Source: Psychroflexus aestuariivivens (GTDB lineage Bacteria > Bacteroidota > Bacteroidia > Flavobacteriales > Flavobacteriaceae). From it: a stretch of DNA of 64,000 nt. A model generated the notes under the pieces. It was not told where the DNA came from. It saw only the letters and a program-made list of their open reading frames with translations, and ran no database searches. Of the stretch, positions 1 through 64,000 are shown piece by piece. Both the position numbers and the translations under genes were made by a program. Every line of letters starts with the position of its first letter. The stretch's first letter is position 1. The DNA lies in assembly GCF_004010055.1 (NCBI RefSeq), contig NZ_RQVT01000001.1:62001-126000 (forward strand), read 5' to 3'.

Positions 1-628
1 GGTTTTTCTCTTCTTTTTTCTTTGGGATTAAGCGTATTCCTATAAATAACATGTAAAGTATGCCTACAACAAGAAATATTAGTCCTATTGGAGTAAGTTG
101 AAACATAGAAATAGGCTCCAGATTTTCTTTTTCAGCAATGCCGCTGACCAAAATATTTGTTGAAGTTCCCACCAAAGTGCAAGTCCCACCAAAGATGGAA
201 GCAAAAGACAAAGGGATAAGTAGCTTGTTAGGCGGATAACCAGAAGAATTAGCAATCTTTATGACTACCGGAATAAAAACAGCGACAACTGGAGTATTAT
301 TAATAAAAGCAGATATTACGGCGATGAGAATCATCATTAAAATCATTCCCTGATTGAAATTATTCTCAAATACTTTAGATAATTTTTGTGCCAGAAATTG
401 TAATGCACCAGTTTGAAGCATCGCGGCACTCAGGGCAAACATAAAAGCTACCGTGATAGTCGCATTGTTACTAAAACCTTCGACGCCTTGCTGTGGGGTT
501 ATTACACCTGTTATCACTAAAGCAACTATAATTAGAAGTGCTACCAAATCTACACGAATAACTTCGGTAGCAAAGAGAACCATTGCTCCAGCAATTACGC
601 ACAAGGTTATAATCACGTCTACCGTCAT
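1..628 (-). CDS. SLC13/DASS-type permease, N-terminal part (3' end outside window)
   Basis: Translating the reverse strand from ATG at 628 gives 209 residues open to the window edge. The sequence is a strongly hydrophobic membrane protein. It starts MTVDVIITLCVIAGAMVLFA and contains SNNATITVAFMFALSAAML and INNTPVVAVFIPVV, the hairpin-loop type motifs of SLC13 (divalent anion:sodium symporter) permeases. A short basic stretch (RLIPKKKEEK) follows the last visible helix, where many homologues carry TrkA-C domains, but that part is outside. The substrate (sulfate, dicarboxylate or other anion) cannot be told from this half. No co-directional gene is close upstream, so it probably has its own promoter in 629-905. 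Confidence 0.8.
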   Translation of the reverse strand, partial: MTVDVIITLCVIAGAMVLFATEVIRVDLVALLIIVALVITGVITPQQGVEGFSNNATITVAFMFALSAAMLQTGALQFLAQKLSKVFENNFNQGMILMMILIAVISAFINNTPVVAVFIPVVIKIANSSGYPPNKLLIPLSFASIFGGTCTLVGTSTNILVSGIAEKENLEPISMFQLTPIGLIFLVVGILYMLFIGIRLIPKKKEEKN

Positions 629-737
629 TATTTATTTTAAATTTTTAGCATCTGAAACTTATGTTCAATAAGTGTTTCAACTTTTCAAGCGTTATTTTCT
701 GTGACTTTTTAAAGATAAAAGTTTTTTATAAACTTTT

Positions 738-745
738 CAAAAGTA
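738..745 (-). promoter_or_regulatory. possible -7 element for the SLC13 permease gene
   Basis: The reverse strand reads TACTTTTG, a match to the Bacteroidota -7 consensus TAnnTTTG, 110 bases before the start codon. No TTG -33 box at the right distance is visible, so this is weak. Confidence 0.25.
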
Positions 746-905
746 TAAGTTATTGATTAAGCTTTGAAAAAAAATATTTTACTGATTTTATTGTAAAAAA
801 ATCACAAATACAAACAGAAAAAAGTAGGTTTTTGAGTTTTTATCTAATAAAAATTGATAATTCCCGAGATGAAAAATTTATAGTTATTAAATTAAATTTC
901 AAATT

Positions 906-3713
906 TTAATACCACTTGCGCTTGAATAACTTCAAGAGCGTTGAAATATCCAAAGTCACGACAAATCTTATTTTTTCATCATAATTTCCGTTGCCGAATT
1001 CCCAGCCATTACTAGAATACATAGGGAAATATAGTTCAAAATAATCTTCAACAAAATTCAATCTTATTCCAGAATCATAAACAAATTGCGGACTTGTCGA
1101 GCTGTTGCTGAAAACGCCAGCATCTCCATAAGCAAAAATCCAGTTCCATATCGTCGTACTCACATTGGTCGATAAAAGCCATTCATCTGCAAATCTTTGG
1201 TCAAATTGCGACTTAAAGCCACCTTCTGCCATAATAAATTGCTGACTAAATAGACCACTAGATTCGCTTCTTCCATAATAATTATAATCGAATAAGTAAT
1301 CTGTAGGACGATCTAAAGCATAACTAAAATAATTTGAATCTTGAGTGTCATTATACAAAAATAAACCTGCAAAAATACGCATATTTATTTGCCGGTTGTT
1401 GTTGAAAAGTTTTCTGAAATGCATAGTTCCAGAGACTTTACTGAATTTTTTTGCAATTTGGTAGTCTAAATATGTTGTAAAAAAACGGTCTAAATTTTTA
1501 TTCTGAAAAGTATAACGGATATTGAAAATATTGTAATTCGGTTCATCTGTTTCCACCAAAGGACTTTCATCTTGATCAACGTTTACCGTCCTTAAACTTA
1601 AACCATGTCTTCGATTATCTCGCAAATCTTCAGGACGATAAGTCATACTTAAATATCCAGAATATCTGTTGTAAAACAAATCTTCATCATAAGAATATCG
1701 AGATCCACTTAAGCCGTAACTTAATGCAAACATCTCTTCATTCTTATAAAAATGTGTGTAACTCACAGAACCATCACCAACCAAAGTCTGACTTCTTAAT
1801 CCATATTTTGGTGTCATTTTGTATTCAAATTGCTTTGGTAAAATTGAACTATTATAAAATTTTGGACCAAGAGCAATACCATCATACAGGTTGTATGTGA
1901 ATTCAGGAATTAAAAACAATTGGTTGTATTTTGGATCTTCAATATCATCAATTATTCTAAACTGAAGTGGTTTGTTTAGTATTTTCCCTCGACTTTTGAA
2001 ATTATTTCTTTGATTGAACTCCGGAATAATCTGTTCATAATTTACAGCTAACCGATCGCTATCCAAATCTTTAAGTTTGACTATTGTATCTTTTTCAAAT
2101 GCATCTACCCAAGTTTTAGACAACACAATTTTATCTTTAATTTGATAAACAGCAACGGGCATTGCATTTTGAGTTTTGTTTAAAATTCTCACAGAAATGG
2201 AATCATCATCAGTTTTGATGTAATCAATTGTAAAATCAATATCTTTTTTGCTACCGAGATAATTTTCGGTAAACCAACTGATTTCTTTTTGACTTTGTTT
2301 TTGAAGAATTTCGAAAAAATCTTTAGGATCAGAAAATTTTGCATGATAAGTTTCAAAATAAATTTTTAAACTTTCATCAACAACATTTTTTCCAAGATAA
2401 TCTTCCAAATATTTAAAACCGATGCCACCTTTATAGGGGTTTGATAATTTTTGATTGAACTTCAACAAACTGTCTTGTGGGAAATCTACAGGTTGACCCA
2501 AATTCTGTCGAATCATCGTTTCATGAATAAACTGGTAGCGATCATTGAATTTTAACTCTGCTGCATGAAACCATTTTACACCATAAAAATCTGCGAAACT
2601 TCCTAAAAGTTTGACTTCAGGATAATATTTTTCGACATAATCCATCATGATTTTTACTAAGATAGCATCCAAAAACCATTGATTTTCGCGTGTGTTAATT
2701 AGTAATGATTTTCTTAAAAATTGATCTGCCGTTGTTTTTAAAAGTTTGATATCAAACTGAAATCCGTCGGGAAAAGGCCGAATGAAATCCGGTAATTGAT
2801 TCAAACCATACACAGGAGAATTCAGGTAATCCTCTTCAGAAATTAAAATTTCTTCAAAACTGAAATCACCCATTTCCTCTTTTAGAAAAAATACAATCCT
2901 ATCTGTGATTAAAGCTTCTATCTCAGGGCGTAAACCTTCAGAAATCATACTGGATTTCACATCAACCAAATCTGTTTTGGTGGTTTTAAATTTCTCAATT
3001 CTAGTCACGTACAAATCAGAACCAATGTGATTATCCGCTTGTAATCTAAAGGTTTTATAATCAAATGCTTGCGACTCAACTTCACTTTGCATTAAAGTAG
3101 AAGTTACTTTGTATTGGTTTGGTACAGAAATTTTCAGATCATAATTTAGTTTTTGAAAAGGGAAATCATTCAAATTTTTATGACTGTAAATAATCCAATC
3201 TTCTTTGTAAATTGCTGGCTTAATCAACCATTCTTTTAGAATTAATTCACGTTGTAGCCATCCAAATCCAGTAAATTTTGCATCAGGAATTATGAGTTTA
3301 TAATCTAAATTTAATACGATAGATTCACCTGGTTCCAATTTTTTTTTCAATTCAACTTTAATAATATCTGGTTGGTTTTCAACACGACTCCAGTTGGATT
3401 GAATGCCGTTAATATTTAGCTTTTCTATAGTCGTTCCACCACGTTCCTGATCTGTAGCAAAGTGAAATTTTCTCACGTATTCCTGAGCATATCTTTTTCC
3501 GAGTGGACTATTTTTATCTGAGAAAGCATTAATCCAGTCGTATAGATAAACTTCGCTTAATGCAGTTTCAGTATTGTTTTTGAACACAATATTTTGTGAA
3601 ACCTCCAGGCTTTTCAAATTTTCGGTAGCTTTTATTTCGGCTGAAATATCATGTTGAGCGAAACCCAACATACTAAAACAACAACAAGCTATAACAACTA
3701 AATATTTTATCAA
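906..3713 (-). CDS. gluzincin-like (M1 fold) protein with lost catalytic motif, fused to outer-membrane beta-barrel
   Basis: A 935-residue exported protein with a signal peptide ending near FAQ20. Residues about 20-540 resemble M1 aminopeptidases, including the WFLDAILVKIMMDYVEKYYP stretch (346-365) that corresponds to the WLnEGfA..y region of active enzymes. The zinc motif HExxH is replaced by TADQF (about 328-332), and the following Glu is also missing, so hydrolysis is unlikely. From about 610 to the C-terminal aromatic-rich end (FKRKWY) the sequence looks like an outer-membrane beta-barrel with alternating polar and aromatic strands. The start is TTG: it overlaps the stop of the upstream nuclease gene by 3 bases, and no ATG would keep the signal peptide. 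The two genes are probably translationally coupled. Function unknown; a scaffold or binding role is inference. Confidence 0.7.
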   Translation of the reverse strand: MIKYLVVIACCCFSMLGFAQHDISAEIKATENLKSLEVSQNIVFKNNTETALSEVYLYDWINAFSDKNSPLGKRYAQEYVRKFHFATDQERGGTTIEKLNINGIQSNWSRVENQPDIIKVELKKKLEPGESIVLNLDYKLIIPDAKFTGFGWLQRELILKEWLIKPAIYKEDWIIYSHKNLNDFPFQKLNYDLKISVPNQYKVTSTLMQSEVESQAFDYKTFRLQADNHIGSDLYVTRIEKFKTTKTDLVDVKSSMISEGLRPEIEALITDRIVFFLKEEMGDFSFEEILISEEDYLNSPVYGLNQLPDFIRPFPDGFQFDIKLLKTTADQFLRKSLLINTRENQWFLDAILVKIMMDYVEKYYPEVKLLGSFADFYGVKWFHAAELKFNDRYQFIHETMIRQNLGQPVDFPQDSLLKFNQKLSNPYKGGIGFKYLEDYLGKNVVDESLKIYFETYHAKFSDPKDFFEILQKQSQKEISWFTENYLGSKKDIDFTIDYIKTDDDSISVRILNKTQNAMPVAVYQIKDKIVLSKTWVDAFEKDTIVKLKDLDSDRLAVNYEQIIPEFNQRNNFKSRGKILNKPLQFRIIDDIEDPKYNQLFLIPEFTYNLYDGIALGPKFYNSSILPKQFEYKMTPKYGLRSQTLVGDGSVSYTHFYKNEEMFALSYGLSGSRYSYDEDLFYNRYSGYLSMTYRPEDLRDNRRHGLSLRTVNVDQDESPLVETDEPNYNIFNIRYTFQNKNLDRFFTTYLDYQIAKKFSKVSGTMHFRKLFNNNRQINMRIFAGLFLYNDTQDSNYFSYALDRPTDYLFDYNYYGRSESSGLFSQQFIMAEGGFKSQFDQRFADEWLLSTNVSTTIWNWIFAYGDAGVFSNSSTSPQFVYDSGIRLNFVEDYFELYFPMYSSNGWEFGNGNYDEKIRFVVTLDISTLLKLFKRKWY

Positions 3714-4942
3714 TTTGATTTTAAGAATTTTAATGCGTGATTTACTCCTTCAAGTTTCAGAAAATATACCCCAACGGAGTATTCTGAAACATCAACTTCT
3801 ACATGTTTTGCTATAACGCTACTTTGGTGAATTTCTTGTCCTAAAGCATTATAAATGCTAAATTTTTTATTCTGAACATTGGTATTGAAGTTCAAAGCTA
3901 AAATATCCTGAACGATATTTCCATTCGAAAATGAAATTAAATCTTCTATGTCAAAATCTTTTGATTTTAGAAAATTTTCATCGATTTCTAAAGACATTAC
4001 TACTGGCAAGTGATCACTCATAAGATAGAGTAAATTTCTCAAATTTTGGTTGTATGCACCATAACAATCATTGTCACTTATATTATCATTGAAGCAATTG
4101 CCATTGTTGCCAAATGCCGCATAAGAATTTTCGACATATCGAATTGGGTTATTCTGATTTTTGAGATTATCTGAAATAAAAATAAAATCAAAACGATCAT
4201 CCAAACCGCCACCAGCACCAAAATCATCAAAATCATCATTGCTACTTCTTGTACTTTGCGTGTGGACTTGGGCAAATTGCGAATTGTTATTCCAAGCACC
4301 AATTTCATCGATTGGGTCAAGAAAATTAATATCTTCAGTGCCTGAGGTAATCACCTGAAAAGCCGGTTCTAGTGCTGAATACAAATTGAAGTCTCCTCCA
4401 AAAATAATATTAGAATCTGCTGGTAAAGTCTCAACATAGTTTATAAATTGATTGGCTTCAAACAAGCGTTGTTGTTCATTTGAAAAACCCTGAGCGGCTT
4501 TGAAATGCGCTACAAAAACATCCAAAATCGTCTCTGAATTTGTATTCAATTGAAATTGATAATGGTTAATATCTCTAATATTGGTTTGGATGATTTCAGA
4601 ATCTACAAAAGTCAACTTATCGGCATCATAATAAACCAATTGATGAATTGTTGAAATTCCCGAAGTATTGAATTGAAATGGAACAGACTGAATATTTGCA
4701 GTTGTATAATTAAATGAATTTGTCAATATTTCGCCTCCATCCTGGGGAAGTTCTAGCTCACAAACCATAAAAATATCAGGCTCGTAATTGGCCAAAATAT
4801 CATTTAGGATTTCTGCTCTGTTTTCTGGTGGAGCAGTGGAGAAGTTGAGTAAATTATAAAACATAGTTTTGATATTCGTCTGTCCAAAAGACATTTGAAT
4901 ACCAAAACACAAAAAGGCAATAAAAAATAAGAATTTTTTCAT
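3710..4942 (-). CDS. secreted endonuclease/exonuclease/phosphatase-family protein with T9SS sorting tail
   Basis: A 410-residue protein with a signal peptide (cleavage near SFGQ21). The EEP fold follows: NLLNFS near the start, a Glu in MVCELELPQDGG (metal ligand position), GGDFNLYS with the catalytic Asp and Asn, DDRFDFIFIS, and SDHLPVVMSLE with the terminal Asp-His pair. The last 70 residues (about 340-410) have the pattern of a type A T9SS C-terminal domain (FSIYNALGQEI, GVYFLKLEG), so it should be secreted or surface-attached through the type IX system. A role in extracellular nucleic-acid degradation for phosphate or nucleotides is inferred. It lies 7 bases after the LOG gene and overlaps the next gene. 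Confidence 0.88.
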   Translation of the reverse strand: MKKFLFFIAFLCFGIQMSFGQTNIKTMFYNLLNFSTAPPENRAEILNDILANYEPDIFMVCELELPQDGGEILTNSFNYTTANIQSVPFQFNTSGISTIHQLVYYDADKLTFVDSEIIQTNIRDINHYQFQLNTNSETILDVFVAHFKAAQGFSNEQQRLFEANQFINYVETLPADSNIIFGGDFNLYSALEPAFQVITSGTEDINFLDPIDEIGAWNNNSQFAQVHTQSTRSSNDDFDDFGAGGGLDDRFDFIFISDNLKNQNNPIRYVENSYAAFGNNGNCFNDNISDNDCYGAYNQNLRNLLYLMSDHLPVVMSLEIDENFLKSKDFDIEDLISFSNGNIVQDILALNFNTNVQNKKFSIYNALGQEIHQSSVIAKHVEVDVSEYSVGVYFLKLEGVNHALKFLKSN

Positions 4943-4949
4943 TCAGGGA

Positions 4950-5636
4950 TTAAAAATTTGGACTTAAATCAAATTGATTGTAGAATTTATCTAAAATTTC
5001 AATCACTTCATCTTCATTATCAACAAGCTCAATTAATTTCAAATCATCTGAATTGACGGTTCCAAATTTTTCACTCATCGTCGCAATGATCCAATCCAAT
5101 AATCCAGTCCAATATTTTTTTCCTACTAAAATTATAGGAAACTTATCAATTTTTCCAGTTTGAATAAGTGTAATGGCTTCAAATAATTCATCTAAAGTAC
5201 CAAATCCACCAGGCATAACCACAAAACCTTGGGAATATTTCACAAACATAACTTTTCTGACAAAAAAGTAATCGAAATTCAAATTTTTGTCACGATCTAT
5301 ATACGGATTGTCATGCTGCTCAAATGGCAATTCAATATTCAATCCAACAGAGGTTCCACCTCCAATATTTGCACCTTTGTTTCCAGCTTCCATGATGCCT
5401 GGTCCGCCACCTGTAATGATACCATAACCTTGATCTACAATTTTATTAGCAACTTTCACAGCCAATTCATAAAATTTGTCGCCCGGGTTCATTCTAGCAG
5501 ATCCAAAAATAGAAACGCAAGGTCCGATTTGGCTCAAGCGTTCATAACCATCAACAAATTCGCTCATAATTTTAAAAAGCGCCCAAGAGTCGTTGGTTTT
5601 GATTTCATTCCAGTTTTTATTGTGTTTTTCTGTCAT
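4950..5636 (-). CDS. LOG-family protein (TIGR00730 Rossmann fold)
   Basis: 228 residues. Motifs are GGGPGIMEAGNKGA (about 75-88) and MPGGFGTLDELFEAI (about 141-155), the PGGxGTxxE active-site signature of the LOG/'lysine decarboxylase-like' family. Characterised members are cytokinin riboside 5'-monophosphate phosphoribohydrolases that release the base from nucleoside monophosphates; the old lysine decarboxylase label is wrong for this family. The N-terminal 25 residues before the Rossmann core are typical of the Bacteroidota subgroup. It begins 2 bases after the uvrA stop and probably shares its transcript. The physiological substrate is not predictable from sequence. Confidence 0.88.
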   Translation of the reverse strand: MTEKHNKNWNEIKTNDSWALFKIMSEFVDGYERLSQIGPCVSIFGSARMNPGDKFYELAVKVANKIVDQGYGIITGGGPGIMEAGNKGANIGGGTSVGLNIELPFEQHDNPYIDRDKNLNFDYFFVRKVMFVKYSQGFVVMPGGFGTLDELFEAITLIQTGKIDKFPIILVGKKYWTGLLDWIIATMSEKFGTVNSDDLKLIELVDNEDEVIEILDKFYNQFDLSPNF

Positions 5637-5638
5637 TT

Positions 5639-8479
5639 TTATAAGTTTAATTCTTTTTGTAAAAATTTTGCAGTATAACTTTTTTCATCTTTAGCTACTT
5701 TTTCTGGTGTACCTTTGGCAACAAGCTGTCCGCCTTTTTTACCACCTTCGTAACCAATATCGAAAATATAATCAGCAAGTTTGATGACGTCCATATTATG
5801 TTCAATAATCATAACGGTGTTACCTTTTTCAACCAGTTTTTCTAAAACGCCCATCAAAACATTGATGTCTTCAAAATGGAGTCCAGTTGTAGGTTCATCT
5901 AAAATATAAAACGTATTTCCAGTACTGATTTTCGATAATTCTGTGGCGAGTTTTATGCGCTGAGCTTCACCACCTGACAATGTCGTGCTTTGCTGCCCAA
6001 GAGTGATGTAGCCCAAACCAACATCTTGAATGGTTTTCAGTTTTCTATAAATTTTCGGGATCGGTTCAAAGAAACTTGTCGCTTCATCGATTGTCATTTC
6101 CAAAACATCACTGATGGATTTTCCTTTGTATCGAATTTCTAAAGTTTCCCTGTTAAATCGTTTTCCCATACAAGTTTCGCATTCGACATGAACATCTGGC
6201 AGAAAATTCATTTCTATAACTCTCAATCCAGCGCCACCACAAGTTTCGCAACGTCCACCTTTTACATTGAAACTGAATCTACCAGGTTTGTAACCACGAA
6301 TCTGTGCTTCTGGAGTTTTGGTAAACAAAGTTCTGATTTCTCCAAAAACGCCAGTGTATGTCGCTGGATTCGATCTTGGGGTACGACCAATTGGTGATTG
6401 GTTGATGTCGATGACTTTGTCTAAATGTTTTAAACCTCGAATACCTTTGTATGGCAAAGGTTCTTTAACACCGTTGAAAAAATGATTGTTTAATATCGGA
6501 TACAAAGTTTTATTTATAAGTGTAGATTTTCCACTACCAGAAACGCCTGTGACAACAACTAATTTACCCAAAGGAATTTTAATGGAAACCTCTTTTAAAT
6601 TATTTCCACTTGCTCCAAGTAAATGCAAATGCTTGCCGTTACCTTTCCGTCTTTTCTTTGGAATCGCTATGGTTTTTTTCCCTGAAAGATAATCTGCAGT
6701 CAATGTTTGATGTTTCAGAATATCTTTAGGTTTTCCTTCACTAATGATTTTTCCACCGTTTTTTCCAGCAAAAGGACCGATATCAATCACGTGGTCAGCG
6801 CGTTCAATCATGTCTTTGTCGTGTTCAACTACGATAATAGAATTGCCTACGTCACGCAGTGATATCAAGGAATTGATTAGCTTTTCGTTGTCTCTTTGGT
6901 GCAAACCAATGCTTGGTTCGTCTAAAATATATAGGACACCAACCAATTGAGAACCGATTTGTGTTGCTAATCGAATTCGTTGTGCTTCACCACCTGAAAG
7001 CGTTTTGGAACCTCGATTCAGATTCAAATAATTCAATCCTACGTCTGCTAAAAAGGACAAACGTGTTTTTATTTCTTTGATGATTTCTTCTCCGATTTTT
7101 TGCTCGTTTTTCGACAATCTTTTGGTAAGATTTTCAAAGAATGTTAGCAATTCATCAATATCCATATTGATGATGTCGGCAATACTACTTTCATCGACTT
7201 TGTAGTACAAAGCTTCTTTGTTCAGGCGACTGCCTTGGCAAGTTTCGCAAGGCTTTTTGTCCATATATTTTTTAGCCCAACGTTTTAAAGATGCAGAAGA
7301 TTCTTTCTGGTGAAATGTCGTTGAAATAAATTCTGCTACGCCTTCAAAATTATAGCTGAAACTTTTACTGACTTTAGATGTTTCACTAAATTTTTTGAAA
7401 CTAGCATTACCGCCATATAAAATTACATCCATCGCTTCTTTTGGAATGGATTCTATCGGATCATTCAAGTCAAATTCAAAATGTTCTGCAATGGCACGTA
7501 ATTGCTTGAAAACCCAGTTATTTTTCTTTTCCTTGCCGTGAGGTTCTAGACCGCCAGATTTTATTGAAAGTGAGAGGTCTGGAATTATACGATCCACATT
7601 GATTTCGTAAACTTCACCAAGTCCATTGCATTTTGGACAAGCACCTTTTGGCGAGTTAAATGAAAAGTTATTGGGTTCTGGATTTGGGTATGAAATTCCA
7701 GTAGTTGGACACATTAAATTTCGACTAAAAAATTTAGGTTGATCTGATTCATGATCCAAAATCATCAACACATTGTCACCATGTTTCATTGCAGTGTCAA
7801 TGCTTTCTTCTAAGCGTTTATGTGTGTTTTTGTCTTGTGTAATTTTTAACCGATCGATGACAATTTCAATGTCATGGATTTTGTAACGATCGATTTTCAT
7901 TCCTTTTTCAATATCACGAATTTCACCGTCAACTCTAACTTTCACAAAACCTTGTTTGGCGATTTGTTCAAACAATTCTCGATAATGACCTTTTCTGGAC
8001 CTGACAATCGGAGCTAAAATATTGACTTTTCGATTTTCAAACTCATTAATTATTTTAGATTGAATTTGACTATCGCTATAACTGACCATTTTTTCTCCAG
8101 TTTTGTAGCTGAAAGCCGTGCCAATTCTTGCAAACATCAATCTGATAAAATCGTAAACTTCTGTAATTGTACCAACGGTACTTCGCGGACTTTTAGAAGT
8201 TGTTTTTTGTTCAATAGCAATGACAGGGGATAAGCCTTCAATTTTATCGACATCTGGACGTTCCAATCCACCTAAAAATTGTCTGGCGTAAGCAGAGAAA
8301 GTTTCGATATAGCGTCTTTGGCCTTCAGCATAAATGGTGTCGAAAGCCAAAGAAGATTTTCCTGAGCCAGATAAACCAGTGATAACAACAAGCTTATTTC
8401 TAGGAATCCTGACGTCAATATTTTTTAAATTATGGACGCGAGCTCCCAGAACTTTAATGTATTCTTCGTTTTTTTTCAT
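5639..8479 (-). CDS. uvrA: excinuclease ABC subunit UvrA
   Basis: A 946-residue DNA-damage recognition ATPase of nucleotide excision repair. Two ABC modules are visible: Walker [11 protein letters not shown] (about 35-44) with signature [12 protein letters not shown], and Walker [11 protein letters not shown] with signature [12 protein letters not shown]. Each module ends in a LDEP Walker B. CxxC zinc-binding pairs ([30 protein letters not shown]) are in place. A TTG codon at 8497 would add six residues, but it is the TTG of the TAAATTTG promoter element, so ATG 8479 is preferred; the usual UvrA N-terminus (short lead, then [12 protein letters not shown]) fits. First gene of a run with LOG, nuclease and the gluzincin-like gene downstream. 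Confidence 0.98.
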
Positions 8480-8494
8480 AGCAATTTCAGCTTG

Positions 8495-8502
8495 CAAATT
8501 TA
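8495..8502 (-). promoter_or_regulatory. -7 promoter element for uvrA
   Basis: The reverse strand reads TAAATTTG, a full match to TAnnTTTG, 15 bases before ATG 8479. Transcription would start near 8489, giving a leader of about 10 bases and excluding the TTG at 8497 as start codon. Confidence 0.55.
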
Positions 8503-8624
8503 GGTAAAGAAAATGAGATTTTCACTCATTATATAATTTGCTTGGAGTTTGTTTAAGCAGAGATGAAGCTTAATAGAAAACGCGATAGGATGTAATTTTT
8601 TTAAATCAAAAAATAGATGAAAAT

Positions 8625-9326
8625 TTATTTATACTTGATCCATCTTTCTTGAATGTATTCGCCTTTAGAGCTTTTACCATCATGGTGCCAAATATCACCT
8701 TCGATATTTTTTCTGAATTCTAAAGTGACTCCAGTCATAGATTGATTTTTTGAAAAGAATTTGATGTGTTCTTGATGTTTATCGTCTAAAGAAGTCCATT
8801 TTCCGCCACTTGAACCAAAAAATTCACCGGTTTGAGAATTGATAGCAATCACTTGATAGTAATTATCACTCAGCATTTTTATGGTTTTTCGTGGTTTGTA
8901 ACCTATAGTTTGCCATTTTGAATCTCTAAATACTTCATGAATTCTATAACAAGTTACATGTTCTTTTTTTGCTTCATCAATTTTCACCCAAGTTTCCTCA
9001 TGTCGAGAGTTTTTGTCTTTTATTTTTAAAGTATCATTTTTAATTTCATAGTTGAAATTGATATAAGTTCCAGCGAGTGAAGTTGACTCTGAATGGGTTT
9101 CAATATTTTCTATATAATCGAAATCGTTTTTGGTGAATGTGCCAGCAGAAGCTTCGATGAATTCTCCGTCTGATTCATCATAAGTTGCCGAAGTAAAATA
9201 ATGATTGCTGTATAATTTGATGGTTTTAAATTTAGAGTTATCTACTTTTTGCCATGCACCAGTAAGGTTTTGAGAAAAAGTAAGAGAATAAACTAGAAGC
9301 GTTAAAAGTAAAAAGGTAGTTTTCAT
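8625..9326 (-). CDS. secreted protein with two tandem copies of a lipocalin-like domain
   Basis: 233 residues with a signal peptide (MKTTFLLLTLLVYSLTFSQ). The mature part holds two homologous halves. Half 1 (about 21-117) starts LTGAWQKVDNSKFKTIKLYS and ends ETWVKID. Half 2 (about 130-233) starts SKWQTIGYKPRKTIKMLS and ends ERWIKYK. Shared positions include W-Q, the KTIK(L/M)-S step, a YDES/NSQTGEF turn and the final W-(V/I)K. The pattern (G-x-W start, beta-rich, ending in WxK) is that of small lipocalin-like domains common in Bacteroidota; I cannot name a family with certainty. A terminator of the upstream operon lies just before it, so it is probably transcribed alone. Function unknown. Confidence 0.7.
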   Translation of the reverse strand: MKTTFLLLTLLVYSLTFSQNLTGAWQKVDNSKFKTIKLYSNHYFTSATYDESDGEFIEASAGTFTKNDFDYIENIETHSESTSLAGTYINFNYEIKNDTLKIKDKNSRHEETWVKIDEAKKEHVTCYRIHEVFRDSKWQTIGYKPRKTIKMLSDNYYQVIAINSQTGEFFGSSGGKWTSLDDKHQEHIKFFSKNQSMTGVTLEFRKNIEGDIWHHDGKSSKGEYIQERWIKYK

Positions 9327-9352
9327 ATTTTGAAAGATTTATTTTAAAAACA

Positions 9353-9390
9353 AAAAATCCGTAGCAATATAATAAATGCTACGGATTTTT
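9353..9390 (-). terminator. intrinsic terminator of the beta-oxidation operon
   Basis: A perfect 14-bp stem (AAAAATCCGTAGCA with TGCTACGGATTTTT) with a 10-base loop, followed on the reverse strand by a T run. It lies between the acyl-CoA dehydrogenase stop (9408) and the next gene's start (9326), ending the leftward operon. Confidence 0.9.
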
Positions 9391-9407
9391 CTCAACCTAA
9401 ATTATAC

Positions 9408-11213
9408 TTAAAATGGATAAGTATTCTCTTCTGTAACTTTGTTTGCTATGGTATTTCTGAGTTCTACCACATTTGGGTAATTATCATATTTTGTATAGCG
9501 TTTCAAGCCCATTAGCATCATTTTTTGTTCATCACCTTCGGCAAAAGAAACAATTGCTTCTTTTCCTTTTTGATTGATTTTATCTACAGCATGATATAAA
9601 TTCAGTTTTGACATAGCGATTTGCTCTTTTTGTTTGTCCTCACCAAATCTTTTGGCATTTTTCTCAGCACGAAGAATAGCTGATTCTGCCATATATATTT
9701 CAATTAAAATATCGGCTGAAGCTAACAATAGCTGCTGATGTTCTTCAAGTTCTTCGCCATATTTTTGTGCTGCACTTCCAGCAACCATCAAGAAAGCTTT
9801 TTTCAACTTTCTGAGCATGGCTTTTTCTTCAGCTAAAAGTTCGGAATAATCTGGCGTGTCAAAAGAAGGAATTCCGGTCAATTCATCTTCAACTTCTTTG
9901 GCTGGGCCAAGTAAATCGACGTGACCTTTCATGGCTTTTTTTACAAGCATACCAACAGCTAACATTCTATTGATTTCATTGGTGCCTTCATAAATTCTAG
10001 CGATTCTAGCATCTCTCCAAGCCGATTCCATTGGTGTATCGGCAGAAAAGCCCATTCCGCCATAAATCTGGATGCCTTCATCAGAACATTCCTGAATATC
10101 TTCAGAAACTGCAACTTTAAGAATTGAACATTCAATGGCAAATTCTTCTACGCCTTTGAGTTCTGCCTCTTGATGAGAGTTTCCACTTTCTTTTCTGAAA
10201 TTAATTCTATCTTCAATATTTTTTGCAGCACGATAAGACGCCGATTCGCCGACATAAGCTGCTGTAGACATTTCTGCTATTTTGGAGCGAATAGCACCAA
10301 ACTTTGAGATTGGTGTTTTGAATTGAACTCGATCGTTAGCATATCTTACTGCAGAATCGATCACGCGTCGTTGAGCATCTAGACAAGCAGCAGCAAGCTT
10401 TATACGACCAACATTCAATGCATTCATCGCAATTTTGAAACCTCCGTTTCGTTCACCAAGTAGATTTTCTGCAGGAACTTTGGTTTCTTCAAAAAATACT
10501 TGTCGAGTAGAGGAGGAGTGAATTCCAAGTTTCTTCTCTTCGTCTCCTAAAGTAATTCCATTTGTGAGGTCTTTTTCAACAATAAAGCCCGTAATATTTT
10601 TATCGTCCTCGATTCTGGCAAATACAATAAATATATCACAGAAACCTGCGTTTGAAATCCACATTTTTTGCCCAGTAATTTTGTAATGTGAACCGTCTTC
10701 AGACAAAACAGCTTTTGTTTTACCAGAATTTGCATCAGATCCAGCGCCAGGTTCTGTTAAGCAATAAGCACCAAACCACTCGCCACTAGCAAGTTTTGGA
10801 ATGTATTTTTGCTTTTGTTCTTCAGTACCATAAAGTGTTATCGGCAAAGTGCCAATGCCTGTATGCGCTCCAAAAGCCGTACTGAAAGATCCTGTTGCTC
10901 CTGAAATATAATCGCAAACCAACATGGTAGAAACGAAATCCATCCCCATGCCTTCATATTCTTCAGGAACTGCAACGCCAAGAAATCCTTGCTTTCCTGC
11001 TTTACGCATCACTTCTTCAGTTAAAGCATAATTTTTCTTTTCGAATTCTTCTTTCTTTGCCCATATTTCTCGATCTACGAATTCTTTGACAGAATCGCGC
11101 ATCATAATTTGTTCTTCAGAAAAATCTTCAGGTGTGAAAATGTCTTCTGCTTTTGTTTCTTTAACGATGAACTGACCTCCACGGATCATGTCGTCTTTTT
11201 TATTTGTTTCCAT
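9408..11213 (-). CDS. acyl-CoA dehydrogenase (long, about 600-residue type)
   Basis: 601 residues from ATG 11213. The flavin-dependent acyl-CoA dehydrogenase core covers about 25-430: YCLTEPGAGSDANS and KMWISNAGF are the FAD/substrate signatures, and RIYEGTNEINR carries the usual catalytic Glu of YEG. A C-terminal extension of about 170 residues follows, as in the long FadE/VLCAD-like group found beside fadA and fadJ in Flavobacteriia. It oxidises acyl-CoA to trans-2-enoyl-CoA, the first step of beta-oxidation. Last gene of the marR-fadJ-fadA operon, followed by a terminator. A TTG 30 bases further upstream lies inside a period-7 repeat and was rejected as start. Confidence 0.95.
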   Translation of the reverse strand: METNKKDDMIRGGQFIVKETKAEDIFTPEDFSEEQIMMRDSVKEFVDREIWAKKEEFEKKNYALTEEVMRKAGKQGFLGVAVPEEYEGMGMDFVSTMLVCDYISGATGSFSTAFGAHTGIGTLPITLYGTEEQKQKYIPKLASGEWFGAYCLTEPGAGSDANSGKTKAVLSEDGSHYKITGQKMWISNAGFCDIFIVFARIEDDKNITGFIVEKDLTNGITLGDEEKKLGIHSSSTRQVFFEETKVPAENLLGERNGGFKIAMNALNVGRIKLAAACLDAQRRVIDSAVRYANDRVQFKTPISKFGAIRSKIAEMSTAAYVGESASYRAAKNIEDRINFRKESGNSHQEAELKGVEEFAIECSILKVAVSEDIQECSDEGIQIYGGMGFSADTPMESAWRDARIARIYEGTNEINRMLAVGMLVKKAMKGHVDLLGPAKEVEDELTGIPSFDTPDYSELLAEEKAMLRKLKKAFLMVAGSAAQKYGEELEEHQQLLLASADILIEIYMAESAILRAEKNAKRFGEDKQKEQIAMSKLNLYHAVDKINQKGKEAIVSFAEGDEQKMMLMGLKRYTKYDNYPNVVELRNTIANKVTEENTYPF

Positions 11214-11229
11214 TTGTTTTAGATTATAT

Positions 11230-11257
11230 GAATCAAGATGCAAGAACCATGACTATA
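11230..11257 (+). repeat. degenerate period-7 array, left side of first S23 gene
   Basis: Four 7-base units in GA phase: GAATCAA, GATGCAA, GAACCAT, GACTATA. It lies between the acyl-CoA dehydrogenase start and the S23 gene stop, reading inward to the S23 gene, and is inverted relative to the stronger array at 11622-11670. Degenerate, so assigned mainly because the other three borders show the same phase. Confidence 0.5.
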
Positions 11258-11291
11258 ACTTAAGTCCAGATTTGAATCTTGATATTATTTT

Positions 11292-11606
11292 TTATATGTA
11301 AATAATTTTAGTTTCTAATTCTATAAATTTTTCCTCATTCAGATAATTTTGATCAAAAGCAACAATTAATTGAGTTTCTAATTCAAAAGCAGAACCTAAA
11401 CTATTTTCCAAATAAGAATTGAAATGTTTATTTGTACTTTTACTCGTTCCTTCTGAAATATTTGAAGGAATCGAAACTGAACATCTATTCATTTGAGATA
11501 CTAAACCAAATTTTTCAAAATCAGGGAAAGTCCTAGTTAAAGCATAAATTTCTTTTACTAAGTCTTTACTTTCCTGCCAGATTTTTAATTTTTTGAAGTT
11601 ATGCAT
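11292..11606 (-). CDS. four-helix-bundle protein, S23/IVP family, shortened C-terminus
   Basis: 104 residues. Family signature: LKIWQESKDLVKEIYALT, FPDFEKFGLVSQMNR, SIPSNISEG, and the GSAFELETQLI helix. S23/IVP proteins were first described as ORFs inside 23S rRNA intervening sequences and form pentameric four-helix bundles; relatives include Avd of diversity-generating retroelements. Their cellular role is unsettled. This copy ends at ETKIIYI, about 13 residues before its paralogue at 12912-13265, cutting the last helix; a small deletion is likely. It sits between fadA and the acyl-CoA dehydrogenase gene, bordered by period-7 arrays on both sides, unlike normal operon genes. Confidence 0.85.
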   Translation of the reverse strand: MHNFKKLKIWQESKDLVKEIYALTRTFPDFEKFGLVSQMNRCSVSIPSNISEGTSKSTNKHFNSYLENSLGSAFELETQLIVAFDQNYLNEEKFIELETKIIYI

Positions 11607-11621
11607 TGAATTTTCATAATT

Positions 11622-11670
11622 ATTACTCTTAATTCCTGACTCCTGACTCCTGACTCCTGACTCTTTGCTC
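11622..11670 (-). repeat. period-7 tandem array, right side of first S23 gene
   Basis: Seven consecutive units on the reverse strand: GAGCAAA, four identical GAGTCAG copies, GAATTAA and GAGTAAT. The array fills almost the whole gap between the S23 start codon (11606) and the fadA stop (11680). The exact fourfold copy (11636-11663) means it can slip in replication. Confidence 0.92.
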
Positions 11671-11679
11671 TAGTTACTA

Positions 11680-12867
11680 CTAAAACACCTCATAAATCCC
11701 AGCTGCTCCCTGTCCAGTTCCTACGCACATAGTGACCATAGAATATTTATCTTTTAGGTTTCTCTTTTTCATTTCATCAAAAATCTGAACTGAAAGTTTG
11801 GCTCCAGTACAACCTAATGGGTGACCTAAAGCAATAGCACCACCATTTACATTCAAAATATCTTGATTGATGCCTAACTCTCTAGCGACAGCCAAAGATT
11901 GAGAAGCAAAAGCTTCATTAAGTTCAATAAGTTCGATGTCATTCAATTTGAGTCCAGCTTGTTTCAATGCTTTTGGAATTGCTTTTACTGGACCAATTCC
12001 CATAATTCTCGGTTCTACACCAACAGTTGCATAACTTACCATTCTAGCTACTGGTTCAAGATTAAGTTCTTTGACCATTTCTTCGCTCATTACCATAACA
12101 AAGGCTGCGCCATCGCTCATCTGAGATGAATTTCCAGCTGTTACACTTCCACCTTCAGCAAAAACAGGTCTGAGTTTATTCAATACTTCTTCTGAAGTAT
12201 CTGCTCTTGGACCTTGATCTTGATTAACTGTATAAGTTTTTGATTCTTTTTTGTCTTTAGAATTAACAAAAACTTCTTCTACATCTATCGGTACGATTTG
12301 GTCTTGAAATCGATTTTCTTTTTGAGCTTTAATCGCTTTTTGATGAGAATTGTAAGCAAATTCATTTTGATCTTTTGCTGAAATTTCATATTGCTTTGCT
12401 ACAGCTTCTGCTGTGAGACCCATTCCCCAATAATAACTTTCGTTACCAGCTTTGGCAGCGTTATAATTTGGGACAGGTTTGTAACCTCCCATTGGAATGT
12501 AACTCATACTCTCTGCACCACCAGCAATGATGCAATTGGCCATGCCACTTTGAATTTTTGCACTCGCCATGGCGATGGTTTCTATTCCAGATGCGCAATA
12601 ACGATTGACGGTTACGCCAGGAACTTCTTCAGTTTTTAAACCCATCAGTGAAACCAATCGACCGACATTTAAGCCTTGTTCTGCTTCTGGCATGGCGTTT
12701 CCAACCATCACATCATCGATACGTGATTTGTCAAATTCGGGTAGTTGTCCCATCATATAATTGATGGTTTCCGCCGCTAAATTGTCTGGACGCTTAAACC
12801 GAAAAACACCTTTTGGAGCTTTTCCTACTGCTGTTCTGTATCCTTTTACTATGTATGCTGTTTTCAT
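11680..12867 (-). CDS. fadA: acetyl-CoA C-acyltransferase (3-ketoacyl-CoA thiolase)
   Basis: A 395-residue thiolase. The nucleophile Cys91 is in NRYCASGIETIAMA, the His is in GGAIALGHPLGCTGAK, and the proton-transfer Cys is in CVGTGQGAAG near the C-terminus; the NEAFASQ motif is present. It cleaves 3-ketoacyl-CoA with CoA to acetyl-CoA and a shortened acyl-CoA, the last step of beta-oxidation. It lies between fadJ and the acyl-CoA dehydrogenase gene, but each junction is interrupted by an S23-family gene. Sequence is complete and unremarkable for the family. Confidence 0.97.
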   Translation of the reverse strand: MKTAYIVKGYRTAVGKAPKGVFRFKRPDNLAAETINYMMGQLPEFDKSRIDDVMVGNAMPEAEQGLNVGRLVSLMGLKTEEVPGVTVNRYCASGIETIAMASAKIQSGMANCIIAGGAESMSYIPMGGYKPVPNYNAAKAGNESYYWGMGLTAEAVAKQYEISAKDQNEFAYNSHQKAIKAQKENRFQDQIVPIDVEEVFVNSKDKKESKTYTVNQDQGPRADTSEEVLNKLRPVFAEGGSVTAGNSSQMSDGAAFVMVMSEEMVKELNLEPVARMVSYATVGVEPRIMGIGPVKAIPKALKQAGLKLNDIELIELNEAFASQSLAVARELGINQDILNVNGGAIALGHPLGCTGAKLSVQIFDEMKKRNLKDKYSMVTMCVGTGQGAAGIYEVF

Positions 12868-12871
12868 ATTG

Positions 12872-12913
12872 GATTTTAGATTTTAGAACTTAGATATAAG
12901 ATTAATGATTCTT
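12872..12913 (+). repeat. period-7 tandem array, left side of second S23 gene
   Basis: Six units in GA phase: GATTTTA twice, GAACTTA, GATATAA, GATTAAT, GATTCTT. The array begins 5 bases after the fadA start codon (in + coordinates) and runs into the stop codon of the S23 gene. Its consensus GAnnTTA is the same as that of the array on the other side, in inverted orientation. Confidence 0.85.
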
Positions 12914-13265
12914 ATTTTTCTAAGCCTTGATTAAATTTATAAATCATTTTGTGTATTTCATTAATATCCTTCTCTAACTTATTGAGTTTATCGTTGCTAA
13001 TAAAATTTAAGCGATTACTAATAATAAGTTGAGTATTAAGTTCATTTAAAGATCCTTTAGAAATCGATAAAAATCTTCCAAAATCTTTGTTGCTATTCCT
13101 TCCAGCACCTTCCGCAATATTTGAAGGAACTGAAATAGCACTTCTTTTAATTTGATCTACTAAGCCATACTTTTCAGAGTTAGGAAAATCAGCAATTAGT
13201 TGGAATACGTTTTCAACTAAATCAATAGATTTCTGCCAAATTTTCAGTTCCTTATAATTATGCAT
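12912..13265 (-). CDS. four-helix-bundle protein, S23/IVP family
   Basis: 117 residues, the full family length. Motifs are LKIWQKSIDLVENVF, FPNSEKYGLVDQIKRSAI, SVPSNIAEGAGRNSNKDF, the GSLNELNTQLI helix and a last helix ending in MIYKFNQGLEK. It is a clear paralogue of the product of 11292-11606 (shared LKIWQ, EK-GLV-Q, PSNI-EG and EL-TQLI). It is placed in the fadJ-fadA junction with arrays of 7-base repeats directly at both ends. Known family members associate with rRNA intervening sequences; a function in fatty-acid metabolism is not indicated. The context suggests a small insertion module carried along in the operon. Confidence 0.9.
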   Translation of the reverse strand: MHNYKELKIWQKSIDLVENVFQLIADFPNSEKYGLVDQIKRSAISVPSNIAEGAGRNSNKDFGRFLSISKGSLNELNTQLIISNRLNFISNDKLNKLEKDINEIHKMIYKFNQGLEK

Positions 13266-13281
13266 CGCAAAAGATTTTGTC

Positions 13282-13316
13282 TAATATCTAATATCTCAAA
13301 TCTACTTTCTAATTTC
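13282..13316 (-). repeat. period-7 tandem array, right side of second S23 gene
   Basis: Five units on the reverse strand: GAAATTA, GAAAGTA, GATTTGA, and GATATTA twice, followed by partial GACAAAA. It fills the gap between the S23 start codon and fadJ and overlaps the last codons and stop of fadJ (13309-13311). Consensus GAnnTTA, reading inward to the S23 gene. Confidence 0.85.
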
Positions 13317-15714
13317 TAAGCGGTTTCCCTTTCTTAATCATGTGTTGAAGACGTTCTAGAGTTTTCTTTTCACCGCAAAGTGATAAGAAAGCTTCGCGTT
13401 CAAGATCTAAAAGATACTGTTCAGAAACATAACTGGCTTCAGATAAATCACCGCCAGACATGACGTAAGCCAATTTGTTGGCAATTTTCTGATCGTGCTC
13501 ACTGATGTAATTTCCTGCTTTCATTTGGTCTGTTCCAACCAAAAATGCACCTAAAGCTTGACGACCAAGCACTTTGATATCGTTGGTTTTTACAGGCTGA
13601 GAATATCCGTTTTCTGACATCAATTGGGCGTGTTGTTTTGCGATGGCAAGTTGTCGGTCTCGACTCACCACAACAATGTCTTTGCCGCGTTCCAAAATAT
13701 TCAAATCGTAAGCTTCATGAGCAGATTTGGCAACTTTAGCCATTCCTATAGTCAAGAAGTTTTCTCTTAATCTATTCAATTCAACATCATCTTTTTGGAA
13801 GGTTTTTGCAGCTCTACGTGTCATTTCTTTAGAACCACCGCCACCAGGAATTACGCCAACACCAAATTCAACTAAACCGATATAAGTTTCGGCGTGAGCA
13901 ACAATTTTATCGGCATGCATAGACAATTCGCAACCGCCGCCAAGTGCCAGTTGATGTGGAGCAGCAACCGTTGGAATAGAGGAGTAGCGCATTCTCATCA
14001 TTGTATCCTGAAAATATTTGATGGCGCCATTCAATTCTTCATATTCTTGTTCAACAGCGAACATGAAAATCATTCCGATATTGGCACCTACAGAAAAATT
14101 ATCGCCGGTATTCGAAATAACGACGCCATTAAAATCTTTTTCTGCAATATCCATCGCTGTGTTAATGCCGTTCAGTACATCGCCACCGATAGAATTCATT
14201 TTACTTCGGAATTCAATATTCAAAATACCGTCGCCTAAATCTTCAGCGACAAGATCTTTGTTTTTGAAAACTTCATTGCTTTCTCGGATATTATCTAAAA
14301 TGATAAAGGCATCTTGACCAGGAATTTTTTCATGGGCTGATTTGTCGATATCGTAAAAATAAGTTTTACCAGATTTAACGTGGTAGAAAGATTTTTGATC
14401 GGACTCGGATAGTTTTTTCACCCAATCTGAAATTTCAAAACCTTCGTCTTTCATCAACTGGATTCCTTTTTCTAAACCAATGGCATCCCAAATTTGAAAT
14501 GGTCCATGTTGCCAGCCAAAACCAGCTTTCATAGCATCATCGATTTTGTAAAGTGAATCTGTGATTTCTGGTATTCTGTTTTGCACATAAGCGAAAAGTG
14601 CAGCGAAATTTTTTCTGTAAAATTCACCAGCTTTATCTTTGCCTTCAATTAAAATAGGAAAACGATCTGCAACTACATCAACAGATTTTGTTTTTTCTAA
14701 AGTGTCAAATTTGGCAGATTTTTTTTCTCTGTATTCTAATGAATTTAAATCCAGTGATTTGATTTCGCTTGAACCATCATCGTTTTTAATTTTTTTATAA
14801 AAACCTTGTCCTGTTTTGCTTCCATACCATTCATTTTCCATCATAGACTCTATGAAATCTGGAAGTTTGAACAAGTTGTGACGTTCATCGTTGGGAACAT
14901 TTTCATATAAACCATTGGCTACATGAACTAAAGTGTCTAATCCAACAACATCAACTGTTCTAAAAGTTGCCGATTTTGGACGACCGATTACCGGACCGGT
15001 TAATTTGTCAACTTCTTCAATCGTCATATCCATATCTTTAACCATATGGAACAAGCTCATGATGCTAAAAATACCAACTCGATTTCCGATAAAAGCTGGG
15101 GTATCTTTGGCAACGACTGTAGTTTTTCCTAAGAATTTTTCACCATAATCATTCAAAAATTCTAAAACTTCAGTTGAAGTATCAGGACCTGGGATAATTT
15201 CCAAAAGTTTCAAATATCTCGGCGGATTGAAGAAATGCGTTCCGCAGAAATGTTTTTTGAAATCGTCACTGCGACCTTCAGTCATAAATTTAATAGGAAT
15301 ACCAGAAGTGTTGGAAGAAATCAGCGTTCCTTTTTTGCGGTGTTTTTCTAAATTTTCAAAGACTTGTTTTTTGATATCTAGTCTTTCCACAACGACTTCA
15401 ATAATCCAATCGACATCTGCAACTTTAGAAATATCATCTTCTAAATTTCCAGTTTCAATGCGTTTTGCAAAATCTTTATGATAAATCGGCGAAGGGTTAG
15501 ACTTTAATGAATTTTGTAAAGCATCATTAACAATTCGGTTTCTAACCGAAGGATCTTCCAAGGTTTTGCCTTGTTTTTTTTCTTTGTCATTAGGTTCTTT
15601 TGGAACGATGTCAAGAAGTATAACTTCTACACCTATGTTGGCAAAATGGCAAGCAATGCCACTTCCCATAATACCTGAACCAATGACTGCTACTTTTTTG
15701 ATTCTTCTTTTCAT
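13309..15714 (-). CDS. fadJ: 3-hydroxyacyl-CoA dehydrogenase/enoyl-CoA hydratase bifunctional protein
   Basis: 801 residues. The N-terminal NAD-binding dehydrogenase has GSGIMGSGIACHFANIG (12-28) and GTHFFNPPRYLKLLEI with the catalytic His; a second dehydrogenase C-domain copy follows (to about 460). The C-terminal third (about 500-800) is the hydratase with ALGGGCELSMHADKIVAH and LVEFGVGVIPGGGG. This domain order, dehydrogenase first, is opposite to E. coli FadB/FadJ and usual in Bacteroidota. It carries out hydration and oxidation of enoyl-CoA. It follows marR by 9 bases. Its last codons lie inside the start of a period-7 repeat, although the end GKPLRN looks normal. Confidence 0.95.
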   Translation of the reverse strand: MKRRIKKVAVIGSGIMGSGIACHFANIGVEVILLDIVPKEPNDKEKKQGKTLEDPSVRNRIVNDALQNSLKSNPSPIYHKDFAKRIETGNLEDDISKVADVDWIIEVVVERLDIKKQVFENLEKHRKKGTLISSNTSGIPIKFMTEGRSDDFKKHFCGTHFFNPPRYLKLLEIIPGPDTSTEVLEFLNDYGEKFLGKTTVVAKDTPAFIGNRVGIFSIMSLFHMVKDMDMTIEEVDKLTGPVIGRPKSATFRTVDVVGLDTLVHVANGLYENVPNDERHNLFKLPDFIESMMENEWYGSKTGQGFYKKIKNDDGSSEIKSLDLNSLEYREKKSAKFDTLEKTKSVDVVADRFPILIEGKDKAGEFYRKNFAALFAYVQNRIPEITDSLYKIDDAMKAGFGWQHGPFQIWDAIGLEKGIQLMKDEGFEISDWVKKLSESDQKSFYHVKSGKTYFYDIDKSAHEKIPGQDAFIILDNIRESNEVFKNKDLVAEDLGDGILNIEFRSKMNSIGGDVLNGINTAMDIAEKDFNGVVISNTGDNFSVGANIGMIFMFAVEQEYEELNGAIKYFQDTMMRMRYSSIPTVAAPHQLALGGGCELSMHADKIVAHAETYIGLVEFGVGVIPGGGGSKEMTRRAAKTFQKDDVELNRLRENFLTIGMAKVAKSAHEAYDLNILERGKDIVVVSRDRQLAIAKQHAQLMSENGYSQPVKTNDIKVLGRQALGAFLVGTDQMKAGNYISEHDQKIANKLAYVMSGGDLSEASYVSEQYLLDLEREAFLSLCGEKKTLERLQHMIKKGKPLRN

Positions 15715-15723
15715 ATGCTTAGA

Positions 15724-16179
15724 TTATCGATTTGTGTAAGATTTTTCGTTAAAAATTGTTTTTTCTGAAATCATATCTGAAATGGTTTCCGCCACTCTAA
15801 TGAAGGTTTCAAGATCTTTAGAATTGATATTTTCTTTTACTTTGTTGTCGAATGTAAGGACGACACTTTTAGAATATTCTCGCATTTCCCTACCAAATTC
15901 TGTGAGATGAATAAGGACGCTTCTTCCATCTTTTGGATTCCTTTCACGTCGAATTAATCCTTTGTCCTCCATGTTTTTTAAGGTTCTGGAAACGCTGGTA
16001 GATTCTACACCCATTTTAGGTCCTAAAGCCGTAGAAGGTGTACCAGTTTCAGGATCAATACTTAGCAAAGCAAAACCAGTAGCCATCGTACTATCTTTTT
16101 TTGCAGCTTCTTCATTGTACATTTTCGCAACTGCAATCCAAGTTGACCTTAAAATATAATCTATTGTTTTTTCTTTCAT
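15724..16179 (-). CDS. MarR-family regulator, probable controller of the beta-oxidation operon
   Basis: 151 residues with the winged-helix MarR fold: a dimerisation helix at the start, DNA-recognition region MGVESTSVSRTLKNMEDKGL (about 57-76) and wing RRERNPKDGRSVLIHLTEFG. First gene of the leftward operon, 9 bases before fadJ, so it probably represses its own transcription and that of the fad genes until an acyl-CoA or similar ligand binds (inference from context; MarR repressors typically autoregulate). A perfect 18-bp palindrome 33 bases before the start codon, in the promoter spacer, is the obvious operator candidate. Confidence 0.92.
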   Translation of the reverse strand: MKEKTIDYILRSTWIAVAKMYNEEAAKKDSTMATGFALLSIDPETGTPSTALGPKMGVESTSVSRTLKNMEDKGLIRRERNPKDGRSVLIHLTEFGREMREYSKSVVLTFDNKVKENINSKDLETFIRVAETISDMISEKTIFNEKSYTNR

Positions 16180-16195
16180 GACGAAATTTATATTT

Positions 16196-16203
16196 CAAAT
16201 GTA
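16196..16203 (-). promoter_or_regulatory. -7 element of the marR-fad operon promoter
   Basis: The reverse strand reads TACATTTG, matching TAnnTTTG, 16 bases before the marR start codon. The spacer directly upstream is filled by the 18-bp palindrome. No good TTG -33 box is seen, as expected if the promoter is weak or tightly controlled. Confidence 0.55.
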
Positions 16204-16211
16204 ATAAAATA

Positions 16212-16229
16212 TACTATGCATGCATAGTA
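16212..16229. promoter_or_regulatory. perfect 18-bp palindrome, candidate MarR operator
   Basis: TACTATGCATGCATAGTA is identical to its reverse complement. It lies 8 bases upstream of the -7 element and covers the spacer where the polymerase would bind, the usual repressor position. Length and two-fold symmetry fit a MarR dimer site. Confidence 0.75.
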
Positions 16230-16400
16230 AAATTGAATTATTTTCAAAATTTAATATTCATTTAAATATTCCCTAACAAATTCATTGATATCAAGAGATT
16301 TAGTCAGTTTTTAATAGTATTTTTTAAGAACTTGTAAAAGTTAATGATTTTGATATTTTAAATAAATATTGACTTTGTTCAAAATAAGAAATGCTTTAAT

Positions 16401-16408
16401 TAAATTTG
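16401..16408 (+). promoter_or_regulatory. -7 element for the alpha/beta hydrolase gene
   Basis: TAAATTTG, 24 bases before the start codon. A TTTG at 16374-16377 could be the -33 box, but the spacing of 23 is longer than the usual 19-21. Confidence 0.45.
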
Positions 16409-16432
16409 GAGCTTCTGTAATTTACAATTGAA

Positions 16433-17833
16433 ATGAAAAAAATATTCTTAACTTATTTAGTCGCGATTTCAGGTCTAGCAACATTTGGACAAAATATTAC
16501 TGGAGATTGGAATGGTGTTTTGGACGTGCAAGGCATGAAAATGAGGTTGGTTTTTCATATTGAAAACACCGAAGAAGGTCTTGCGTCCATAATGGATAGT
16601 CCGGATCAAAATGTCTCTGGAATTCCAGTAACATCTACTGAATTTAAAAACGATACTCTAACATTGAAAGTTAAAAATGCAGGTATTGAATATATTGGAG
16701 TGCTAAATGATACAGGAGATGTTGAAGGAAATTTTTCTCAAAATGGCATGGTTTTCAAAATGAATTTAACCAAAAATAAAATTCAAAAATCTGAGTTGAA
16801 AAGACCACAAGAGCCAGAAGAACCTTTTCCATATCATTCTGAAACGGTCAAATTCAAAAATAAAAACGCTAAAATAAAGCTTGCAGGAACATTGACTTTA
16901 CCAAACCAAACCGAGAAATTTCCTGCAGTGGTATTAATTTCTGGCAGTGGTCCTCAAGATAGAAACGAATCCATCTTAGGTCATAAACCTTTTCTCGTGT
17001 TATCAGATTATTTAACTCGTCAGGGCATTGCAGTTTTGCGTTACGATGATCGTGGTTTTGCTGAATCTGAAGGTGATTTTGGTTCAGCAACTACCTTAGA
17101 TTTTGCTAAAGATGCAGAAGCTGCTGTAGAATTTTTAAAATCTCATAAAAACATTGATTCTGAAAATATTGGAATAATCGGTCACAGCGAAGGTGGCTTA
17201 ATTGCTCCAATAGTTGCTAGGGATAATTCAGCTGTTGCATTTATTGTGTTGATGGCTGGCACGGGAATTCCCGGCGATGAATTGCTTTATTTACAGCAAA
17301 AGCTTATTGGTGAAGTCTCAGGTTTAAGTGAAATTCAAATTGAAAATAGTGTTGAAAACAATAAACAAGCTTATAAGATTTTATCTAATTCGGAAAATAT
17401 AACTAAAGCAAAATCAAAGTTGAAAAGTTTTTATCAAAAGGCTTTAAAAGAAAATCCAGATCCGCAAAAACCATCTAATATGACAGATGAAGAATATATT
17501 GATCTGGTGGTTTCTCAAATTGCTACGCCTTGGTTTCAGACTTTTATAAACACAAATCCAGCAGATATATTACAAAAGGTTAACTGTCCTGTTTTGGCTA
17601 TAAATGGTGAAAAAGATTTGCAAGTGCCCCCAAAAGAAAATTTACAAGCGATTGAAAAATCTTTGAAAACTGGCGGTAATCAAAATATTACAACGATAGA
17701 ATATCCGAATTTGAACCACCTTTTTCAAGAAAGTAAAACGGGTGCGCCATCGGAATATGCAAAAATTGAACAAACCATTGCGCCTTATGTTTTAGAAGAT
17801 ATTTCAGAATGGATTTTGATTCAGGTGAAATAA
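16433..17833 (+). CDS. exported alpha/beta hydrolase (S33-like peptidase/esterase)
   Basis: 466 residues with a signal peptide (to about FGQ20). Residues 21-120 form a small beta-rich domain beginning NITGDWNGVLDVQGMKMRLV. The hydrolase follows: SGSGPQDRNE (oxyanion region), RYDDRGFAESEG, nucleophile Ser252 in GHSEGG, the acid in NGEKDLQVP and the His in YPNLNHLFQ. This arrangement occurs in a broad group of periplasmic esterases/peptidases of Bacteroidota; the substrate is unknown. Transcribed away from the marR operon from its own promoter. The truA-like gene follows after 13 bases and may be co-transcribed. Confidence 0.88.
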   Translation: MKKIFLTYLVAISGLATFGQNITGDWNGVLDVQGMKMRLVFHIENTEEGLASIMDSPDQNVSGIPVTSTEFKNDTLTLKVKNAGIEYIGVLNDTGDVEGNFSQNGMVFKMNLTKNKIQKSELKRPQEPEEPFPYHSETVKFKNKNAKIKLAGTLTLPNQTEKFPAVVLISGSGPQDRNESILGHKPFLVLSDYLTRQGIAVLRYDDRGFAESEGDFGSATTLDFAKDAEAAVEFLKSHKNIDSENIGIIGHSEGGLIAPIVARDNSAVAFIVLMAGTGIPGDELLYLQQKLIGEVSGLSEIQIENSVENNKQAYKILSNSENITKAKSKLKSFYQKALKENPDPQKPSNMTDEEYIDLVVSQIATPWFQTFINTNPADILQKVNCPVLAINGEKDLQVPPKENLQAIEKSLKTGGNQNITTIEYPNLNHLFQESKTGAPSEYAKIEQTIAPYVLEDISEWILIQVK

Positions 17834-17846
17834 TTTTTGACTTTCT

Positions 17847-18626
17847 ATGCAGTACAAACGTTTTTATTACCTCATTAAACTTCAATATTTAGGTTTCAGA
17901 TATCATGGCTGGCAAAAGCAACCTGATGTTTTAACGGTGGAACACATGTTGAACAAAACATTGAATTATGTATTGGAAGGCAAACGTTTTAAAGTTATTG
18001 CTGCAGGTCGAACAGATGCGATGGTTTCCGTCAATCAAACTTATGCCGAATTATTTATTTATGAAGATGCTTTGGAAATCGATTCTTTTTTCCCTGAATT
18101 CAACAAGAATTTACCGCCAGATATTCGGGCTTTAGAAATTGAAGAAACCAGTGCAGATTTCAATATCATTCAACATCCTAAATTGAAAGAATATTTATAT
18201 TTTTTTACCATAAAAGAAAAAATGCATCCATTTTGTGCGCCATTTATGGTAAATATTCAGGAAGATTTAGACATTGAATTAATGATGATAGGAGCGAAGT
18301 ATTTTGAAGGTGAACATGATTTTTATTCCTTCACTTTTCGACCAAACTCTGGAACTATAACTGATGGAGAAATTGTAAGTTGTGAACTCAAAGAAAACGA
18401 CATTTATACAGCCAATTTCTTTCCAGTGCAAAGTTTTGTCCTACGTGTAGTAGGTGAAGGATTCAAACGCCAACAAATTCGCTTGATGATGGGCGCACTA
18501 ATTGATTTAGGTCGTCACAAAATAGATTTGGATTTTTTGAAACAAACTATAAATGGCAAAAACCGAATAAAACTTGAACATATTGCGCAAGCTTCTGGTT
18601 TGATTCTAAATAAAGTTGAACTATAA
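17847..18626 (+). CDS. TruA-type pseudouridine synthase, divergent paralogue
   Basis: 259 residues. The catalytic Asp57 is kept in AAGRTDAMV, but the usual GRTDAGVHA continues as MVSVNQ here. The RNA-binding FHARxSAxxRxYxY block is changed to FNIIQHPKLKEYLYFF. The later motifs EHDFYSF and RVVGEGFKRQQIRLMMGAL are conserved. TruA normally modifies U38-40 of tRNAs. Loss of several RNA-contact positions suggests either a second TruA-like enzyme with another target or a relaxed paralogue; no canonical truA lies in this window. The gene converges on corA with only 5 bases between the stops. Confidence 0.85.
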   Translation: MQYKRFYYLIKLQYLGFRYHGWQKQPDVLTVEHMLNKTLNYVLEGKRFKVIAAGRTDAMVSVNQTYAELFIYEDALEIDSFFPEFNKNLPPDIRALEIEETSADFNIIQHPKLKEYLYFFTIKEKMHPFCAPFMVNIQEDLDIELMMIGAKYFEGEHDFYSFTFRPNSGTITDGEIVSCELKENDIYTANFFPVQSFVLRVVGEGFKRQQIRLMMGALIDLGRHKIDLDFLKQTINGKNRIKLEHIAQASGLILNKVEL

Positions 18627-18631
18627 TAATT

Positions 18632-19729
18632 TCAAAACCATTTTTTCTTTTTAAAATAAAATATAAGTAAAATAGTTATTGTAATCATCACAACCCAAAC
18701 TATAAAATACCCAGATTTAGCCTCTAATTCAGGCATATATTCAAAATTCATCCCGTAAACTCCAACGATAAAGGTCAACGGAATAAAAATAGTAGACATA
18801 ATTGTGAGTACTTTCATAACTTCGTTCATCTTATTACTGATGCTACTCATATACATGTCCAAAAGTCCCCAAGTGATTTCTCTATAAATATCTACATTTT
18901 CAGTGACTTGTAAAATGTGGTCGTATAAATCTGCTAGATAAAACCTCGTCGATTTATCAAATAATTTGTGTTTAGAATTCTGCAATCTGTTAATCAACTC
19001 TTTAGTTGGTGCTACAGATTTTCTGATACTTAGAATTTCGCGTTTTAACAATTGAATTTCTGTTGAACTTGCATTATTGGCGTCTGATAAAATTTTATCT
19101 TCTAAGAATTCAGTTTTTTCTTCAACGGTTTCAGTAATGTTGTAATAATTGTCAATGACTGCATCTACGATGGCGAAAAACAAGTAATCTGTGTTATGTG
19201 TTCGGATTCTCCCTTTTTTATTCTGAACGCGTTCACGGACAAAATTTAATACATCGTCTTTATGTTGTTGAAAAGTAATTATATAAGAATCATGTAATAT
19301 AATTCCAAAATGCTCTTTTACAAAGATATTTTCTGTTGTATAGTACAACATTTTCAAAGCCATGAACAAATAATCGTCAAACTCATCAAGTTTTGGGCGC
19401 TGCTTTGTGTTTGCAATATCTTCTAAAACCAAAGGGTGAATGTCGAGCGACTTTCCAAGATTGCCAAGTTTTTCAACGTCATGAAGTCCAGAAAAGTTGA
19501 TCCAGTGCTTAAAGTCTTTTTCGTGAGTTACCAATTCAACCACTTTGTCAACTGTACAATTGTAATGATATTTTACTCTATCAACATTATAGCTAATCAC
19601 ATCAATTTCAGTAACATCTGTGGTTTTTTCACCAATGAATGTGATTTGTCCAGGAATTTGGTTCTGGATTTTATGCTTTTTTATTTTTAAGCGTTTCGGG
19701 TATTTTAAATTTGGAAGTTTTTTACGCAT
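18632..19729 (-). CDS. corA: CorA magnesium/cobalt transporter
   Basis: 365 residues from ATG 19729. A large cytoplasmic N-terminal domain is followed by two C-terminal membrane helices; the first ends in the pore signature VYGMNFEYMPEL (GMN motif), the second in the basic tail FYFKKKKWF. CorA forms a pentamer for Mg2+ (and Co2+/Ni2+) influx. TTG at 19741 would extend it by four residues, with no support. The upstream small conserved gene overlaps the corA start by 8 bases, which indicates co-transcription and translational coupling. Confidence 0.95.
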   Translation of the reverse strand: MRKKLPNLKYPKRLKIKKHKIQNQIPGQITFIGEKTTDVTEIDVISYNVDRVKYHYNCTVDKVVELVTHEKDFKHWINFSGLHDVEKLGNLGKSLDIHPLVLEDIANTKQRPKLDEFDDYLFMALKMLYYTTENIFVKEHFGIILHDSYIITFQQHKDDVLNFVRERVQNKKGRIRTHNTDYLFFAIVDAVIDNYYNITETVEEKTEFLEDKILSDANNASSTEIQLLKREILSIRKSVAPTKELINRLQNSKHKLFDKSTRFYLADLYDHILQVTENVDIYREITWGLLDMYMSSISNKMNEVMKVLTIMSTIFIPLTFIVGVYGMNFEYMPELEAKSGYFIVWVVMITITILLIFYFKKKKWF

Positions 19730-20126
19730 GTTCTGATTCAAAATATTGCATTTGACTTTGCAGTCGTTCTTTAACTAAATTTACAATTCTTTTATTCGCA
19801 GAAGATATGTTTTCACTGTAAAATTTATATTCTTCTGAAGTGAAATGAGCGATGAAAATACCACGAATTAGATTTTTAAACTTACTATCTTTTTTCAAAC
19901 TATTTTCAATATAATTCAGTTTTTCGTTTTGACCTAGTTTATGAAATATATTCTTGTATTTTTCTATATAATTCGAAAAAATGGATAGCAAAATGTCGTT
20001 TTGAAATTTTGCAATTGGCCTCAATGTTAGATTTTGAAACCGTTCCATTTCAGCAGTCCTTGATTTGATTTCAGCATTTGGAATTTCAGGTCTGATGGAC
20101 TTCAATTGCTCATCTCTAGCATTCAT
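19722..20126 (-). CDS. conserved flavobacterial protein of unknown function, upstream of corA
   Basis: 134 residues, soluble, predicted mostly helical, starting MNARDEQLKSIRPEIPNAEI. I recognise it as a conserved hypothetical of Flavobacteriia, sometimes labelled 'glyoxalase' in databases, but I see no glyoxalase metal ligands or fold signature and do not adopt that name. It overlaps the start of corA by 8 bases, so it probably belongs to the same transcript. A TTGACTTTG and a TACTTTAG about 16 bases apart lie just upstream and could form its promoter. Confidence 0.75.
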   Translation of the reverse strand: MNARDEQLKSIRPEIPNAEIKSRTAEMERFQNLTLRPIAKFQNDILLSIFSNYIEKYKNIFHKLGQNEKLNYIENSLKKDSKFKNLIRGIFIAHFTSEEYKFYSENISSANKRIVNLVKERLQSQMQYFESEHA

Positions 20127-20332
20127 AACTTTTTTTGTCTAAAGTAAGAATTCTTTTGCAAAGTCAATTTTATATTTATAAAAAGAAAAACTAGGCTTTA
20201 CTTATGTGATCGTGATATTTTTTACAAATTAAATATTCGAAGTTTTTCTTCTGTTAAAAATAAATTCAAAATATATAATAAATTGAATGTTGTAATCGAT
20301 ACAATCTGAAATCATCAATTTTACTTAAATTA

Positions 20333-20437
20333 GCAAAATAAAAAAGCTGTCCACTTCATGTTTTACAGTGATTTAAAGCTCTAATTTCTAGGTAGACTTT
20401 AAATTAAATACAACATTTCGGACAGCTATTTTTATGC
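20333..20437. repeat. imperfect inverted-repeat element with internal hairpins
   Basis: The outer arms AGCTGTCC (20345-20352) and GGACAGCT (20420-20427) pair perfectly and extend imperfectly outward through A/T-rich sequence to GCA...TGC (20333-20335, 20435-20437). The 67-base interior has two more hairpins: CACT/AGTG (20353-20370) and TTTAAAG/CTTTAAA (20372-20403). It could be a bidirectional terminator with a very long loop, a structured RNA, or a small MITE-like element. It lies in the 335-base gap 20127-20461; the remaining about 200 bases of that gap are A/T-rich and I see no gene in them. Confidence 0.55.
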
Positions 20438-20461
20438 TGAAATTGGACGACGTTACAAAAT

Positions 20462-21034
20462 TTAGTCTTCGATATTTACATCAAAATTGACTTCAATATC
20501 TGTTTCGCCACCAACGCCATCAGTTAAGACACCTTCACTAGCGCCTTCAGCAAATTTGTTTCCTTCGTGTATTAAAAACACAGTCAAGACACCATTGCTA
20601 GCGTCTCCAGTGGTAAGTGTGAAATCTAAACCAACAGGATTGCCGACATTATCAACATCGTCGTAAGATGTGGTTAAATCTAAAGTCGTATTTGGAATAT
20701 AAAAGATTTGGTGTTCCTCATCCTCAGCCAAGATTTCTTGGGTAATATCTTCAGCTGGATTTTCCAACTCGTTTAGGAAAGTAATCGCTCCAGAATAAGT
20801 CGTATTTGCAGTCAAATTGTCTACATTTACTAGGTCTTCCAGACCATCACCATCTGAATCGCTCCACAAAAAAGTCGCTGTATTTGTAGGATTATCGACA
20901 TCTTCTAACTCGATATTAATTGTTGTGATAACTTCTTGCTCAATGATAGGCTCTGGAGAGCTATCGTCATCTGAACATGAGTTCAGTGTAATTGCTGCAA
21001 TTAAGCTTAAACTAAATAATTTGATTGTTTTCAT
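20462..21034 (-). CDS. lipoprotein downstream of TonB receptor
   Basis: 190 residues with a lipoprotein signal (lipobox LNSC, Cys20) followed by an acidic SDDDSSPEP linker. The body is acidic and beta-rich, with a DSDGDGLED segment that resembles a calcium-type loop. It resembles the flavobacterial proteins often labelled 'type 1 periplasmic binding fold superfamily' that sit after TonB receptors; that label is from memory. It starts 18 bases after the receptor stop and is probably a surface or periplasmic partner of that receptor. Substrate binding is inferred from context only. Confidence 0.75.
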   Translation of the reverse strand: MKTIKLFSLSLIAAITLNSCSDDDSSPEPIIEQEVITTINIELEDVDNPTNTATFLWSDSDGDGLEDLVNVDNLTANTTYSGAITFLNELENPAEDITQEILAEDEEHQIFYIPNTTLDLTTSYDDVDNVGNPVGLDFTLTTGDASNGVLTVFLIHEGNKFAEGASEGVLTDGVGGETDIEVNFDVNIED

Positions 21035-21051
21035 TTTGAATAATTTTTAGA

Positions 21052-23463
21052 TTAATAATTTACTTTCAGTTGTAACATGACATTCGTACCAATTTCATCT
21101 GCATAATACCTTTGTCTATTTAAATAATTTCTATAATTTGTATTGAATAAATTGTTGATTCTTAGATTAATATTGAATTTAGTTTTGTCTAGTTTGAAAT
21201 CCATTCCACTTGAAAAATTCAACAAATGATAGGCTTCTGGAGGCGTGCTAATGTCAACCAAAACATCTTCAAAAGTGCCAGTTTCTGTGTTGAGAATCTC
21301 TACTTCAAAATTGTTATTTGGAAATCGATTTTGTTTAAAAACAAATTGACTGTTCAATTCTAAATATAAATTCTGAAACTTATCAAACTCATACCTGACA
21401 GTATTTGACCAATTAGTTGGAGGCATATCAATCAATGCTTCATTATTGCTCATATCTTCACCATGGATATAAGCCAAATTCGTTCTGAAATCAAGTTTTT
21501 GAAATTTATAATTTGCAGTTAAGTCAAATCCTAAAAGTCTGGCATTGGTTTGAGAATACTGATAAACAGGAAATGCGCCTCGAATTGTTCTTTCAATGTC
21601 TTCAGGTTGCATCAAAATATAATTATTGATGAAATTTGCATACGGCTGAAAATTGAAACCAAAATTTTTATAACTGCCTTGAAAACCTACGCCAAATTTA
21701 TATGATTGTTCAGGACTTAGGCTCAAGTCACCACGCTCAATGCTGGAAATACTGTGGTGCAATCCGTCGCTAAACAATTCCGAAGGATTGGGAGCACGAC
21801 TAGCAGAACTCAGATTCATAATCAGTTTCATTTGTTCAGATAATTGGTGTGTAGCACCAAATGTGGCTGAAAAATTATGATAATCGAATTTTGGATTAGT
21901 CTCAATTTGATTGCCAATATATTCCACTTCAAATTGTGGAAATGTTTCATCATAATTCAGATCTTCCCATCGACTTGTGATATAATATTTCACAGCATCG
22001 ATTCTACTGAAATCGTAACGAATACCAGCGTCGAATTCCCAAGTATCAGAAAGTTGAAATAGACTCGTTGCATAAGTGCCAAAACTGAGCATTTCATAAT
22101 CTGGAATCAATCTGCGGACGCCAGTTCTTGGATTAGGAAAATTGTTTTGCGCATTGAATTCAACACCAAAATTCGAATCAAAGTTTTCTGTTTGATCCCA
22201 TTCCAATTCTGCTAATATTGTATGTGTTTTTAATTCTAAATCCAAAGCTGCTAAATCACTTCTGCCACCACGACGAACGTCAAATTCTTTTCTTCTGTTA
22301 TTTTGAAACGCATATTGCAGGCTCAATTCTCCGATATTTTTCAGTTTTTTGAAAGCTTTCAATTTATAGATTTGATGTGTTACTTTTTGTTTTGGATTGT
22401 TGATATCGTATGAAAAATCATCAACAAAAGAGGGTGTTTGTCGATTAATAGCATTTACCAAATCTCTGGTATTTCCAATATGCGAAGCACGCAAAATACC
22501 AATTTCTGAATCCGTCAATTTGTAACTGAAATCAATTCCGTAATCTATTTTATTAAGACCTAAACCAAGCGATAAATTATTGGCTCGTGAACCAGTATTG
22601 CTCAATTGATAATCTGGAGATTTAAAGTCGCCCAAACGCTTCAAACTGCCTTGAATTCTATAATTGAAACCATTGTTATAAGCTTTTATTAAGTTTGAAG
22701 CTAAAGTTCCACCACGGCCATTTGTTGCTCCAGTTACAATTGTTTTGCCGATTAAAGTGTCTTTAATAGGTGCCTTTTTTGGTTCAACAACAATAGTCCC
22801 GCCAACAGCGTCGCCGCCATATTTTAGTGCAGATGCACCTTTTATTACAGTAATATTTGCAGCAGAATTTATGTCCACATTTGGTGCGTGATCTACGCCC
22901 CATTGTTGATCGTGAAGTCTAACATTGTCATTAATCACCAAAACCCGTGAGCTATGCAAACCCTGAATTATCGGTTTTACAATAGCATTTCCGGTGTTCA
23001 AACTGGAAACGCCACTGATGTTTTTTAGCGCATCTCCAAGTGAAGCGTTACTAAATTCTTCAAGCGTTTCAGTTTTGATTTGATTTGATATTGAAGAGTT
23101 ATTTTCGTTATTGTAAAGTTTTCCTTTTAGCAAAACCTCATTCAATTCTTCTAAATGATGTTCTAACCTGAAGTTTATTTCCGTATTCGATTTTAGATTT
23201 AAACTTTTAGTTTTTGGTTCACAAAAAGGATGAGATACTTTAATTTCCAAAAGACCTTCACAAATATCCTCGATTTTGTAATGGCCCTTTTCGTTGGTGT
23301 AGACAACTTTATTTAGAGATTCAATTTGAACAACAGCACCAAATAATGGGGAATTGTCATGCAAATCAATGACTTGTCCACTAATGTTTAGTGAACAGTT
23401 TTGTGAATATGTAAAACTTGTGAATGCCATTAGGCAAAACACCAAAATTCTCATTTGAAACAT
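21052..23463 (-). CDS. TonB-dependent receptor, probably for a transition metal
   Basis: 803 residues with a signal peptide (to about TYSQ21). An N-terminal carboxypeptidase-like beta domain (ISGQVIDLHDNSPLFGAVVQ, about 27-46) is followed by a plug (LGDALKNISGVSSLNTG, IQGLHSSRVLVINDNVRL) and a 22-strand barrel ending in an aromatic-rich strand (NVMLQLKVNY). The plug segment LHDQQWGVDHAPNVDIN contains two His and two Asp near the substrate path and recalls ZnuD-like zinc receptors (family knowledge, not proven). It lies between a His/Cys-containing exported protein and a lipoprotein, which supports metal uptake. Confidence 0.85.
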   Translation of the reverse strand: MFQMRILVFCLMAFTSFTYSQNCSLNISGQVIDLHDNSPLFGAVVQIESLNKVVYTNEKGHYKIEDICEGLLEIKVSHPFCEPKTKSLNLKSNTEINFRLEHHLEELNEVLLKGKLYNNENNSSISNQIKTETLEEFSNASLGDALKNISGVSSLNTGNAIVKPIIQGLHSSRVLVINDNVRLHDQQWGVDHAPNVDINSAANITVIKGASALKYGGDAVGGTIVVEPKKAPIKDTLIGKTIVTGATNGRGGTLASNLIKAYNNGFNYRIQGSLKRLGDFKSPDYQLSNTGSRANNLSLGLGLNKIDYGIDFSYKLTDSEIGILRASHIGNTRDLVNAINRQTPSFVDDFSYDINNPKQKVTHQIYKLKAFKKLKNIGELSLQYAFQNNRRKEFDVRRGGRSDLAALDLELKTHTILAELEWDQTENFDSNFGVEFNAQNNFPNPRTGVRRLIPDYEMLSFGTYATSLFQLSDTWEFDAGIRYDFSRIDAVKYYITSRWEDLNYDETFPQFEVEYIGNQIETNPKFDYHNFSATFGATHQLSEQMKLIMNLSSASRAPNPSELFSDGLHHSISSIERGDLSLSPEQSYKFGVGFQGSYKNFGFNFQPYANFINNYILMQPEDIERTIRGAFPVYQYSQTNARLLGFDLTANYKFQKLDFRTNLAYIHGEDMSNNEALIDMPPTNWSNTVRYEFDKFQNLYLELNSQFVFKQNRFPNNNFEVEILNTETGTFEDVLVDISTPPEAYHLLNFSSGMDFKLDKTKFNINLRINNLFNTNYRNYLNRQRYYADEIGTNVMLQLKVNY

Positions 23464-23513
23464 AAATGTTTAATTGAAAAAAGTAAAAATAATTTTGAAA
23501 GAATTGATTGAAT

Positions 23514-23825
23514 TTAGACTTCTAAAGTCGGTGGAGGCTTGTTGTAAAATTTGCCTTTTGGCTTAGAATTGAAGAGTACTGAGGTTGAAATAAACTGAAG
23601 AGTTACAGTTTTTGAAATTTCGGTTATTTCAAATTTAGGATAAGTAGGAGTGAAGTCAAAATCGAAATCTTGTTTGTGATTTACAACATATTCATCGCAA
23701 AATTCACAATTTTCAATATCTGAAACTTCGTCTTGATCAAACAAGTGACTAAGCGCATGTGTATTGACAAAAGTAGATGTCAATAACATGATTAAAAATA
23801 GGCTTAGTATTTGTTTAATTTTCAA
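23514..23825 (-). CDS. small exported His/Cys protein upstream of TonB receptor
   Basis: 103 residues with a signal peptide (cleavage near THA24). After it comes HALSHLFDQDEV followed by ENCEFCDEYVVNHKQD, with three His and two Cys in a short stretch, suited to metal binding. The C-terminus is GKFYNKPPPTLEV; a NKPPP tail is common in flavobacterial proteins of this type. The start is TTG at 23825, because no ATG keeps the signal peptide. It precedes the receptor by 50 bases, making a three-gene unit with the lipoprotein. A metal chaperone or sensor role is inference. Confidence 0.7.
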   Translation of the reverse strand: MKIKQILSLFLIMLLTSTFVNTHALSHLFDQDEVSDIENCEFCDEYVVNHKQDFDFDFTPTYPKFEITEISKTVTLQFISTSVLFNSKPKGKFYNKPPPTLEV

Positions 23826-23887
23826 TGTTTACTATTTTTTTGCGAATGTAATAAAAACATTTGAAGAAAAGTTGAAAGTGTTAAAAT

Positions 23888-24211
23888 CTAGGATTTAGAA
23901 AATAAGAATCCAAGTCCAAGCCTAGATAGCATCTTTTTTTCAAAATTCCAGAAGAATTTATGTTGACCAAATAAAGTTCCAATTAAAACTAATAAAACCT
24001 GATAAATAGGAAAAATTAGTAAAATACGAAGGGAATAATATACGAAACCACCAAAAAAATGTTCAGGAAACGCAGTTCTTGATAAATTTAAAAGTTCTAA
24101 AACGGGTTTAGCCAAATAAGCCGACAAGGAGCCAGTGATGGAAAAAACAATAAAAATGATAACCAATTGAAAGTTGGAGTCTATGTCCCAGCGTTCTTTT
24201 AATTTTTTCAT
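23888..24211 (-). CDS. DUF6787-like membrane protein
   Basis: 107 residues from ATG 24211, beginning MKKLKERWDIDSNFQLVIIF. Two to three hydrophobic segments are visible (about 14-33, 55-75). The KxRWxIxSNFQ start followed by IFxVFxITGSLSAYLAKPVL is typical of the DUF6787 family of Bacteroidota. An upstream TTG (24262) lies in the DUF6146 gene and adds only unconserved sequence. A -7 type element ends six bases before the ATG. Function unknown; the pairing with a DUF6146 lipoprotein is common in this group. Confidence 0.78.
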   Translation of the reverse strand: MKKLKERWDIDSNFQLVIIFIVFSITGSLSAYLAKPVLELLNLSRTAFPEHFFGGFVYYSLRILLIFPIYQVLLVLIGTLFGQHKFFWNFEKKMLSRLGLGFLFSKS

Positions 24212-24216
24212 AAATG

Positions 24217-24224
24217 CAAAATTA
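24217..24224 (-). promoter_or_regulatory. -7 element very close to the DUF6787 start
   Basis: The reverse strand reads TAATTTTG; its last G is six bases from the ATG, so a transcript from here would be leaderless or almost so. It lies just after the DUF6146 stop. Confidence 0.35.
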
Positions 24225-24230
24225 CAATCT

Positions 24231-24638
24231 TTAAAGTAAATTTTGATTGTATTTCTCTTCAAAAAATAAAAAATAGTGATACAAAAGGTAATTTACTTCG
24301 TAACCATAATCTATTCTTGGGTTGTAATCTATGCGCCAACTGTACAAATTTGGATCCCAATCTATGGAAGAATTAACTCTGGAATTGAACTCTGTAACGT
24401 AAAATTTATTTTTCAATTCCAAAAAACTTTGAGAATAATAACCTCTTGGTCTTTGGGTTTGCAGCCAAGCATTGAAACCAGGCTCCACAATAATAATTTC
24501 ATATTCTAATGAATCATTCGCGATACGAATAGTGTCTTCAGCAGATTTTGAAATTGAAGAATTTTCATTGGAATTTTCTTTTGTAGCCGAACAGCTATGC
24601 AACAAAACGGCTAGTATAATGATATAAATGAATTTCAT
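24231..24638 (-). CDS. DUF6146-like lipoprotein
   Basis: 135 residues with a lipoprotein signal (MKFIYIIILAVLLHSC, Cys16). The mature part holds the DUF6146 hallmarks YEIIIVEPGFNAWLQTQRP, YYSQSFLELKN, YVTEFNSR and IDYNPRIDYGYEVNYLLYHY. The family is restricted to Bacteroidota and has no known role. It is encoded 14 bases after RlpA and 20 bases before DUF6787, in a run that includes serA and serC. A cell-envelope location is the only safe prediction. Confidence 0.82.
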   Translation of the reverse strand: MKFIYIIILAVLLHSCSATKENSNENSSISKSAEDTIRIANDSLEYEIIIVEPGFNAWLQTQRPRGYYSQSFLELKNKFYVTEFNSRVNSSIDWDPNLYSWRIDYNPRIDYGYEVNYLLYHYFLFFEEKYNQNLL

Positions 24639-24651
24639 ACTTTCATTTGAA

Positions 24652-25422
24652 TTACTCCTTATCTTTCAATGTGATGACGAAAGCGTCAGGATATTTTTTA
24701 TCAATTTTTGATAAGAATTTTTCTGCTGCTGTTCTATTTTTGAATTGTCCCAAAATTAAAGTGTATAATTTACTGTCGTTTAATTCTTTGATTTGAATTA
24801 TTGCAGTTTCATCATAACTGATTTTTAGATTGCTAGCCAACCTAAGCAGGTTTGAGTTTTCTCTAAAACTTCCAATCTGAACACCATAAAAATCTGGTTC
24901 AATTTTTTCGATGTTTAATTTATATAATTCTTTAATTACTGGCGCTTGACTCGATTTTTTTTGAAGCTGATTATTTACATTTTCAGGTTGAGCAATCTCA
25001 GTAACTTTCCGATTACTTTTTTCAACAGGAAGTTCCTTTTCGGGTTTTTGGATTTCAACTTGATTTAAATCGCTGTCTTTACCAAGCACTTCAATTGTAA
25101 CTTCAATAATACCAGATTCTAAAGCGCCGAGTTCTTCTGCAACAGATTTTGATAAATCGATAATACGACCGCGAATAAAAGGTCCGCGGTCGTTTATTCT
25201 TACAATTGTACTTCGATTATTATTTAAATTGGTAACTTTTACTTTTGTGTTGAAAGGCAGTTTCCTGTGAGCGGCGGTTGCTTCAGCATGGCGATATATT
25301 TCTCCGCTTGCGGTTTCACGACCTTCAAATTTGTCGGCGTAAAAAGAAGCTTTCCCACTTTGAGTTTGACTCATTGAAGAAAAACAAATCAATAAAATAA
25401 GAATTGAAAACAAAGATTTCAT
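24652..25422 (-). CDS. rlpA: RlpA-like lytic transglycosylase with SPOR domain
   Basis: 256 residues with a signal peptide (to about SQTQ20). The double-psi beta-barrel (about 22-100) contains GKASFYADKFEGRETASGE, AHRKLPFNTKVKVTN and RINDRGPFIRGRIIDLS, including the catalytic-type Asp in NDRGPF. A charged linker is followed by a C-terminal SPOR domain (about 175-252: YGVQIGSFRENSNLLRLA), which binds denuded septal peptidoglycan. RlpA cleaves naked glycan strands at the division site in characterised species. It is 2 bases from serA. Confidence 0.92.
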   Translation of the reverse strand: MKSLFSILILLICFSSMSQTQSGKASFYADKFEGRETASGEIYRHAEATAAHRKLPFNTKVKVTNLNNNRSTIVRINDRGPFIRGRIIDLSKSVAEELGALESGIIEVTIEVLGKDSDLNQVEIQKPEKELPVEKSNRKVTEIAQPENVNNQLQKKSSQAPVIKELYKLNIEKIEPDFYGVQIGSFRENSNLLRLASNLKISYDETAIIQIKELNDSKLYTLILGQFKNRTAAEKFLSKIDKKYPDAFVITLKDKE

Positions 25423-25424
25423 AA

Positions 25425-26378
25425 TTATGAGTTTGAGATGCTGATGATTTGGTCTGCCAATTCTACTCCGATTCGATCTTGAGCCTCAACCGTCGCGCCA
25501 CCAATGTGTGGACTTAAAGATAATTTTTGATTCATCAATAATTGAACAGGCGGTTCAGGTTCGTTTTCGAAAACATCTAAAGCTGCGAAAGACAATTTGT
25601 TTTCATCTAAAGCTTCAACAAGGGCAACTTCATCAATAACGCCACCTCTGGCAGTATTTATAATTGCAGCTGAAGTTTTCATTTTTTCAATCTCTTTTTT
25701 GCCAATGATATATTCTTTTTGAGCTGGAACGTGAACACTTATGAAATCGGATTCTGCTAAAACTGAGTCCATTTTTTCAGTAGAAATCGAAAAAGTCAAA
25801 CTTTGTCCATCATAGAAATCCAATTGTAGGTCTACTGAAAATTCTTGAACGTCGAAAGCTTTTACTTTCATGCCCAAACCAATTGCTTTTTTGGCTAATT
25901 CCTGACCAATTCTGCCAAAACCGATGATTCCTAAAGTCTTGCCTTTCAATTCAGAACCTTTAGCATAAGCTTTTTTCAAAACTTTAAATTTTTTGTCTCC
26001 TTCCAAAGGCATTTCGCGATTGGCATCTTTCAGAAAACGCACACCACTGAAAATATGGGCTAAAACCAATTCCGCAACACTTTCTGAAGATGCGGCTGGT
26101 GTATTTATGACTTTTATGCCTTTTGACTGGGCATAATCCACATCTATGTTATCCAGACCAACACCACCGCGTCCAATAATTTTCAAACTATCGCAGGCAT
26201 CAATAATATCTTTTCTGACTTTGGTGGCGCTACGAACCAAGATGACATTAATTTCATTTTCGTTGATATAGTCGATGAGTTGCTCTTGAGCTACTTTTTT
26301 TTCGATGACTTCATGTCCGGCATCCTTAAGTTTTTTCACACCACTCTCAGAAACACCGTCGTTTGCTAATATTTTCAT
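25425..26378 (-). CDS. serA: D-3-phosphoglycerate dehydrogenase (no ACT domain)
   Basis: 317 residues. D-2-hydroxyacid dehydrogenase motifs: GRGGVGLDNIDV (about 87-98), nucleotide-binding GIIGFGRIGQELAKKA (about 149-164), INTARGGVID with the substrate Arg, the Glu in FENEPEPP and the catalytic His in LSPHIGGATVEA. It is short, without the C-terminal ACT regulatory domain, so no serine feedback of the E. coli type is expected. Adjacent serC (12 bases upstream in the operon) makes 3-phosphoglycerate the likely substrate. Phosphoserine phosphatase is not in the window. Confidence 0.93.
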   Translation of the reverse strand: MKILANDGVSESGVKKLKDAGHEVIEKKVAQEQLIDYINENEINVILVRSATKVRKDIIDACDSLKIIGRGGVGLDNIDVDYAQSKGIKVINTPAASSESVAELVLAHIFSGVRFLKDANREMPLEGDKKFKVLKKAYAKGSELKGKTLGIIGFGRIGQELAKKAIGLGMKVKAFDVQEFSVDLQLDFYDGQSLTFSISTEKMDSVLAESDFISVHVPAQKEYIIGKKEIEKMKTSAAIINTARGGVIDEVALVEALDENKLSFAALDVFENEPEPPVQLLMNQKLSLSPHIGGATVEAQDRIGVELADQIISISNS

Positions 26379-26389
26379 TTTAAATTATT

Positions 26390-27460
26390 TTAAGCTTGAT
26401 TTTCTAATTCCTTCATTACATTGACCAAAACCTGAACGCTTTCTAGTGGCAATGCGTTATACATTGATGCGCGATAGCCGCCAACACTTCTGTGACCGCT
26501 CACACCATTGATTTCTGCAGCTTTCCATAGCGAGTCAAATTTATCTTTCAAGGATTCTTCATTCAGTGTGAAAGTCGCATTCATCATTGAACGGTCTTCT
26601 TGTTCTGCAAATCCTTTAAATAATGGATTTCTGTCAATTTCACTGTAAATTAAATCTGCTTTGGCTTGATTTTTCTTTTCTATTGCAGAAATACCACCAT
26701 TTCTTTCCAACCATTCTAAAGTTAGCATAGAAACGTAAACCGAAAATACCGGTGGCGTATTGAACATACTGTCTTTGCTAATCATTGTTTGGTAGTTCAG
26801 CATAGATGGTATTTGGCGAGAAACTTTACCGAGAATATCTTCTTTAACAACGACCAAAGTTGCGCCAGCAGGACCCATATTTTTCTGAGCGCCAGCGTAA
26901 ATTAAATCGAATTTAGAAAAATCCATTTGACGTGAAAAAATATCGCTACTCATGTCGCAAATCATTGGAACATTTCCAGTGTCTGGAAAAGATTTCATCT
27001 GTGTTCCAAAAATAGTATTGTTGCTGGTACAATGGAAATAATCAGCATCAGAAGGCACTGTAAAGTCTTTAGGAATAAAATTAAAGTTTTTATCTTTTGA
27101 ACTGGCTACAACTTCAACATCACCAAGGATTCTAGCTTCTTTAATGGCTTTTGTCGACCAAGAGCCTGTATCCAAATATGCTGCTTTATTTTCCAAAAGG
27201 TTGAAAGCATTCATGATAAATTGCATGCTGGCTCCACCTTGCAAAAACAAAGCTTGGTAACCTTGGTTTTCTAATCCTAAATGTTTTAGAGCCAATTGCC
27301 TGGCTTTTTCCATAATTTCGACAAAAGCTGGACTTCGGTGAGAAATTTCTAGAATCGATAGACCAGAATTGTCTAAATCGATAACAGATTGAGATGCTTT
27401 TTCAAAAACTTCGCTAGGTAAAATACATGGACCAGCGCTAAAATTGTGTTTTCTTGACAT
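26390..27460 (-). CDS. serC: phosphoserine aminotransferase
   Basis: A 356-residue class V PLP aminotransferase. It starts with HNFSAGPCILPSEVFEKA, has LFLQGGASMQF near residue 70, the PLP-lysine in FDLIYAGAQKNMGPAG (about 190) and GHRSVGGYRASMYNALP near the C-terminus, all SerC signatures. It converts 3-phosphohydroxypyruvate and glutamate to phosphoserine; in many bacteria it also acts in pyridoxal phosphate synthesis. It lies between serA and a LuxC-like reductase in the leftward operon. Confidence 0.97.
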   Translation of the reverse strand: MSRKHNFSAGPCILPSEVFEKASQSVIDLDNSGLSILEISHRSPAFVEIMEKARQLALKHLGLENQGYQALFLQGGASMQFIMNAFNLLENKAAYLDTGSWSTKAIKEARILGDVEVVASSKDKNFNFIPKDFTVPSDADYFHCTSNNTIFGTQMKSFPDTGNVPMICDMSSDIFSRQMDFSKFDLIYAGAQKNMGPAGATLVVVKEDILGKVSRQIPSMLNYQTMISKDSMFNTPPVFSVYVSMLTLEWLERNGGISAIEKKNQAKADLIYSEIDRNPLFKGFAEQEDRSMMNATFTLNEESLKDKFDSLWKAAEINGVSGHRSVGGYRASMYNALPLESVQVLVNVMKELENQA

Positions 27461-27471
27461 ATTATTTTGGT

Positions 27472-28509
27472 TTAGTTCAATGCTAATAAAAATTTTAAAG
27501 TATCTACGCCATCGGCATAGTCTGATAAACTAGGATTTTGGCTTTCTCCAAAATCAGTTTCTGTAAAGTCAAAATGTCCAACTTTACATTGAATTTTATT
27601 TTTGTCAGATTCTAATTTATTTTGAAGTTGCTCCTCGTTTTTATAGGTTTCGTAAAATAAACAACCAATAGGCGAGGCGTAGCTTGAATCTTCTTTCAAA
27701 ATAAGAAAATTGTTATCTAATAATTTTACACTGCTCATCAAATACACCGCTTTGTTATAATCATAATTATTGGCATATTTATGATGGTCAATATAAGTTT
27801 TATATTCGAAAATTGATTCGAAAAAGGTATCAAATTTGTAGTTTTCGGGCACAAACAATTTTGAGACATTTCGACAACCTAAACCAAAATACCTAAATAT
27901 ATCTTCACCGAAAGTTTTTAGTTCACTTTCTGATTCATTTCCGGACAAAACCGCCACAGAGTTTCTGTTTTTCCGAATGATACTGGGTTTATTTTTAAAA
28001 TAATATTCAAAATATCTAGCTGTATTGTTGCTGCCTGTAGCAATAACTGCATCGAAATTTTCCAATTTGTTTTCAGTAAAACGGATGCGATCTTTGAATT
28101 CAGGTTGAATATCTATTAAAGTTTCGGCTAAAAAAGGGAGTAAAACTTTATCATTCGAAGATAATTTTGCCAATACTTTATGACCAGAAATCAAAACTGA
28201 TAAAAAATCGTGAAACCCAACCAAAGGAATATTTCCAGCCATAATAATCGCCACATTTTTAGGGCTTTTAACTTGGAAATCGTAAACGCTAGTCCAATTT
28301 TTTAAATTTTGAGAATTCAAAATTTCAGCCCAAGCTGTAATCGCGTGATTGACTTGACTTGGCGTAAACCAAGCATTTTGAATTTCAGCTTGGCGAATTT
28401 TATTAATTAATTTTTGTGAAAAATTAGCCGTCTGGTCAGAAGATTCTAAGTAATTTTGTAACAGTGAACCAAGTTCAGAAAAAGCATCGATACGCGCATC
28501 TAAAGTCAT
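27472..28509 (-). CDS. LuxC-like acyl-CoA reductase family protein
   Basis: 345 residues. The fold resembles aldehyde dehydrogenase/LuxC: AIIMAGNIPLVGFHDFLSVL (about 87-106), KVLAKLSSNDKVLLPFL, VIATGSNNTARYFEYYF (cofactor loop) and the nucleophile Cys in YFGLGCRNVSKLFVP. Family members reduce acyl-CoA or activated acids to aldehydes; the natural substrate in Flavobacteriia is not known. It heads the serC-serA-rlpA operon and is divergent from a ferredoxin gene. That pairing recurs in my memory of flavobacterial genomes, but its meaning is unclear. Confidence 0.8.
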   Translation of the reverse strand: MTLDARIDAFSELGSLLQNYLESSDQTANFSQKLINKIRQAEIQNAWFTPSQVNHAITAWAEILNSQNLKNWTSVYDFQVKSPKNVAIIMAGNIPLVGFHDFLSVLISGHKVLAKLSSNDKVLLPFLAETLIDIQPEFKDRIRFTENKLENFDAVIATGSNNTARYFEYYFKNKPSIIRKNRNSVAVLSGNESESELKTFGEDIFRYFGLGCRNVSKLFVPENYKFDTFFESIFEYKTYIDHHKYANNYDYNKAVYLMSSVKLLDNNFLILKEDSSYASPIGCLFYETYKNEEQLQNKLESDKNKIQCKVGHFDFTETDFGESQNPSLSDYADGVDTLKFLLALN

Positions 28510-28547
28510 AAGATTTGGTTAAGCGTTTAAGTGTTGCTATTTTTAAA

Positions 28548-28555
28548 CAAACTTA
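28548..28555 (-). promoter_or_regulatory. possible -7 element for the LuxC-like/serC/serA operon
   Basis: The reverse strand reads TAAGTTTG in the 63-base divergent gap, 38 bases before the start codon. No convincing -33 box. Confidence 0.35.
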
Positions 28556-28569
28556 CACAAATAAAATAA

Positions 28570-28926
<357 letters not shown>

Positions 28927-28972
28927 AGTTTCAGAAGCAATTGAAACTTATTTACCAATATTAAATTTTAAA

Positions 28973-29006
28973 AATAACGAAGATTTTGTACTTCGTTATT
29001 TTTTTT
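28973..29006 (+). terminator. intrinsic terminator of the ferredoxin gene
   Basis: AATAACGAAG and CTTCGTTATT pair perfectly around an 8-base loop and are followed by a T run, 46 bases after the ferredoxin stop. Confidence 0.92.
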
Positions 29007-29373
29007 GAATTTATCTTTCACGGATTTCAGTCTTATATGTTTGCCAATTAAATTGGGGTAAACTGGTTGTATTATCAAATTCATTTTAAAGTTCTATATT
29101 TTTGTTTAAAACCTTAAATCAAGTATCTTTTCAACTTAAAGAATTTCTAGGCTTTTTTTAGAATTTGATTGAGTTTACTTTTAAATGCGTTTTAAAAAAA
29201 ATCAGCTGATTCAATTTTAAACTGTTCAAGATTTTGAAGAAATGGTTTTTGAATAGTTTTATAAATTCTATATATTTATTAGAATTCTAAAAATCAATTG
29301 AACTTTATTTATTTGAATATCAGAAAACTTAAAATATTTTTATTAAACTAATTTTTAATTAAAAATCTTAACA
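29007..29373. other. A/T-rich intergenic stretch with no gene seen
   Basis: 367 bases between the ferredoxin terminator and the NAD(P)HX repair gene. No reading frame of useful length, no tRNA and no strong hairpin. A TATTTTTG at 29097-29104 matches the -7 consensus but is about 270 bases from the next start and lacks a -33 box. It may hold the promoter of the following gene. Confidence 0.6.
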
Positions 29374-30900
29374 ATGAAAATTCTGAACGCAAAAGAATTG
29401 GCTGAAGTCGATGAAAATACAATTAAAAAGCAAAATATATCGTCATGGGATTTGATGGAACGTGCTGCTAAAAAGGCTTTTGAATCAATGAAATCCTACA
29501 CTTCTTCTAAGCAGCAATGCATTCATATTTTTGCTGGAATTGGTAATAATGGTGGCGACGGATTGGCAATTGCTTATTTTCTAACCCAAGAAAATAATAA
29601 TGTCAAAGTCTATTTGGTAGAATACGCCGACTCAAAATCTGATGATAATGCTAAAAATTTTGAACGCTTAGAATCAAAAACAAAGCTAGAAATTATCTCT
29701 GTTTCAGATGAAAATTTTCAAATAGAACTCAACCCAAATGATTTTTGCATAGATTCCATTTTTGGATTTGGCTTAAATCGCCCAATGCCAGATTTTGTTC
29801 AGAAATTGATTAAAGAAATCAATCAAAGTCAAACTTTTAGGATTGCTATAGATGTGCCAAGTGGCGTGTATTTAGATCGAATTCCCAAAGAAGATGAAGA
29901 GATTTTCAATGCAGATCTTACATTAACTTTTCAATTGCCAAAACTGCCGTTTTTCTTGCCACAAGTGGGTTTTAATGTTGGTAAACTTGAAATTATTGAC
30001 ATTGGTCTTGACCAAGAAACCATTGATTCAATTGAAGCAAAAGTGGAGTATTTAAACCAAAATTTAGCTTCAACTTATGTTCAGAAAAGATCTCGATTTT
30101 CACATAAAGGAACTTTTGGTCACGCTTTAATTATTGGTGGAAGCCGATATATGTTAGGAAGTGTTATTTTATCAGCAAGTTCATGTATGCGTTCTGGAGT
30201 CGGCAAAACCAGTGTGTTGATGCCGAAAATCGGACACCAAAATATGATCAACCATAGACCAGAAGTAATGCTTGTTCCTCACGAATCTGAAGACTTTATT
30301 TCAGAAAAAAATTTGGATTTTGAACCAAATGCTATTGGAATTGGGGTTGGTATTTCCATGGAATCAGAAGCTGAAACTGCCTTAAAATTTTGGTTGGAAA
30401 ATTCAAAAAAACCAATGGTCATTGATGCAGATGCTTTAAATTTAATTTCAGAAAATGAGAGTTTACTTCAGCTAATTCCAAAAAATTCTATCTTGACTCC
30501 ACATCCTGGAGAATTGAAAAGATTGATTGGAAATTGGTCAGATGATTTTGATAAAATTGAAAAAATCAAATCTTTTTCAAAGAAATTTCAACTTATTATC
30601 TTAGCTAAAGATTCATTTTCAATTTGTGTAAATGGAGATGAAGTTTTCGTGAATTCTACAGGAAATTCAGGAATGGCTACTGCTGGAAGTGGCGATGTGC
30701 TAATGGGACTTATCACAAGTTTGTTGGCACAAAATTATGAACCAAAATCCGCAGCAGTTTTAGGAATGTATCTTCATGGTTTAGCTGGAAATTTGGCAGC
30801 GCGAGTAACTTCAGAAGAAAGTTTGGTGGCTTCGGATCTCATAGATTATTTTGGATTGGCATTTTCGGAAATAAAGCCCCGAACAAATGTAAAAAAATAA
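29374..30900 (+). CDS. nnrD: bifunctional NAD(P)HX epimerase / ADP-dependent NAD(P)HX dehydratase
   Basis: 508 residues. The N-terminal YjeF-N epimerase domain (about 1-220) has HIFAGIGNNGGDGLAIAYFL and the Asp in FCIDSIFGFGLNRP. The C-terminal ribokinase-like YjeF-C domain (about 230-500) has the HKGTFGHALIIGGSRYMLG motif, ILTPHPGELKRLIG and STGNSGMATAGSGDVL with the catalytic Asp. It repairs hydrated NADH and NADPH in the cytoplasm. The fused form (as E. coli Nnr) is usual in Bacteroidota. hutH starts 33 bases later. Confidence 0.96.
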   Translation: MKILNAKELAEVDENTIKKQNISSWDLMERAAKKAFESMKSYTSSKQQCIHIFAGIGNNGGDGLAIAYFLTQENNNVKVYLVEYADSKSDDNAKNFERLESKTKLEIISVSDENFQIELNPNDFCIDSIFGFGLNRPMPDFVQKLIKEINQSQTFRIAIDVPSGVYLDRIPKEDEEIFNADLTLTFQLPKLPFFLPQVGFNVGKLEIIDIGLDQETIDSIEAKVEYLNQNLASTYVQKRSRFSHKGTFGHALIIGGSRYMLGSVILSASSCMRSGVGKTSVLMPKIGHQNMINHRPEVMLVPHESEDFISEKNLDFEPNAIGIGVGISMESEAETALKFWLENSKKPMVIDADALNLISENESLLQLIPKNSILTPHPGELKRLIGNWSDDFDKIEKIKSFSKKFQLIILAKDSFSICVNGDEVFVNSTGNSGMATAGSGDVLMGLITSLLAQNYEPKSAAVLGMYLHGLAGNLAARVTSEESLVASDLIDYFGLAFSEIKPRTNVKK

Positions 30901-30901
30901 C

Positions 30902-30909
30902 TAATTTTG
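30902..30909 (+). promoter_or_regulatory. -7 element for hutH
   Basis: TAATTTTG matches TAnnTTTG and starts right after the upstream stop codon, 24 bases before the hutH ATG. It overlaps the left arm of an inverted repeat. Confidence 0.45.
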
Positions 30910-30930
30910 TGACACTTTAAAAATGTCACA
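30908..30930 (+). promoter_or_regulatory. inverted repeat TGTGACA-N9-TGTCACA before hutH
   Basis: Perfect 7-bp arms (30908-30914 and 30924-30930) separated by nine bases, ending three bases before the ATG. It covers the expected transcription start, so it may be an operator for a dimeric regulator, or a leader hairpin that hides the start site. Confidence 0.5.
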
Positions 30931-30933
30931 ATT

Positions 30934-32424
30934 ATGAGTAAAATCCATTATATAGATAGTTCAGTTTTAGATTTTGAAACTATAGAAAAAATTTTAGACG
31001 AAAATTATCATTTGGCTTTAAGCGAAGAAGCCGAAAGTAAAATCAATAAAGCGAGACACTATTTAGATCAAAAACAGCAAGACAGAGACAAGCCTATTTA
31101 TGGTGTCAATACTGGATTTGGTTCACTTTGTAATATCAAAATTGCTGAAGACCAGTTAACACAGTTGCAAGAAAATTTAGTCATGTCTCACGCTTGTGGA
31201 ACAGGTGAGCGCGTTCGTCCGATTATAGTGAAACTAATGCTTTTGCTAAAAATACAGTCCCTAAGTTATGGCAATTCTGGTGTGAGTGTTGCATTGGTTC
31301 AACGTCTGATAGATTTTTTTAATAAGGATATTCTACCAGTTATTTTTGAACAAGGCTCCCTTGGCGCATCTGGCGATTTAGCGCCTTTAGCTCATTTGTC
31401 TCTGCCACTTATTGGTAAAGGTAAAGTGATATATAAAGGTGAAGAAAAATCTGCAGAAGCAGTTTTGAATGAGTTCAATTGGAAACCGATTCAACTTCAA
31501 TCTAAAGAAGGTTTAGCATTGTTGAATGGAACTCAGTTTATGAGTGCTCACGGAGTGTTTTCAATTTTGAAAACCAAACGATTGTCTAGTCAAGCAGATT
31601 TTATTTCGGCCATTTCTATCGATGCATTTGATTGCAATATGTCGCCTTACGATGAGTTGGTACACGATGTGCGCCCTCACCGTGGACAAATAAAGACTGC
31701 GCAACGGATTTTGGAAATTTTAGATGACAGTGAGATTGCTAAAAGACATAAAACCAATGTTCAAGATCCATATTCTTTCCGTTGTGTACCTCAAGTTCAT
31801 GGCGCTAGTAAAGATGCCTTACACTATGTTTTTCAAACTGTAAAAACTGAAATAAACAGTGTCACTGACAATCCAAATGTATTTGTTGATGAAGATAAAG
31901 TGATTTCTGGAGGAAATTTTCACGGGCAGCCTATGGCTTTAGCCTTGGATTTTATGGCAATTGCTTTGAGTGAACTCGGCAATATTTCTGAAAGACGAAC
32001 ATATCAACTTGTCTCTGGTTTGAGGGGTTTGCCCGATTTTTTGGTTGATTCTCCTGGTCTAAATAGCGGATTTATGATTCCACAGTACACGGCTGCCAGT
32101 ATTGTAAGCCAAAACAAGCAACTCTGCACACCGGCAAGCGTAGATTCTATTGTATCTTCTAACGGCCAAGAAGATCACGTGAGTATGGGTGCAAATTCTG
32201 CAACAAAACTGGTTCGTGTTTTAGATAATTTGGAACGCATTCTTGCTATTGAAATTTTTAATGCATCACAAGCTCTGCACTTCAGACATCCCTTAAAAAG
32301 TTCAACTCAAGTTGAAAATATCCTTTCAAAATTTAGAAAAGTTGTGCCTGTAGTGAAAGAAGATAAAATCATGTCAGATGAAATAGAAAAATCAATAATT
32401 TTCTTAAATAATCATAAATTTTAA
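30934..32424 (+). CDS. hutH: histidine ammonia-lyase
   Basis: A 496-residue enzyme of the aromatic amino acid lyase family. The Ala145-Ser146-Gly147 triplet in GSLGASGDLAPLAH forms the MIO cofactor; IYGVNTGFGSL (56-66) carries the catalytic Tyr, with MSHACGTGERV after it and GGNFHGQPMALALD later. The sequence follows HutH rather than flavobacterial tyrosine ammonia-lyase, for example YDELVHDVRPHRGQ. It deaminates histidine to urocanate. hutU and hutI are not beside it. An inverted repeat directly upstream suggests its own control. Confidence 0.92.
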   Translation: MSKIHYIDSSVLDFETIEKILDENYHLALSEEAESKINKARHYLDQKQQDRDKPIYGVNTGFGSLCNIKIAEDQLTQLQENLVMSHACGTGERVRPIIVKLMLLLKIQSLSYGNSGVSVALVQRLIDFFNKDILPVIFEQGSLGASGDLAPLAHLSLPLIGKGKVIYKGEEKSAEAVLNEFNWKPIQLQSKEGLALLNGTQFMSAHGVFSILKTKRLSSQADFISAISIDAFDCNMSPYDELVHDVRPHRGQIKTAQRILEILDDSEIAKRHKTNVQDPYSFRCVPQVHGASKDALHYVFQTVKTEINSVTDNPNVFVDEDKVISGGNFHGQPMALALDFMAIALSELGNISERRTYQLVSGLRGLPDFLVDSPGLNSGFMIPQYTAASIVSQNKQLCTPASVDSIVSSNGQEDHVSMGANSATKLVRVLDNLERILAIEIFNASQALHFRHPLKSSTQVENILSKFRKVVPVVKEDKIMSDEIEKSIIFLNNHKF

Positions 32425-32469
32425 TTATTTCTATTAAATAATTCTATTTTCGTGAAAAAATTTATGATA

Positions 32470-32889
32470 ATGAAATATTCAAAATTAGGTTTAGTTTTAG
32501 TGAGTGTTTTTTTAATGATGGCATGTGCCCAAAAAGTTGCTTTTCCAGTTTCCAATGTCGTACCAGGTGCAGAGGTAGAAGCCAAAATAAAAACTGATAA
32601 TAATGATAATTATGAAATCGATTTGAAAGTTAAGAATTTGACTTCACCAGATCGTCTAGAACCACCAAAAGAAATGTATGTAGTTTGGGTTGAAACCGAA
32701 AGAGGAACAAAAAATTTAGGACGTTTAGAGATTTCAAAAGGAATGTTCTCTGGAACTAGGAGTGGAAGTTTGAAAACAGTTTCCCCTTACAAACCAAAGC
32801 GAATTTTGATAACGGCAGAAAATTCATCTTCTAATAATGAACCAGGAAGTCAGGTTATTTTGTCTTCTGAAGAGATTTCGATGAAGTAG
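32470..32889 (+). CDS. small lipoprotein of unknown function
   Basis: 139 residues from ATG 32470 with a lipoprotein signal (lipobox MMAC, Cys19). GTG 32452 and ATG 32464 are in frame, but TATTTTCG at 32446-32453 looks like a -7 element, so the later ATG is preferred. The mature part (about 20-139) is beta-rich with no recognised motif beyond a repeated charged pattern (EAKIKTDNNDNYEIDLKVKN) and KEMYVVWVETERGTKNLGRL, like a fibronectin- or immunoglobulin-type sandwich. It is followed by a strong bidirectional terminator. Function unknown. Confidence 0.7.
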   Translation: MKYSKLGLVLVSVFLMMACAQKVAFPVSNVVPGAEVEAKIKTDNNDNYEIDLKVKNLTSPDRLEPPKEMYVVWVETERGTKNLGRLEISKGMFSGTRSGSLKTVSPYKPKRILITAENSSSNNEPGSQVILSSEEISMK

Positions 32890-32907
32890 AGATAAAAAAT
32901 ATAGCAT

Positions 32908-32946
32908 AAAAAACCTCATAATTTTTTAAAAATTATGAGGTTTTTT
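32908..32946. terminator. bidirectional terminator between lipoprotein and acyl-CoA ligase genes
   Basis: A perfect 19-bp stem around one base (32927), with A and T runs at both ends, so it works on either strand. It lies in the 76-base gap between convergent genes. Confidence 0.95.
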
Positions 32947-32965
32947 ATATGTTTAAAATTTAAGT

Positions 32966-34738
32966 TTAATTGTATATTTTATCGTACAATTTTTTATATT
33001 TCTCTTTTATAACTCTTCTTTTGAGTTTCATAGTTGGTGTAAGGTGTTCTTCTTCTATACTCCAGATTTCAGGTGTAAGTTCAAATTTTTTGATTTTTTC
33101 CCACTTACCAAACTTTTCATTGTGGAAATCAACTTCCTCCTGAATTCTTTTGATCACTTCTTCATTTTCTGAAATTTCAGCGTCGGTATTTCCAACTTTC
33201 ATATGTTTTCGCTGTGCCCAATCTCGGATAAATTCAAAGTTAGGTTGAATTAAAGCGGCTGGCATTCTTTGACCTTCGCCAATTACCATAATTTGCTCGA
33301 TAAATCGAGACTGTTTCATAGTATTTTCTATAATTTGAGGAGCGATGTATTTGCCTCCTGAAGTCTTGAACATTTCTTTCTTACGATCAGTGATTTTTAA
33401 AAATCCGTCTTTATCAATTTCACCAATATCACCAGTATGAAAATAGCCGTTTTTAAGTACCTCGTCTGTTTTGGCTTTATCTTTATAATAACCAATCATA
33501 ACTTGTGGTCCTTTGACTAATATTTCACCATCTTCTGCAATTTTCACTTCAGTTTCAGGAATCGGTCGACCAACAGTACCAATTTTGAAGCCACCGTCTC
33601 GCATGTCATTAACAGCAACAACCGGTGAAGTTTCAGTTAAACCATAACCTTCCATAACACCCATTCCTGCTGCATTGAAAACTCTAGCAAGTCGTGGTTG
33701 CAATGCAGCACTTCCTGAAGCAATTACGCTTAAATTTCCGCCTAAAGCTTCTTGCCATTTGCTAAAAATCAGTTTTCTTGCTAGTTTCAATCTGGTTTCG
33801 TACCACCAACCATTTTGACCGTATGGCTCATATTTTAAACCTAATTCAACTGCCCAATAAAACAGTTTTTTCTTGACGCCAGTTAAATCAGCACCTTTGC
33901 CAATAATTTTGTCATAAACTTTTTCTAAAAGTCTTGGAACTGCAGACATGACATCAGGTTTTACTTCCTTTAAATTATCACTAATAGTTTCTATAGATTC
34001 AGCAAAATAAATGCTGACGCCACTATATTGATACATATATTGTAGCATACGTTCATAAACATGACAAACAGGAAGAAAACTTAAAGACTTGGCGCTGCCT
34101 TCGTCTAAAGGCAATCTTGTCGCACTATTGATAGCATTACTTGCAATATTTTTATGAGAAAGCATTACACCTTTTGGACGACCTGTTGTACCTGAAGTGT
34201 AAATTAAAGTCGCTAAATCATCTTCTGTGACTTTCTCCATAATAGCTTCAACTTCAGATTGATTGCTGTCGTCTTCACCAAGTTGAAGTACTTCTGACCA
34301 GTTTTTTGCACCTTCAATTTCATCAAAAGTATAAACTTCTTTCAAGCTTGAAACTTGAGCTTTAATTGCGATGACTTTGTCATAGACTTCTTTGTCTGAA
34401 ACAAAGCAAAATTTGGATTCACTATGATTTAATACGTACGCGTAGTCTTCTTCTGAAATGGTAGGATAAATTGGGACATCTTGTGCACCAAGTTGCATAA
34501 TTCCAACATCCATAATGTTCCATTCTGTTCTATTATTAGTAGAAATCAGAGCGACTTTGTCGTTGGGTTGAACGCCTAGTTGAAGTAAGCCACGACTTAT
34601 TTTGTTCAATTTTTCAACATAGCTTTTGGTAGAGGTAGAAACCCATTTACCATCGTATTTGGTAACTAGTGCCTCTTCAAGATTAAATTTTTCTAATTGG
34701 TAATATGGAAAGTCAAATAAACGCTTAATCGTTTTCAT
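32966..34738 (-). CDS. long-chain-fatty-acid-CoA ligase (AMP-forming)
   Basis: 590 residues from ATG 34738. Adenylate-forming motifs: TLIYTSGTTGRPKGVMLSH (P-loop-like, about 170), VMEGYGLTETSPVV (about 375), HTGDIGEIDKDGFLKITDRK with the hinge Asp, and GGKYIAPQIIE near the catalytic region. It matches the FACL/FadD-like group of Bacteroidota that activates fatty acids with ATP and CoA at the membrane. It would feed the beta-oxidation operon at 9.4-16.2 kb. A TTG at 34762 would add eight unconserved residues and is rejected. Confidence 0.92.
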   Translation of the reverse strand: MKTIKRLFDFPYYQLEKFNLEEALVTKYDGKWVSTSTKSYVEKLNKISRGLLQLGVQPNDKVALISTNNRTEWNIMDVGIMQLGAQDVPIYPTISEEDYAYVLNHSESKFCFVSDKEVYDKVIAIKAQVSSLKEVYTFDEIEGAKNWSEVLQLGEDDSNQSEVEAIMEKVTEDDLATLIYTSGTTGRPKGVMLSHKNIASNAINSATRLPLDEGSAKSLSFLPVCHVYERMLQYMYQYSGVSIYFAESIETISDNLKEVKPDVMSAVPRLLEKVYDKIIGKGADLTGVKKKLFYWAVELGLKYEPYGQNGWWYETRLKLARKLIFSKWQEALGGNLSVIASGSAALQPRLARVFNAAGMGVMEGYGLTETSPVVAVNDMRDGGFKIGTVGRPIPETEVKIAEDGEILVKGPQVMIGYYKDKAKTDEVLKNGYFHTGDIGEIDKDGFLKITDRKKEMFKTSGGKYIAPQIIENTMKQSRFIEQIMVIGEGQRMPAALIQPNFEFIRDWAQRKHMKVGNTDAEISENEEVIKRIQEEVDFHNEKFGKWEKIKKFELTPEIWSIEEEHLTPTMKLKRRVIKEKYKKLYDKIYN

Positions 34739-34743
34739 AGCTT

Positions 34744-34751
34744 CAAATTTA
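34744..34751 (-). promoter_or_regulatory. -7 element very close to the acyl-CoA ligase start
   Basis: The reverse strand reads TAAATTTG, with five bases between its last G and the ATG at 34738, so the transcript may be leaderless. A looser TATATTTTG about 15 bases upstream is an alternative. Confidence 0.4.
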
Positions 34752-34928
34752 AAACACTGCAAAATATAAATAAATTTGATAAAATTCTAATGAAATATCA
34801 TTCTATATTTTTCAATTTGTTAATAAGACAATGTTTTCATTATTAGTTTACTAAATCTCAGCATTTTTGTGAAAAATTCCAACTATCATTTTTTCAAAAT
34901 TAAATAGCCAAAATCAGATATTTTACTT

Positions 34929-35798
34929 TTAATTTAGACTTTCTTTGACAACCAAAAGCGGGATTTTTAACTCACGATTGAATAAATCTTCGGTGACACT
35001 ACCTAAGGTTAAAGTTGAAAATGTATTAGAACCTTTATCTGCTACAATTAGTAAATCTACATCATTTTTATAAGCTTCTTTTTTTATTTTGCTAGCAACA
35101 TTGGCTTCACGTCCAGATATTTTGTGATATTTAAGAGCACCTTTATAATTCAATTTATCGAAGAATTGGTCAAATTTTTTATCAATATACTTTTCGACTT
35201 TAGGCTCAATTTTGGAGTCATTGATGTAAGGTGAAAAGTGAACTGGCAAGCTGTAAACGTGAACAGCTTCAACTTCAATATTTTTCTTGGATTGAAGCAA
35301 GCTACTAAAGCTAAAGCATTTTTTTGAAGCGTTTGAAAAATCAGTCCCAATCCAAATTTTATCGAGTTTATATTTTACATTTTCAGGAATCCATAAAAAT
35401 TGGCATTTCAAAGTTCTTATAAGTTTAAAAGCTAATATTCCTGAACCTTCATCGTTATTTTTATTTCCTAAAACAAGTAAATCTATTTCATATTTGTTGA
35501 CGATATAACTCATCAAAGATTCTGTATAAGGGTCGTCAGAAATAAGGACTTCCCACTCAATTTCTTTTTTGAAATTTTCTTCTACAATTTCTTGGATTTC
35601 TTCTGAAATAACTTGTTCTAAATCAACATCTTCAATTTCTTTTTCCAGCATTTCAGAAATTTCATATTTCTTGATGTTATGAACAAAATAAACTTTTTCA
35701 ACATCCATAATTTCAGCAAAATAAGCTGTGTATTGAATCAACTTAACATCGATACTGGACAAGTCTAAACCGACAAGAATTTTATTTACAACACTCAT
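34929..35798 (-). CDS. universal stress protein with two Usp domains
   Basis: 289 residues made of two tandem Usp alpha/beta domains (about 1-140 and 145-289). The first starts NKILVGLDLSSIDVKLIQYT; the second has KIWIGTDFSNASKKCFSFSS and ends DLLIVADKGSNTFSTLTLGSVTEDLFN, close to the G-2x-G-9x-G(S/T) nucleotide-binding pattern. The first domain ends DLLVLGNKNNDEGSG with a weaker pattern. It lies 6 bases after a BCCT transporter gene, as third gene in a porin-BCCT-Usp operon, so it may respond to or regulate osmolyte uptake (inference). Confidence 0.88.
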   Translation of the reverse strand: MSVVNKILVGLDLSSIDVKLIQYTAYFAEIMDVEKVYFVHNIKKYEISEMLEKEIEDVDLEQVISEEIQEIVEENFKKEIEWEVLISDDPYTESLMSYIVNKYEIDLLVLGNKNNDEGSGILAFKLIRTLKCQFLWIPENVKYKLDKIWIGTDFSNASKKCFSFSSLLQSKKNIEVEAVHVYSLPVHFSPYINDSKIEPKVEKYIDKKFDQFFDKLNYKGALKYHKISGREANVASKIKKEAYKNDVDLLIVADKGSNTFSTLTLGSVTEDLFNRELKIPLLVVKESLN

Positions 35799-35804
35799 AA
35801 TATT

Positions 35805-37412
35805 TTATTTTTTATTTCTTTTCTGAATAATTTTACCTACAATTTTTTCGTAATCCTCTTTTTGTTGAGTTTCTTTTTTCTTTTCATGTTTTTTCACTTC
35901 ATCACTTAATCCTTTATATAGCGAATAACACATAATCAACAAAATTAGTGCAAATGGCAATCCAGTTGCTATTGAAGCGGTTTGTAAAGCACCTAAACCA
36001 CCACCGATAAGTAAAACTGCAGCTACAGCACCTTCTGTTACAGCCCAAAAAATACGTTGACCAACGGGCGCTTCAATTTTCCCTCCGGAGGTTAAACTAT
36101 CAATAACGAGTGATCCTGAATCTGAAGATGTGATGAAAAATCCAATAATTAATATAATGCCTACAATATTCAAAACTGTTGCTAAAGGAAAATCTTCGAA
36201 AAACACAAATAGGGCAGTAGCGACATCATCATCTACAGCCTGCATAATTGTATCGTTTCCATTCATCACCAAATCTAATGCTGAGCTTCCAAAGGCAGTT
36301 ATCCAAAAAAATGTAATTAAACTCGGCACTACCAAAACGCCAAGAATAAATTCTTTTACAGTTCGACCTTTGGACACTCTAGCTATAAAAGTTCCTACAA
36401 AAGGAGACCAAGCAATCCACCAACCCCAGTAAAATAATGTCCAATCGTTCTGCCAATCTCCACCCGTGAAACTTTCATTCCAAGTAGAAATTTCAACAAC
36501 ACTACTAAAGTAATTCCCAACATTTTCAAGATAGCTTTCAAAAATAAAAAGAGTTGGTCCTAGAATTAAAACCAAAACCAAAAGTACCACAGCAATGCGA
36601 ATATTCCACTCACTCAAAACTTTTACGCCTTTATCAACCCCCAAAACCACAGAAATAGTTGCGACAAGAGTAATTCCCCCGATCAACAAAACTTGTGTAG
36701 TTTTACCGCCGCTAATTTCAAAAACGTGTTCCAAACCTGCTGCAACTTGTTGTACACCAAGTCCAAGTGAAGTTGCCAAGCCAAATAAAGTGGCTAAAAC
36801 TGCAAAAATATCGATAATATCTCCTAGAATTCCATAAATTTTATCACCAAAAAAGGGATAAAACACACTTCTAATAGTTAATGGCAAGCCTCTGGAATAA
36901 GTGAAAAATGCCAAAGCCAAGCCTACTAAAGCATAAATGCCCCAAGCGTGAAATCCCCAATGTAAAAAAGTGAAATTCATAGCTTCTTTGGCAGCTTCAA
37001 TTGTGTTTGCATCTGCACTTGGCGGAGTGGCAAAATGTGTAATTGGTTCGGCTATACTCCAAAACAAAAGTCCAATACCCATACCAGCGCTAAAAAGCAT
37101 CGAAAACCAAGAAACAGTTTTGAATTCTGGCTCAGCATCTTTTCCGCCTAATCGTATTTTACCAAATTTACTAAAGGCAACGAAAAGCACAAAAATTAAA
37201 AAAACATTGACGCTTAACACAAAAAACCAACCGCCCCATTCGGCAATTTGATTTTGTGTTTCATTAAAAAAATCTTTGGCAGAGTCCTCGAAAACTAGAG
37301 TTAGTATAATTCCTAGAACAATTAAAATAGTTGAAGTGAAAAAAACAGGACCATTCACTTCTAACCCAAAAATGGATTTTTTTTCATCACTTCTAGTAAC
37401 TTTCTGAGACAT
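35805..37412 (-). CDS. BCCT-family transporter (betaine/choline/carnitine type)
   Basis: 535 residues, about 12 membrane helices. BCCT signatures: FSAGMGIGLLFWSIAEPITHF (glycine-rich GMGIG loop), HWGFHAWGIYALVGLALAFF, and the tryptophan-rich WGWWIAWSPFVGTFIARVSK segment that lines the substrate site. The GMGIGLLFW stretch with MG-G is typical of Na+-coupled betaine carriers. The C-terminus is charged and basic (KKHEKKKETQQKEDY), a feature linked to osmosensing in BetP. Neighbours are an outer-membrane porin upstream and a Usp downstream, consistent with osmolyte uptake. Confidence 0.93.
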   Translation of the reverse strand: MSQKVTRSDEKKSIFGLEVNGPVFFTSTILIVLGIILTLVFEDSAKDFFNETQNQIAEWGGWFFVLSVNVFLIFVLFVAFSKFGKIRLGGKDAEPEFKTVSWFSMLFSAGMGIGLLFWSIAEPITHFATPPSADANTIEAAKEAMNFTFLHWGFHAWGIYALVGLALAFFTYSRGLPLTIRSVFYPFFGDKIYGILGDIIDIFAVLATLFGLATSLGLGVQQVAAGLEHVFEISGGKTTQVLLIGGITLVATISVVLGVDKGVKVLSEWNIRIAVVLLVLVLILGPTLFIFESYLENVGNYFSSVVEISTWNESFTGGDWQNDWTLFYWGWWIAWSPFVGTFIARVSKGRTVKEFILGVLVVPSLITFFWITAFGSSALDLVMNGNDTIMQAVDDDVATALFVFFEDFPLATVLNIVGIILIIGFFITSSDSGSLVIDSLTSGGKIEAPVGQRIFWAVTEGAVAAVLLIGGGLGALQTASIATGLPFALILLIMCYSLYKGLSDEVKKHEKKKETQQKEDYEKIVGKIIQKRNKK

Positions 37413-37442
37413 AAAATTTAGTTTTTAGAAAATTAAAAAAAA

Positions 37443-38579
37443 TTATCGGGATTTGTTGTCCGTTAGAAAATAATATCCAAAATTGATATTGAATCTAGCT
37501 TCCCAATCTAAGTTTGGGTTTCCTTCACCCAATTCGTTGGTAAAATCTCCTCCAAACCAGGAATGATTATACCCAGCTGCATAATCTATATAAATATAAA
37601 CATCGCCAGCTGTAACTAAAACGCCTGTCACATTCATTGCAGAATTTTTGAAACCAGTTGCTTTTTTATCCATATAACCAAAGTCATTGTAAAATGTAAG
37701 TTTGCTTATCGGTCCTATTTCAACGGGCAGGCCATAAGAAATTGCTGCTGTGTACATTTCAAAATCTGAAGCGATATCATAAGGAAATCCGTAAGCGCCC
37801 ATTCTGACAACATCTCGACGTTCACCTTCAGGATTTTTTGGGTTATGACGTGCTGAAATCAATTCGGTTTTAAGATTCCATCGTTTATAGAAAATTTCGT
37901 GATGAAGCGCCAGCGCATGATGATTTCCTGTTTGCTTGGTTTCAATATTATACAAGCCGCCATATTGTGCTGATAAACCTAACCGATGATTGAATTTCTC
38001 GCCAGTTTTGTAAACAAATTTACCATTGACTTGATTGATTTCTTTATTAGTTCCAACAATATCATAGGCATACCTATTGGTGCTGACTTCATTTGAACCG
38101 CCCAAATCTAATAATTCTGAGTTTTTGAAAAATGCCAATTGATATTCAAATTTATTACCGATATTCATGTATTTCACACCTAAATCATGGTCATCTTCTA
38201 AACCAACATAATACGTCAAGTTAAAAAACCAATTGTGAGAATTATAAGTTTGAATTCCAAACGGAACTTGGGTTAAACCTAGATGAACATCTTCTTGTTC
38301 ATTAATAGAATAGCCTAACCAGCCTTGCTTCATAAATCCACCACCAAAAGCGCTAGAATATTCTCTATACTCAGCATTTAAATAAACATTTTTATATTTT
38401 GCTTCTGCATTAATTCTGAAAAAGTCATATACAAAATCTCCGCCGATATCTTTTTGCTCTGAATTCCACGAACTCATTAAATAATTGTAACGTAATGCGC
38501 CTCCTACATCAACAATAGGTTTATCTTGAGCAAAATTAAAAATAGGGATTAAGATGAAAAATAAAAATTTTTCTTTCAT
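37443..38579 (-). CDS. outer-membrane beta-barrel porin linked to BCCT transporter
   Basis: 378 residues with a signal peptide (to about FAQ18). It has alternating aromatic/polar strands from start to end: LRYNYLMSSW, RINAEAKYKNVYLNAEYREY, VYIYIDYAAGYNHSWFGG and a last strand FNINFGYYFL. The length fits a 14-18 strand barrel of the phosphate-selective or general porin type. It is the first gene of the operon with the BCCT carrier (30 bases apart), suggesting that it passes a small zwitterion such as betaine through the outer membrane. Exact family not recognised. Confidence 0.8.
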   Translation of the reverse strand: MKEKFLFFILIPIFNFAQDKPIVDVGGALRYNYLMSSWNSEQKDIGGDFVYDFFRINAEAKYKNVYLNAEYREYSSAFGGGFMKQGWLGYSINEQEDVHLGLTQVPFGIQTYNSHNWFFNLTYYVGLEDDHDLGVKYMNIGNKFEYQLAFFKNSELLDLGGSNEVSTNRYAYDIVGTNKEINQVNGKFVYKTGEKFNHRLGLSAQYGGLYNIETKQTGNHHALALHHEIFYKRWNLKTELISARHNPKNPEGERRDVVRMGAYGFPYDIASDFEMYTAAISYGLPVEIGPISKLTFYNDFGYMDKKATGFKNSAMNVTGVLVTAGDVYIYIDYAAGYNHSWFGGDFTNELGEGNPNLDWEARFNINFGYYFLTDNKSR

Positions 38580-38620
38580 TTCTGAGAGTTTTCAATTTTA
38601 TTATTTCTAAAATTAAATAA

Positions 38621-38654
38621 AAAATCCAAATAGAAAAACTTCTATTTGGATTTT
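38621..38654 (-). terminator. intrinsic terminator of acs
   Basis: AAAATCCAAATAGAA and TTCTATTTGGATTTT pair over 15 bp with a four-base loop, 22 bases downstream of the acs stop on the reverse strand. The A and T ends make it partly bidirectional. Confidence 0.92.
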
Positions 38655-38676
38655 CATTTTCTAATAATTTAACTTT

Positions 38677-40662
38677 TTACTTTAAAGCAGATTTCACTTT
38701 ATCAATGACTTCATCAACAATTTCGGGATCGAGTAAGGTAGATGTGTCTCCAAGCTGGTCAAATTCTTGTGAAGAGACTTTCCTTAAAATTCGTCTCATA
38801 ATTTTGCCACTTCGTGTTTTTGGTAATCCAGACACAAAGTGAATGCGATCTAATTTTGCAATTGGACCAATTTTACTAGAAATCAGTTGATTGATTTCTT
38901 TGCGGACATTATCATGTTTTCTAGTTTCTCCTTCTTCTTTCAGAATAATAAAACCAGCCAAAGCATTACCTTTGACTTCATGTGGGAAACCAACAATAGC
39001 AGATTCTGCTACAGCAGGATGTTCATTTATGGCATCTTCAATTGGAGCAGTACCAAGATTATGACCAGACACGATTACAACATCGTCCACGCGACCAGTT
39101 ATTCTGTAATAGCCGACTTCATCTTTCAGAGCGCCATCCCCAGTAAAATATTTATCTTTATATGTAGAAAAATAGGTGTTTTTGTAACGTTCATGGTCGC
39201 CATAAACTGTTCTAGCAATACTTGGCCAAGGATGCTTGATACATAATCTGCCATTTGCAGGATAACCTTCCAATTCGTTGCCTTCTTCATCCATTAAACA
39301 AGCTTGAATTCCAGGAAACGGAAGCGTTGCATAAGTTGGTTTGGTTGGTGTTACAAAAGGAATTGGAGAAATCATGATTCCTCCAGTTTCAGTTTGCCAC
39401 CACGTATCTACAATTGGACATTGTTTTTTGCCAATATTATCATTATACCAATTCCAAGCTTCTTCATTAATCGGTTCACCAACAGTTCCTAAAACTTTTA
39501 ATGAAGATAAATCGTATTTATTTACAAAATCTATAGATTGTTTTGCAAGTGCTCGAATTGCGGTTGGCGCAGTGTAAAATTGATTGACTTTATGTTTTTC
39601 TACAATCTCCCAAAATCTTCCAAAATCGGGATAAGATGGCACGCCTTCAAACATTAGAGTTGTTGCTCCGTTTAAAAGTGGACCGTAAACAATATAGGAA
39701 TGTCCAGTAATCCAACCAATATCTGCCGTACACCAATACACATCTTTTGGTCGATATTGAAAGATATTTTTGAATGTATATGCAGTATAAACCATATAGC
39801 CAGCACTTGTGTGAACCATGCCTTTCGGTTTGCCGGTAGAACCAGAAGTATATAAAATAAATAGAGGATCTTCAGCATCCATAACTTCAGCAGAACATTC
39901 TTCTGAAGCTTGACCTAAAACTTCATGAAGCCAAACATCTCTATTGATTTCAAAATTAATGTCAGATTGTGTTCGTTTGGCAACTAAAACATTTTCTATA
40001 CTTGGTGTTTCTTTTAGAGCTTCATCTGCAATAGATTTCAAATCAATAGTTTTACCACCTCTGAATCCTCCGTCTGCTGTAACTAACATTTTGCATTCAG
40101 CATCATTTATTCGTGAAGCTAATGCTGAAGCTGAAAATCCTGCAAATACTACAGAATGTATAGCACCGATTCTTGCACAAGCTAAAACTGTAATTGTCAA
40201 TTCTGGTATCATTGGTAAATACACACAAACGCGATCGCCTTTTTGAATACCGTGATTTTTCAAAACATTTGCCATTTTGTTGACGCGCTTGTGCAAATCA
40301 TTATAACTAATGTACTGCGTCTCTTCTTCGGGATCATTAGGTTCCCAAATTATAGCGTTTTGATGGCCTAATTTTTCTAAATGCCGATCTATACAATTTT
40401 CTGTTATGTTTAGTTTTGCATTTTCAAACCATTTGATGTCAACATTCTCTTTATCCCAAGACATGACATTATCCCATTTTTGGCGCCATTCAAAATTATT
40501 TTCAGCAATAGTATTCCAAAAATCATCTGGATCATTTTTGGAAATTCTATAAATATCAAAATATTCTGGTAATGAATTGATATTGTAGTAAGAGTGAGTG
40601 ATTTTTTTTAAATATTCTGCGACTTCCTTTTCGTGGGCTTCTGAATAAGATTTTGAACTCAT
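38677..40662 (-). CDS. acs: acetyl-CoA synthetase
   Basis: 661 residues, standard length. Acs-specific N-terminus (EYLKKITHSYYNINSLPEYF region), ATP-binding FILYTSGSTGKPKGMVHT, TVGEPINEEAWNWY, WWQTETGGIMISP for acetate/AMP binding, and GLPKTRSGKIMRRILRK with the lysine that is acetylated in regulated Acs enzymes. It makes acetyl-CoA from acetate, ATP and CoA. It is transcribed alone and ended by a terminator. No Pat acetyltransferase or CobB deacetylase gene is in the window. Confidence 0.97.
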   Translation of the reverse strand: MSSKSYSEAHEKEVAEYLKKITHSYYNINSLPEYFDIYRISKNDPDDFWNTIAENNFEWRQKWDNVMSWDKENVDIKWFENAKLNITENCIDRHLEKLGHQNAIIWEPNDPEEETQYISYNDLHKRVNKMANVLKNHGIQKGDRVCVYLPMIPELTITVLACARIGAIHSVVFAGFSASALASRINDAECKMLVTADGGFRGGKTIDLKSIADEALKETPSIENVLVAKRTQSDINFEINRDVWLHEVLGQASEECSAEVMDAEDPLFILYTSGSTGKPKGMVHTSAGYMVYTAYTFKNIFQYRPKDVYWCTADIGWITGHSYIVYGPLLNGATTLMFEGVPSYPDFGRFWEIVEKHKVNQFYTAPTAIRALAKQSIDFVNKYDLSSLKVLGTVGEPINEEAWNWYNDNIGKKQCPIVDTWWQTETGGIMISPIPFVTPTKPTYATLPFPGIQACLMDEEGNELEGYPANGRLCIKHPWPSIARTVYGDHERYKNTYFSTYKDKYFTGDGALKDEVGYYRITGRVDDVVIVSGHNLGTAPIEDAINEHPAVAESAIVGFPHEVKGNALAGFIILKEEGETRKHDNVRKEINQLISSKIGPIAKLDRIHFVSGLPKTRSGKIMRRILRKVSSQEFDQLGDTSTLLDPEIVDEVIDKVKSALK

Positions 40663-40769
40663 TTGAAAATGATTTTTTAGTTTGTTTTGAAAAATACAAA
40701 AAAAACCATTTCCAAAGTCTAAAATATCTCAGTTATAAACTTTAAGAAATCATAATCCTCTTATAAACA

Positions 40770-41270
40770 CTAAACTCTTGTCAATTTCGAAATAATGTCT
40801 TTATGATTTGGAAATTTTTTCACTAAATCCTTTCGATTGGCCAGTTCAAAATCTTTAAAATCGAACCCTGGTGAAACCGTACAACCTACCAAAGCAAAAC
40901 CTTCAGAAGAGATAATTTCAGCAGAAAACCAAACTTTTGCTGGAACCACAAACTGTGGAATTTCACCTTGATCAAAACGATTACCGATTTTCACTTTTGA
41001 ATAATCACCATTTTCAGAAATCATGTGTAAAAGGATGGTTTGTCCGGTGTAGAAATGCCAAATTTCATCTTGATTCACCCGATGAAATGCAGAAAAAGAA
41101 TCGGAAGTCAGCATAAAATAAATGCAAGTTGAAAAACTCCGCGAACCATCAAAATAGGAGGGAAGAAGCGCACTTTCAGCAGTTAATGCGCTTCTGTATG
41201 TTTCTTTGAAATAGCCACCTTCTGGATGTTTTTCTAACTTCAATTTGCTTATAATTTCAGCTTTAGTCAT
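40770..41270 (-). CDS. cupin protein, DUF985 type
   Basis: 166 residues. It starts with LKLEKHPEGGYFKETYRS, then FSTCIYFMLTSDSFSAFHRV, DEIWHFYTGQTILLHMI and CTVSPGFDFKDFELANRKDL, the DUF985 (YML079-like) cupin signature. Structures of this family are dimeric jelly-rolls; sugar or small-molecule binding has been suggested without a firm activity. It follows purL by three bases, so it is co-transcribed, but no purine role is known. Confidence 0.9.
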   Translation of the reverse strand: MTKAEIISKLKLEKHPEGGYFKETYRSALTAESALLPSYFDGSRSFSTCIYFMLTSDSFSAFHRVNQDEIWHFYTGQTILLHMISENGDYSKVKIGNRFDQGEIPQFVVPAKVWFSAEIISSEGFALVGCTVSPGFDFKDFELANRKDLVKKFPNHKDIISKLTRV

Positions 41271-41273
41271 TGC

Positions 41274-44200
41274 TTAAATATTTTTGTTCAACCAAGTTTT
41301 TGCGTTTTTGAAAGCTTCCAACCAAGGTGAAACTTCATCTTGTCGATCTTTTGGATAATACGCCCAATTCCAAGGAAACGTCGAACGTTCCAAGTGTGGC
41401 ATCATTACCAAATGTCTACCAGAATCATCGCAAAGCATAGCGGCGTTATAATCTGAACCATTCGGATTGCAAGGAAATTCTTCTCTGAAATATTTGCCTG
41501 GAATGTTATATTCAGATTCAGTTTTCGGTAAGTTGAATTTACCTTCACCGTGCGCTGCCCAAATGCCGAGTCGGCTGCCTTCCAAATTTTTCAACATCAC
41601 CGCATTCGATTTTTGAATATCGATTGCTGTAAATTGACATTCGAATTTTCCAGAATCGTTATGAAGCATTTTTGGCTTTTCATCGTGTTCTGGCGTGATT
41701 AAACCCAATTCCACAAAAAGTTGACAACCATTACAAACGCCTAAAGACAAGGTGTCTTCCCTGTTGAAGAAATTTTTAAGCGCCAAATTTGCGTTCTCAT
41801 TATATTTAAAAGCGCCAGCCCAGCCTTTCGCACTTCCCAAAACATCTGAATTTGAAAATCCACCAACTGCTGCAATAAATTGGACATCTTCCAGATTTTC
41901 TCGTCCAGACATTAAATCTGTCATGTGAATATCTTTAACATCAAAACCAGCTAAATGCATGGCTCTAGCCATTTCTCGCTCGCTATTCGATCCTTTTTCA
42001 CGAATGATTGCTGCTTTTATTTTTGGTGAATGGTCAAGTTTCAATTTTCCGTCAAAATGTTCAGGAAATTTGAAATTCAGTCCGTTGTTTTTGAAATTTT
42101 CAAAGCGTTCTTTAGCTTTTTCTTCGCCACTTTGGTGCTTGTCAAATTCATAAGAGGTTTTTCGCCAGAAATCTCGATAAGTATCAATATTGAATTGAAG
42201 TTTTTGTCGCTGATGCTGAATTTTCAATTCACCTGAATTTGTTACTGTTCCAATTTGAATTGCTTTGATATTCAGCGATTCTAATTCTTTTGAAAGTTCG
42301 GAATTCCCTTGGAAAATAATACCACTGTTTTCTGAAAATAAAATCTTAAATAGGTCAGTTTCATTTAGATTCGATAAATCGATTTCAGCACCAAGATTGT
42401 TTTCAGCAAAACACAATTCCAATAAAGCTGTAATCATTCCACCCGAAGAAATATCATGTCCGCTAGCGATTTTATTTGCTTTTATCAAATTTTGAATCGC
42501 ATTGAATTTACTTTTGAAGGCGTCGTCATTTTTAATACTTGGCGCACTCTCACCAACTTTATTTAAAATTTGCGCAAAAGATGAACCCCCAAGTTTAAAA
42601 TCATCGCCAGAAAAATCTAAGTAGTAAATTGGTCCGGCATTCAATTGAAAAACAGGTTCTATTACATTTGAAATATCATTGCAATTTCCTGCAGCAGAAA
42701 TGATTACTGTTCCAGGAGAAATGACTTCTTTATCTTTATATCTTTGTTTCATCGACAAAGAGTCTTTTCCGGTAGGAACGTTGATGCCTAAATTTATTGA
42801 AAATTCTGAAACTGCTTTCACAGCTTCATAAAGCCTGGCATCTTCGCCTTCATTCTTACAAGGCCACATCCAGTTGGCAGACAATGAGACAGATTTTAAG
42901 TCGTCTTTCAACGGTGCCCAAATGATGTTAGTCAAAGCTTCAGCTATTGAATTTTTAGCGCCAGCGATTGGATCAATTAAACCTGAAATTGGTGCATGAC
43001 CGATTGAAGTCGCAACGCCTTCTTTGCCATTGTAATCCAAAGCCACAACGCCACAATTATTTAGTGGAATTTGAAGCGCGCCCAAAGTTTGTTGTTTGGC
43101 AACGCGACCGCTAACGCAACGGTCAACTTTGTTCGTCAACCAATCTTTGCTTGCCACAGCTTCCAATTGAAGTAGTTGCTCAACGTAATTGTAAGTTTTA
43201 GATTTTTCAATTTCTATTTTACTGTAGTTTCTTTCAATACTTTCATCGGTCATGATTGTTTTTGGCGAACTGCCAAACATATCATCGAGTTGAAGATTTA
43301 ATGGCGTTTCTCCAGTATTTTGATTTTTGAAGACAAATTGATGATCATTGGTAACTTTTCCAACACGATACATCGGAGCGCGCTCTCTTTCAGCAATTTT
43401 TTGAAGTGTATCTGCATCTTTTTCTCCCATCACTAAACCCATGCGTTCTTGAGATTCGTTGCCGATAATTTCTTTAGCAGAAAGCGTAGGATCGCCAATA
43501 GGAAGTTTGTCAATATCAATATGTCCGCCAGTGTCTTCAACAAGTTCACTCAAACAATTCAAATGTCCGCCGGCTCCATGATCGTGAATAGAATTAATAG
43601 GGTTTTTATCAGCTTCTATCATGGCGCGAATAGCGTTAGCCGCTCTTTTTTGCATTTCAGGATTGGAGCGTTGAACAGCATTCAATTCTATTCCACTTTC
43701 GAATTCTCCTGTATCTGCAGAAGACACGGCAGCGCCGCCCATTCCAATTCTATAATTGTCGCCACCAAGAATGATGATGTCATCGTTTTCTTTCGGCAAA
43801 TCTTTAATAGCTTGCGATTTTTTACCGTAGCCAACGCCACCAGCCAACATTACAACTTTATCGTAGGCCAGAGTTCTATCGTGTTCTTTATGTTCAAAAG
43901 TGAACACAGAACCAGTGATTAACGGTTGTCCAAATTTATTACCAAAATCGGAAGCGCCGTTGGAAGCTTTGATTAAAATATCCAAAGGCGTCTGGTAAAG
44001 CCAAGGTCTTGGCGGAATGTTTTGCTCCCAATCTTGATTATTTATTCGAGAATAGGAAGTCATGTAAACTGCTGAACCTGCCAATGGAAGTGAACCCTTT
44101 CCGCCAGCTAATCTGTCTCGAATTTCACCGCCACTTCCAGTTGCTGCACCGTTGAATGGTTCAACTGTAGTGGGAAAATTGTGTGTTTCAGCTTTTAAAG

Positions 44201-44927
44201 AGATGACTGATTCAAACTCAGAATTTTGATAAAAATCTGCAATATCAGCCCGTTTTGGGGCAAATTGTTCAACTTTTGGTCCTTCTATAAATGCCACATT
44301 GTCTTTGTATGCAGAGACAATCGAATTTGGGTTTTTTTGTGAAGTTTTCTTAATCATTTTGAACAATGATTCTTCTTTTTCTTGTCCATCAATAATAAAA
44401 GTGCCATTGAAAATTTTATGGCGACAGTGTTCAGAATTGACTTGAGAAAATCCAAAAACTTCAGCATCAGTTAGTTTTCTACCAATTTTGTTGGACAAAT
44501 CCACAAGATATTTTACTTCTTCTACATTTAGAGCTAAACCTTCTTTCGCATTATATTCAGAAATATCATCGATTTCTAATACGGGTTCCGGTTTAATGTC
44601 AATTTGAAAAATATTCTGGTCTAAGCCGTCGTATTTTTGAAACAACATTTTGTCAAAATCTGATGAGTTTTTATCGGTTTCATGAAACTCTTCAATTCTA
44701 GAAATCCCTGGAACTCCCATGTTTTGGGTGATTTCTACCGCATTTGTACTCCAGGGTGTAATCATTACCCGACGAGGCCCAATAAAATGTCCATCGATTT
44801 GTTTTTCATCTACAAATGTAGCATCGCCAAATAGCCATTTTAGTTTTTTGATGGTTTCATAATCAGGACGTTTGTCCAAAGAAACAGCATAAAAGTGCGC
44901 CGAGTCAGTTTTGAAGAAGATAATCAT
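41274..44927 (-). CDS. purL: phosphoribosylformylglycinamidine synthase, long form
   Basis: A 1217-residue single-chain FGAR amidotransferase. The N-terminal region and synthase core (about 130-970) have VNSEHCRHKIFNG, KAETHNFPTTVEPFNGAATG and GGEIRDRLA. The C-terminal glutaminase (about 975-1217) has the Cys nucleophile in LGVCNGCQLFVELG and the His-Glu in MPHLERSTFPWNW. It makes FGAM from FGAR, ATP and glutamine in purine synthesis without separate PurQ/PurS. ATG 44927 is chosen; the in-frame TTG at 44963 is part of a TAATTTTG promoter element. First gene before the cupin. Confidence 0.97.
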   Translation of the reverse strand: MIIFFKTDSAHFYAVSLDKRPDYETIKKLKWLFGDATFVDEKQIDGHFIGPRRVMITPWSTNAVEITQNMGVPGISRIEEFHETDKNSSDFDKMLFQKYDGLDQNIFQIDIKPEPVLEIDDISEYNAKEGLALNVEEVKYLVDLSNKIGRKLTDAEVFGFSQVNSEHCRHKIFNGTFIIDGQEKEESLFKMIKKTSQKNPNSIVSAYKDNVAFIEGPKVEQFAPKRADIADFYQNSEFESVISLKAETHNFPTTVEPFNGAATGSGGEIRDRLAGGKGSLPLAGSAVYMTSYSRINNQDWEQNIPPRPWLYQTPLDILIKASNGASDFGNKFGQPLITGSVFTFEHKEHDRTLAYDKVVMLAGGVGYGKKSQAIKDLPKENDDIIILGGDNYRIGMGGAAVSSADTGEFESGIELNAVQRSNPEMQKRAANAIRAMIEADKNPINSIHDHGAGGHLNCLSELVEDTGGHIDIDKLPIGDPTLSAKEIIGNESQERMGLVMGEKDADTLQKIAERERAPMYRVGKVTNDHQFVFKNQNTGETPLNLQLDDMFGSSPKTIMTDESIERNYSKIEIEKSKTYNYVEQLLQLEAVASKDWLTNKVDRCVSGRVAKQQTLGALQIPLNNCGVVALDYNGKEGVATSIGHAPISGLIDPIAGAKNSIAEALTNIIWAPLKDDLKSVSLSANWMWPCKNEGEDARLYEAVKAVSEFSINLGINVPTGKDSLSMKQRYKDKEVISPGTVIISAAGNCNDISNVIEPVFQLNAGPIYYLDFSGDDFKLGGSSFAQILNKVGESAPSIKNDDAFKSKFNAIQNLIKANKIASGHDISSGGMITALLELCFAENNLGAEIDLSNLNETDLFKILFSENSGIIFQGNSELSKELESLNIKAIQIGTVTNSGELKIQHQRQKLQFNIDTYRDFWRKTSYEFDKHQSGEEKAKERFENFKNNGLNFKFPEHFDGKLKLDHSPKIKAAIIREKGSNSEREMARAMHLAGFDVKDIHMTDLMSGRENLEDVQFIAAVGGFSNSDVLGSAKGWAGAFKYNENANLALKNFFNREDTLSLGVCNGCQLFVELGLITPEHDEKPKMLHNDSGKFECQFTAIDIQKSNAVMLKNLEGSRLGIWAAHGEGKFNLPKTESEYNIPGKYFREEFPCNPNGSDYNAAMLCDDSGRHLVMMPHLERSTFPWNWAYYPKDRQDEVSPWLEAFKNAKTWLNKNI

Positions 44928-44960
44928 TTCTGAGTTATTTAAGTTGTGTTTTGACGCCTT

Positions 44961-44968
44961 CAAAATTA
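44961..44968 (-). promoter_or_regulatory. -7 element for purL
   Basis: The reverse strand reads TAATTTTG, 33 bases before ATG 44927. It explains why the in-frame TTG at 44961-44963 should not be used as start. No guanine or PRPP riboswitch was recognised. Confidence 0.5.
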
Positions 44969-45075
44969 CGATAAATATATGAGTATTTCAGATTTTTGGT
45001 TAAGTTTGAATTTAATTTTCATGAATAATAAAATTCCAATTTATCATTGGTTTTCAACTTTAACTAAATTCAGTT

Positions 45076-46149
45076 TTGAAACATTTCACACTCAAATTTT
45101 TAGCTATTTTATTACCTATCCAAATTGCGTTGATTTCGATATTGAAATTATTTCCTAAATTTATTGAACAATATTATAGCCAAAATCTGTTTTTTGTCAT
45201 CTCCAAAACTCAACATTTCTTACTGTCCTGGATTCCATTTTCATTTGGTGATTTATTATACGCTTTTATAGTTATTTGGATTTTATTCTGGATTTTCAAA
45301 CTTTTTCGAAATAAATTCAAAAATTTCAAAATCAAGTTGTTAGAAGTATTGGCATTTTTGTCTGTATTTTACTTCTTATTCCATTTCTTTTGGGGTTTGA
45401 ATTACTATAGATTGCCTTTACATAAAAATTTAAAGATTGGAACAGAATATTCTAAAACTGAATTGGTAGATTTTACATGTGAATTGATTCAAAGAACCAA
45501 TATTGCACATCGAAAATTAGTTAGTCACGATTCAACTAAAGTCGACTTCAATTTTAAACAAAAAGAGTTGCAAGATTTAGTTTTTGATGCTTATCAAAAT
45601 TTTGAAAACGAAAAGTTTCATTTCAAATATGAAAGAGAAAATGTAAAGCCTTCATTATTTTCTTTACCACTTTCATATGCAGGATTCAGTGGTTACGTAA
45701 ATCCATTTACAAATGAAGCGCAGTATAATTACAAAATACCAACTTATAAATTACCAACATCGATTGCTCATGAAATCGGCCATCAATTAGGCTATTCCAA
45801 AGAAAATGAAGCCAATTTTATTGCGTCAATTTTAAGTATTCATGATAAAAACCCACATGTGAGATATTCGGGTTTAACTTTTGCCTTAAAATATAGTCTA
45901 ACTGATATTTATAAAAGTGACCCTGAATTATCTCAAGTTCTAATTTCTGAATTGAATCCTGGGGTAATGAAGAATTATAAAGAAGTTCAGGGTTTTTGGG
46001 ATAAGTATCGTGGTCCTATTGAACTATTTATGGAAATGATGTATGGTAATTATCTAAAAATCAACAACCAACCGAAAGGTATGGATAGCTATAATTATGT
46101 TGTTGCTTTACTTGTGAACTACCATAAAAGCTTTAATATTTTTGAATAA
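45076..46149 (+). CDS. DUF3810-like membrane protein with HEIGH zinc motif
   Basis: 357 residues. Two to three N-terminal membrane segments are visible (about 8-28, 40-75 and 90-110), followed by a soluble domain with TSIAHEIGHQLGYSKENEANF (His232, Glu233, His236 and a downstream Glu), the pattern of zincin peptidases. DUF3810 proteins of Bacteroidota carry this motif, but no substrate is known. The start is TTG at 45076, as no ATG precedes the first membrane helix. The amidohydrolase gene follows after 15 bases in the same direction. Confidence 0.82.
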   Translation: MKHFTLKFLAILLPIQIALISILKLFPKFIEQYYSQNLFFVISKTQHFLLSWIPFSFGDLLYAFIVIWILFWIFKLFRNKFKNFKIKLLEVLAFLSVFYFLFHFFWGLNYYRLPLHKNLKIGTEYSKTELVDFTCELIQRTNIAHRKLVSHDSTKVDFNFKQKELQDLVFDAYQNFENEKFHFKYERENVKPSLFSLPLSYAGFSGYVNPFTNEAQYNYKIPTYKLPTSIAHEIGHQLGYSKENEANFIASILSIHDKNPHVRYSGLTFALKYSLTDIYKSDPELSQVLISELNPGVMKNYKEVQGFWDKYRGPIELFMEMMYGNYLKINNQPKGMDSYNYVVALLVNYHKSFNIFE

Positions 46150-46164
46150 CTAAAATCAATTTCA

Positions 46165-49161
46165 ATGAAACACAATGTTTTAATTTTATTATTTTTTATT
46201 GGTTTTTTAGCCTCCTCTCAGGACTATTTTCCCGATAGTCAAGCGGTAAAAACCAAATCTGAAAATTTCGTGGCTTTGCATTCGGCAACGATTCACGTAT
46301 CATCAAAAAAAACTATTGAATATGCGACGATTTTGTTTAAAAATGGTAAAATAATAGATGTTGGGAAATCAGTAAAATTACCTGAAAACACAATTAAAAT
46401 TGATGCTAAAGGAAAGCATATTTATCCATCATTTATCGAGGTTTATTCTGATTTCGGAATCAAAAAGATTGAATCTGCACCAAGACAATCTCAACCCCAA
46501 TACGATCCAAACCGAAAAGGTTATTATTGGAATGACCACGTTAGACCAGACCAAAACGCCATTTCTCATTTTGAATTCGATGATTCTGAAGCTGAAAAAC
46601 TAAGAAAATCAGGTTTTGGTGTCGTCAACACGCACATTACAGATGGCTTTGTAAGAGGAACTTCAGCTTTATTTGCATTGAACGAAAGTGAAAATGTGAA
46701 TGAAAATTTACTGTCTAAACATTCTGCACAATATTTTGCGTTTGACAAAAGCAAACAATCTCGACAAGCCTATCCAAGCTCTATTATGGGTTTCACAGCT
46801 TTGCTAAGACAGTTTTATTTGGATACCGAAGCTTATCAAAACGGTTTGATTGACAACAAAGATTTAGCAATTGAAGCTTTTATTGGCAATAAAAATTTAC
46901 CACAAATTTTTAATGTTGATAATTATTTAAATGCTTTGCGTGCTGACAAAATTGGAGATCAGTTTGGCGTTCAATACACAATAATTGGTAGTGGAGATGA
47001 ATATAAACGTGTTCAAGAGATTAAAGATACCAAAGCAAAATTCATTTTGCCTTTAGATTTTCCAGAGGCTTTCGATGTAGAAAATCCGCATTTGAGAGAC
47101 TACTTGTCATTATCAGAGATGAGACATTGGCATCACGCACCTGCTAATCCAAAGATTTTAGCTGACAATGACATTACTTTTGCATTCACAAGCAAAGGTT
47201 TGGAGTCTCCAGATGAACTTTTGAAAAATCTTAGAAAATCTATCGATTTAGGTTTGGATAAAAATTTAGCTTTAGCTGCTTTAACCGAAGTTCCTGCAGA
47301 AATTATCGGTAAATCTGACCAACTCGGAACTTTGGAAAAAGGTAAAATAGCAAACTTTTTCATCTCATCGAAAGCTTTATTTGAAGATGATTTCAAAATC
47401 TATGAAAATTGGGTACAAGGTGAACGCCATATTTTCGAAGACATCGATGTTATAGATATTTCAGGTCAATACAACTTAACTTTTGAAGGTGAAACCTACG
47501 AACTAAACATCAAAAATGAAGCTGAAAAATATTCTGCTGAAGTTAAGCAAGACACTTTGAAATTAGGCAGCAAATTAACTTATGAAAAAGGCTGGTTAAA
47601 CCTTATTCTCACTGAAACCGACAAAGACAGCGACAAATATGTTTTGCTGACCTCTAAAATTGACACATCAAATAAAGCAATTTCAGGGAAAGCTATTTTA
47701 CCAAATGGCGATGAAACTAAATTCACAGCAACTATAGCTACAAATAAAGAAAGTGAAGATAAAGATGAGGATAAAGATGAAGAAAAAGAGGATGAAAGTG
47801 ATGCAAAACTTTTGAACGTCAGATATCCAAATATGGCTTATGGTTTAAAAGATAAAACCAAAGAATCCCATCGACTTTTGATTAAAAACGCCACGGTAAT
47901 CACTGGAGAATCCGAAGGAACTTTAGAAAATACGGATGTTTTGGTGATCGACGGAAAAATCGAAAAAATCGATCGAAACCTAAACGACCGTCGCGCTGAA
48001 GTCATTGAAGGTGAAGGTAAATATTTAACAGCTGGAATCGTGGATGAACATTCACATATTGCAGCTAGTTCTGTCAATGAAGGCGGTCATAATTCTTCTG
48101 CGGAAGTCACAATGGAAGACGCTGTCAATCCCGACGATATAAGCATTTATAGAGCTTTAGCTGGTGGTGTGACTAGCGTTCAGTTACTACACGGTTCTGC
48201 CAATCCAATTGGTGGTCAATCTGCCATTTTAAAATTAAAATGGGGCGAAGATGCTGAAGATATGATTTACGACAATTCTCCAAAATTCATCAAATTCGCT
48301 TTGGGTGAAAATGTGAAGCAGTCCAACTGGGGCGGAAATTCTCGTTTTCCACAAAGTAGAATGGGCGTAGAGCAGGTGTTTATAGATTATTTTACAAGAG
48401 CCAAAGAATATGAACACAAAAAGAATTCTGGTGAAACATACCGTAAAGACGAAGAAATGGAAACTTTACTGGAAATCATCAATGGCGAACGTTTTATCAG
48501 TTGTCATTCTTACGTTCAAAGTGAAATCAATATGTTGATGAAAGTGGCTGAACAATTTGGTTTTACAGTCAACACGTTTACGCACATTTTAGAAGGTTAT
48601 AAAGTTGCTGACAAAATGAAAGCACACGGCGCTGGCGCGTCCACCTTCAGCGATTGGTGGGCTTACAAATACGAGGTTAATGATGCAATTCCATTTAATG
48701 CGGCAATCATGCACAATCAAGGAATCACTGTTGCGATAAATAGTGATGATGGCGAAATGATTCGAAGATTGAATCAAGAAGCCGCCAAAACCATTAAATA
48801 TGGTGATGTTTCAGAAGATGAAGCTTGGAAATTTGTAACATTAAACCCTGCCAAATTATTGCATATTGAAGATCGAGTCGGTAGTATCAAAGTAGGTAAA
48901 GATGCCGATCTTGTGTTATGGAATGTGCATCCGCTTTCAGTTTATGCAAAACCAGAAAAAACTATGATTGAAGGTCAAATTTACTTCGATTTAGAGAAAG
49001 ATTTAGCCATGAGGGAATCTATAAAAGAGGAGCGAAATTTTCTCATTAACAAAATGATGAAAGCAAAAAACAAAGGTTTAAAAACACAACCGATCAAAAA
49101 GAAAGAAAAAGAATTTTTGCATTGCGATAGTTTAGATGAACTCAACCATACACACGAATAA
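46165..49161 (+). CDS. large exported protein with two amidohydrolase modules, one active-looking
   Basis: 998 residues with a signal peptide (to about ASSQ19). Module 1 (about 30-430) has the amidohydrolase outline (IDAKGKHIYPSFIEVYSDFG, LGTLEKGKIANFF) but lacks the HxH motif at the usual place. A beta segment and an acidic linker (EDKDEDKDEEKEDE) follow. Module 2 (about 560-960) is complete: His629 and His631 in VDEHSHI, His781 in SCHSYVQ, His807 in THILEG and Asp861 in INSDDGE, the ligands of imidazolonepropionase-like metal hydrolases. Substrate unknown. It ends one base before the next amidohydrolase gene. Confidence 0.87.
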   Translation: MKHNVLILLFFIGFLASSQDYFPDSQAVKTKSENFVALHSATIHVSSKKTIEYATILFKNGKIIDVGKSVKLPENTIKIDAKGKHIYPSFIEVYSDFGIKKIESAPRQSQPQYDPNRKGYYWNDHVRPDQNAISHFEFDDSEAEKLRKSGFGVVNTHITDGFVRGTSALFALNESENVNENLLSKHSAQYFAFDKSKQSRQAYPSSIMGFTALLRQFYLDTEAYQNGLIDNKDLAIEAFIGNKNLPQIFNVDNYLNALRADKIGDQFGVQYTIIGSGDEYKRVQEIKDTKAKFILPLDFPEAFDVENPHLRDYLSLSEMRHWHHAPANPKILADNDITFAFTSKGLESPDELLKNLRKSIDLGLDKNLALAALTEVPAEIIGKSDQLGTLEKGKIANFFISSKALFEDDFKIYENWVQGERHIFEDIDVIDISGQYNLTFEGETYELNIKNEAEKYSAEVKQDTLKLGSKLTYEKGWLNLILTETDKDSDKYVLLTSKIDTSNKAISGKAILPNGDETKFTATIATNKESEDKDEDKDEEKEDESDAKLLNVRYPNMAYGLKDKTKESHRLLIKNATVITGESEGTLENTDVLVIDGKIEKIDRNLNDRRAEVIEGEGKYLTAGIVDEHSHIAASSVNEGGHNSSAEVTMEDAVNPDDISIYRALAGGVTSVQLLHGSANPIGGQSAILKLKWGEDAEDMIYDNSPKFIKFALGENVKQSNWGGNSRFPQSRMGVEQVFIDYFTRAKEYEHKKNSGETYRKDEEMETLLEIINGERFISCHSYVQSEINMLMKVAEQFGFTVNTFTHILEGYKVADKMKAHGAGASTFSDWWAYKYEVNDAIPFNAAIMHNQGITVAINSDDGEMIRRLNQEAAKTIKYGDVSEDEAWKFVTLNPAKLLHIEDRVGSIKVGKDADLVLWNVHPLSVYAKPEKTMIEGQIYFDLEKDLAMRESIKEERNFLINKMMKAKNKGLKTQPIKKKEKEFLHCDSLDELNHTHE

Positions 49162-49162
49162 A

Positions 49163-50449
49163 ATGAAAAATTTTTCAAATACCATACAGATTCTAATCGC
49201 CTTGTTGATTTCAATTTCGACAATGGCGCAACAAACGCCAGCTCCAGAGCAAAATGAAACAATTTCAATTGTAGGTGGAACGGCTCACATTGGCAATGGC
49301 GAAGTGATAGAAGATGCCGTTATTGTTTTTGATAATGGAAAAATTACTTATGTAGGAACCGATAAAACTCAGGCAAAAGGGAAACAAATTTCAGCAGAAA
49401 ACAATCACATTTATCCTGGTTTCATTGCGCCAAATGCCACTTTAGGTTTAGTTGAAATCGATGCGGTAAAAGCTACGGATGATGAAGATGAATTGGGTAA
49501 AATGTTACCACATGTAAGAAGTATCATTGCGTATAACACAGAAAGTAAAATTGTAGAAAGTATGCGACCAAATGGGGTGTTGATGGGACAAATCGCGCCT
49601 CGTGGCGGACGAATTTCAGGAACCTCTTCCATTGTTCATTTCGATGCTTGGAACTGGGAAGATGCAATCATCAAGGAAGACGATGGCATTCATTTGAATT
49701 GGCCAAGCAGTTTCAAAAGAAGCGGCAGTTGGTATGATGCAGAACGTCCTTTTGAACAAAATAAAAAATATGATTCAGAAGTTGAAAACCTGATTACATA
49801 TTTTCAAAATGCGAAAGTCTACAATTCAGATGAAAAAGATTTAGAATTTGAAGCCATGCAGGGCCTTTTTGAGGGTTCTAAATCATTATTTGTTCATGTT
49901 GATGGTGAAAAAGAAATTCAAGATGTGATTAGTTTTAAGAAACAAATGAATTTTGATCAATTGACGATTGTCGGCGCTTATCAAAGTCATAAACTTGCCA
50001 AATTATTGAAATCCGAAAATATTTCAGTATTGATTCAGCGTGTGCATTCTACACCAACTTTTGAAGACGATGACTACGATTTACCATACAAATTACCCAA
50101 AATACTTCATGATGCAGGTGTTTTGGTCGCTTTGGAAGGCAGCGGAAGCATGGAACGTATGAATTCCAGAAATTTACCATTTTATGCCGGAACCGCTGCG
50201 GCTTTTGGTTTAGATAAAGAAATTGCCTTGCAAATGATTACGCTGAATACAGCTAAAATTCTTGGTGTAGACAATCAAATTGGAAGTTTGGAAGTGGGCA
50301 AAGATGCTACGTTATTTATCAGTGAAGGCGATGCTTTAGACATGAAAACAAACAAATTGATTCAAGCATTTATCCAAGGTAGAAACATCAGTTTAGAAAC
50401 TCATCAAACGGAATTGTATCAACGTTATTCTGATAAATACGACGATTAA
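49163..50449 (+). CDS. exported amidohydrolase-like protein without metal ligands
   Basis: 428 residues from ATG 49163 with a signal peptide (to about MAQQ24). The family outline is visible: SIVGGTAHIGNGEVIEDAVI, HIYPGFIAPNATLGLVEID, VLVALEGSGSMERMNSRNLP, and GSLEVGKDATLFISEGDAL at the end. The HxH pair expected after YPGF is replaced by APNAT, and no His cluster is evident later, so hydrolase activity is doubtful. It resembles module 1 of the preceding protein and may have come from it or act as its partner. It is followed by a terminator. Confidence 0.8.
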   Translation: MKNFSNTIQILIALLISISTMAQQTPAPEQNETISIVGGTAHIGNGEVIEDAVIVFDNGKITYVGTDKTQAKGKQISAENNHIYPGFIAPNATLGLVEIDAVKATDDEDELGKMLPHVRSIIAYNTESKIVESMRPNGVLMGQIAPRGGRISGTSSIVHFDAWNWEDAIIKEDDGIHLNWPSSFKRSGSWYDAERPFEQNKKYDSEVENLITYFQNAKVYNSDEKDLEFEAMQGLFEGSKSLFVHVDGEKEIQDVISFKKQMNFDQLTIVGAYQSHKLAKLLKSENISVLIQRVHSTPTFEDDDYDLPYKLPKILHDAGVLVALEGSGSMERMNSRNLPFYAGTAAAFGLDKEIALQMITLNTAKILGVDNQIGSLEVGKDATLFISEGDALDMKTNKLIQAFIQGRNISLETHQTELYQRYSDKYDD

Positions 50450-50470
50450 TTTTTAATTTTAAAATTAATC

Positions 50471-50500
50471 AAAGCTGTTTCATTTTGAAGCAGCTTTTTT
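50471..50500 (+). terminator. intrinsic terminator after the amidohydrolase pair
   Basis: AAAGCTGTTTC pairs with GAAGCAGCTTT (one G-T pair) around a five-base loop and is followed by T residues, 22 bases after the stop codon. Confidence 0.88.
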
Positions 50501-50554
50501 CGTTTTTAGAAGGAAGATTTGTAAATTTTTTTTGAATTATACTATATTCGTTTC

Positions 50555-52660
50555 ATGAATTCTAAAACGCTTCAAACTCCAATCGTTTACCTAAAAGGTG
50601 TCGGTCCGCAACGTGCAGATTTGCTGAAAACGGAGTTGCAAATTCATACATTTCAAGACTTGTTGGAATTTTTTCCGTTTAGATATATTGATAAATCTCA
50701 ATATTATAAGATTAAAGATTTACAAAACAATAGTGCAGAAGTTCAAATTTTAGGTAAAATTTCCAGTGTAAAATCTGTTCCGATGAAACGTGGAAAACGT
50801 TTGGTTGCTGAGTTTTACGACGATACCGGAACGATGGAGTTGGTTTGGTTTCGCGGACATAAGTGGATTTTAGAAAATCTAAAAACAAATGTGCCTTACG
50901 TAATTTTTGGAAAGCTGAATTATTTCAAAGGCACGTTTTCTATGCCTCATCCAGATATTGAATTGTTGTCTGAACATCAGCAAAAATCGAATGTCAAAAT
51001 GCAACCAGTTTATCCTTCAACCGAAAAATTAAACAAACGTGGCATTTCCAATAAAATGATGAGTAGTTTGGTTTTTGAATTGTTGAAATCTTACGGCAAA
51101 CAAATTCATGAGACGTTATCCGACAATATTATATCAGATTTGAAACTGATGCCTAAAGCGGAATCTGTTTTTAATATTCATTTTCCAACTTCTTCAGAAA
51201 ATTTAGCCAAAGCACAATTTCGATTGAAATTTGAAGAGTTTTTTTACATTCAACTTCAGCTTTTGCGAAAAAATGCAGTTCATAAATCAAAAATTAAAGG
51301 TTTTAGATTTGAACAAGTTGGCGATTATTTTAATGATTTCTACAAAAACGTGTTGCCGTTTGAATTGACTAACGCGCAGAAAAAAGTACTGAAAGAAATT
51401 AGAAAAGACTTGGGTAGTAATGCTCAAATGAATCGACTTTTACAAGGCGATGTGGGTTCAGGAAAAACCATTGTGGCATTGATGAGCATGTTGATGGCTT
51501 TGGATAACGGATTTCAGGCCTGTTTGATGGCACCAACAGAAATTCTAGCAACACAACATTACGAAGGGATTTCAGAATTGTGTGAAGCCATGAATGTTGA
51601 AGTTGCTCTCTTAACAGGTTCTACAAAAAAGAAAAATCGTAAAATTTTACATGAAAAATTAGAAAATGGAGAACTCCATATATTGATTGGCACACATGCG
51701 TTGATTGAAGACAAAGTCGTTTTCAAAAATCTAGGGTTTGCAGTTATAGATGAACAACATCGTTTTGGCGTGGCTCAACGTGCCAAACTTTGGAAGAAAA
51801 ATACATTACCGCCACATGTTTTAGTGATGACGGCAACGCCAATTCCAAGAACTCTAGCTATGAGTTTGTATGGCGATTTAGATATTTCCGTCATAGATGA
51901 ATTGCCGCCCGGTAGAAAACCTGTCAAGACAGTTCATCGTTACGATAGCAACCGATTGAAAGTGTTTCGATTTATCAAAGATGAAATCGGAAAAGGTCGA
52001 CAAGTTTATGTGGTTTATCCTTTAATTGAAGAATCAGCCAATTTCGATTATAAAGATTTGATGGACGGTTACGCCAGCATTGAACGCGAATTTCCTAAAC
52101 CAAAATATCAAATTTCAATTGTTCATGGCAAAATGAAACCTGAAGACAAAGCTTATGAAATGGACAGATTTGTCCAAGGGATAACGCAAATTATGGTAGC
52201 AACAACCGTAATAGAAGTCGGTGTAAATGTGCCAAATGCCAGTTTGATGATTATAGAAAGTGCAGAACGATTTGGCCTGTCTCAGCTTCACCAATTGCGT
52301 GGTCGAGTAGGGCGTGGCGCAGAACAAAGTTATTGTATTCTTATCACTGGCAAAAAATTAAGCAACGAAGGCCGAACCCGAATGGAAACCATGACGGCAA
52401 CCAACGATGGTTTTAAAATTGCAGAAGTCGATTTGAAATTACGTGGTCCAGGCAATTTAATGGGAACTCAACAAAGCGGCATTTTGGATTTGAAAATCGC
52501 AGATTTAGTAAAAGACAATCAGATTTTGAAAATCGCTAGAAGTTACGCACAACACGTCATTAAAGCCGATCCAAATTTCAAATTACCAGAGCACAAAAAT
52601 ATCAACATCACTTTCAGAAATCTGTTTAAAGACACTACAATTTGGAATTATATAAGTTAA
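50555..52660 (+). CDS. recG: ATP-dependent DNA helicase RecG
   Basis: 701 residues. The N-terminal wedge/OB domain (about 1-160: YLKGVGPQRADLLKTELQ) binds branched DNA. The SF2 helicase has Walker A RLLQGDVGSGKTIVALM, VIDEQHRFGVAQR (DEQH box), MTATPIPRTLAMSLYGD, and motif VI QLRGRVGRGAEQSYCIL. It reverses stalled forks and processes branched recombination intermediates. TATATTCG just before the ATG resembles a -7 element with one mismatch. The Gre factor gene follows after 50 bases. Confidence 0.98.
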   Translation: MNSKTLQTPIVYLKGVGPQRADLLKTELQIHTFQDLLEFFPFRYIDKSQYYKIKDLQNNSAEVQILGKISSVKSVPMKRGKRLVAEFYDDTGTMELVWFRGHKWILENLKTNVPYVIFGKLNYFKGTFSMPHPDIELLSEHQQKSNVKMQPVYPSTEKLNKRGISNKMMSSLVFELLKSYGKQIHETLSDNIISDLKLMPKAESVFNIHFPTSSENLAKAQFRLKFEEFFYIQLQLLRKNAVHKSKIKGFRFEQVGDYFNDFYKNVLPFELTNAQKKVLKEIRKDLGSNAQMNRLLQGDVGSGKTIVALMSMLMALDNGFQACLMAPTEILATQHYEGISELCEAMNVEVALLTGSTKKKNRKILHEKLENGELHILIGTHALIEDKVVFKNLGFAVIDEQHRFGVAQRAKLWKKNTLPPHVLVMTATPIPRTLAMSLYGDLDISVIDELPPGRKPVKTVHRYDSNRLKVFRFIKDEIGKGRQVYVVYPLIEESANFDYKDLMDGYASIEREFPKPKYQISIVHGKMKPEDKAYEMDRFVQGITQIMVATTVIEVGVNVPNASLMIIESAERFGLSQLHQLRGRVGRGAEQSYCILITGKKLSNEGRTRMETMTATNDGFKIAEVDLKLRGPGNLMGTQQSGILDLKIADLVKDNQILKIARSYAQHVIKADPNFKLPEHKNINITFRNLFKDTTIWNYIS

Positions 52661-52710
52661 TGTCTTTATTTTTACTTATATTAAATCTTGATTTTATGTA
52701 AATAAAGAAT

Positions 52711-53205
52711 ATGAGCAGAGGTTTTGTAAAAGAAAGTGATCAAGAAGAAGCGCCGATAATACCGCCAAGAGCAGCTTTACCTGAGGGTCAAATTAATTAT
52801 GTTACGCCTAAAGGTTTAGACATGTTGGAGAACGAAAAAACTGAACTTCAACAATCGCGTTCAGAGTTGAATGTTGACGATGATACTGAGCGAAGAAGAG
52901 CGCTGACAGTCATAGATGGCAAGTTAAAATTACTTCAAGATCGGTTGAACTCGGCGCAACTTATTCAGCCGAAAGATCAACCGCAAGATGAAGTTAGATT
53001 CGGTGCAAAAGTGACTTTTAGAATGAATGCTAACAAACAGGAATTTCAAATTGTTGGCGTGGATGAAGCTGATGTCAAACAGAAAAAAATCGCTTTTACT
53101 TCACCAATTGCAAAATCGATGACAGGTCATAAAGTTGGTAACTCGTTTGAATTTTCGCTCGGCACTGAAACAAAATCTATTGAAATTTTAGCGATAGAAT
53201 ATTAG
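52711..53205 (+). CDS. GreA/GreB-family transcription factor
   Basis: 164 residues. The N-terminus SRGFVKESDQEEAPIIPPR is typical of the GreB-like subgroup of Bacteroidota, followed by a coiled-coil region (about 35-85: GLDMLENEKTELQQSRSELN). The C-terminal FKBP-like half (about 100-164) has VRFGAKVTFRMNANKQEFQI and TSPIAKSMTGHKVGNSFEF. Gre factors insert their coiled coil into the RNA polymerase secondary channel and promote cleavage of backtracked RNA. Acidic residues at the tip (DDDTERRR) fit this. Single gene, in line with recG. Confidence 0.9.
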   Translation: MSRGFVKESDQEEAPIIPPRAALPEGQINYVTPKGLDMLENEKTELQQSRSELNVDDDTERRRALTVIDGKLKLLQDRLNSAQLIQPKDQPQDEVRFGAKVTFRMNANKQEFQIVGVDEADVKQKKIAFTSPIAKSMTGHKVGNSFEFSLGTETKSIEILAIEY

Positions 53206-53225
53206 GTTCAAAAGTATTTTAATCT

Positions 53226-53732
53226 ATGATACATTTAATTTGGTCGATTTTAAACGTATTAATACTTGTATATTTTTTGTATCTGATTATTGGGTTTATA
53301 ACCAAAGGTAGAAAAGTATTTAAAACACGATTTAAAATTATCTCAATTGCTATCATGAGTATTGGCGTGGCTCAACTAATCTCAGCTTCGATTTCAGAAA
53401 AAAACACAAAAAAAATTATTATTGCAAATGATTACAAATCAAAGTATAACACAAAGTTGGAACAGTTCGTTCTCGTGGATAATTTGACTTTCAATATCGA
53501 AATGACTTTAGAATACGTTGTAGACCAAGAAAAATATATTACAATTGAAAGTAGTACTTATTTAACTGGTCTCATAAGTGGTTATACTTGGGAATTTGAA
53601 TCTCTTATTACCAAAAACGATGAATCCAATATAAAACCTGAATACATTGTTCATGGAACTTTAAAAAGGAATATCTTAGGAATACCAGTATACTACGAAT
53701 CAAAAACAATTTTGACAAACTCGGATTTATAA
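53226..53732 (+). CDS. membrane protein of unknown function
   Basis: 168 residues. Two membrane helices are visible at 3-27 (IWSILNVLILVYFLYLIIGF) and about 38-55 (KIISIAIMSIGVAQLISAS), then an extracytoplasmic or cytoplasmic beta-rich domain (55-168) with no recognised motif. It lies 20 bases after the Gre-factor gene, in the same direction. No family recognised; the frame is well used and hydrophobic segments are regular, so it is probably a real gene. Confidence 0.55.
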   Translation: MIHLIWSILNVLILVYFLYLIIGFITKGRKVFKTRFKIISIAIMSIGVAQLISASISEKNTKKIIIANDYKSKYNTKLEQFVLVDNLTFNIEMTLEYVVDQEKYITIESSTYLTGLISGYTWEFESLITKNDESNIKPEYIVHGTLKRNILGIPVYYESKTILTNSDL

Positions 53733-53794
53733 AAGTATAGCTGATTCTGGTTAATTGCAAATTTAAAATTTAGGAATAAATACTGTTCTCCTGA

Positions 53795-54469
53795 TTAACT
53801 CTGAACATTTTCAGAAATATGTTTCAACAATTCTGAATTCATCACATGTTTGCCATCAAAAGTATGAATTTCAGGTTTATGTGGAAAAATATTTTCAGTG
53901 ATTTCAATTTGTGAATTCAATTTTTCTTCATTTAGATATTCATCATTTAAACCATAAATGTAATCTACTTTCAGGTTTTTCTTATGACTAAAATCTTTAG
54001 CGTGGAATTCATCTGGAATACTGCCTGAATGAATGACCAAACGATCGGCGGGAATCTTCCGTTTTGCCATCCAGCGCGTAATCACAGAAACCCCTTGAGA
54101 AAATCCCATCAGAATCAAATGTTTGTCTTCAGGAATATTTTCATTTGCTAAAACAGCATCTAAATAATTCAAAATATTTTCAGTCTCTAATTTAGTGTGT
54201 TCTTTAGTGAGCCAGGAAGCACCAACGTATTTGTAAGCTTTGGTTTGGTAGTATTTTGATGGCGCTTGTGGAGCGATAATATAATTTTCCTTAGGATTTA
54301 AATCTTCAAAATATTTGATAAAATATTTACTCAAAAAACCAATGCCATGACAAGCAATCCAAACATTTTTAGTTTGATTTGTCAATTCATTTAAAGTGCT
54401 GTAAGTATTAGTCGTTTGGTAACTGACTTGATGTTCTAGGCTCAAAATTAATCGGATTTTAGTGTGCAA
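53795..54469 (-). CDS. alpha/beta hydrolase, carboxylesterase type
   Basis: 224 residues as an open frame. It has VWIACHGIGFLSKYFIKYF (oxyanion region), IIAPQAPSKYY, nucleophile in LILMGFSQGVSVITRW (GFSQG), and GKHVMNSELL with the His. The esterase/phospholipase-like family is usually about 215 residues. The start is uncertain: TTG 54469 opens the frame, but the reverse strand has TAATTTTG at 54443-54450, which would be a promoter inside the first codons, and no ATG fits. It converges on the preceding gene and diverges from menI. Confidence 0.78.
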   Translation of the reverse strand: MHTKIRLILSLEHQVSYQTTNTYSTLNELTNQTKNVWIACHGIGFLSKYFIKYFEDLNPKENYIIAPQAPSKYYQTKAYKYVGASWLTKEHTKLETENILNYLDAVLANENIPEDKHLILMGFSQGVSVITRWMAKRKIPADRLVIHSGSIPDEFHAKDFSHKKNLKVDYIYGLNDEYLNEEKLNSQIEITENIFPHKPEIHTFDGKHVMNSELLKHISENVQS

Positions 54470-54573
54470 ATTAAAGCAATTTAGATAGAATTTTGGTCAA
54501 AACTCTAAAGCCATATTAATTTTGTCGCTTAGCTCAATAGCTTTTGTATTTTTACATTTCATAATTTATCGTA

Positions 54574-55002
54574 ATGAACCTTTCAAAAACTGAAATTTTA
54601 GATCGCTGTAATGCTTTTACAGAAAATACATTAATGCAAACTTTAGACATCAGTTATATCGATGTCGGTGAAGATTTTCTAATTGCCAAAATGCCAGTCA
54701 CACCAAAAGTTCATCAACCAGATGGCGTTTTACATGGCGGCGCAATGGTTGCATTAGCAGAAAGCGTAGGCAGTGCCGCGTGTTTTGTTTTTTTGGATGC
54801 GGAAAACTTTATAATCCGCGGTTTGGAAATTTCCGCCAATCACATTAGAAGCATCGCTTCGGGTTTTGTGTTTGCCAAAGCCCAATTTATCCATAAAGGA
54901 CGTACAACTCAAGTTTGGGATATCAAACTTACAGACGAAGACGAAAGGTTGATTTCTGCGGTAAAACTGACCACAATTGCATTACCAAAACCGAAAAAAT
55001 GA
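54574..55002 (+). CDS. menI: hotdog thioesterase, probable DHNA-CoA thioesterase
   Basis: 142 residues, a PaaI/YdiI-like hotdog enzyme. VLHGGAMVALAESVGSAAC (about 50-68) has the HGG loop and the catalytic Glu, with NHIRSIASGFVFAKAQFIH in the second strand block. Its stop overlaps the menF start (ATGA), and menD follows, so hydrolysis of 1,4-dihydroxy-2-naphthoyl-CoA in menaquinone synthesis is the likely role. The assignment rests on context; the family itself is broad. Confidence 0.82.
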   Translation: MNLSKTEILDRCNAFTENTLMQTLDISYIDVGEDFLIAKMPVTPKVHQPDGVLHGGAMVALAESVGSAACFVFLDAENFIIRGLEISANHIRSIASGFVFAKAQFIHKGRTTQVWDIKLTDEDERLISAVKLTTIALPKPKK

Positions 55003-56102
55003 GTTTACAGAAAGATATAAATTCTCGATACCAATCGCAGAAACCTTTTGTTGTGTATCACAAACCACACGACAAATTAGTTAAAATGATTTTACCAAAT
55101 TCTGAATCTTTACAAAACATTCAAGATTTTGATGATGCTGGATTTTTATTTGCACCATTCAATATGAAATCTGAATCTGTTTTTTTTCCTATTTCTAATG
55201 CTGAATTTAAAACTTTTCAGTTGAAAGAAATAGATCTGGAATCTGTTGAATTCAATAAAGGTGATTACAAAATTTCTAATGCTGATCAGGAAAAATATCA
55301 AAAACTAGTTGAAGATTGTGTCAATCAGATTCAGGATAAAAAATTCATAAAAGCAGTTTTGTCCAGATATATTTCTATGGATTATGAAATGAAAGATTTG
55401 GGACAGATTTTTCTACGCTTATTGAAAAAATACCCAGATGCGATGACTTACATTTGGTTTCATCCCAAAGTTGGGTTGTGGTTGGGCGCTTCGCCAGAAA
55501 TTTTAGCGAATCTGAAACGCAATAAATTAGAAACCATGGCACTTGCTGGAACGCGTTCAGTAAAAGATTCCAAAGATTGGACCGATAAAGAAATAGACGA
55601 GCAACAAATTGTTGTTGACGAAATTGTAAATTCATTGAAACACAACACTAGCGATATTTTGGTTTCCGAACGTGAAACTGTCCAAGCTGGAGATTTACTG
55701 CATTTAAGAACGGATGTTGCTACTTTTATTGACCGTACTAAATTCAATGATATTTTAAAATCTTTGCATCCCACGCCAGCAGTTTGCGGTTTACCAAAAG
55801 ATTCTGCCTATTATTATTTGTTGGATCATGAAGGTTACAACCGACAATTTTACACAGGATATTTTGGTGAAATCAATATGAAAAATGAAATAAAACGTTC
55901 AGAAAGGGCTCGAAATCAGGAAAACCAAGCTTATGCTTCAATTTTATCTTCAACCGAATTGTTTGTGAATTTGCGGTGTATGTCTTTTCAAGACAACAAA
56001 ATTAAAATTTATGTCGGTGGCGGAATTACCAAAGATAGTCAAGCTGAAGCCGAGTGGGAGGAAACCGTTCATAAATCTCAAACCATGTTAAAAGTGCTAT
56101 AA
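54999..56102 (+). CDS. menF: isochorismate synthase
   Basis: 367 residues from ATG 54999, overlapping the menI stop by four bases. The chorismate-binding fold is recognisable: KFIKAVLSRYISMDYE, TYIWFHPKVGLWLGASPEIL, METMALAGTRSVKD and HPTPAVCGLPKDSAYYY, with the terminal YVGGGITKDSQAEAEWEET carrying the Mg2+-binding Glu residues. It converts chorismate to isochorismate, the first dedicated step of menaquinone synthesis. An in-frame start at 54915 lies inside menI and is not conserved. menD follows after 51 bases. Confidence 0.93.
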   Translation: MSLQKDINSRYQSQKPFVVYHKPHDKLVKMILPNSESLQNIQDFDDAGFLFAPFNMKSESVFFPISNAEFKTFQLKEIDLESVEFNKGDYKISNADQEKYQKLVEDCVNQIQDKKFIKAVLSRYISMDYEMKDLGQIFLRLLKKYPDAMTYIWFHPKVGLWLGASPEILANLKRNKLETMALAGTRSVKDSKDWTDKEIDEQQIVVDEIVNSLKHNTSDILVSERETVQAGDLLHLRTDVATFIDRTKFNDILKSLHPTPAVCGLPKDSAYYYLLDHEGYNRQFYTGYFGEINMKNEIKRSERARNQENQAYASILSSTELFVNLRCMSFQDNKIKIYVGGGITKDSQAEAEWEETVHKSQTMLKVL

Positions 56103-56141
56103 GAATTTACTTTCTAGCATTTGAATTTGGCAGAATGCCAG

Positions 56142-56149
56142 TATTTTTG
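56142..56149 (+). promoter_or_regulatory. -7 element very close to the menD start
   Basis: TATTTTTG ends five bases before the menD ATG (56154), so a transcript started here would have almost no leader. It could give menD extra expression within the operon. Confidence 0.35.
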
Positions 56150-56153
56150 TCGT

Positions 56154-57884
56154 ATGAAGCACATTTATTCTTCAATTCCGTCTGCACAAATTATCACTGA
56201 AATTTGTGTTAAAAACAACATCAAGCATATCGTAATTTCTCCAGGATCGAGAAATGCGCCTTTGACGATTTCAATGGCGAATCATCCAGAAATTAAAGCT
56301 TACAGCATTGTTGACGAACGTTGTGCGGCTTTTTTTGCTTTAGGAATGACCCAACGATTGAATTCTGCAGTGGCAGTTGTTTGTACTTCGGGTTCAGCTT
56401 TGCTGAATTATTACCCAGCGGTTTCTGAAGCTTTTTATAGCAATTTGCCTTTGGTTGTTATTTCTGCAGATCGTCCAGAACACCTCATAGATGTTGGTGA
56501 TGGACAAACCATTCGACAGAAAAATGTGTTTGCCAATCATATTTTGTATTCAGCTAATTTGAAAGGCGATTTTCATGAAAATTCAGATTCCGAATTGCAG
56601 CAATTTAATGCAAATGAAACACATAAAGCTTTGCAAATTGCCAATCTAAATCAAGGTCCAGTTCACATCAATGCGCCTTTTGACGAACCCTTGTATCACA
56701 TTTCAGAAATACAAACTGTTGAAATCCCAAACCTACCGGATTTACCAAAAATAAATGCAGAAATTGATTTCAATACTTTTGAAACCGCTTGGAATTCTGC
56801 TGAAAAAAAATTAGTGCTAGTCGGTCTGAATTTAGATGAAATTATTGCGCCTGAAATTTTAGAATTTTTAGCCCAAGATGATTCCGTTATTGTGATGACA
56901 GAAATCACGTCTAATATTTCACATAAAAATTTTTTCACCAATATTGACGCCATCATTGCGCCAATGGAAAAATATGAGAATCGAGAAGCTTTATTTGAAG
57001 CATTTCAACCGGATTTGTTGATCACTTTAGGCGGTTTGATTGTGTCGAAAAAAATCAAAAAATGTTTGCGAGATTTTCAACCCGAACAACATTTTCACAT
57101 TGATCCACTTGAGGCAAATGATACATTCTTTTGTTTAAAAAAACATTTCAAAACTACCGTCAATCATTTTTTTGGACAAGCAATTCCAAAATTGAAATCT
57201 CCAAAATCCAATTATTTTGACACTTGGAATGCCATTCGAAAAGAAACATTAACGGCTAGAATACAATATGAATCTGAAATTCCATTTTGTGATTTTGCGG
57301 TGTATTACAGTCTTTTTGAAGCATTACCAAAAGATGAAATCGTACATTTTGCGAACAGCTCCAGCATCCGATATGCAAATTTATTCGATTCCAAAAAACT
57401 GATAAAATCTTTTGCAAATCGTGGTACGAGCGGCATTGATGGCAGTACTTCAACAGCGATTGGTTACGCGGTGGCAAGTGGCGAACCAACGACTTTGGTG
57501 ACTGGAGATTTGAGTTTTTTCTACGATTCTAATGCGTTATGGAACAATTATATTCCGAAGAATTTTAAAATTATTCTTTTAAACAATACAGGCGGTGGAA
57601 TTTTTAGAATTTTGCCAGGAAATAAACAAACAGAATATTTTGAAAAATACTTTGAAACCACCCACAATCTAAAAGCTAAGCAACTTTGTAACATGTATGG
57701 ATTCAACTACAGAACAGCATCTTCTAAAGCTGAAGTTGAAACTGCTTTGGATAATTTTTTTGAAACAAACCATCAACCTCAGTTGCTAGAAATTTTCACG
57801 CCTAGAACCGTCAATGATGAAGTTTTATTGAATTATTTTCATTTTCTGAAGGAACGAATTGATTTCAATCAAGTCTTAGAATAG
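56154..57884 (+). CDS. menD: SEPHCHC synthase
   Basis: A 576-residue ThDP-dependent enzyme. Motifs are ISPGSRNAPLTISMANHPE (about 33-51, isochorismate site), VVISADRPEHLIDVGDGQTI and the ThDP/Mg2+ block VTGDLSFFYDSNALW followed by IILLNNTGGGIFRILPG. It condenses isochorismate with 2-oxoglutarate to 2-succinyl-5-enolpyruvyl-6-hydroxy-3-cyclohexene-1-carboxylate. Third gene of the menI-menF-menD run. menB, menE and menA are not in the window. The in-frame TTG at 56121 is unneeded. Confidence 0.96.
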   Translation: MKHIYSSIPSAQIITEICVKNNIKHIVISPGSRNAPLTISMANHPEIKAYSIVDERCAAFFALGMTQRLNSAVAVVCTSGSALLNYYPAVSEAFYSNLPLVVISADRPEHLIDVGDGQTIRQKNVFANHILYSANLKGDFHENSDSELQQFNANETHKALQIANLNQGPVHINAPFDEPLYHISEIQTVEIPNLPDLPKINAEIDFNTFETAWNSAEKKLVLVGLNLDEIIAPEILEFLAQDDSVIVMTEITSNISHKNFFTNIDAIIAPMEKYENREALFEAFQPDLLITLGGLIVSKKIKKCLRDFQPEQHFHIDPLEANDTFFCLKKHFKTTVNHFFGQAIPKLKSPKSNYFDTWNAIRKETLTARIQYESEIPFCDFAVYYSLFEALPKDEIVHFANSSSIRYANLFDSKKLIKSFANRGTSGIDGSTSTAIGYAVASGEPTTLVTGDLSFFYDSNALWNNYIPKNFKIILLNNTGGGIFRILPGNKQTEYFEKYFETTHNLKAKQLCNMYGFNYRTASSKAEVETALDNFFETNHQPQLLEIFTPRTVNDEVLLNYFHFLKERIDFNQVLE

Positions 57885-57948
57885 TTTTCAAATTCCTATC
57901 TTAAATGAATTCAATTTAAAAATTTAAGAATTCCAGTTCTAATTTCAG

Positions 57949-57956
57949 TATTTTTG
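57949..57956 (+). promoter_or_regulatory. -7 element for the CvfB-like gene
   Basis: TATTTTTG, 18 bases before ATG 57975. Its TTG is in frame with the gene but is better read as promoter sequence. Confidence 0.45.
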
Positions 57957-57974
57957 CAACAAATAAAAATTTCA

Positions 57975-58814
57975 ATGTTAGAATTAGGCCTAAAACACAA
58001 TTTAACCATAGATCGCGATACGCCACCGGGTTTGTTTTTGAAAAACGAAGCTGGTGATGAAGTCTTGCTTCCAAATAAGTATAAACCCAGTCATTTTGAA
58101 ATCGGTGATAAATTGGAAGTTTTTGTGTATTTAGATTTTGACGAACGTCCAGTCGCAACAACTTTGGAGCCGAAAGTCATGTTGGATGAATTCGCCTATT
58201 TAAAATGTGCAGATAGCAACGATTTTGGCGCTTTTTTGGACTGGGGTTTGGAAAAACACCTTTTCGTGCCACATATCGAGCAAGCCTATAAAATGATTCC
58301 TGCTGAAAGCTACCTGATTTTTTGCTATTTGGATGAAGAAACCAATCGTTTGGTGGCGTCCAGTCGAGTGAATAAATTTGTAGACAATAGCATTCTAACT
58401 GTCGAACATTTTGACGAAGTCGATTTGATTGTGACCAATCCTACAGATATGGGTTTCAATGTAATTATAAATGAGATTCATCTTGGTTTGCTCTATAAAG
58501 ATGAGGTTTTTCAGGAATTAAAAACCGGCGACCGATTGAAAGGCGTGATTAAGAAAATTCGCCCTGACAACAAAATTGACGTTTCTCTGCAACGACCTGG
58601 CTATCGTGGCATTGAACCAAATGCACAAAAGATTTTGGACAAATTAGAAACCAGTGAAGATAGATTTTTGCCAATTCACGACAAATCCAAACCAGAATTG
58701 ATTTACGACACGGTACATTTAAGCAAAAAAGCTTTTAAAAAAGCAATTGGTACGCTTTATAAAAACCGTCAAATTAGCATAGAAAATGGCAAAGGTATTT
58801 ATTTGAAAAAGTAA
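57975..58814 (+). CDS. CvfB-family S1-like RNA-binding protein
   Basis: 279 residues. Repeated OB/S1-type domains: LKHNLTIDRDTPPGLFLKNE (first), AYLKCADSNDFGAFLDWGLE (second, S1), GLLYKDEVFQELKTGDRLKG (third, S1), and a C-terminal winged helix (about 215-279: LSKKAFKKAIGTLYKNRQIS). This is the CvfB/YitL arrangement. CvfB of Staphylococcus binds RNA and affects virulence gene expression; the role in Flavobacteriia is unknown. It converges on the M3 peptidase gene with a strong bidirectional terminator between them. Confidence 0.9.
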   Translation: MLELGLKHNLTIDRDTPPGLFLKNEAGDEVLLPNKYKPSHFEIGDKLEVFVYLDFDERPVATTLEPKVMLDEFAYLKCADSNDFGAFLDWGLEKHLFVPHIEQAYKMIPAESYLIFCYLDEETNRLVASSRVNKFVDNSILTVEHFDEVDLIVTNPTDMGFNVIINEIHLGLLYKDEVFQELKTGDRLKGVIKKIRPDNKIDVSLQRPGYRGIEPNAQKILDKLETSEDRFLPIHDKSKPELIYDTVHLSKKAFKKAIGTLYKNRQISIENGKGIYLKK

Positions 58815-58832
58815 AATATTTGATGTTTCATA

Positions 58833-58873
58833 ATTCAAAAGCCTTAAACTCCTAAAGTTTAAGGCTTTTGAAT
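58833..58873. terminator. bidirectional terminator between CvfB-like and M3 peptidase genes
   Basis: Perfect 18-bp arms, ATTCAAAAGCCTTAAACT and its complement, with a five-base loop (CCTAA) and A/T tails on both sides, in the convergent gap. Confidence 0.95.
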
Positions 58874-58894
58874 TTTATAAAACTAGATTAAATA

Positions 58895-60925
58895 CTAAAC
58901 TTTCAACAAGCCAGCGCGTTTGAGAAGCGCATCTGGATTTGGCTTTTGTCCGCGGAATTTTTCATAAAGTTCCATTGGATCTACGGTGCCGCCTTGCATA
59001 AGGATATTTTCTTTAAAACTTTGTGCTACTTTTTTGTTGAAGATACCTTGGCTTTTAAAATATTCAAAAGCATCAGCATCCAAAACTTCCGCCCATTTGT
59101 AAGAATAATATCCAGCGCTGTAACCACCTTGAAAAATATGTCCAAAAGCCGTACTCATGCAGTTTGTAGAAATATCTGGAAACAAATCTGTCGCTTTAAA
59201 AGCTTCAACTTCATGCGCTTTTACATCTTCAACATCTTTAGGATTTATTGCATGCCACGCCATATCTAGTTTTCCAAAACTAACTTGCCGTATGGTTTGC
59301 ATACCTTCCATGAAATTGGCGGATTTTCTGATTTTGTCTATAAATTCCTGAGGAATCACTTCATCGGTTTCATAGTGTTTGGCAAACAATTCCAAAGCTT
59401 CTTTTTCGTAACACCAATTTTCCATCAGTTGGCTTGGCAGTTCTACAAAATCCCAATACACAGATGCGCCAGAAAGCGACGGATAAGTGGTGTTGGCGTT
59501 CATAGCGTGAAGCGCATGACCAAATTCATGAAACAAAGTTGTCACTTCGTTGAAAGTCAATAAAGAAGGTTGTTTTTGAGTAGGTTTTGTGAAATTACAA
59601 ACAATCGACACTTGCGGGCGTTCATTGTTTCCAGATTTCTTAAACTGATTTTTATAAATCGTCATCCAAGCACCATCGCGTTTTCCAGCTCTTGGATGGA
59701 AATCTGCATAAAGTGTCGCTAAGTACGAATTCTCTTCATCTTTCACTTTATATGTCACGACATCTTCATGGTAAACGTCTATTTCTGAAGATTTTTCAAA
59801 TTGCAATCCATATAACATATTCGCAATTTTGAACATGCCATCAATTACATTATTAAGTTCAAAATATGGCTTCAGCTTTGCTTCGTCCAAATCGAATTTT
59901 GCTTGCTTTAGTTTTTCTGTGTAAAACGCATTGTCCCATTTCTGAAACGACTGAATATTATCGGTTTTGAGCGCAAAATCTGCCAATTCATCAAATTCTT
60001 TTTTGGCTGCTGGTTTGGCTTTCACCAAAATATCATCCAAAAATTTCTGAACTTTAGTTTCAGATTTTGCCATGCGTTCTTGCAGTACAAAATCAGCATG
60101 GTTTTCAAAACCAAGCAATTGCGCGCGTTGGAATCTCAACTTTGAAATTTCTAAAACAATGGTTTCATTATTATATTCATTGTCTTTGAAGGCTTTGGAA
60201 CCAAAACCTTTCAGCATAGTTTCACGAAGTTCTCTGTTTTTGGCAAACTTCATCACTGGCAGAAAAGTCGGAAAGTCCAAAGTCAAAATAAAGTTTGACT
60301 TATCTTTGCTTTTCGCCAATTCTGCGGCAGATTCTTTGACAGATTCTGGAATGCCTTCCAATTCTTTATCATCAGTGATATGAAGTTCGAAATTGTTGGT
60401 TTCAGCCAAAACATTTTCGCCAAAAGTGAGTGATAATTTGGCTAATTTCTTATCGATTTCTCTTAATTCTGTCTGTTTTTCGCTGTCTAAATTTGCGCCA
60501 TTTCTGGTGAAATTCTTGTAAACTTTATCCAACAAACGTTCTTGTTCGTGATTCAATTTGAAATCGGATTGATTTTCAAAAACGTGCTTGATTTTTTCAA
60601 ATAAAGCTTCATTCAACAGCAAATCATTATTGAATTCGCTTAGTTTTGGTGAAACTTCCTGAGCAATTTTTTGAATCTCTGGATTGGTTTCAGCAGAATT
60701 CAAATTGAAAAATATACTGGCAACTCTATCTAGTTTTTCACCTGAAAATTCTAAGGCTTCTATCGTGTTTTCAAAATTGGGTGAATCAGAATTTTCAGTG
60801 ATTTTTTGAATATCTGCACGCGCCATTTCTAAAGCTTTTTCAAAAGCAGGTTGGAAATGCTCGTTTTTTATTTTAGAAAATGGTGGATGGTCAAAATCTT
60901 GTAATAGTGGGTTTTTTATAGACAT
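58895..60925 (-). CDS. M3 family peptidase (Dcp/oligopeptidase A-like)
   Basis: 676 residues. The zinc site HEFGHALHAM (about 465-474) matches HExxH of M3, followed at about 30 residues by the third ligand region WDFVELPSQLMENWC. Upstream helical segments, the N-terminal NPLLQDFDHPPFSKIKNEHF start and the C-terminal GQKPNPDALLKRAGL end are typical of peptidyl-dipeptidase Dcp-like M3A enzymes, which cut peptides of limited length. No signal peptide is visible, so it is likely cytoplasmic, recycling peptides. It is 23 bases downstream of the NdpA-like gene. Confidence 0.93.
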   Translation of the reverse strand: MSIKNPLLQDFDHPPFSKIKNEHFQPAFEKALEMARADIQKITENSDSPNFENTIEALEFSGEKLDRVASIFFNLNSAETNPEIQKIAQEVSPKLSEFNNDLLLNEALFEKIKHVFENQSDFKLNHEQERLLDKVYKNFTRNGANLDSEKQTELREIDKKLAKLSLTFGENVLAETNNFELHITDDKELEGIPESVKESAAELAKSKDKSNFILTLDFPTFLPVMKFAKNRELRETMLKGFGSKAFKDNEYNNETIVLEISKLRFQRAQLLGFENHADFVLQERMAKSETKVQKFLDDILVKAKPAAKKEFDELADFALKTDNIQSFQKWDNAFYTEKLKQAKFDLDEAKLKPYFELNNVIDGMFKIANMLYGLQFEKSSEIDVYHEDVVTYKVKDEENSYLATLYADFHPRAGKRDGAWMTIYKNQFKKSGNNERPQVSIVCNFTKPTQKQPSLLTFNEVTTLFHEFGHALHAMNANTTYPSLSGASVYWDFVELPSQLMENWCYEKEALELFAKHYETDEVIPQEFIDKIRKSANFMEGMQTIRQVSFGKLDMAWHAINPKDVEDVKAHEVEAFKATDLFPDISTNCMSTAFGHIFQGGYSAGYYSYKWAEVLDADAFEYFKSQGIFNKKVAQSFKENILMQGGTVDPMELYEKFRGQKPNPDALLKRAGLLKV

Positions 60926-60948
60926 AAATTATTTTTTCGAATTAGACT

Positions 60949-62007
60949 TTAGCTTTTTTCTTCTTTGTTGAAATACACCAAATAGTAAAACATTTGCCGT
61001 TCTTCGTCCCAGCCTTTTTCAATAAATCTTTCAGCACTGTCGCCACTGACAAAATCCATTTTTATTTGCACGTTGGTGTCGAGATTAATTACGCTTTTTA
61101 TTTTCTTTCTAGCTGCCGTAACCGCCGTATTTGAAATCGGGAAATCTGATAAATCTTCAACTTTATATTTTGGTGCTTTTTCGGTTTTGTAATTCTGAAA
61201 TTCAGGTTCTAAAGCCGGATTTTCCAAAACATCATTTAGGAAATTTTGCTCATTGAAATTGTCGTTTGAGGCAAAATGATTCATGGCCTTGTTCATAAAC
61301 AAAACCTCTTGTTGTTTGTCTTCTGCCGGTAAAACAACGTCTTTAGCGAAGTTTTCGCAAAATTTCAAATACTTTTTGGTGTAGAAATTTTCATCTTCAA
61401 AAAAGTCGACTTGCAGAAATTGCTCCAACCAATATTTTGTATCATATTTATTGGAATCTACAGACAAAATTTTATAACCGTTTTCCTTTTCAGTATTGAA
61501 AATCAACGCACCTTTATCTAATTTATTAAGGTAAACGCCCTGTTGAAGAATCACATCTAGATTGTTTTGCTTTTCTTCAAATTGAAGAAAATCGTGTTTC
61601 AATTCAGATTTAAAAATACCAACTGCTGAAACTTTCTCGTTATCGACAAGCATATTTTCAAAATAAACGACATAAACTTCGCCGCCTTTGATGTGCTGAT
61701 GCTTAGATTCATCAAACAATCTTTTGGTTATTTTTTTTGAAATTTGATGACTTTCCATAGGATTATTGAAAATATCTGTCACCATATTATTGAGTTCGTG
61801 AAATTCCAAATCGGTATCGTGAACAAAATGATAATAATTTTCTTCTTTATCTCTGAAAGATTTTAGAAAATATTCTTTAATGAGTGGTTTTAACTCATCT
61901 GAAAGCTCGTGTGGTTCTTCGGATAAAAAGAGCGATTCGTTTCTACTTTTGTTACCTACACGGTGAATAGACATGCTTTCTATTTGTGCGCTATATAAAT
62001 TTATCAT
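60949..62007 (-). CDS. NdpA/YejK-family nucleoid-associated protein
   Basis: 352 residues from ATG 62007. It starts MINLYSAQIESMSIHRVGNK and has GGEVYVVYFENMLVDNEKVSAVGIFKSE, the 37-kDa nucleoid-associated protein (YejK) signature, as a mixed helical/beta body with no membrane segment or enzyme motif. E. coli YejK binds DNA and has been linked to nucleoid organisation and topoisomerase modulation; here the role is inferred from family only. TTG at 62025 would add MKKIFE but is not needed. It shares direction with the M3 peptidase gene. Confidence 0.88.
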   Translation of the reverse strand: MINLYSAQIESMSIHRVGNKSRNESLFLSEEPHELSDELKPLIKEYFLKSFRDKEENYYHFVHDTDLEFHELNNMVTDIFNNPMESHQISKKITKRLFDESKHQHIKGGEVYVVYFENMLVDNEKVSAVGIFKSELKHDFLQFEEKQNNLDVILQQGVYLNKLDKGALIFNTEKENGYKILSVDSNKYDTKYWLEQFLQVDFFEDENFYTKKYLKFCENFAKDVVLPAEDKQQEVLFMNKAMNHFASNDNFNEQNFLNDVLENPALEPEFQNYKTEKAPKYKVEDLSDFPISNTAVTAARKKIKSVINLDTNVQIKMDFVSGDSAERFIEKGWDEERQMFYYLVYFNKEEKS

Positions 62008-62104
62008 TTCAAATATTTTTTTCAAATATCAACATTCTAAAACTGAAATCAATCAAGTTTAGAAAATTTTGAAATTCATTTTTGAATATAATTTTGTAAA
62101 ACAA

Positions 62105-62136
62105 AAATGCCTGAATGTAGAAACATGCAGGCATTT
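62105..62136 (-). terminator. intrinsic terminator of metK
   Basis: AAATGCCTG and CAGGCATTT form the main stem, extended by ATGT/ACAT inside with one mismatched pair, followed by a T run on the reverse strand, 18 bases after the metK stop. Confidence 0.9.
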
Positions 62137-62154
62137 ATTTTAATATGAGATGTT

Positions 62155-63408
62155 TTAATTCAGATCAAATTCATTTTTTAAACGATCGACAAAATCTAAC
62201 TTTTCCCAAGTAAACAATTCTACGTCTTTTTTAACTTCACCAGAATAATCTGATCGAAATATTTTGGTTTCGATTCTCGGTGTTTTACCCATGTGTCCGT
62301 AAGCTGCGGTTTCACGATAAATAGGGTTTCTCAATTTCAATCGTTCTTCAATCATTCCTGGACGCATGTCGAAAATTGATCTAATTTTTTTAGCGATTTC
62401 TCCATCAGATAAATCTACATGTTTGTTGGTGGTGTTCACCAAAATTGAAGTCGGTTCGCTTACGCCAATTGCGTAGGAAACCTGCACCAAAATTTCGTCC
62501 GCAATACCTGCGGCAACCATATTTTTGGCAATATGTCTGGCAGCATAAGCTGCAGAACGGTCAACTTTACTCGGATCTTTTCCTGAAAAAGCACCGCCAC
62601 CGTGTGCGCCTTTTCCACCGTATGTGTCTACAATGATTTTTCTTCCAGTCAAACCAGCGTCGCCGTGAGGTCCACCAATGACAAATTTCCCAGTTGGATT
62701 GATGTGATAATTGATGTCATTGTCGAATAATTTTTGAATATCGTCTTCAAAAAGTGCTTTTACTCTCGGAATTAAAATATTTTTAATGTCATTGTCAATT
62801 TTTTCCAGCATTTTATCGTCTTCATCAAAATTGTCATGTTGTGTAGAAACGACAATAGTATCAATTTTCTGAGGTACATTGTCATCGGAATATTCTATGG
62901 TAACTTGTGCTTTTGCATCTGGACGCAAATACTGAATATCCTTATTTTCTCTTCTCAATTTTGCCAATTCTATGAGTATTTTATGAGAAATATCCAATGC
63001 TAACGGCATGTAGTTTTCGGTTTCGTTTGTGGCATAACCGAACATCATACCTTGGTCTCCAGCGCCTTGTTCTTCCTTTGAAGTTTTGTCAACGCCCTGA
63101 TAAATATCTTGTGATTGTTCGTGAATTAATGAAATTACACCACAAGAATCGCCACTGAATCGATATTCTCCTTTAGTATATCCAATGTCGTTGATAACGT
63201 CTCTGGCAATTTGCTGGACATCTATATATGTGTTGCTTCTCACTTCGCCAGCCAAAACAACTTGTCCAGTGGTTACTAAAGTTTCGCAAGCGACTTTTGA
63301 AGTATCATCAAAAGCCAAAAAATAATCTAATAATGCATCGCTAATTTGGTCTGCAATTTTATCTGGGTGACCTTCAGATACGCTTTCTGAAGTAAATAAA
63401 TAAGACAT
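62155..63408 (-). CDS. metK: S-adenosylmethionine synthetase
   Basis: 417 residues. MetK motifs: [18 protein letters not shown] near the start (ATP-binding His and metal Asp), [15 protein letters not shown] (about 115-130), and [20 protein letters not shown] with the P-loop-like glycine region. It makes SAM from methionine and ATP as a tetramer in the cytoplasm. Its leader contains a SAM-II riboswitch (63470-63519), so product-dependent control is expected. It is transcribed alone, with a terminator 18 bases after the stop. Confidence 0.98.
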
Positions 63409-63469
63409 AAAAAATATTTTTAAAATTTAGTCGGAAGGAATGGTCTGTATTAACAACTAAACTTGAAAT

Positions 63470-63519
63470 ACTGTTTTAGCAATTTTTAGAGGCTGCAATC
63501 AGTCAAATCCTTCCTCGAC
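63470..63519 (-). promoter_or_regulatory. SAM-II riboswitch in the metK leader
   Basis: The reverse strand matches the SAM-II core in order: P1 left arm GAGG (63516-63513), GGATTTGACTGATTGCAGCC (63510-63491), P1 right arm CCTC (63492-63489), then the conserved TTGCTAAAACAGT (63482-63470). ATTTG, TTGCAGCC and GCTAAAA are the SAM-binding consensus elements. The pseudoknot pair CTG (in GACTGATT) with CAG (at the 3' end) is preserved, though its bases differ from alphaproteobacterial copies as I recall them. P1 is only four base pairs. The leader continues about 60 bases to the start codon. Confidence 0.9.
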
Positions 63520-63521
63520 AG

Positions 63522-63529
63522 CAAATTTA
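63522..63529 (-). promoter_or_regulatory. -7 element for metK
   Basis: The reverse strand reads TAAATTTG, directly upstream of the SAM-II aptamer. The start of transcription would be near 63516, so the transcript begins almost with the riboswitch. No -33 TTG is visible. Confidence 0.55.
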
Positions 63530-63603
63530 ATAAATTTGATGAATTCTAAATTAGATTAGCTATTTTTTAGCATTTCATTATTTATAATCAAGGTGAATCT
63601 ATT

Positions 63604-63611
63604 TATTTTTG
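63604..63611 (+). promoter_or_regulatory. -7 element for the OsmC-family gene
   Basis: TATTTTTG, 54 bases before the ATG. A 17-base palindrome (63622-63638) starts about where transcription would begin. Confidence 0.45.
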
Positions 63612-63621
63612 AATAAATATT

Positions 63622-63638
63622 AAGTTGAAGTTCAACTT
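63622..63638 (+). promoter_or_regulatory. 17-base palindrome upstream of the OsmC-family gene
   Basis: AAGTTGAA and TTCAACTT are perfect inverted arms around one G. It lies 11 bases after the -7 element and 28 bases before the ATG, fitting an operator or a leader hairpin. A redox regulator would be a natural guess for an OsmC gene, but none is encoded nearby. Confidence 0.5.
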
Positions 63639-63665
63639 GAAACGCAAATTTTAAAAAAGATTACT

Positions 63666-64000
63666 ATGAAAATCACTTTAAATAAAAAACAAAACAGTGA
63701 CGTCCACTTTGAAGCTGAAAATGCCAATGGTCATAAAGTAGAGATGTTCAATTCTTCGGCGCCAAATCCCCAGGCGGCAAGTCCTATGGAATTGATTTTG
63801 ATGGGTCTGTCTGGTTGCAGTAGTATTGACATTGTTCATATTTTAAAAAAACAAAATTTAAACATCGACGACTTGCAAATGGAAGTGGAAGGATTTAGAA
63901 AAGACACCGACCCTAAAGTGTTTCATACTATTCAGCTTTTGGTAAAATTAAAAGGTGAAATTCCACCTAATAAAGCCTTTAGAGCCGCAAAATTATCTTT
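63666..64000 (+). CDS. OsmC-family protein, N-terminal part (3' end outside window)
   Basis: 111 residues are visible from ATG 63666. Beginning MKITLNKKQNSDVHFEAEN, with ASPMELILMGLSGCSSIDIV; Cys51 corresponds to the first active-site cysteine of OsmC/Ohr-fold proteins, and the PQAASPMELILMGLSGC block is typical of the YhfA-like subgroup. The second Cys would lie beyond the window. OsmC proteins reduce organic hydroperoxides; the YhfA-like group is less well defined. It is divergent from metK, with a palindrome before it. Confidence 0.88.
   Translation, partial: MKITLNKKQNSDVHFEAENANGHKVEMFNSSAPNPQAASPMELILMGLSGCSSIDIVHILKKQNLNIDDLQMEVEGFRKDTDPKVFHTIQLLVKLKGEIPPNKAFRAAKLS

Follow-up and report, generated by a model that had tools for sequence, protein, structure and literature searches.

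What is an S23 gene doing at each of the two junctions of a fad operon, enclosed by short tandem repeats? Knowledge of S23 proteins goes back to the intervening sequences (IVS) of rRNA. The two S23 genes in the window (the whole 64-kb stretch of Psychroflexus aestuariivivens DNA analysed here) do not lie inside a 23S rRNA gene; fad genes flank both. The earlier note had placed an S23 gene at both fad junctions, and profiles of these genes and of their neighbours confirmed this (Table 1). Both genes belong to the family: PF05635 gave 123.8 bits (E-value 4.2e-36) for S23 gene 1 and 143.4 bits (3.5e-42) for S23 gene 2 against a cut-off of 33.8, and TIGR02436 gave 105.9 and 133 bits against a cut-off of 24. 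The in-frame stop of S23 gene 1 falls about 14 codons short of the end of its ortholog. With Rfam models at their gathering thresholds, the window yielded a SAM-II riboswitch alone and the cassettes no match. A defence function was discarded, PADLOC having given no match.

Table 1. Positions in the window of the fad genes, the S23 genes and the repeat arms.
Feature	Position	Strand	Remark
FadJ/FadB-type 3-hydroxyacyl-CoA dehydrogenase/enoyl-CoA hydratase	13309-15714	-	upstream neighbour
Cassette 2 5' arm (transcript sense)	13280-13319	-	TTAGATA-like heptads; starts at upstream gene's stop codon
S23 gene 2 (PF05635/TIGR02436)	12912-13265	-	between FadJ/FadB-type gene and thiolase
Cassette 2 3' arm	12872-12913	-	sense TCTAAAA-like heptads
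Acetyl-CoA C-acyltransferase (FadA-like thiolase)	11680-12867	-	middle gene
Cassette 1 5' arm (transcript sense)	11622-11673	-	heptads (GAGTCAG)n
S23 gene 1 (PF05635/TIGR02436)	11292-11606	-	between thiolase and acyl-CoA dehydrogenase; C-terminus cut short by in-frame TAA
Cassette 1 3' arm	11230-11257	-	decayed heptads, sense TTGATTC-like; by eye and from ortholog L190
Acyl-CoA dehydrogenase	9408 to about 11213	-	downstream neighbour

Heptads had been claimed for all four borders of the two genes. Tandem Repeats Finder reported period 7 at three of them (11634-11663, 12872-12903 and 13280-13319). The fourth was not detected as an array by autocorrelation (13/24) and was recognised by eye and from the ortholog in Tenacibaculum larymnensis (L190), which has clear heptads at the equivalent border. 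The other period-7 rows of Tandem Repeats Finder in the 64 kb were four only, all A/T-rich and of 2.1 copies each. All seven S23 (PF05635) genes in the genome have short-period repeats at one border at least.

Two sets of S23 loci were compared. For the genus set, the genus and its order supplied 80 S23 entries, from retrieved loci only, which included split halves of two genes. The distant set comprised the best 80 of at least 568 confirmed S23 loci from many phyla, of which 79 were usable; one was dropped, having no usable flank. Arrays were called at period 6-9 with p<=0.01 (p<=0.05 for a looser count). At p<=0.01, arrays were found at 69/160 S23 flanks in the genus set and 83/158 in the distant set (best 80 of at least 568), compared with 9/268 ordinary gaps, a baseline that rests on just two genomes, both of the genus, and was applied to the distant phyla as well. 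The array rate at S23 flanks is more than ten times that of the ordinary gaps at this threshold. Some S23 genes are without arrays: at p<=0.05 neither flank had one in 14/80 genus loci and 10/79 loci of the distant set (best 80 of at least 568).

The two arms of a locus share both their period and their repeat unit in the genus and distant sets. Among two-armed loci, the period was the same in 34/38 of the genus set (expected 15.5) and 38/40 of the distant set (best 80 of at least 568; expected 27.2). Elsewhere among S23 loci period 8 also occurs, and rarely 6 or 9. Arrays have a median of five to six units. The lengths of the two arms are correlated for distant loci (best 80 of at least 568; rho 0.61, n=38); the correlation in the genus was not significant (rho 0.28, n=34). 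The inverted match between arms was better than with the arms of other loci in 40/80 genus loci and 57/79 distant loci (best 80 of at least 568), a total reached by 0/10000 permutations in either set. A direct match occurred in 21/80 and 15/79 loci, a direct without an inverted match in 13/80 and 3/79, and neither in 27/80 and 19/79 (genus set and distant set, the latter being the best 80 of at least 568). In the distant set (best 80 of at least 568), upstream arrays most often have AG (or GT) as their core and downstream arrays CT; among its period-7 arrays, counted without a composition control, AG appeared in 24/38 upstream and CT in 33/48 downstream. In the genus just 8/28 downstream arrays have the CT core. 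The earlier description of the arrays as inverted, of period 7 and in GA phase was correct in that arms are mostly inverted, but too narrow given the periods of 8, 6 and 9, the direct-only loci and the other cores. A position-specific core was weighed against a redistribution null: 3.2-3.4 invariant phases were observed versus 2.3-2.8, a weak result because the array-extension rule biases it. None of five 23S motifs was present in the 80 distant loci (best 80 of at least 568).

S23 genes with two neighbours mostly lie in sense within a run of genes: both neighbours were on the S23 strand in 69/77 genus entries and both on the opposite strand in 5, and in the distant set (best 80 of at least 568) the corresponding counts were 62/72 and 1. 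In a random sample of 302 gene triplets, 188 were co-directional. The data show the architecture, its enrichment at S23 genes, the common period and unit of the arms and the sense orientation. The architecture also reaches further than the earlier note had thought, being present in genomes whose labels span many phyla and in one labelled as an archaeon. All 14 genomes used that are labelled outside Bacteroidota are metagenome-assembled by their record titles, so single contigs are possibly mis-binned; matches number at least one in every genome and two or more in twelve. In genomes labelled outside Bacteroidota, the arms had the same period in 15/16 loci, about half of which are also in the distant set. 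The same overlap, about half, applies to the 30 extra loci, one of which (L239) gave no profile match. That genomes assigned to widely separated bacteria and to an archaeon have the same arrangement suggests that a type of genetic cassette has been overlooked.

Comparison of the fadA-to-dehydrogenase junction within the genus supported the proposal that the cassette is an insertion module. Among 21 readable junctions, classed by reading, 6 were clean empty sites of 10-21 bp in which the arrays are absent too. An S23 gene occupied 9, with three kinds distinguishable by their N-termini and one gene containing internal stops; the remaining junctions held a gutted S23 gene between arrays (1), arrays alone (2) or something else (3). 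Upstream arrays were similar (score >=14) in 10 of the 14 S23 pairs that lie at non-homologous sites and are 70% or more identical, and in 3% of pairs at 40-50% identity. The arrays belong to the module, because close S23 pairs at non-homologous sites have similar arrays. The arms are also conserved. The 3' arm of cassette 2 is 92% identical across the orthologs of five species, versus 64% at S23 third codon positions, and the arms are still conserved in an ortholog (G032) whose S23 protein has lost core residues. Arrays exceeded third-codon-position identity in 13/16 upstream and 9/10 downstream ortholog comparisons, drawn from 24 chosen of 44 same-site ortholog pairs, some with a common member.

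Our preferred reading, held tentatively although we find it plausible, is that S23 loci are IVS-like cassettes with arms able to base-pair within mRNA whatever the register. Each S23 gene of the window is at the centre of a compact cassette of arm, S23 gene and arm, lying in sense within a polycistronic transcript, and would be the mRNA counterpart of the S23-encoding IVS of 23S rRNA. An arm is an array of about 5-6 near-identical units of 6-9 nt, usually 7, with a locus-specific unit in both arms, mostly AG-type upstream and of complementary CT type downstream. Within the mRNA the arms may form a double-stranded stem that tolerates shifts of register, and there RNase III or another processing step would free the S23 message and part the flanking cistrons. 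Through this release and separation, the cassette could lodge between operon genes at little cost, and loss or gain of a unit would leave the stem intact because the units are equivalent. In favour of this reading are the sense orientation, the inverted matches, the common period, the correlated arm lengths of the distant set (best 80 of at least 568), the conserved arms, the heptamers of the Coxiella IVS and the S23-less junctions that keep both complementary arms.

Among the closest known systems is the 23S rRNA IVS of Coxiella burnetii. According to the available part of PMC4990558, an S23 ORF is looped there between complementary ends, with tandem heptamers (GACAGAT) upstream of the gene and a 28-bp terminal stem; RNase III cuts at the first heptamer, some sites are occupied and others empty, and S23 proteins are stated to have no known function. 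Here, in contrast, the hosts are junctions of protein-gene operons, arrays form both arms, the arms can be direct or of period 8, and RNase III cutting is a candidate step only.

The RNA stem proposed in the earlier note fared unevenly. Minimum free energy folds of both window cassettes pair the arms (z -1.6 and -2.4), with 6 and 1 of 100 shuffles as good, a modest result, and a stem from the window arms is possible on these predictions. In contrast, stems read on the sense strand had no excess of G-U over A-C (87 versus 135 and 96 versus 131), neither at the strictest setting (71 versus 97 and 63 versus 74) nor with an overly loose alignment (58 versus 61 with 19/79 loci passing, 12 versus 18 with 5/80 passing). 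Duplex energies were about equal (sense -61.4, antisense -62.4), and direct-oriented arms exist, some of which barely pair (L025, -12 kcal/mol; L029, -15 kcal/mol). Beyond the common consensus, the units of one arm did not follow the mirrored order of the other in the genus (combined z -1.29, n=17) or in the distant set (best 80 of at least 568; combined z +1.50, n=30). Covariation in the five orthologs was uninformative because arm pairs are mostly invariant. A stem paired base by base gained no support from the G-U versus A-C test or from unit-order shuffling. The direct-only loci, the loci with neither match and those with no array at either flank also count against the preferred reading.

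Because these two tests of base-by-base pairing were unsupportive, recognition of the repeats by S23 is a serious rival, one we consider possible but rather doubtful. The arrays would be cognate multi-copy binding sites of S23, serving autoregulation or cassette movement, with a pentamer of Avd-related four-helix bundles placing each subunit on one AG-core unit of RNA or DNA. It would account for the recurrent AG/CT core with other phases variable in the distant set (best 80 of at least 568), for the median unit number, for the units that are direct and not inverted at some loci, and for the period and unit common to both arms. S23 is similar to Avd of diversity-generating retroelements, the solved relatives 2gsc and 2rld have five chains each, and the 2gsc protein is described as five four-helix bundles in the title of a reference cited by PMC10053308. 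Array similarity, however, did not follow S23 identity (Spearman -0.002 over 10731 pairs of 147 S23 proteins free of internal stops), except above about 60-70%, where common descent alone explains the link. Copy number is not sharply five, the CT core is infrequent in genus downstream arrays, and the arms are kept in G032 despite the loss of S23 core residues. A broader synthesis, which we think unlikely, would make S23 of bacteria and archaea one class of transcript-embedded cassette with the rRNA IVS as a special case. At its ends, short interchangeable units would be lined up in arrays for recognition by the S23 pentamer that the cassette itself encodes, at about one unit per subunit, and binding would compete with arm pairing and so control processing and expression of the host operon. 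The logic of such reading, one unit per subunit, would be TRAP-like.

That the arrays are functionless by-products of replication slippage and of fold-back copying between sites about 350 bp apart, merely tolerated by S23, is improbable. Units do vary, periods 6 to 9 all occur, arrays sit at other operon junctions without S23 and even inside a coding gene, and a study quoted in the available part of PMC4679880 found that, in most genomes, no 5-11 nt repeats are as abundant as heptads. Against it stand the enrichment at S23 flanks, the recurrence in many labelled phyla (in the distant set, best 80 of at least 568, mostly with AG upstream and CT downstream) and arms more conserved than third codon positions. 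Least probable is that the arrays are the ends of a currently mobile DNA element served in trans by a transposase or reverse transcriptase. The empty sites, the several S23 kinds at one junction and the arrays accompanying the gene suit it, as do two reverse-transcriptase matches elsewhere in the genome, but these sit on contig C4 and the window on C43, and they were not tied to S23. In Tenacibaculum, the same junction holds the ortholog of S23 gene 1 (78% identity; neighbours 73-80%), and five other aligned S23 genes of the genome are 36-47% identical to S23 gene 2. Recent mobility of the window copies was dropped on this account; the earlier note had called the module possibly mobile. Fixed transposon-like ends were ruled out as well: unit and even period vary by locus, so fixed terminal sequences are unsupported. 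Compared with a transposable element with fixed terminal repeats, the empty sites are alike, and one terminal sequence in all copies was not found.

Other known systems resemble these loci in part. The likeness to Avd is one of S23 sequence similarity (PHROG 3206); the Avd model NF033474 gave 22.7 and 32.8 bits, far below its cut-off of 80, and the reverse-transcriptase matches are not adjacent to the S23 genes of the window, unlike in a diversity-generating retroelement. Intergenic heptad arrays are also formed by the TAACTGA repeats of Beggiatoaceae, Cyanobacteria and some Bacteroidetes, as given in the available part of PMC4679880, but these have one fixed unit, are direct and precede many genes; the main text of that paper contains none of the terms S23, intervening and helix bundle. 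Within the literature searched, which included few subscription papers, heptamers with S23 appeared only in the accessible part of PMC4990558, for the rRNA case, and those of PMC8700078 and PMC5041132 hold no such statement. The present loci tie the rRNA IVS to a far larger population of cassettes in protein-gene operons, and the arms offer a concrete candidate ligand for S23, together with a role in mRNA processing that can be put to the test. Should the arms insulate cistrons, they would have to enter models of operon expression in Bacteroidota.

Arrays are not exclusive to S23 flanks, because gaps close to S23 genes show a raised rate: at p<=0.01, other gaps in S23-bearing loci had arrays in 16/128 cases in the genus set and 23/99 in the distant set (best 80 of at least 568). 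Inspection of 18 of the 19 strongest distant control hits (15/16 loci) showed that 3 adjoin a second S23 gene, and the other 15 are arrays without an S23 gene at operon junctions near S23 loci. Some of the 13 strongest genus control hits come from loci that carry several S23 genes. When the collected loci were scanned for S23-less co-directional gaps with arrays, an inverted pair was present in 18/34 and absent in 16; among the 18 are terminator-like hairpins, a split S23 gene and the remnant of another. At some S23-less junctions (L163, L155, L190), both complementary arms persist around a short loop.

The earlier note had placed S23 genes at both junctions of the beta-oxidation operon, and this was borne out: both genes are clear PF05635/TIGR02436 members between the genes for a FadJ/FadB-type enzyme, a thiolase and an acyl-CoA dehydrogenase. 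Of the four period-7 borders reported there, three are tandem arrays; the fourth is degenerate and was missed by autocorrelation, but the equivalent border of an ortholog of this cassette (S23 gene with its two arrays, or arms) has clear heptads. In the S23 gene 11292-11606, an in-frame TAA comes about 14 codons sooner than the stop of its ortholog.

Features of the window and of related loci (L, individual loci; positions without prefix are those of the window)
Feature	Position	Strand	Remark
FadJ/FadB-type enzyme	13309-15714	minus	operon member
Period-7 array	13280-13319		tandem
S23 gene	12912-13265	minus	FadJ-thiolase junction
Period-7 array	12872-12903		tandem
Thiolase	11680-12867	minus	operon member
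Period-7 array	11634-11663		tandem
S23 gene	11292-11606	minus	thiolase-dehydrogenase junction
Fourth border	11230-11257		degenerate
Acyl-CoA dehydrogenase	9408 to about 11213	minus	operon member
SAM-II riboswitch	63466-63522	minus	60.8 bits
117-139 bp element	L098-L101, L103, L107, L110, L113, L115, L117		in place of S23 at fadJ-fadA junction
S23-less arm pairs	L163:1055-1225, L155:4095-4280, L190:1195-1290, L146:4188-4339, L198:1730-1822		operon junctions
GIY-YIG ORF in S23	L081:1054-1340, L040:1670-1945, L263, L265		L081, own genome contig 27

The S23-array arrangement goes beyond a local curiosity of the window. Eight PF05635 matches in the genome represent seven genes (one gene, in two halves, accounts for two of them), and short-period arrays are visible by eye in the printed flanks of all seven. 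A 24-position score of at least 15 is attained upstream in 7/7 genes and, with periods 4 through 12 all permitted, downstream also in 7/7; two of these downstream arrays are weak, with best periods of 12 (window gene 11292-11606) and 10 (another gene).

The analysis covered 80 S23 entries in 23 genomes belonging to the same genus and order (genus set) and, out of 568 confirmed loci in a wide genome collection, the 80 best (distant set, 79 usable). Distant records are mostly Bacteroidota by title; those labelled Chloroflexi, Planctomycetota, Betaproteobacteria, Nitrospirales, Clostridia, candidate phyla and one Methanophagales archaeon are metagenome-assembled genomes. Arrays of periods 6 to 9, tested against permutations of each flank, were found at p<=0.01 upstream in 39/80 and downstream in 30/80 genus entries, upstream in 34/79 and downstream in 49/79 distant loci, and on at least one side in 48/80 and 56/79, respectively. 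Per flank this is 69/160 and 83/158, against 6/182 ordinary intergenic gaps in 400 kb spread across one related genome and 3/86 in 249 kb of the own genome with S23 regions excluded; equal frequency of arrays at unrelated gaps was thus not seen. S23 genes with neither flank at even p<=0.05 do exist (14/80 genus entries, 10/79 distant loci). Gaps near S23 genes gave 16/128 (genus) and 23/99 (distant) at p<=0.01. Inspection of 18 of the 19 strongest distant gaps of this kind revealed 3 next to a second S23 gene and 15 arrays without S23, so that S23 flanks are not the only sites of arrays. These S23-less arrays may be scars.

Among loci with an array on both flanks, the two arms have equal periods in 34/38 genus entries (15.5 expected), 38/40 distant loci (27.2 expected) and 15/16 loci from genomes with labels outside Bacteroidota; roughly half of these last loci also belong to the distant set. 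The period is mostly 7, often 8 and rarely 6 or 9; the repeat unit is common to both arms of a locus and different from locus to locus. Inverted arm match exceeded the match with other loci in 40/80 genus and 57/79 distant cases and direct match in 21/80 and 15/79, with direct match only in 13/80 and 3/79 and neither in 27/80 and 19/79; none of 10000 permutations attained the inverted or direct total in either set. Inverted arms and period 7, as first described, each predominate, alongside other periods and direct-only loci. Among period-7 arrays with four or more units, counted without composition control, AG is conserved upstream in 24/38 distant and 16/31 genus arrays, and CT downstream in 33/48 distant and only 8/28 genus arrays. 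Both neighbours are on the S23 strand in 69/77 genus entries with two neighbours (both opposite in 5/77) and in 62/72 distant loci (both opposite in 1/72), while random gene triplets are co-directional in 188/302; S23 therefore lies in sense within transcripts. Directly downstream of one cassette, an aminotransferase-like gene (named by eye; L081:6524-7900) contains in-frame heptad arrays with the unit AGCCAAC of the adjoining cassette, encoding SQQPTANSQ-like protein inserts.

Identity among five orthologs of the cassette around 12912-13265 is 92.4% in the 3' arm and 74.6% in the 5' arm, compared with 64.4% at third codon positions and 46.8% in the adjoining spacer; one ortholog (genome G032) has lost core S23 residues and kept its arms. 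Array identity exceeded codon-3 identity in 13/16 upstream and 9/10 downstream comparisons with a scored array from 24 chosen same-site pairs, some having members in common, and periodic sequence aligns generously.

Junctions were classified by reading the printed sequences. Of 21 readable thiolase-dehydrogenase junctions in the genus, six are clean empty sites of 10-21 bp, providing the empty-site version of the proposed insertion. Nine are occupied by S23 genes with three kinds of N-terminus, one (genome G004) with internal stops; the remainder are one gutted S23 between arrays, two with arrays only and three with other sequence. The 21 readable FadJ-thiolase junctions comprise eight with S23, two short (30 and 46 bp), one unresolved and ten, each in a different genus genome, with a different element of 117-139 bp and G/C-rich hairpin-like ends.

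Over all 10731 protein pairs, array similarity did not follow S23 identity (Spearman -0.002); it rises sharply beyond about 60-70% identity: below 50% the mean upstream array score is 8.6-8.8, and in the two bins starting at 70% it is 30 and 40. These close pairs are mostly at a common site. Among 14 pairs of at least 70% identity without a detected homologous neighbour, 10 score at least 14, against 3% of pairs of 40-50% identity; arrays therefore travel with the S23 gene. The ortholog of S23 gene 11292-11606 in Tenacibaculum larymnensis (L190) occupies the same junction with 78% identity, its neighbours having 73-80%. The suggested mobile module is accordingly upheld as an insertion by the empty sites and travelling arrays, but the T. 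larymnensis ortholog argues against recent mobility: the module looks old and slow, and active jumping is disfavoured. Some S23-less operon junctions retain both complementary arms round a short loop, the AG arm first in transcript sense; these are possibly deletion scars or miniature forms.

The nearest precedent for the cassette is the S23-encoding intervening sequence (IVS) of 23S rRNA. The Coxiella IVS carries tandem GACAGAT heptamers ahead of its S23 gene (PMC4990558); this unit contains AG, like most distant-set period-7 arrays upstream of S23. Because of this precedent and the common AG, an IVS-like cassette is favoured, in which the arms would pair in the mRNA in any register. Consistent with such a stem, as the earlier note had suggested, the arms pair in folds of both window cassettes, a modest gain over shuffled sequence (z -1.64 and -2.36). 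The lengths of the two arms are correlated across distant loci (rho 0.61, n=38) but not significantly so in the genus set (0.28, n=34). On the other side, G-U mismatches are not in excess of A-C mismatches in sense-strand stems, duplexes of the sense strand are about as stable as those of the antisense strand, unit order in the two arms is not mirrored, and the arms are direct at a minority of loci, hardly pairing at a few of these. In view of this, the units may instead be recognized by the S23 pentamer itself, the solved relatives 2gsc and 2rld having five chains each, or a DNA-level process may be at work. Two adjacent reverse-transcriptase matches occur on another contig of the genome (contig 4, 89947-91925), without link to S23.

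In the mostly non-subscription literature searched, heptamers beside S23 were found only in the Coxiella rRNA paper, and no description of an operon S23 cassette was found. In their available parts, PMC4679880 reports a fixed TAACTGA heptamer without S23, PMC5524665 a four helix bundle gene between guanylate kinase and nicotinate-nucleotide adenylyltransferase, and PMC10053308 PF05635-Avd homology; those of PMC8700078 and PMC5041132 hold no statement on repeats adjoining S23.

Four genomes have a GIY-YIG endonuclease ORF within S23 genes. In L262, L264 and L265 the break in the S23 profile is at 45/48, within the NIA-EG core, and ends of the form CCTGTGAAAT...ATTTCACAGG were found; in L263 the profile resumes at 48, the upstream break is blurred and ends of this type were not found. 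The S23 genes carrying the ORF include clearly different sequences, and 4/7 genus matches of at least 65% identity lie within an S23 gene. The element looks like a homing element targeting S23 genes.
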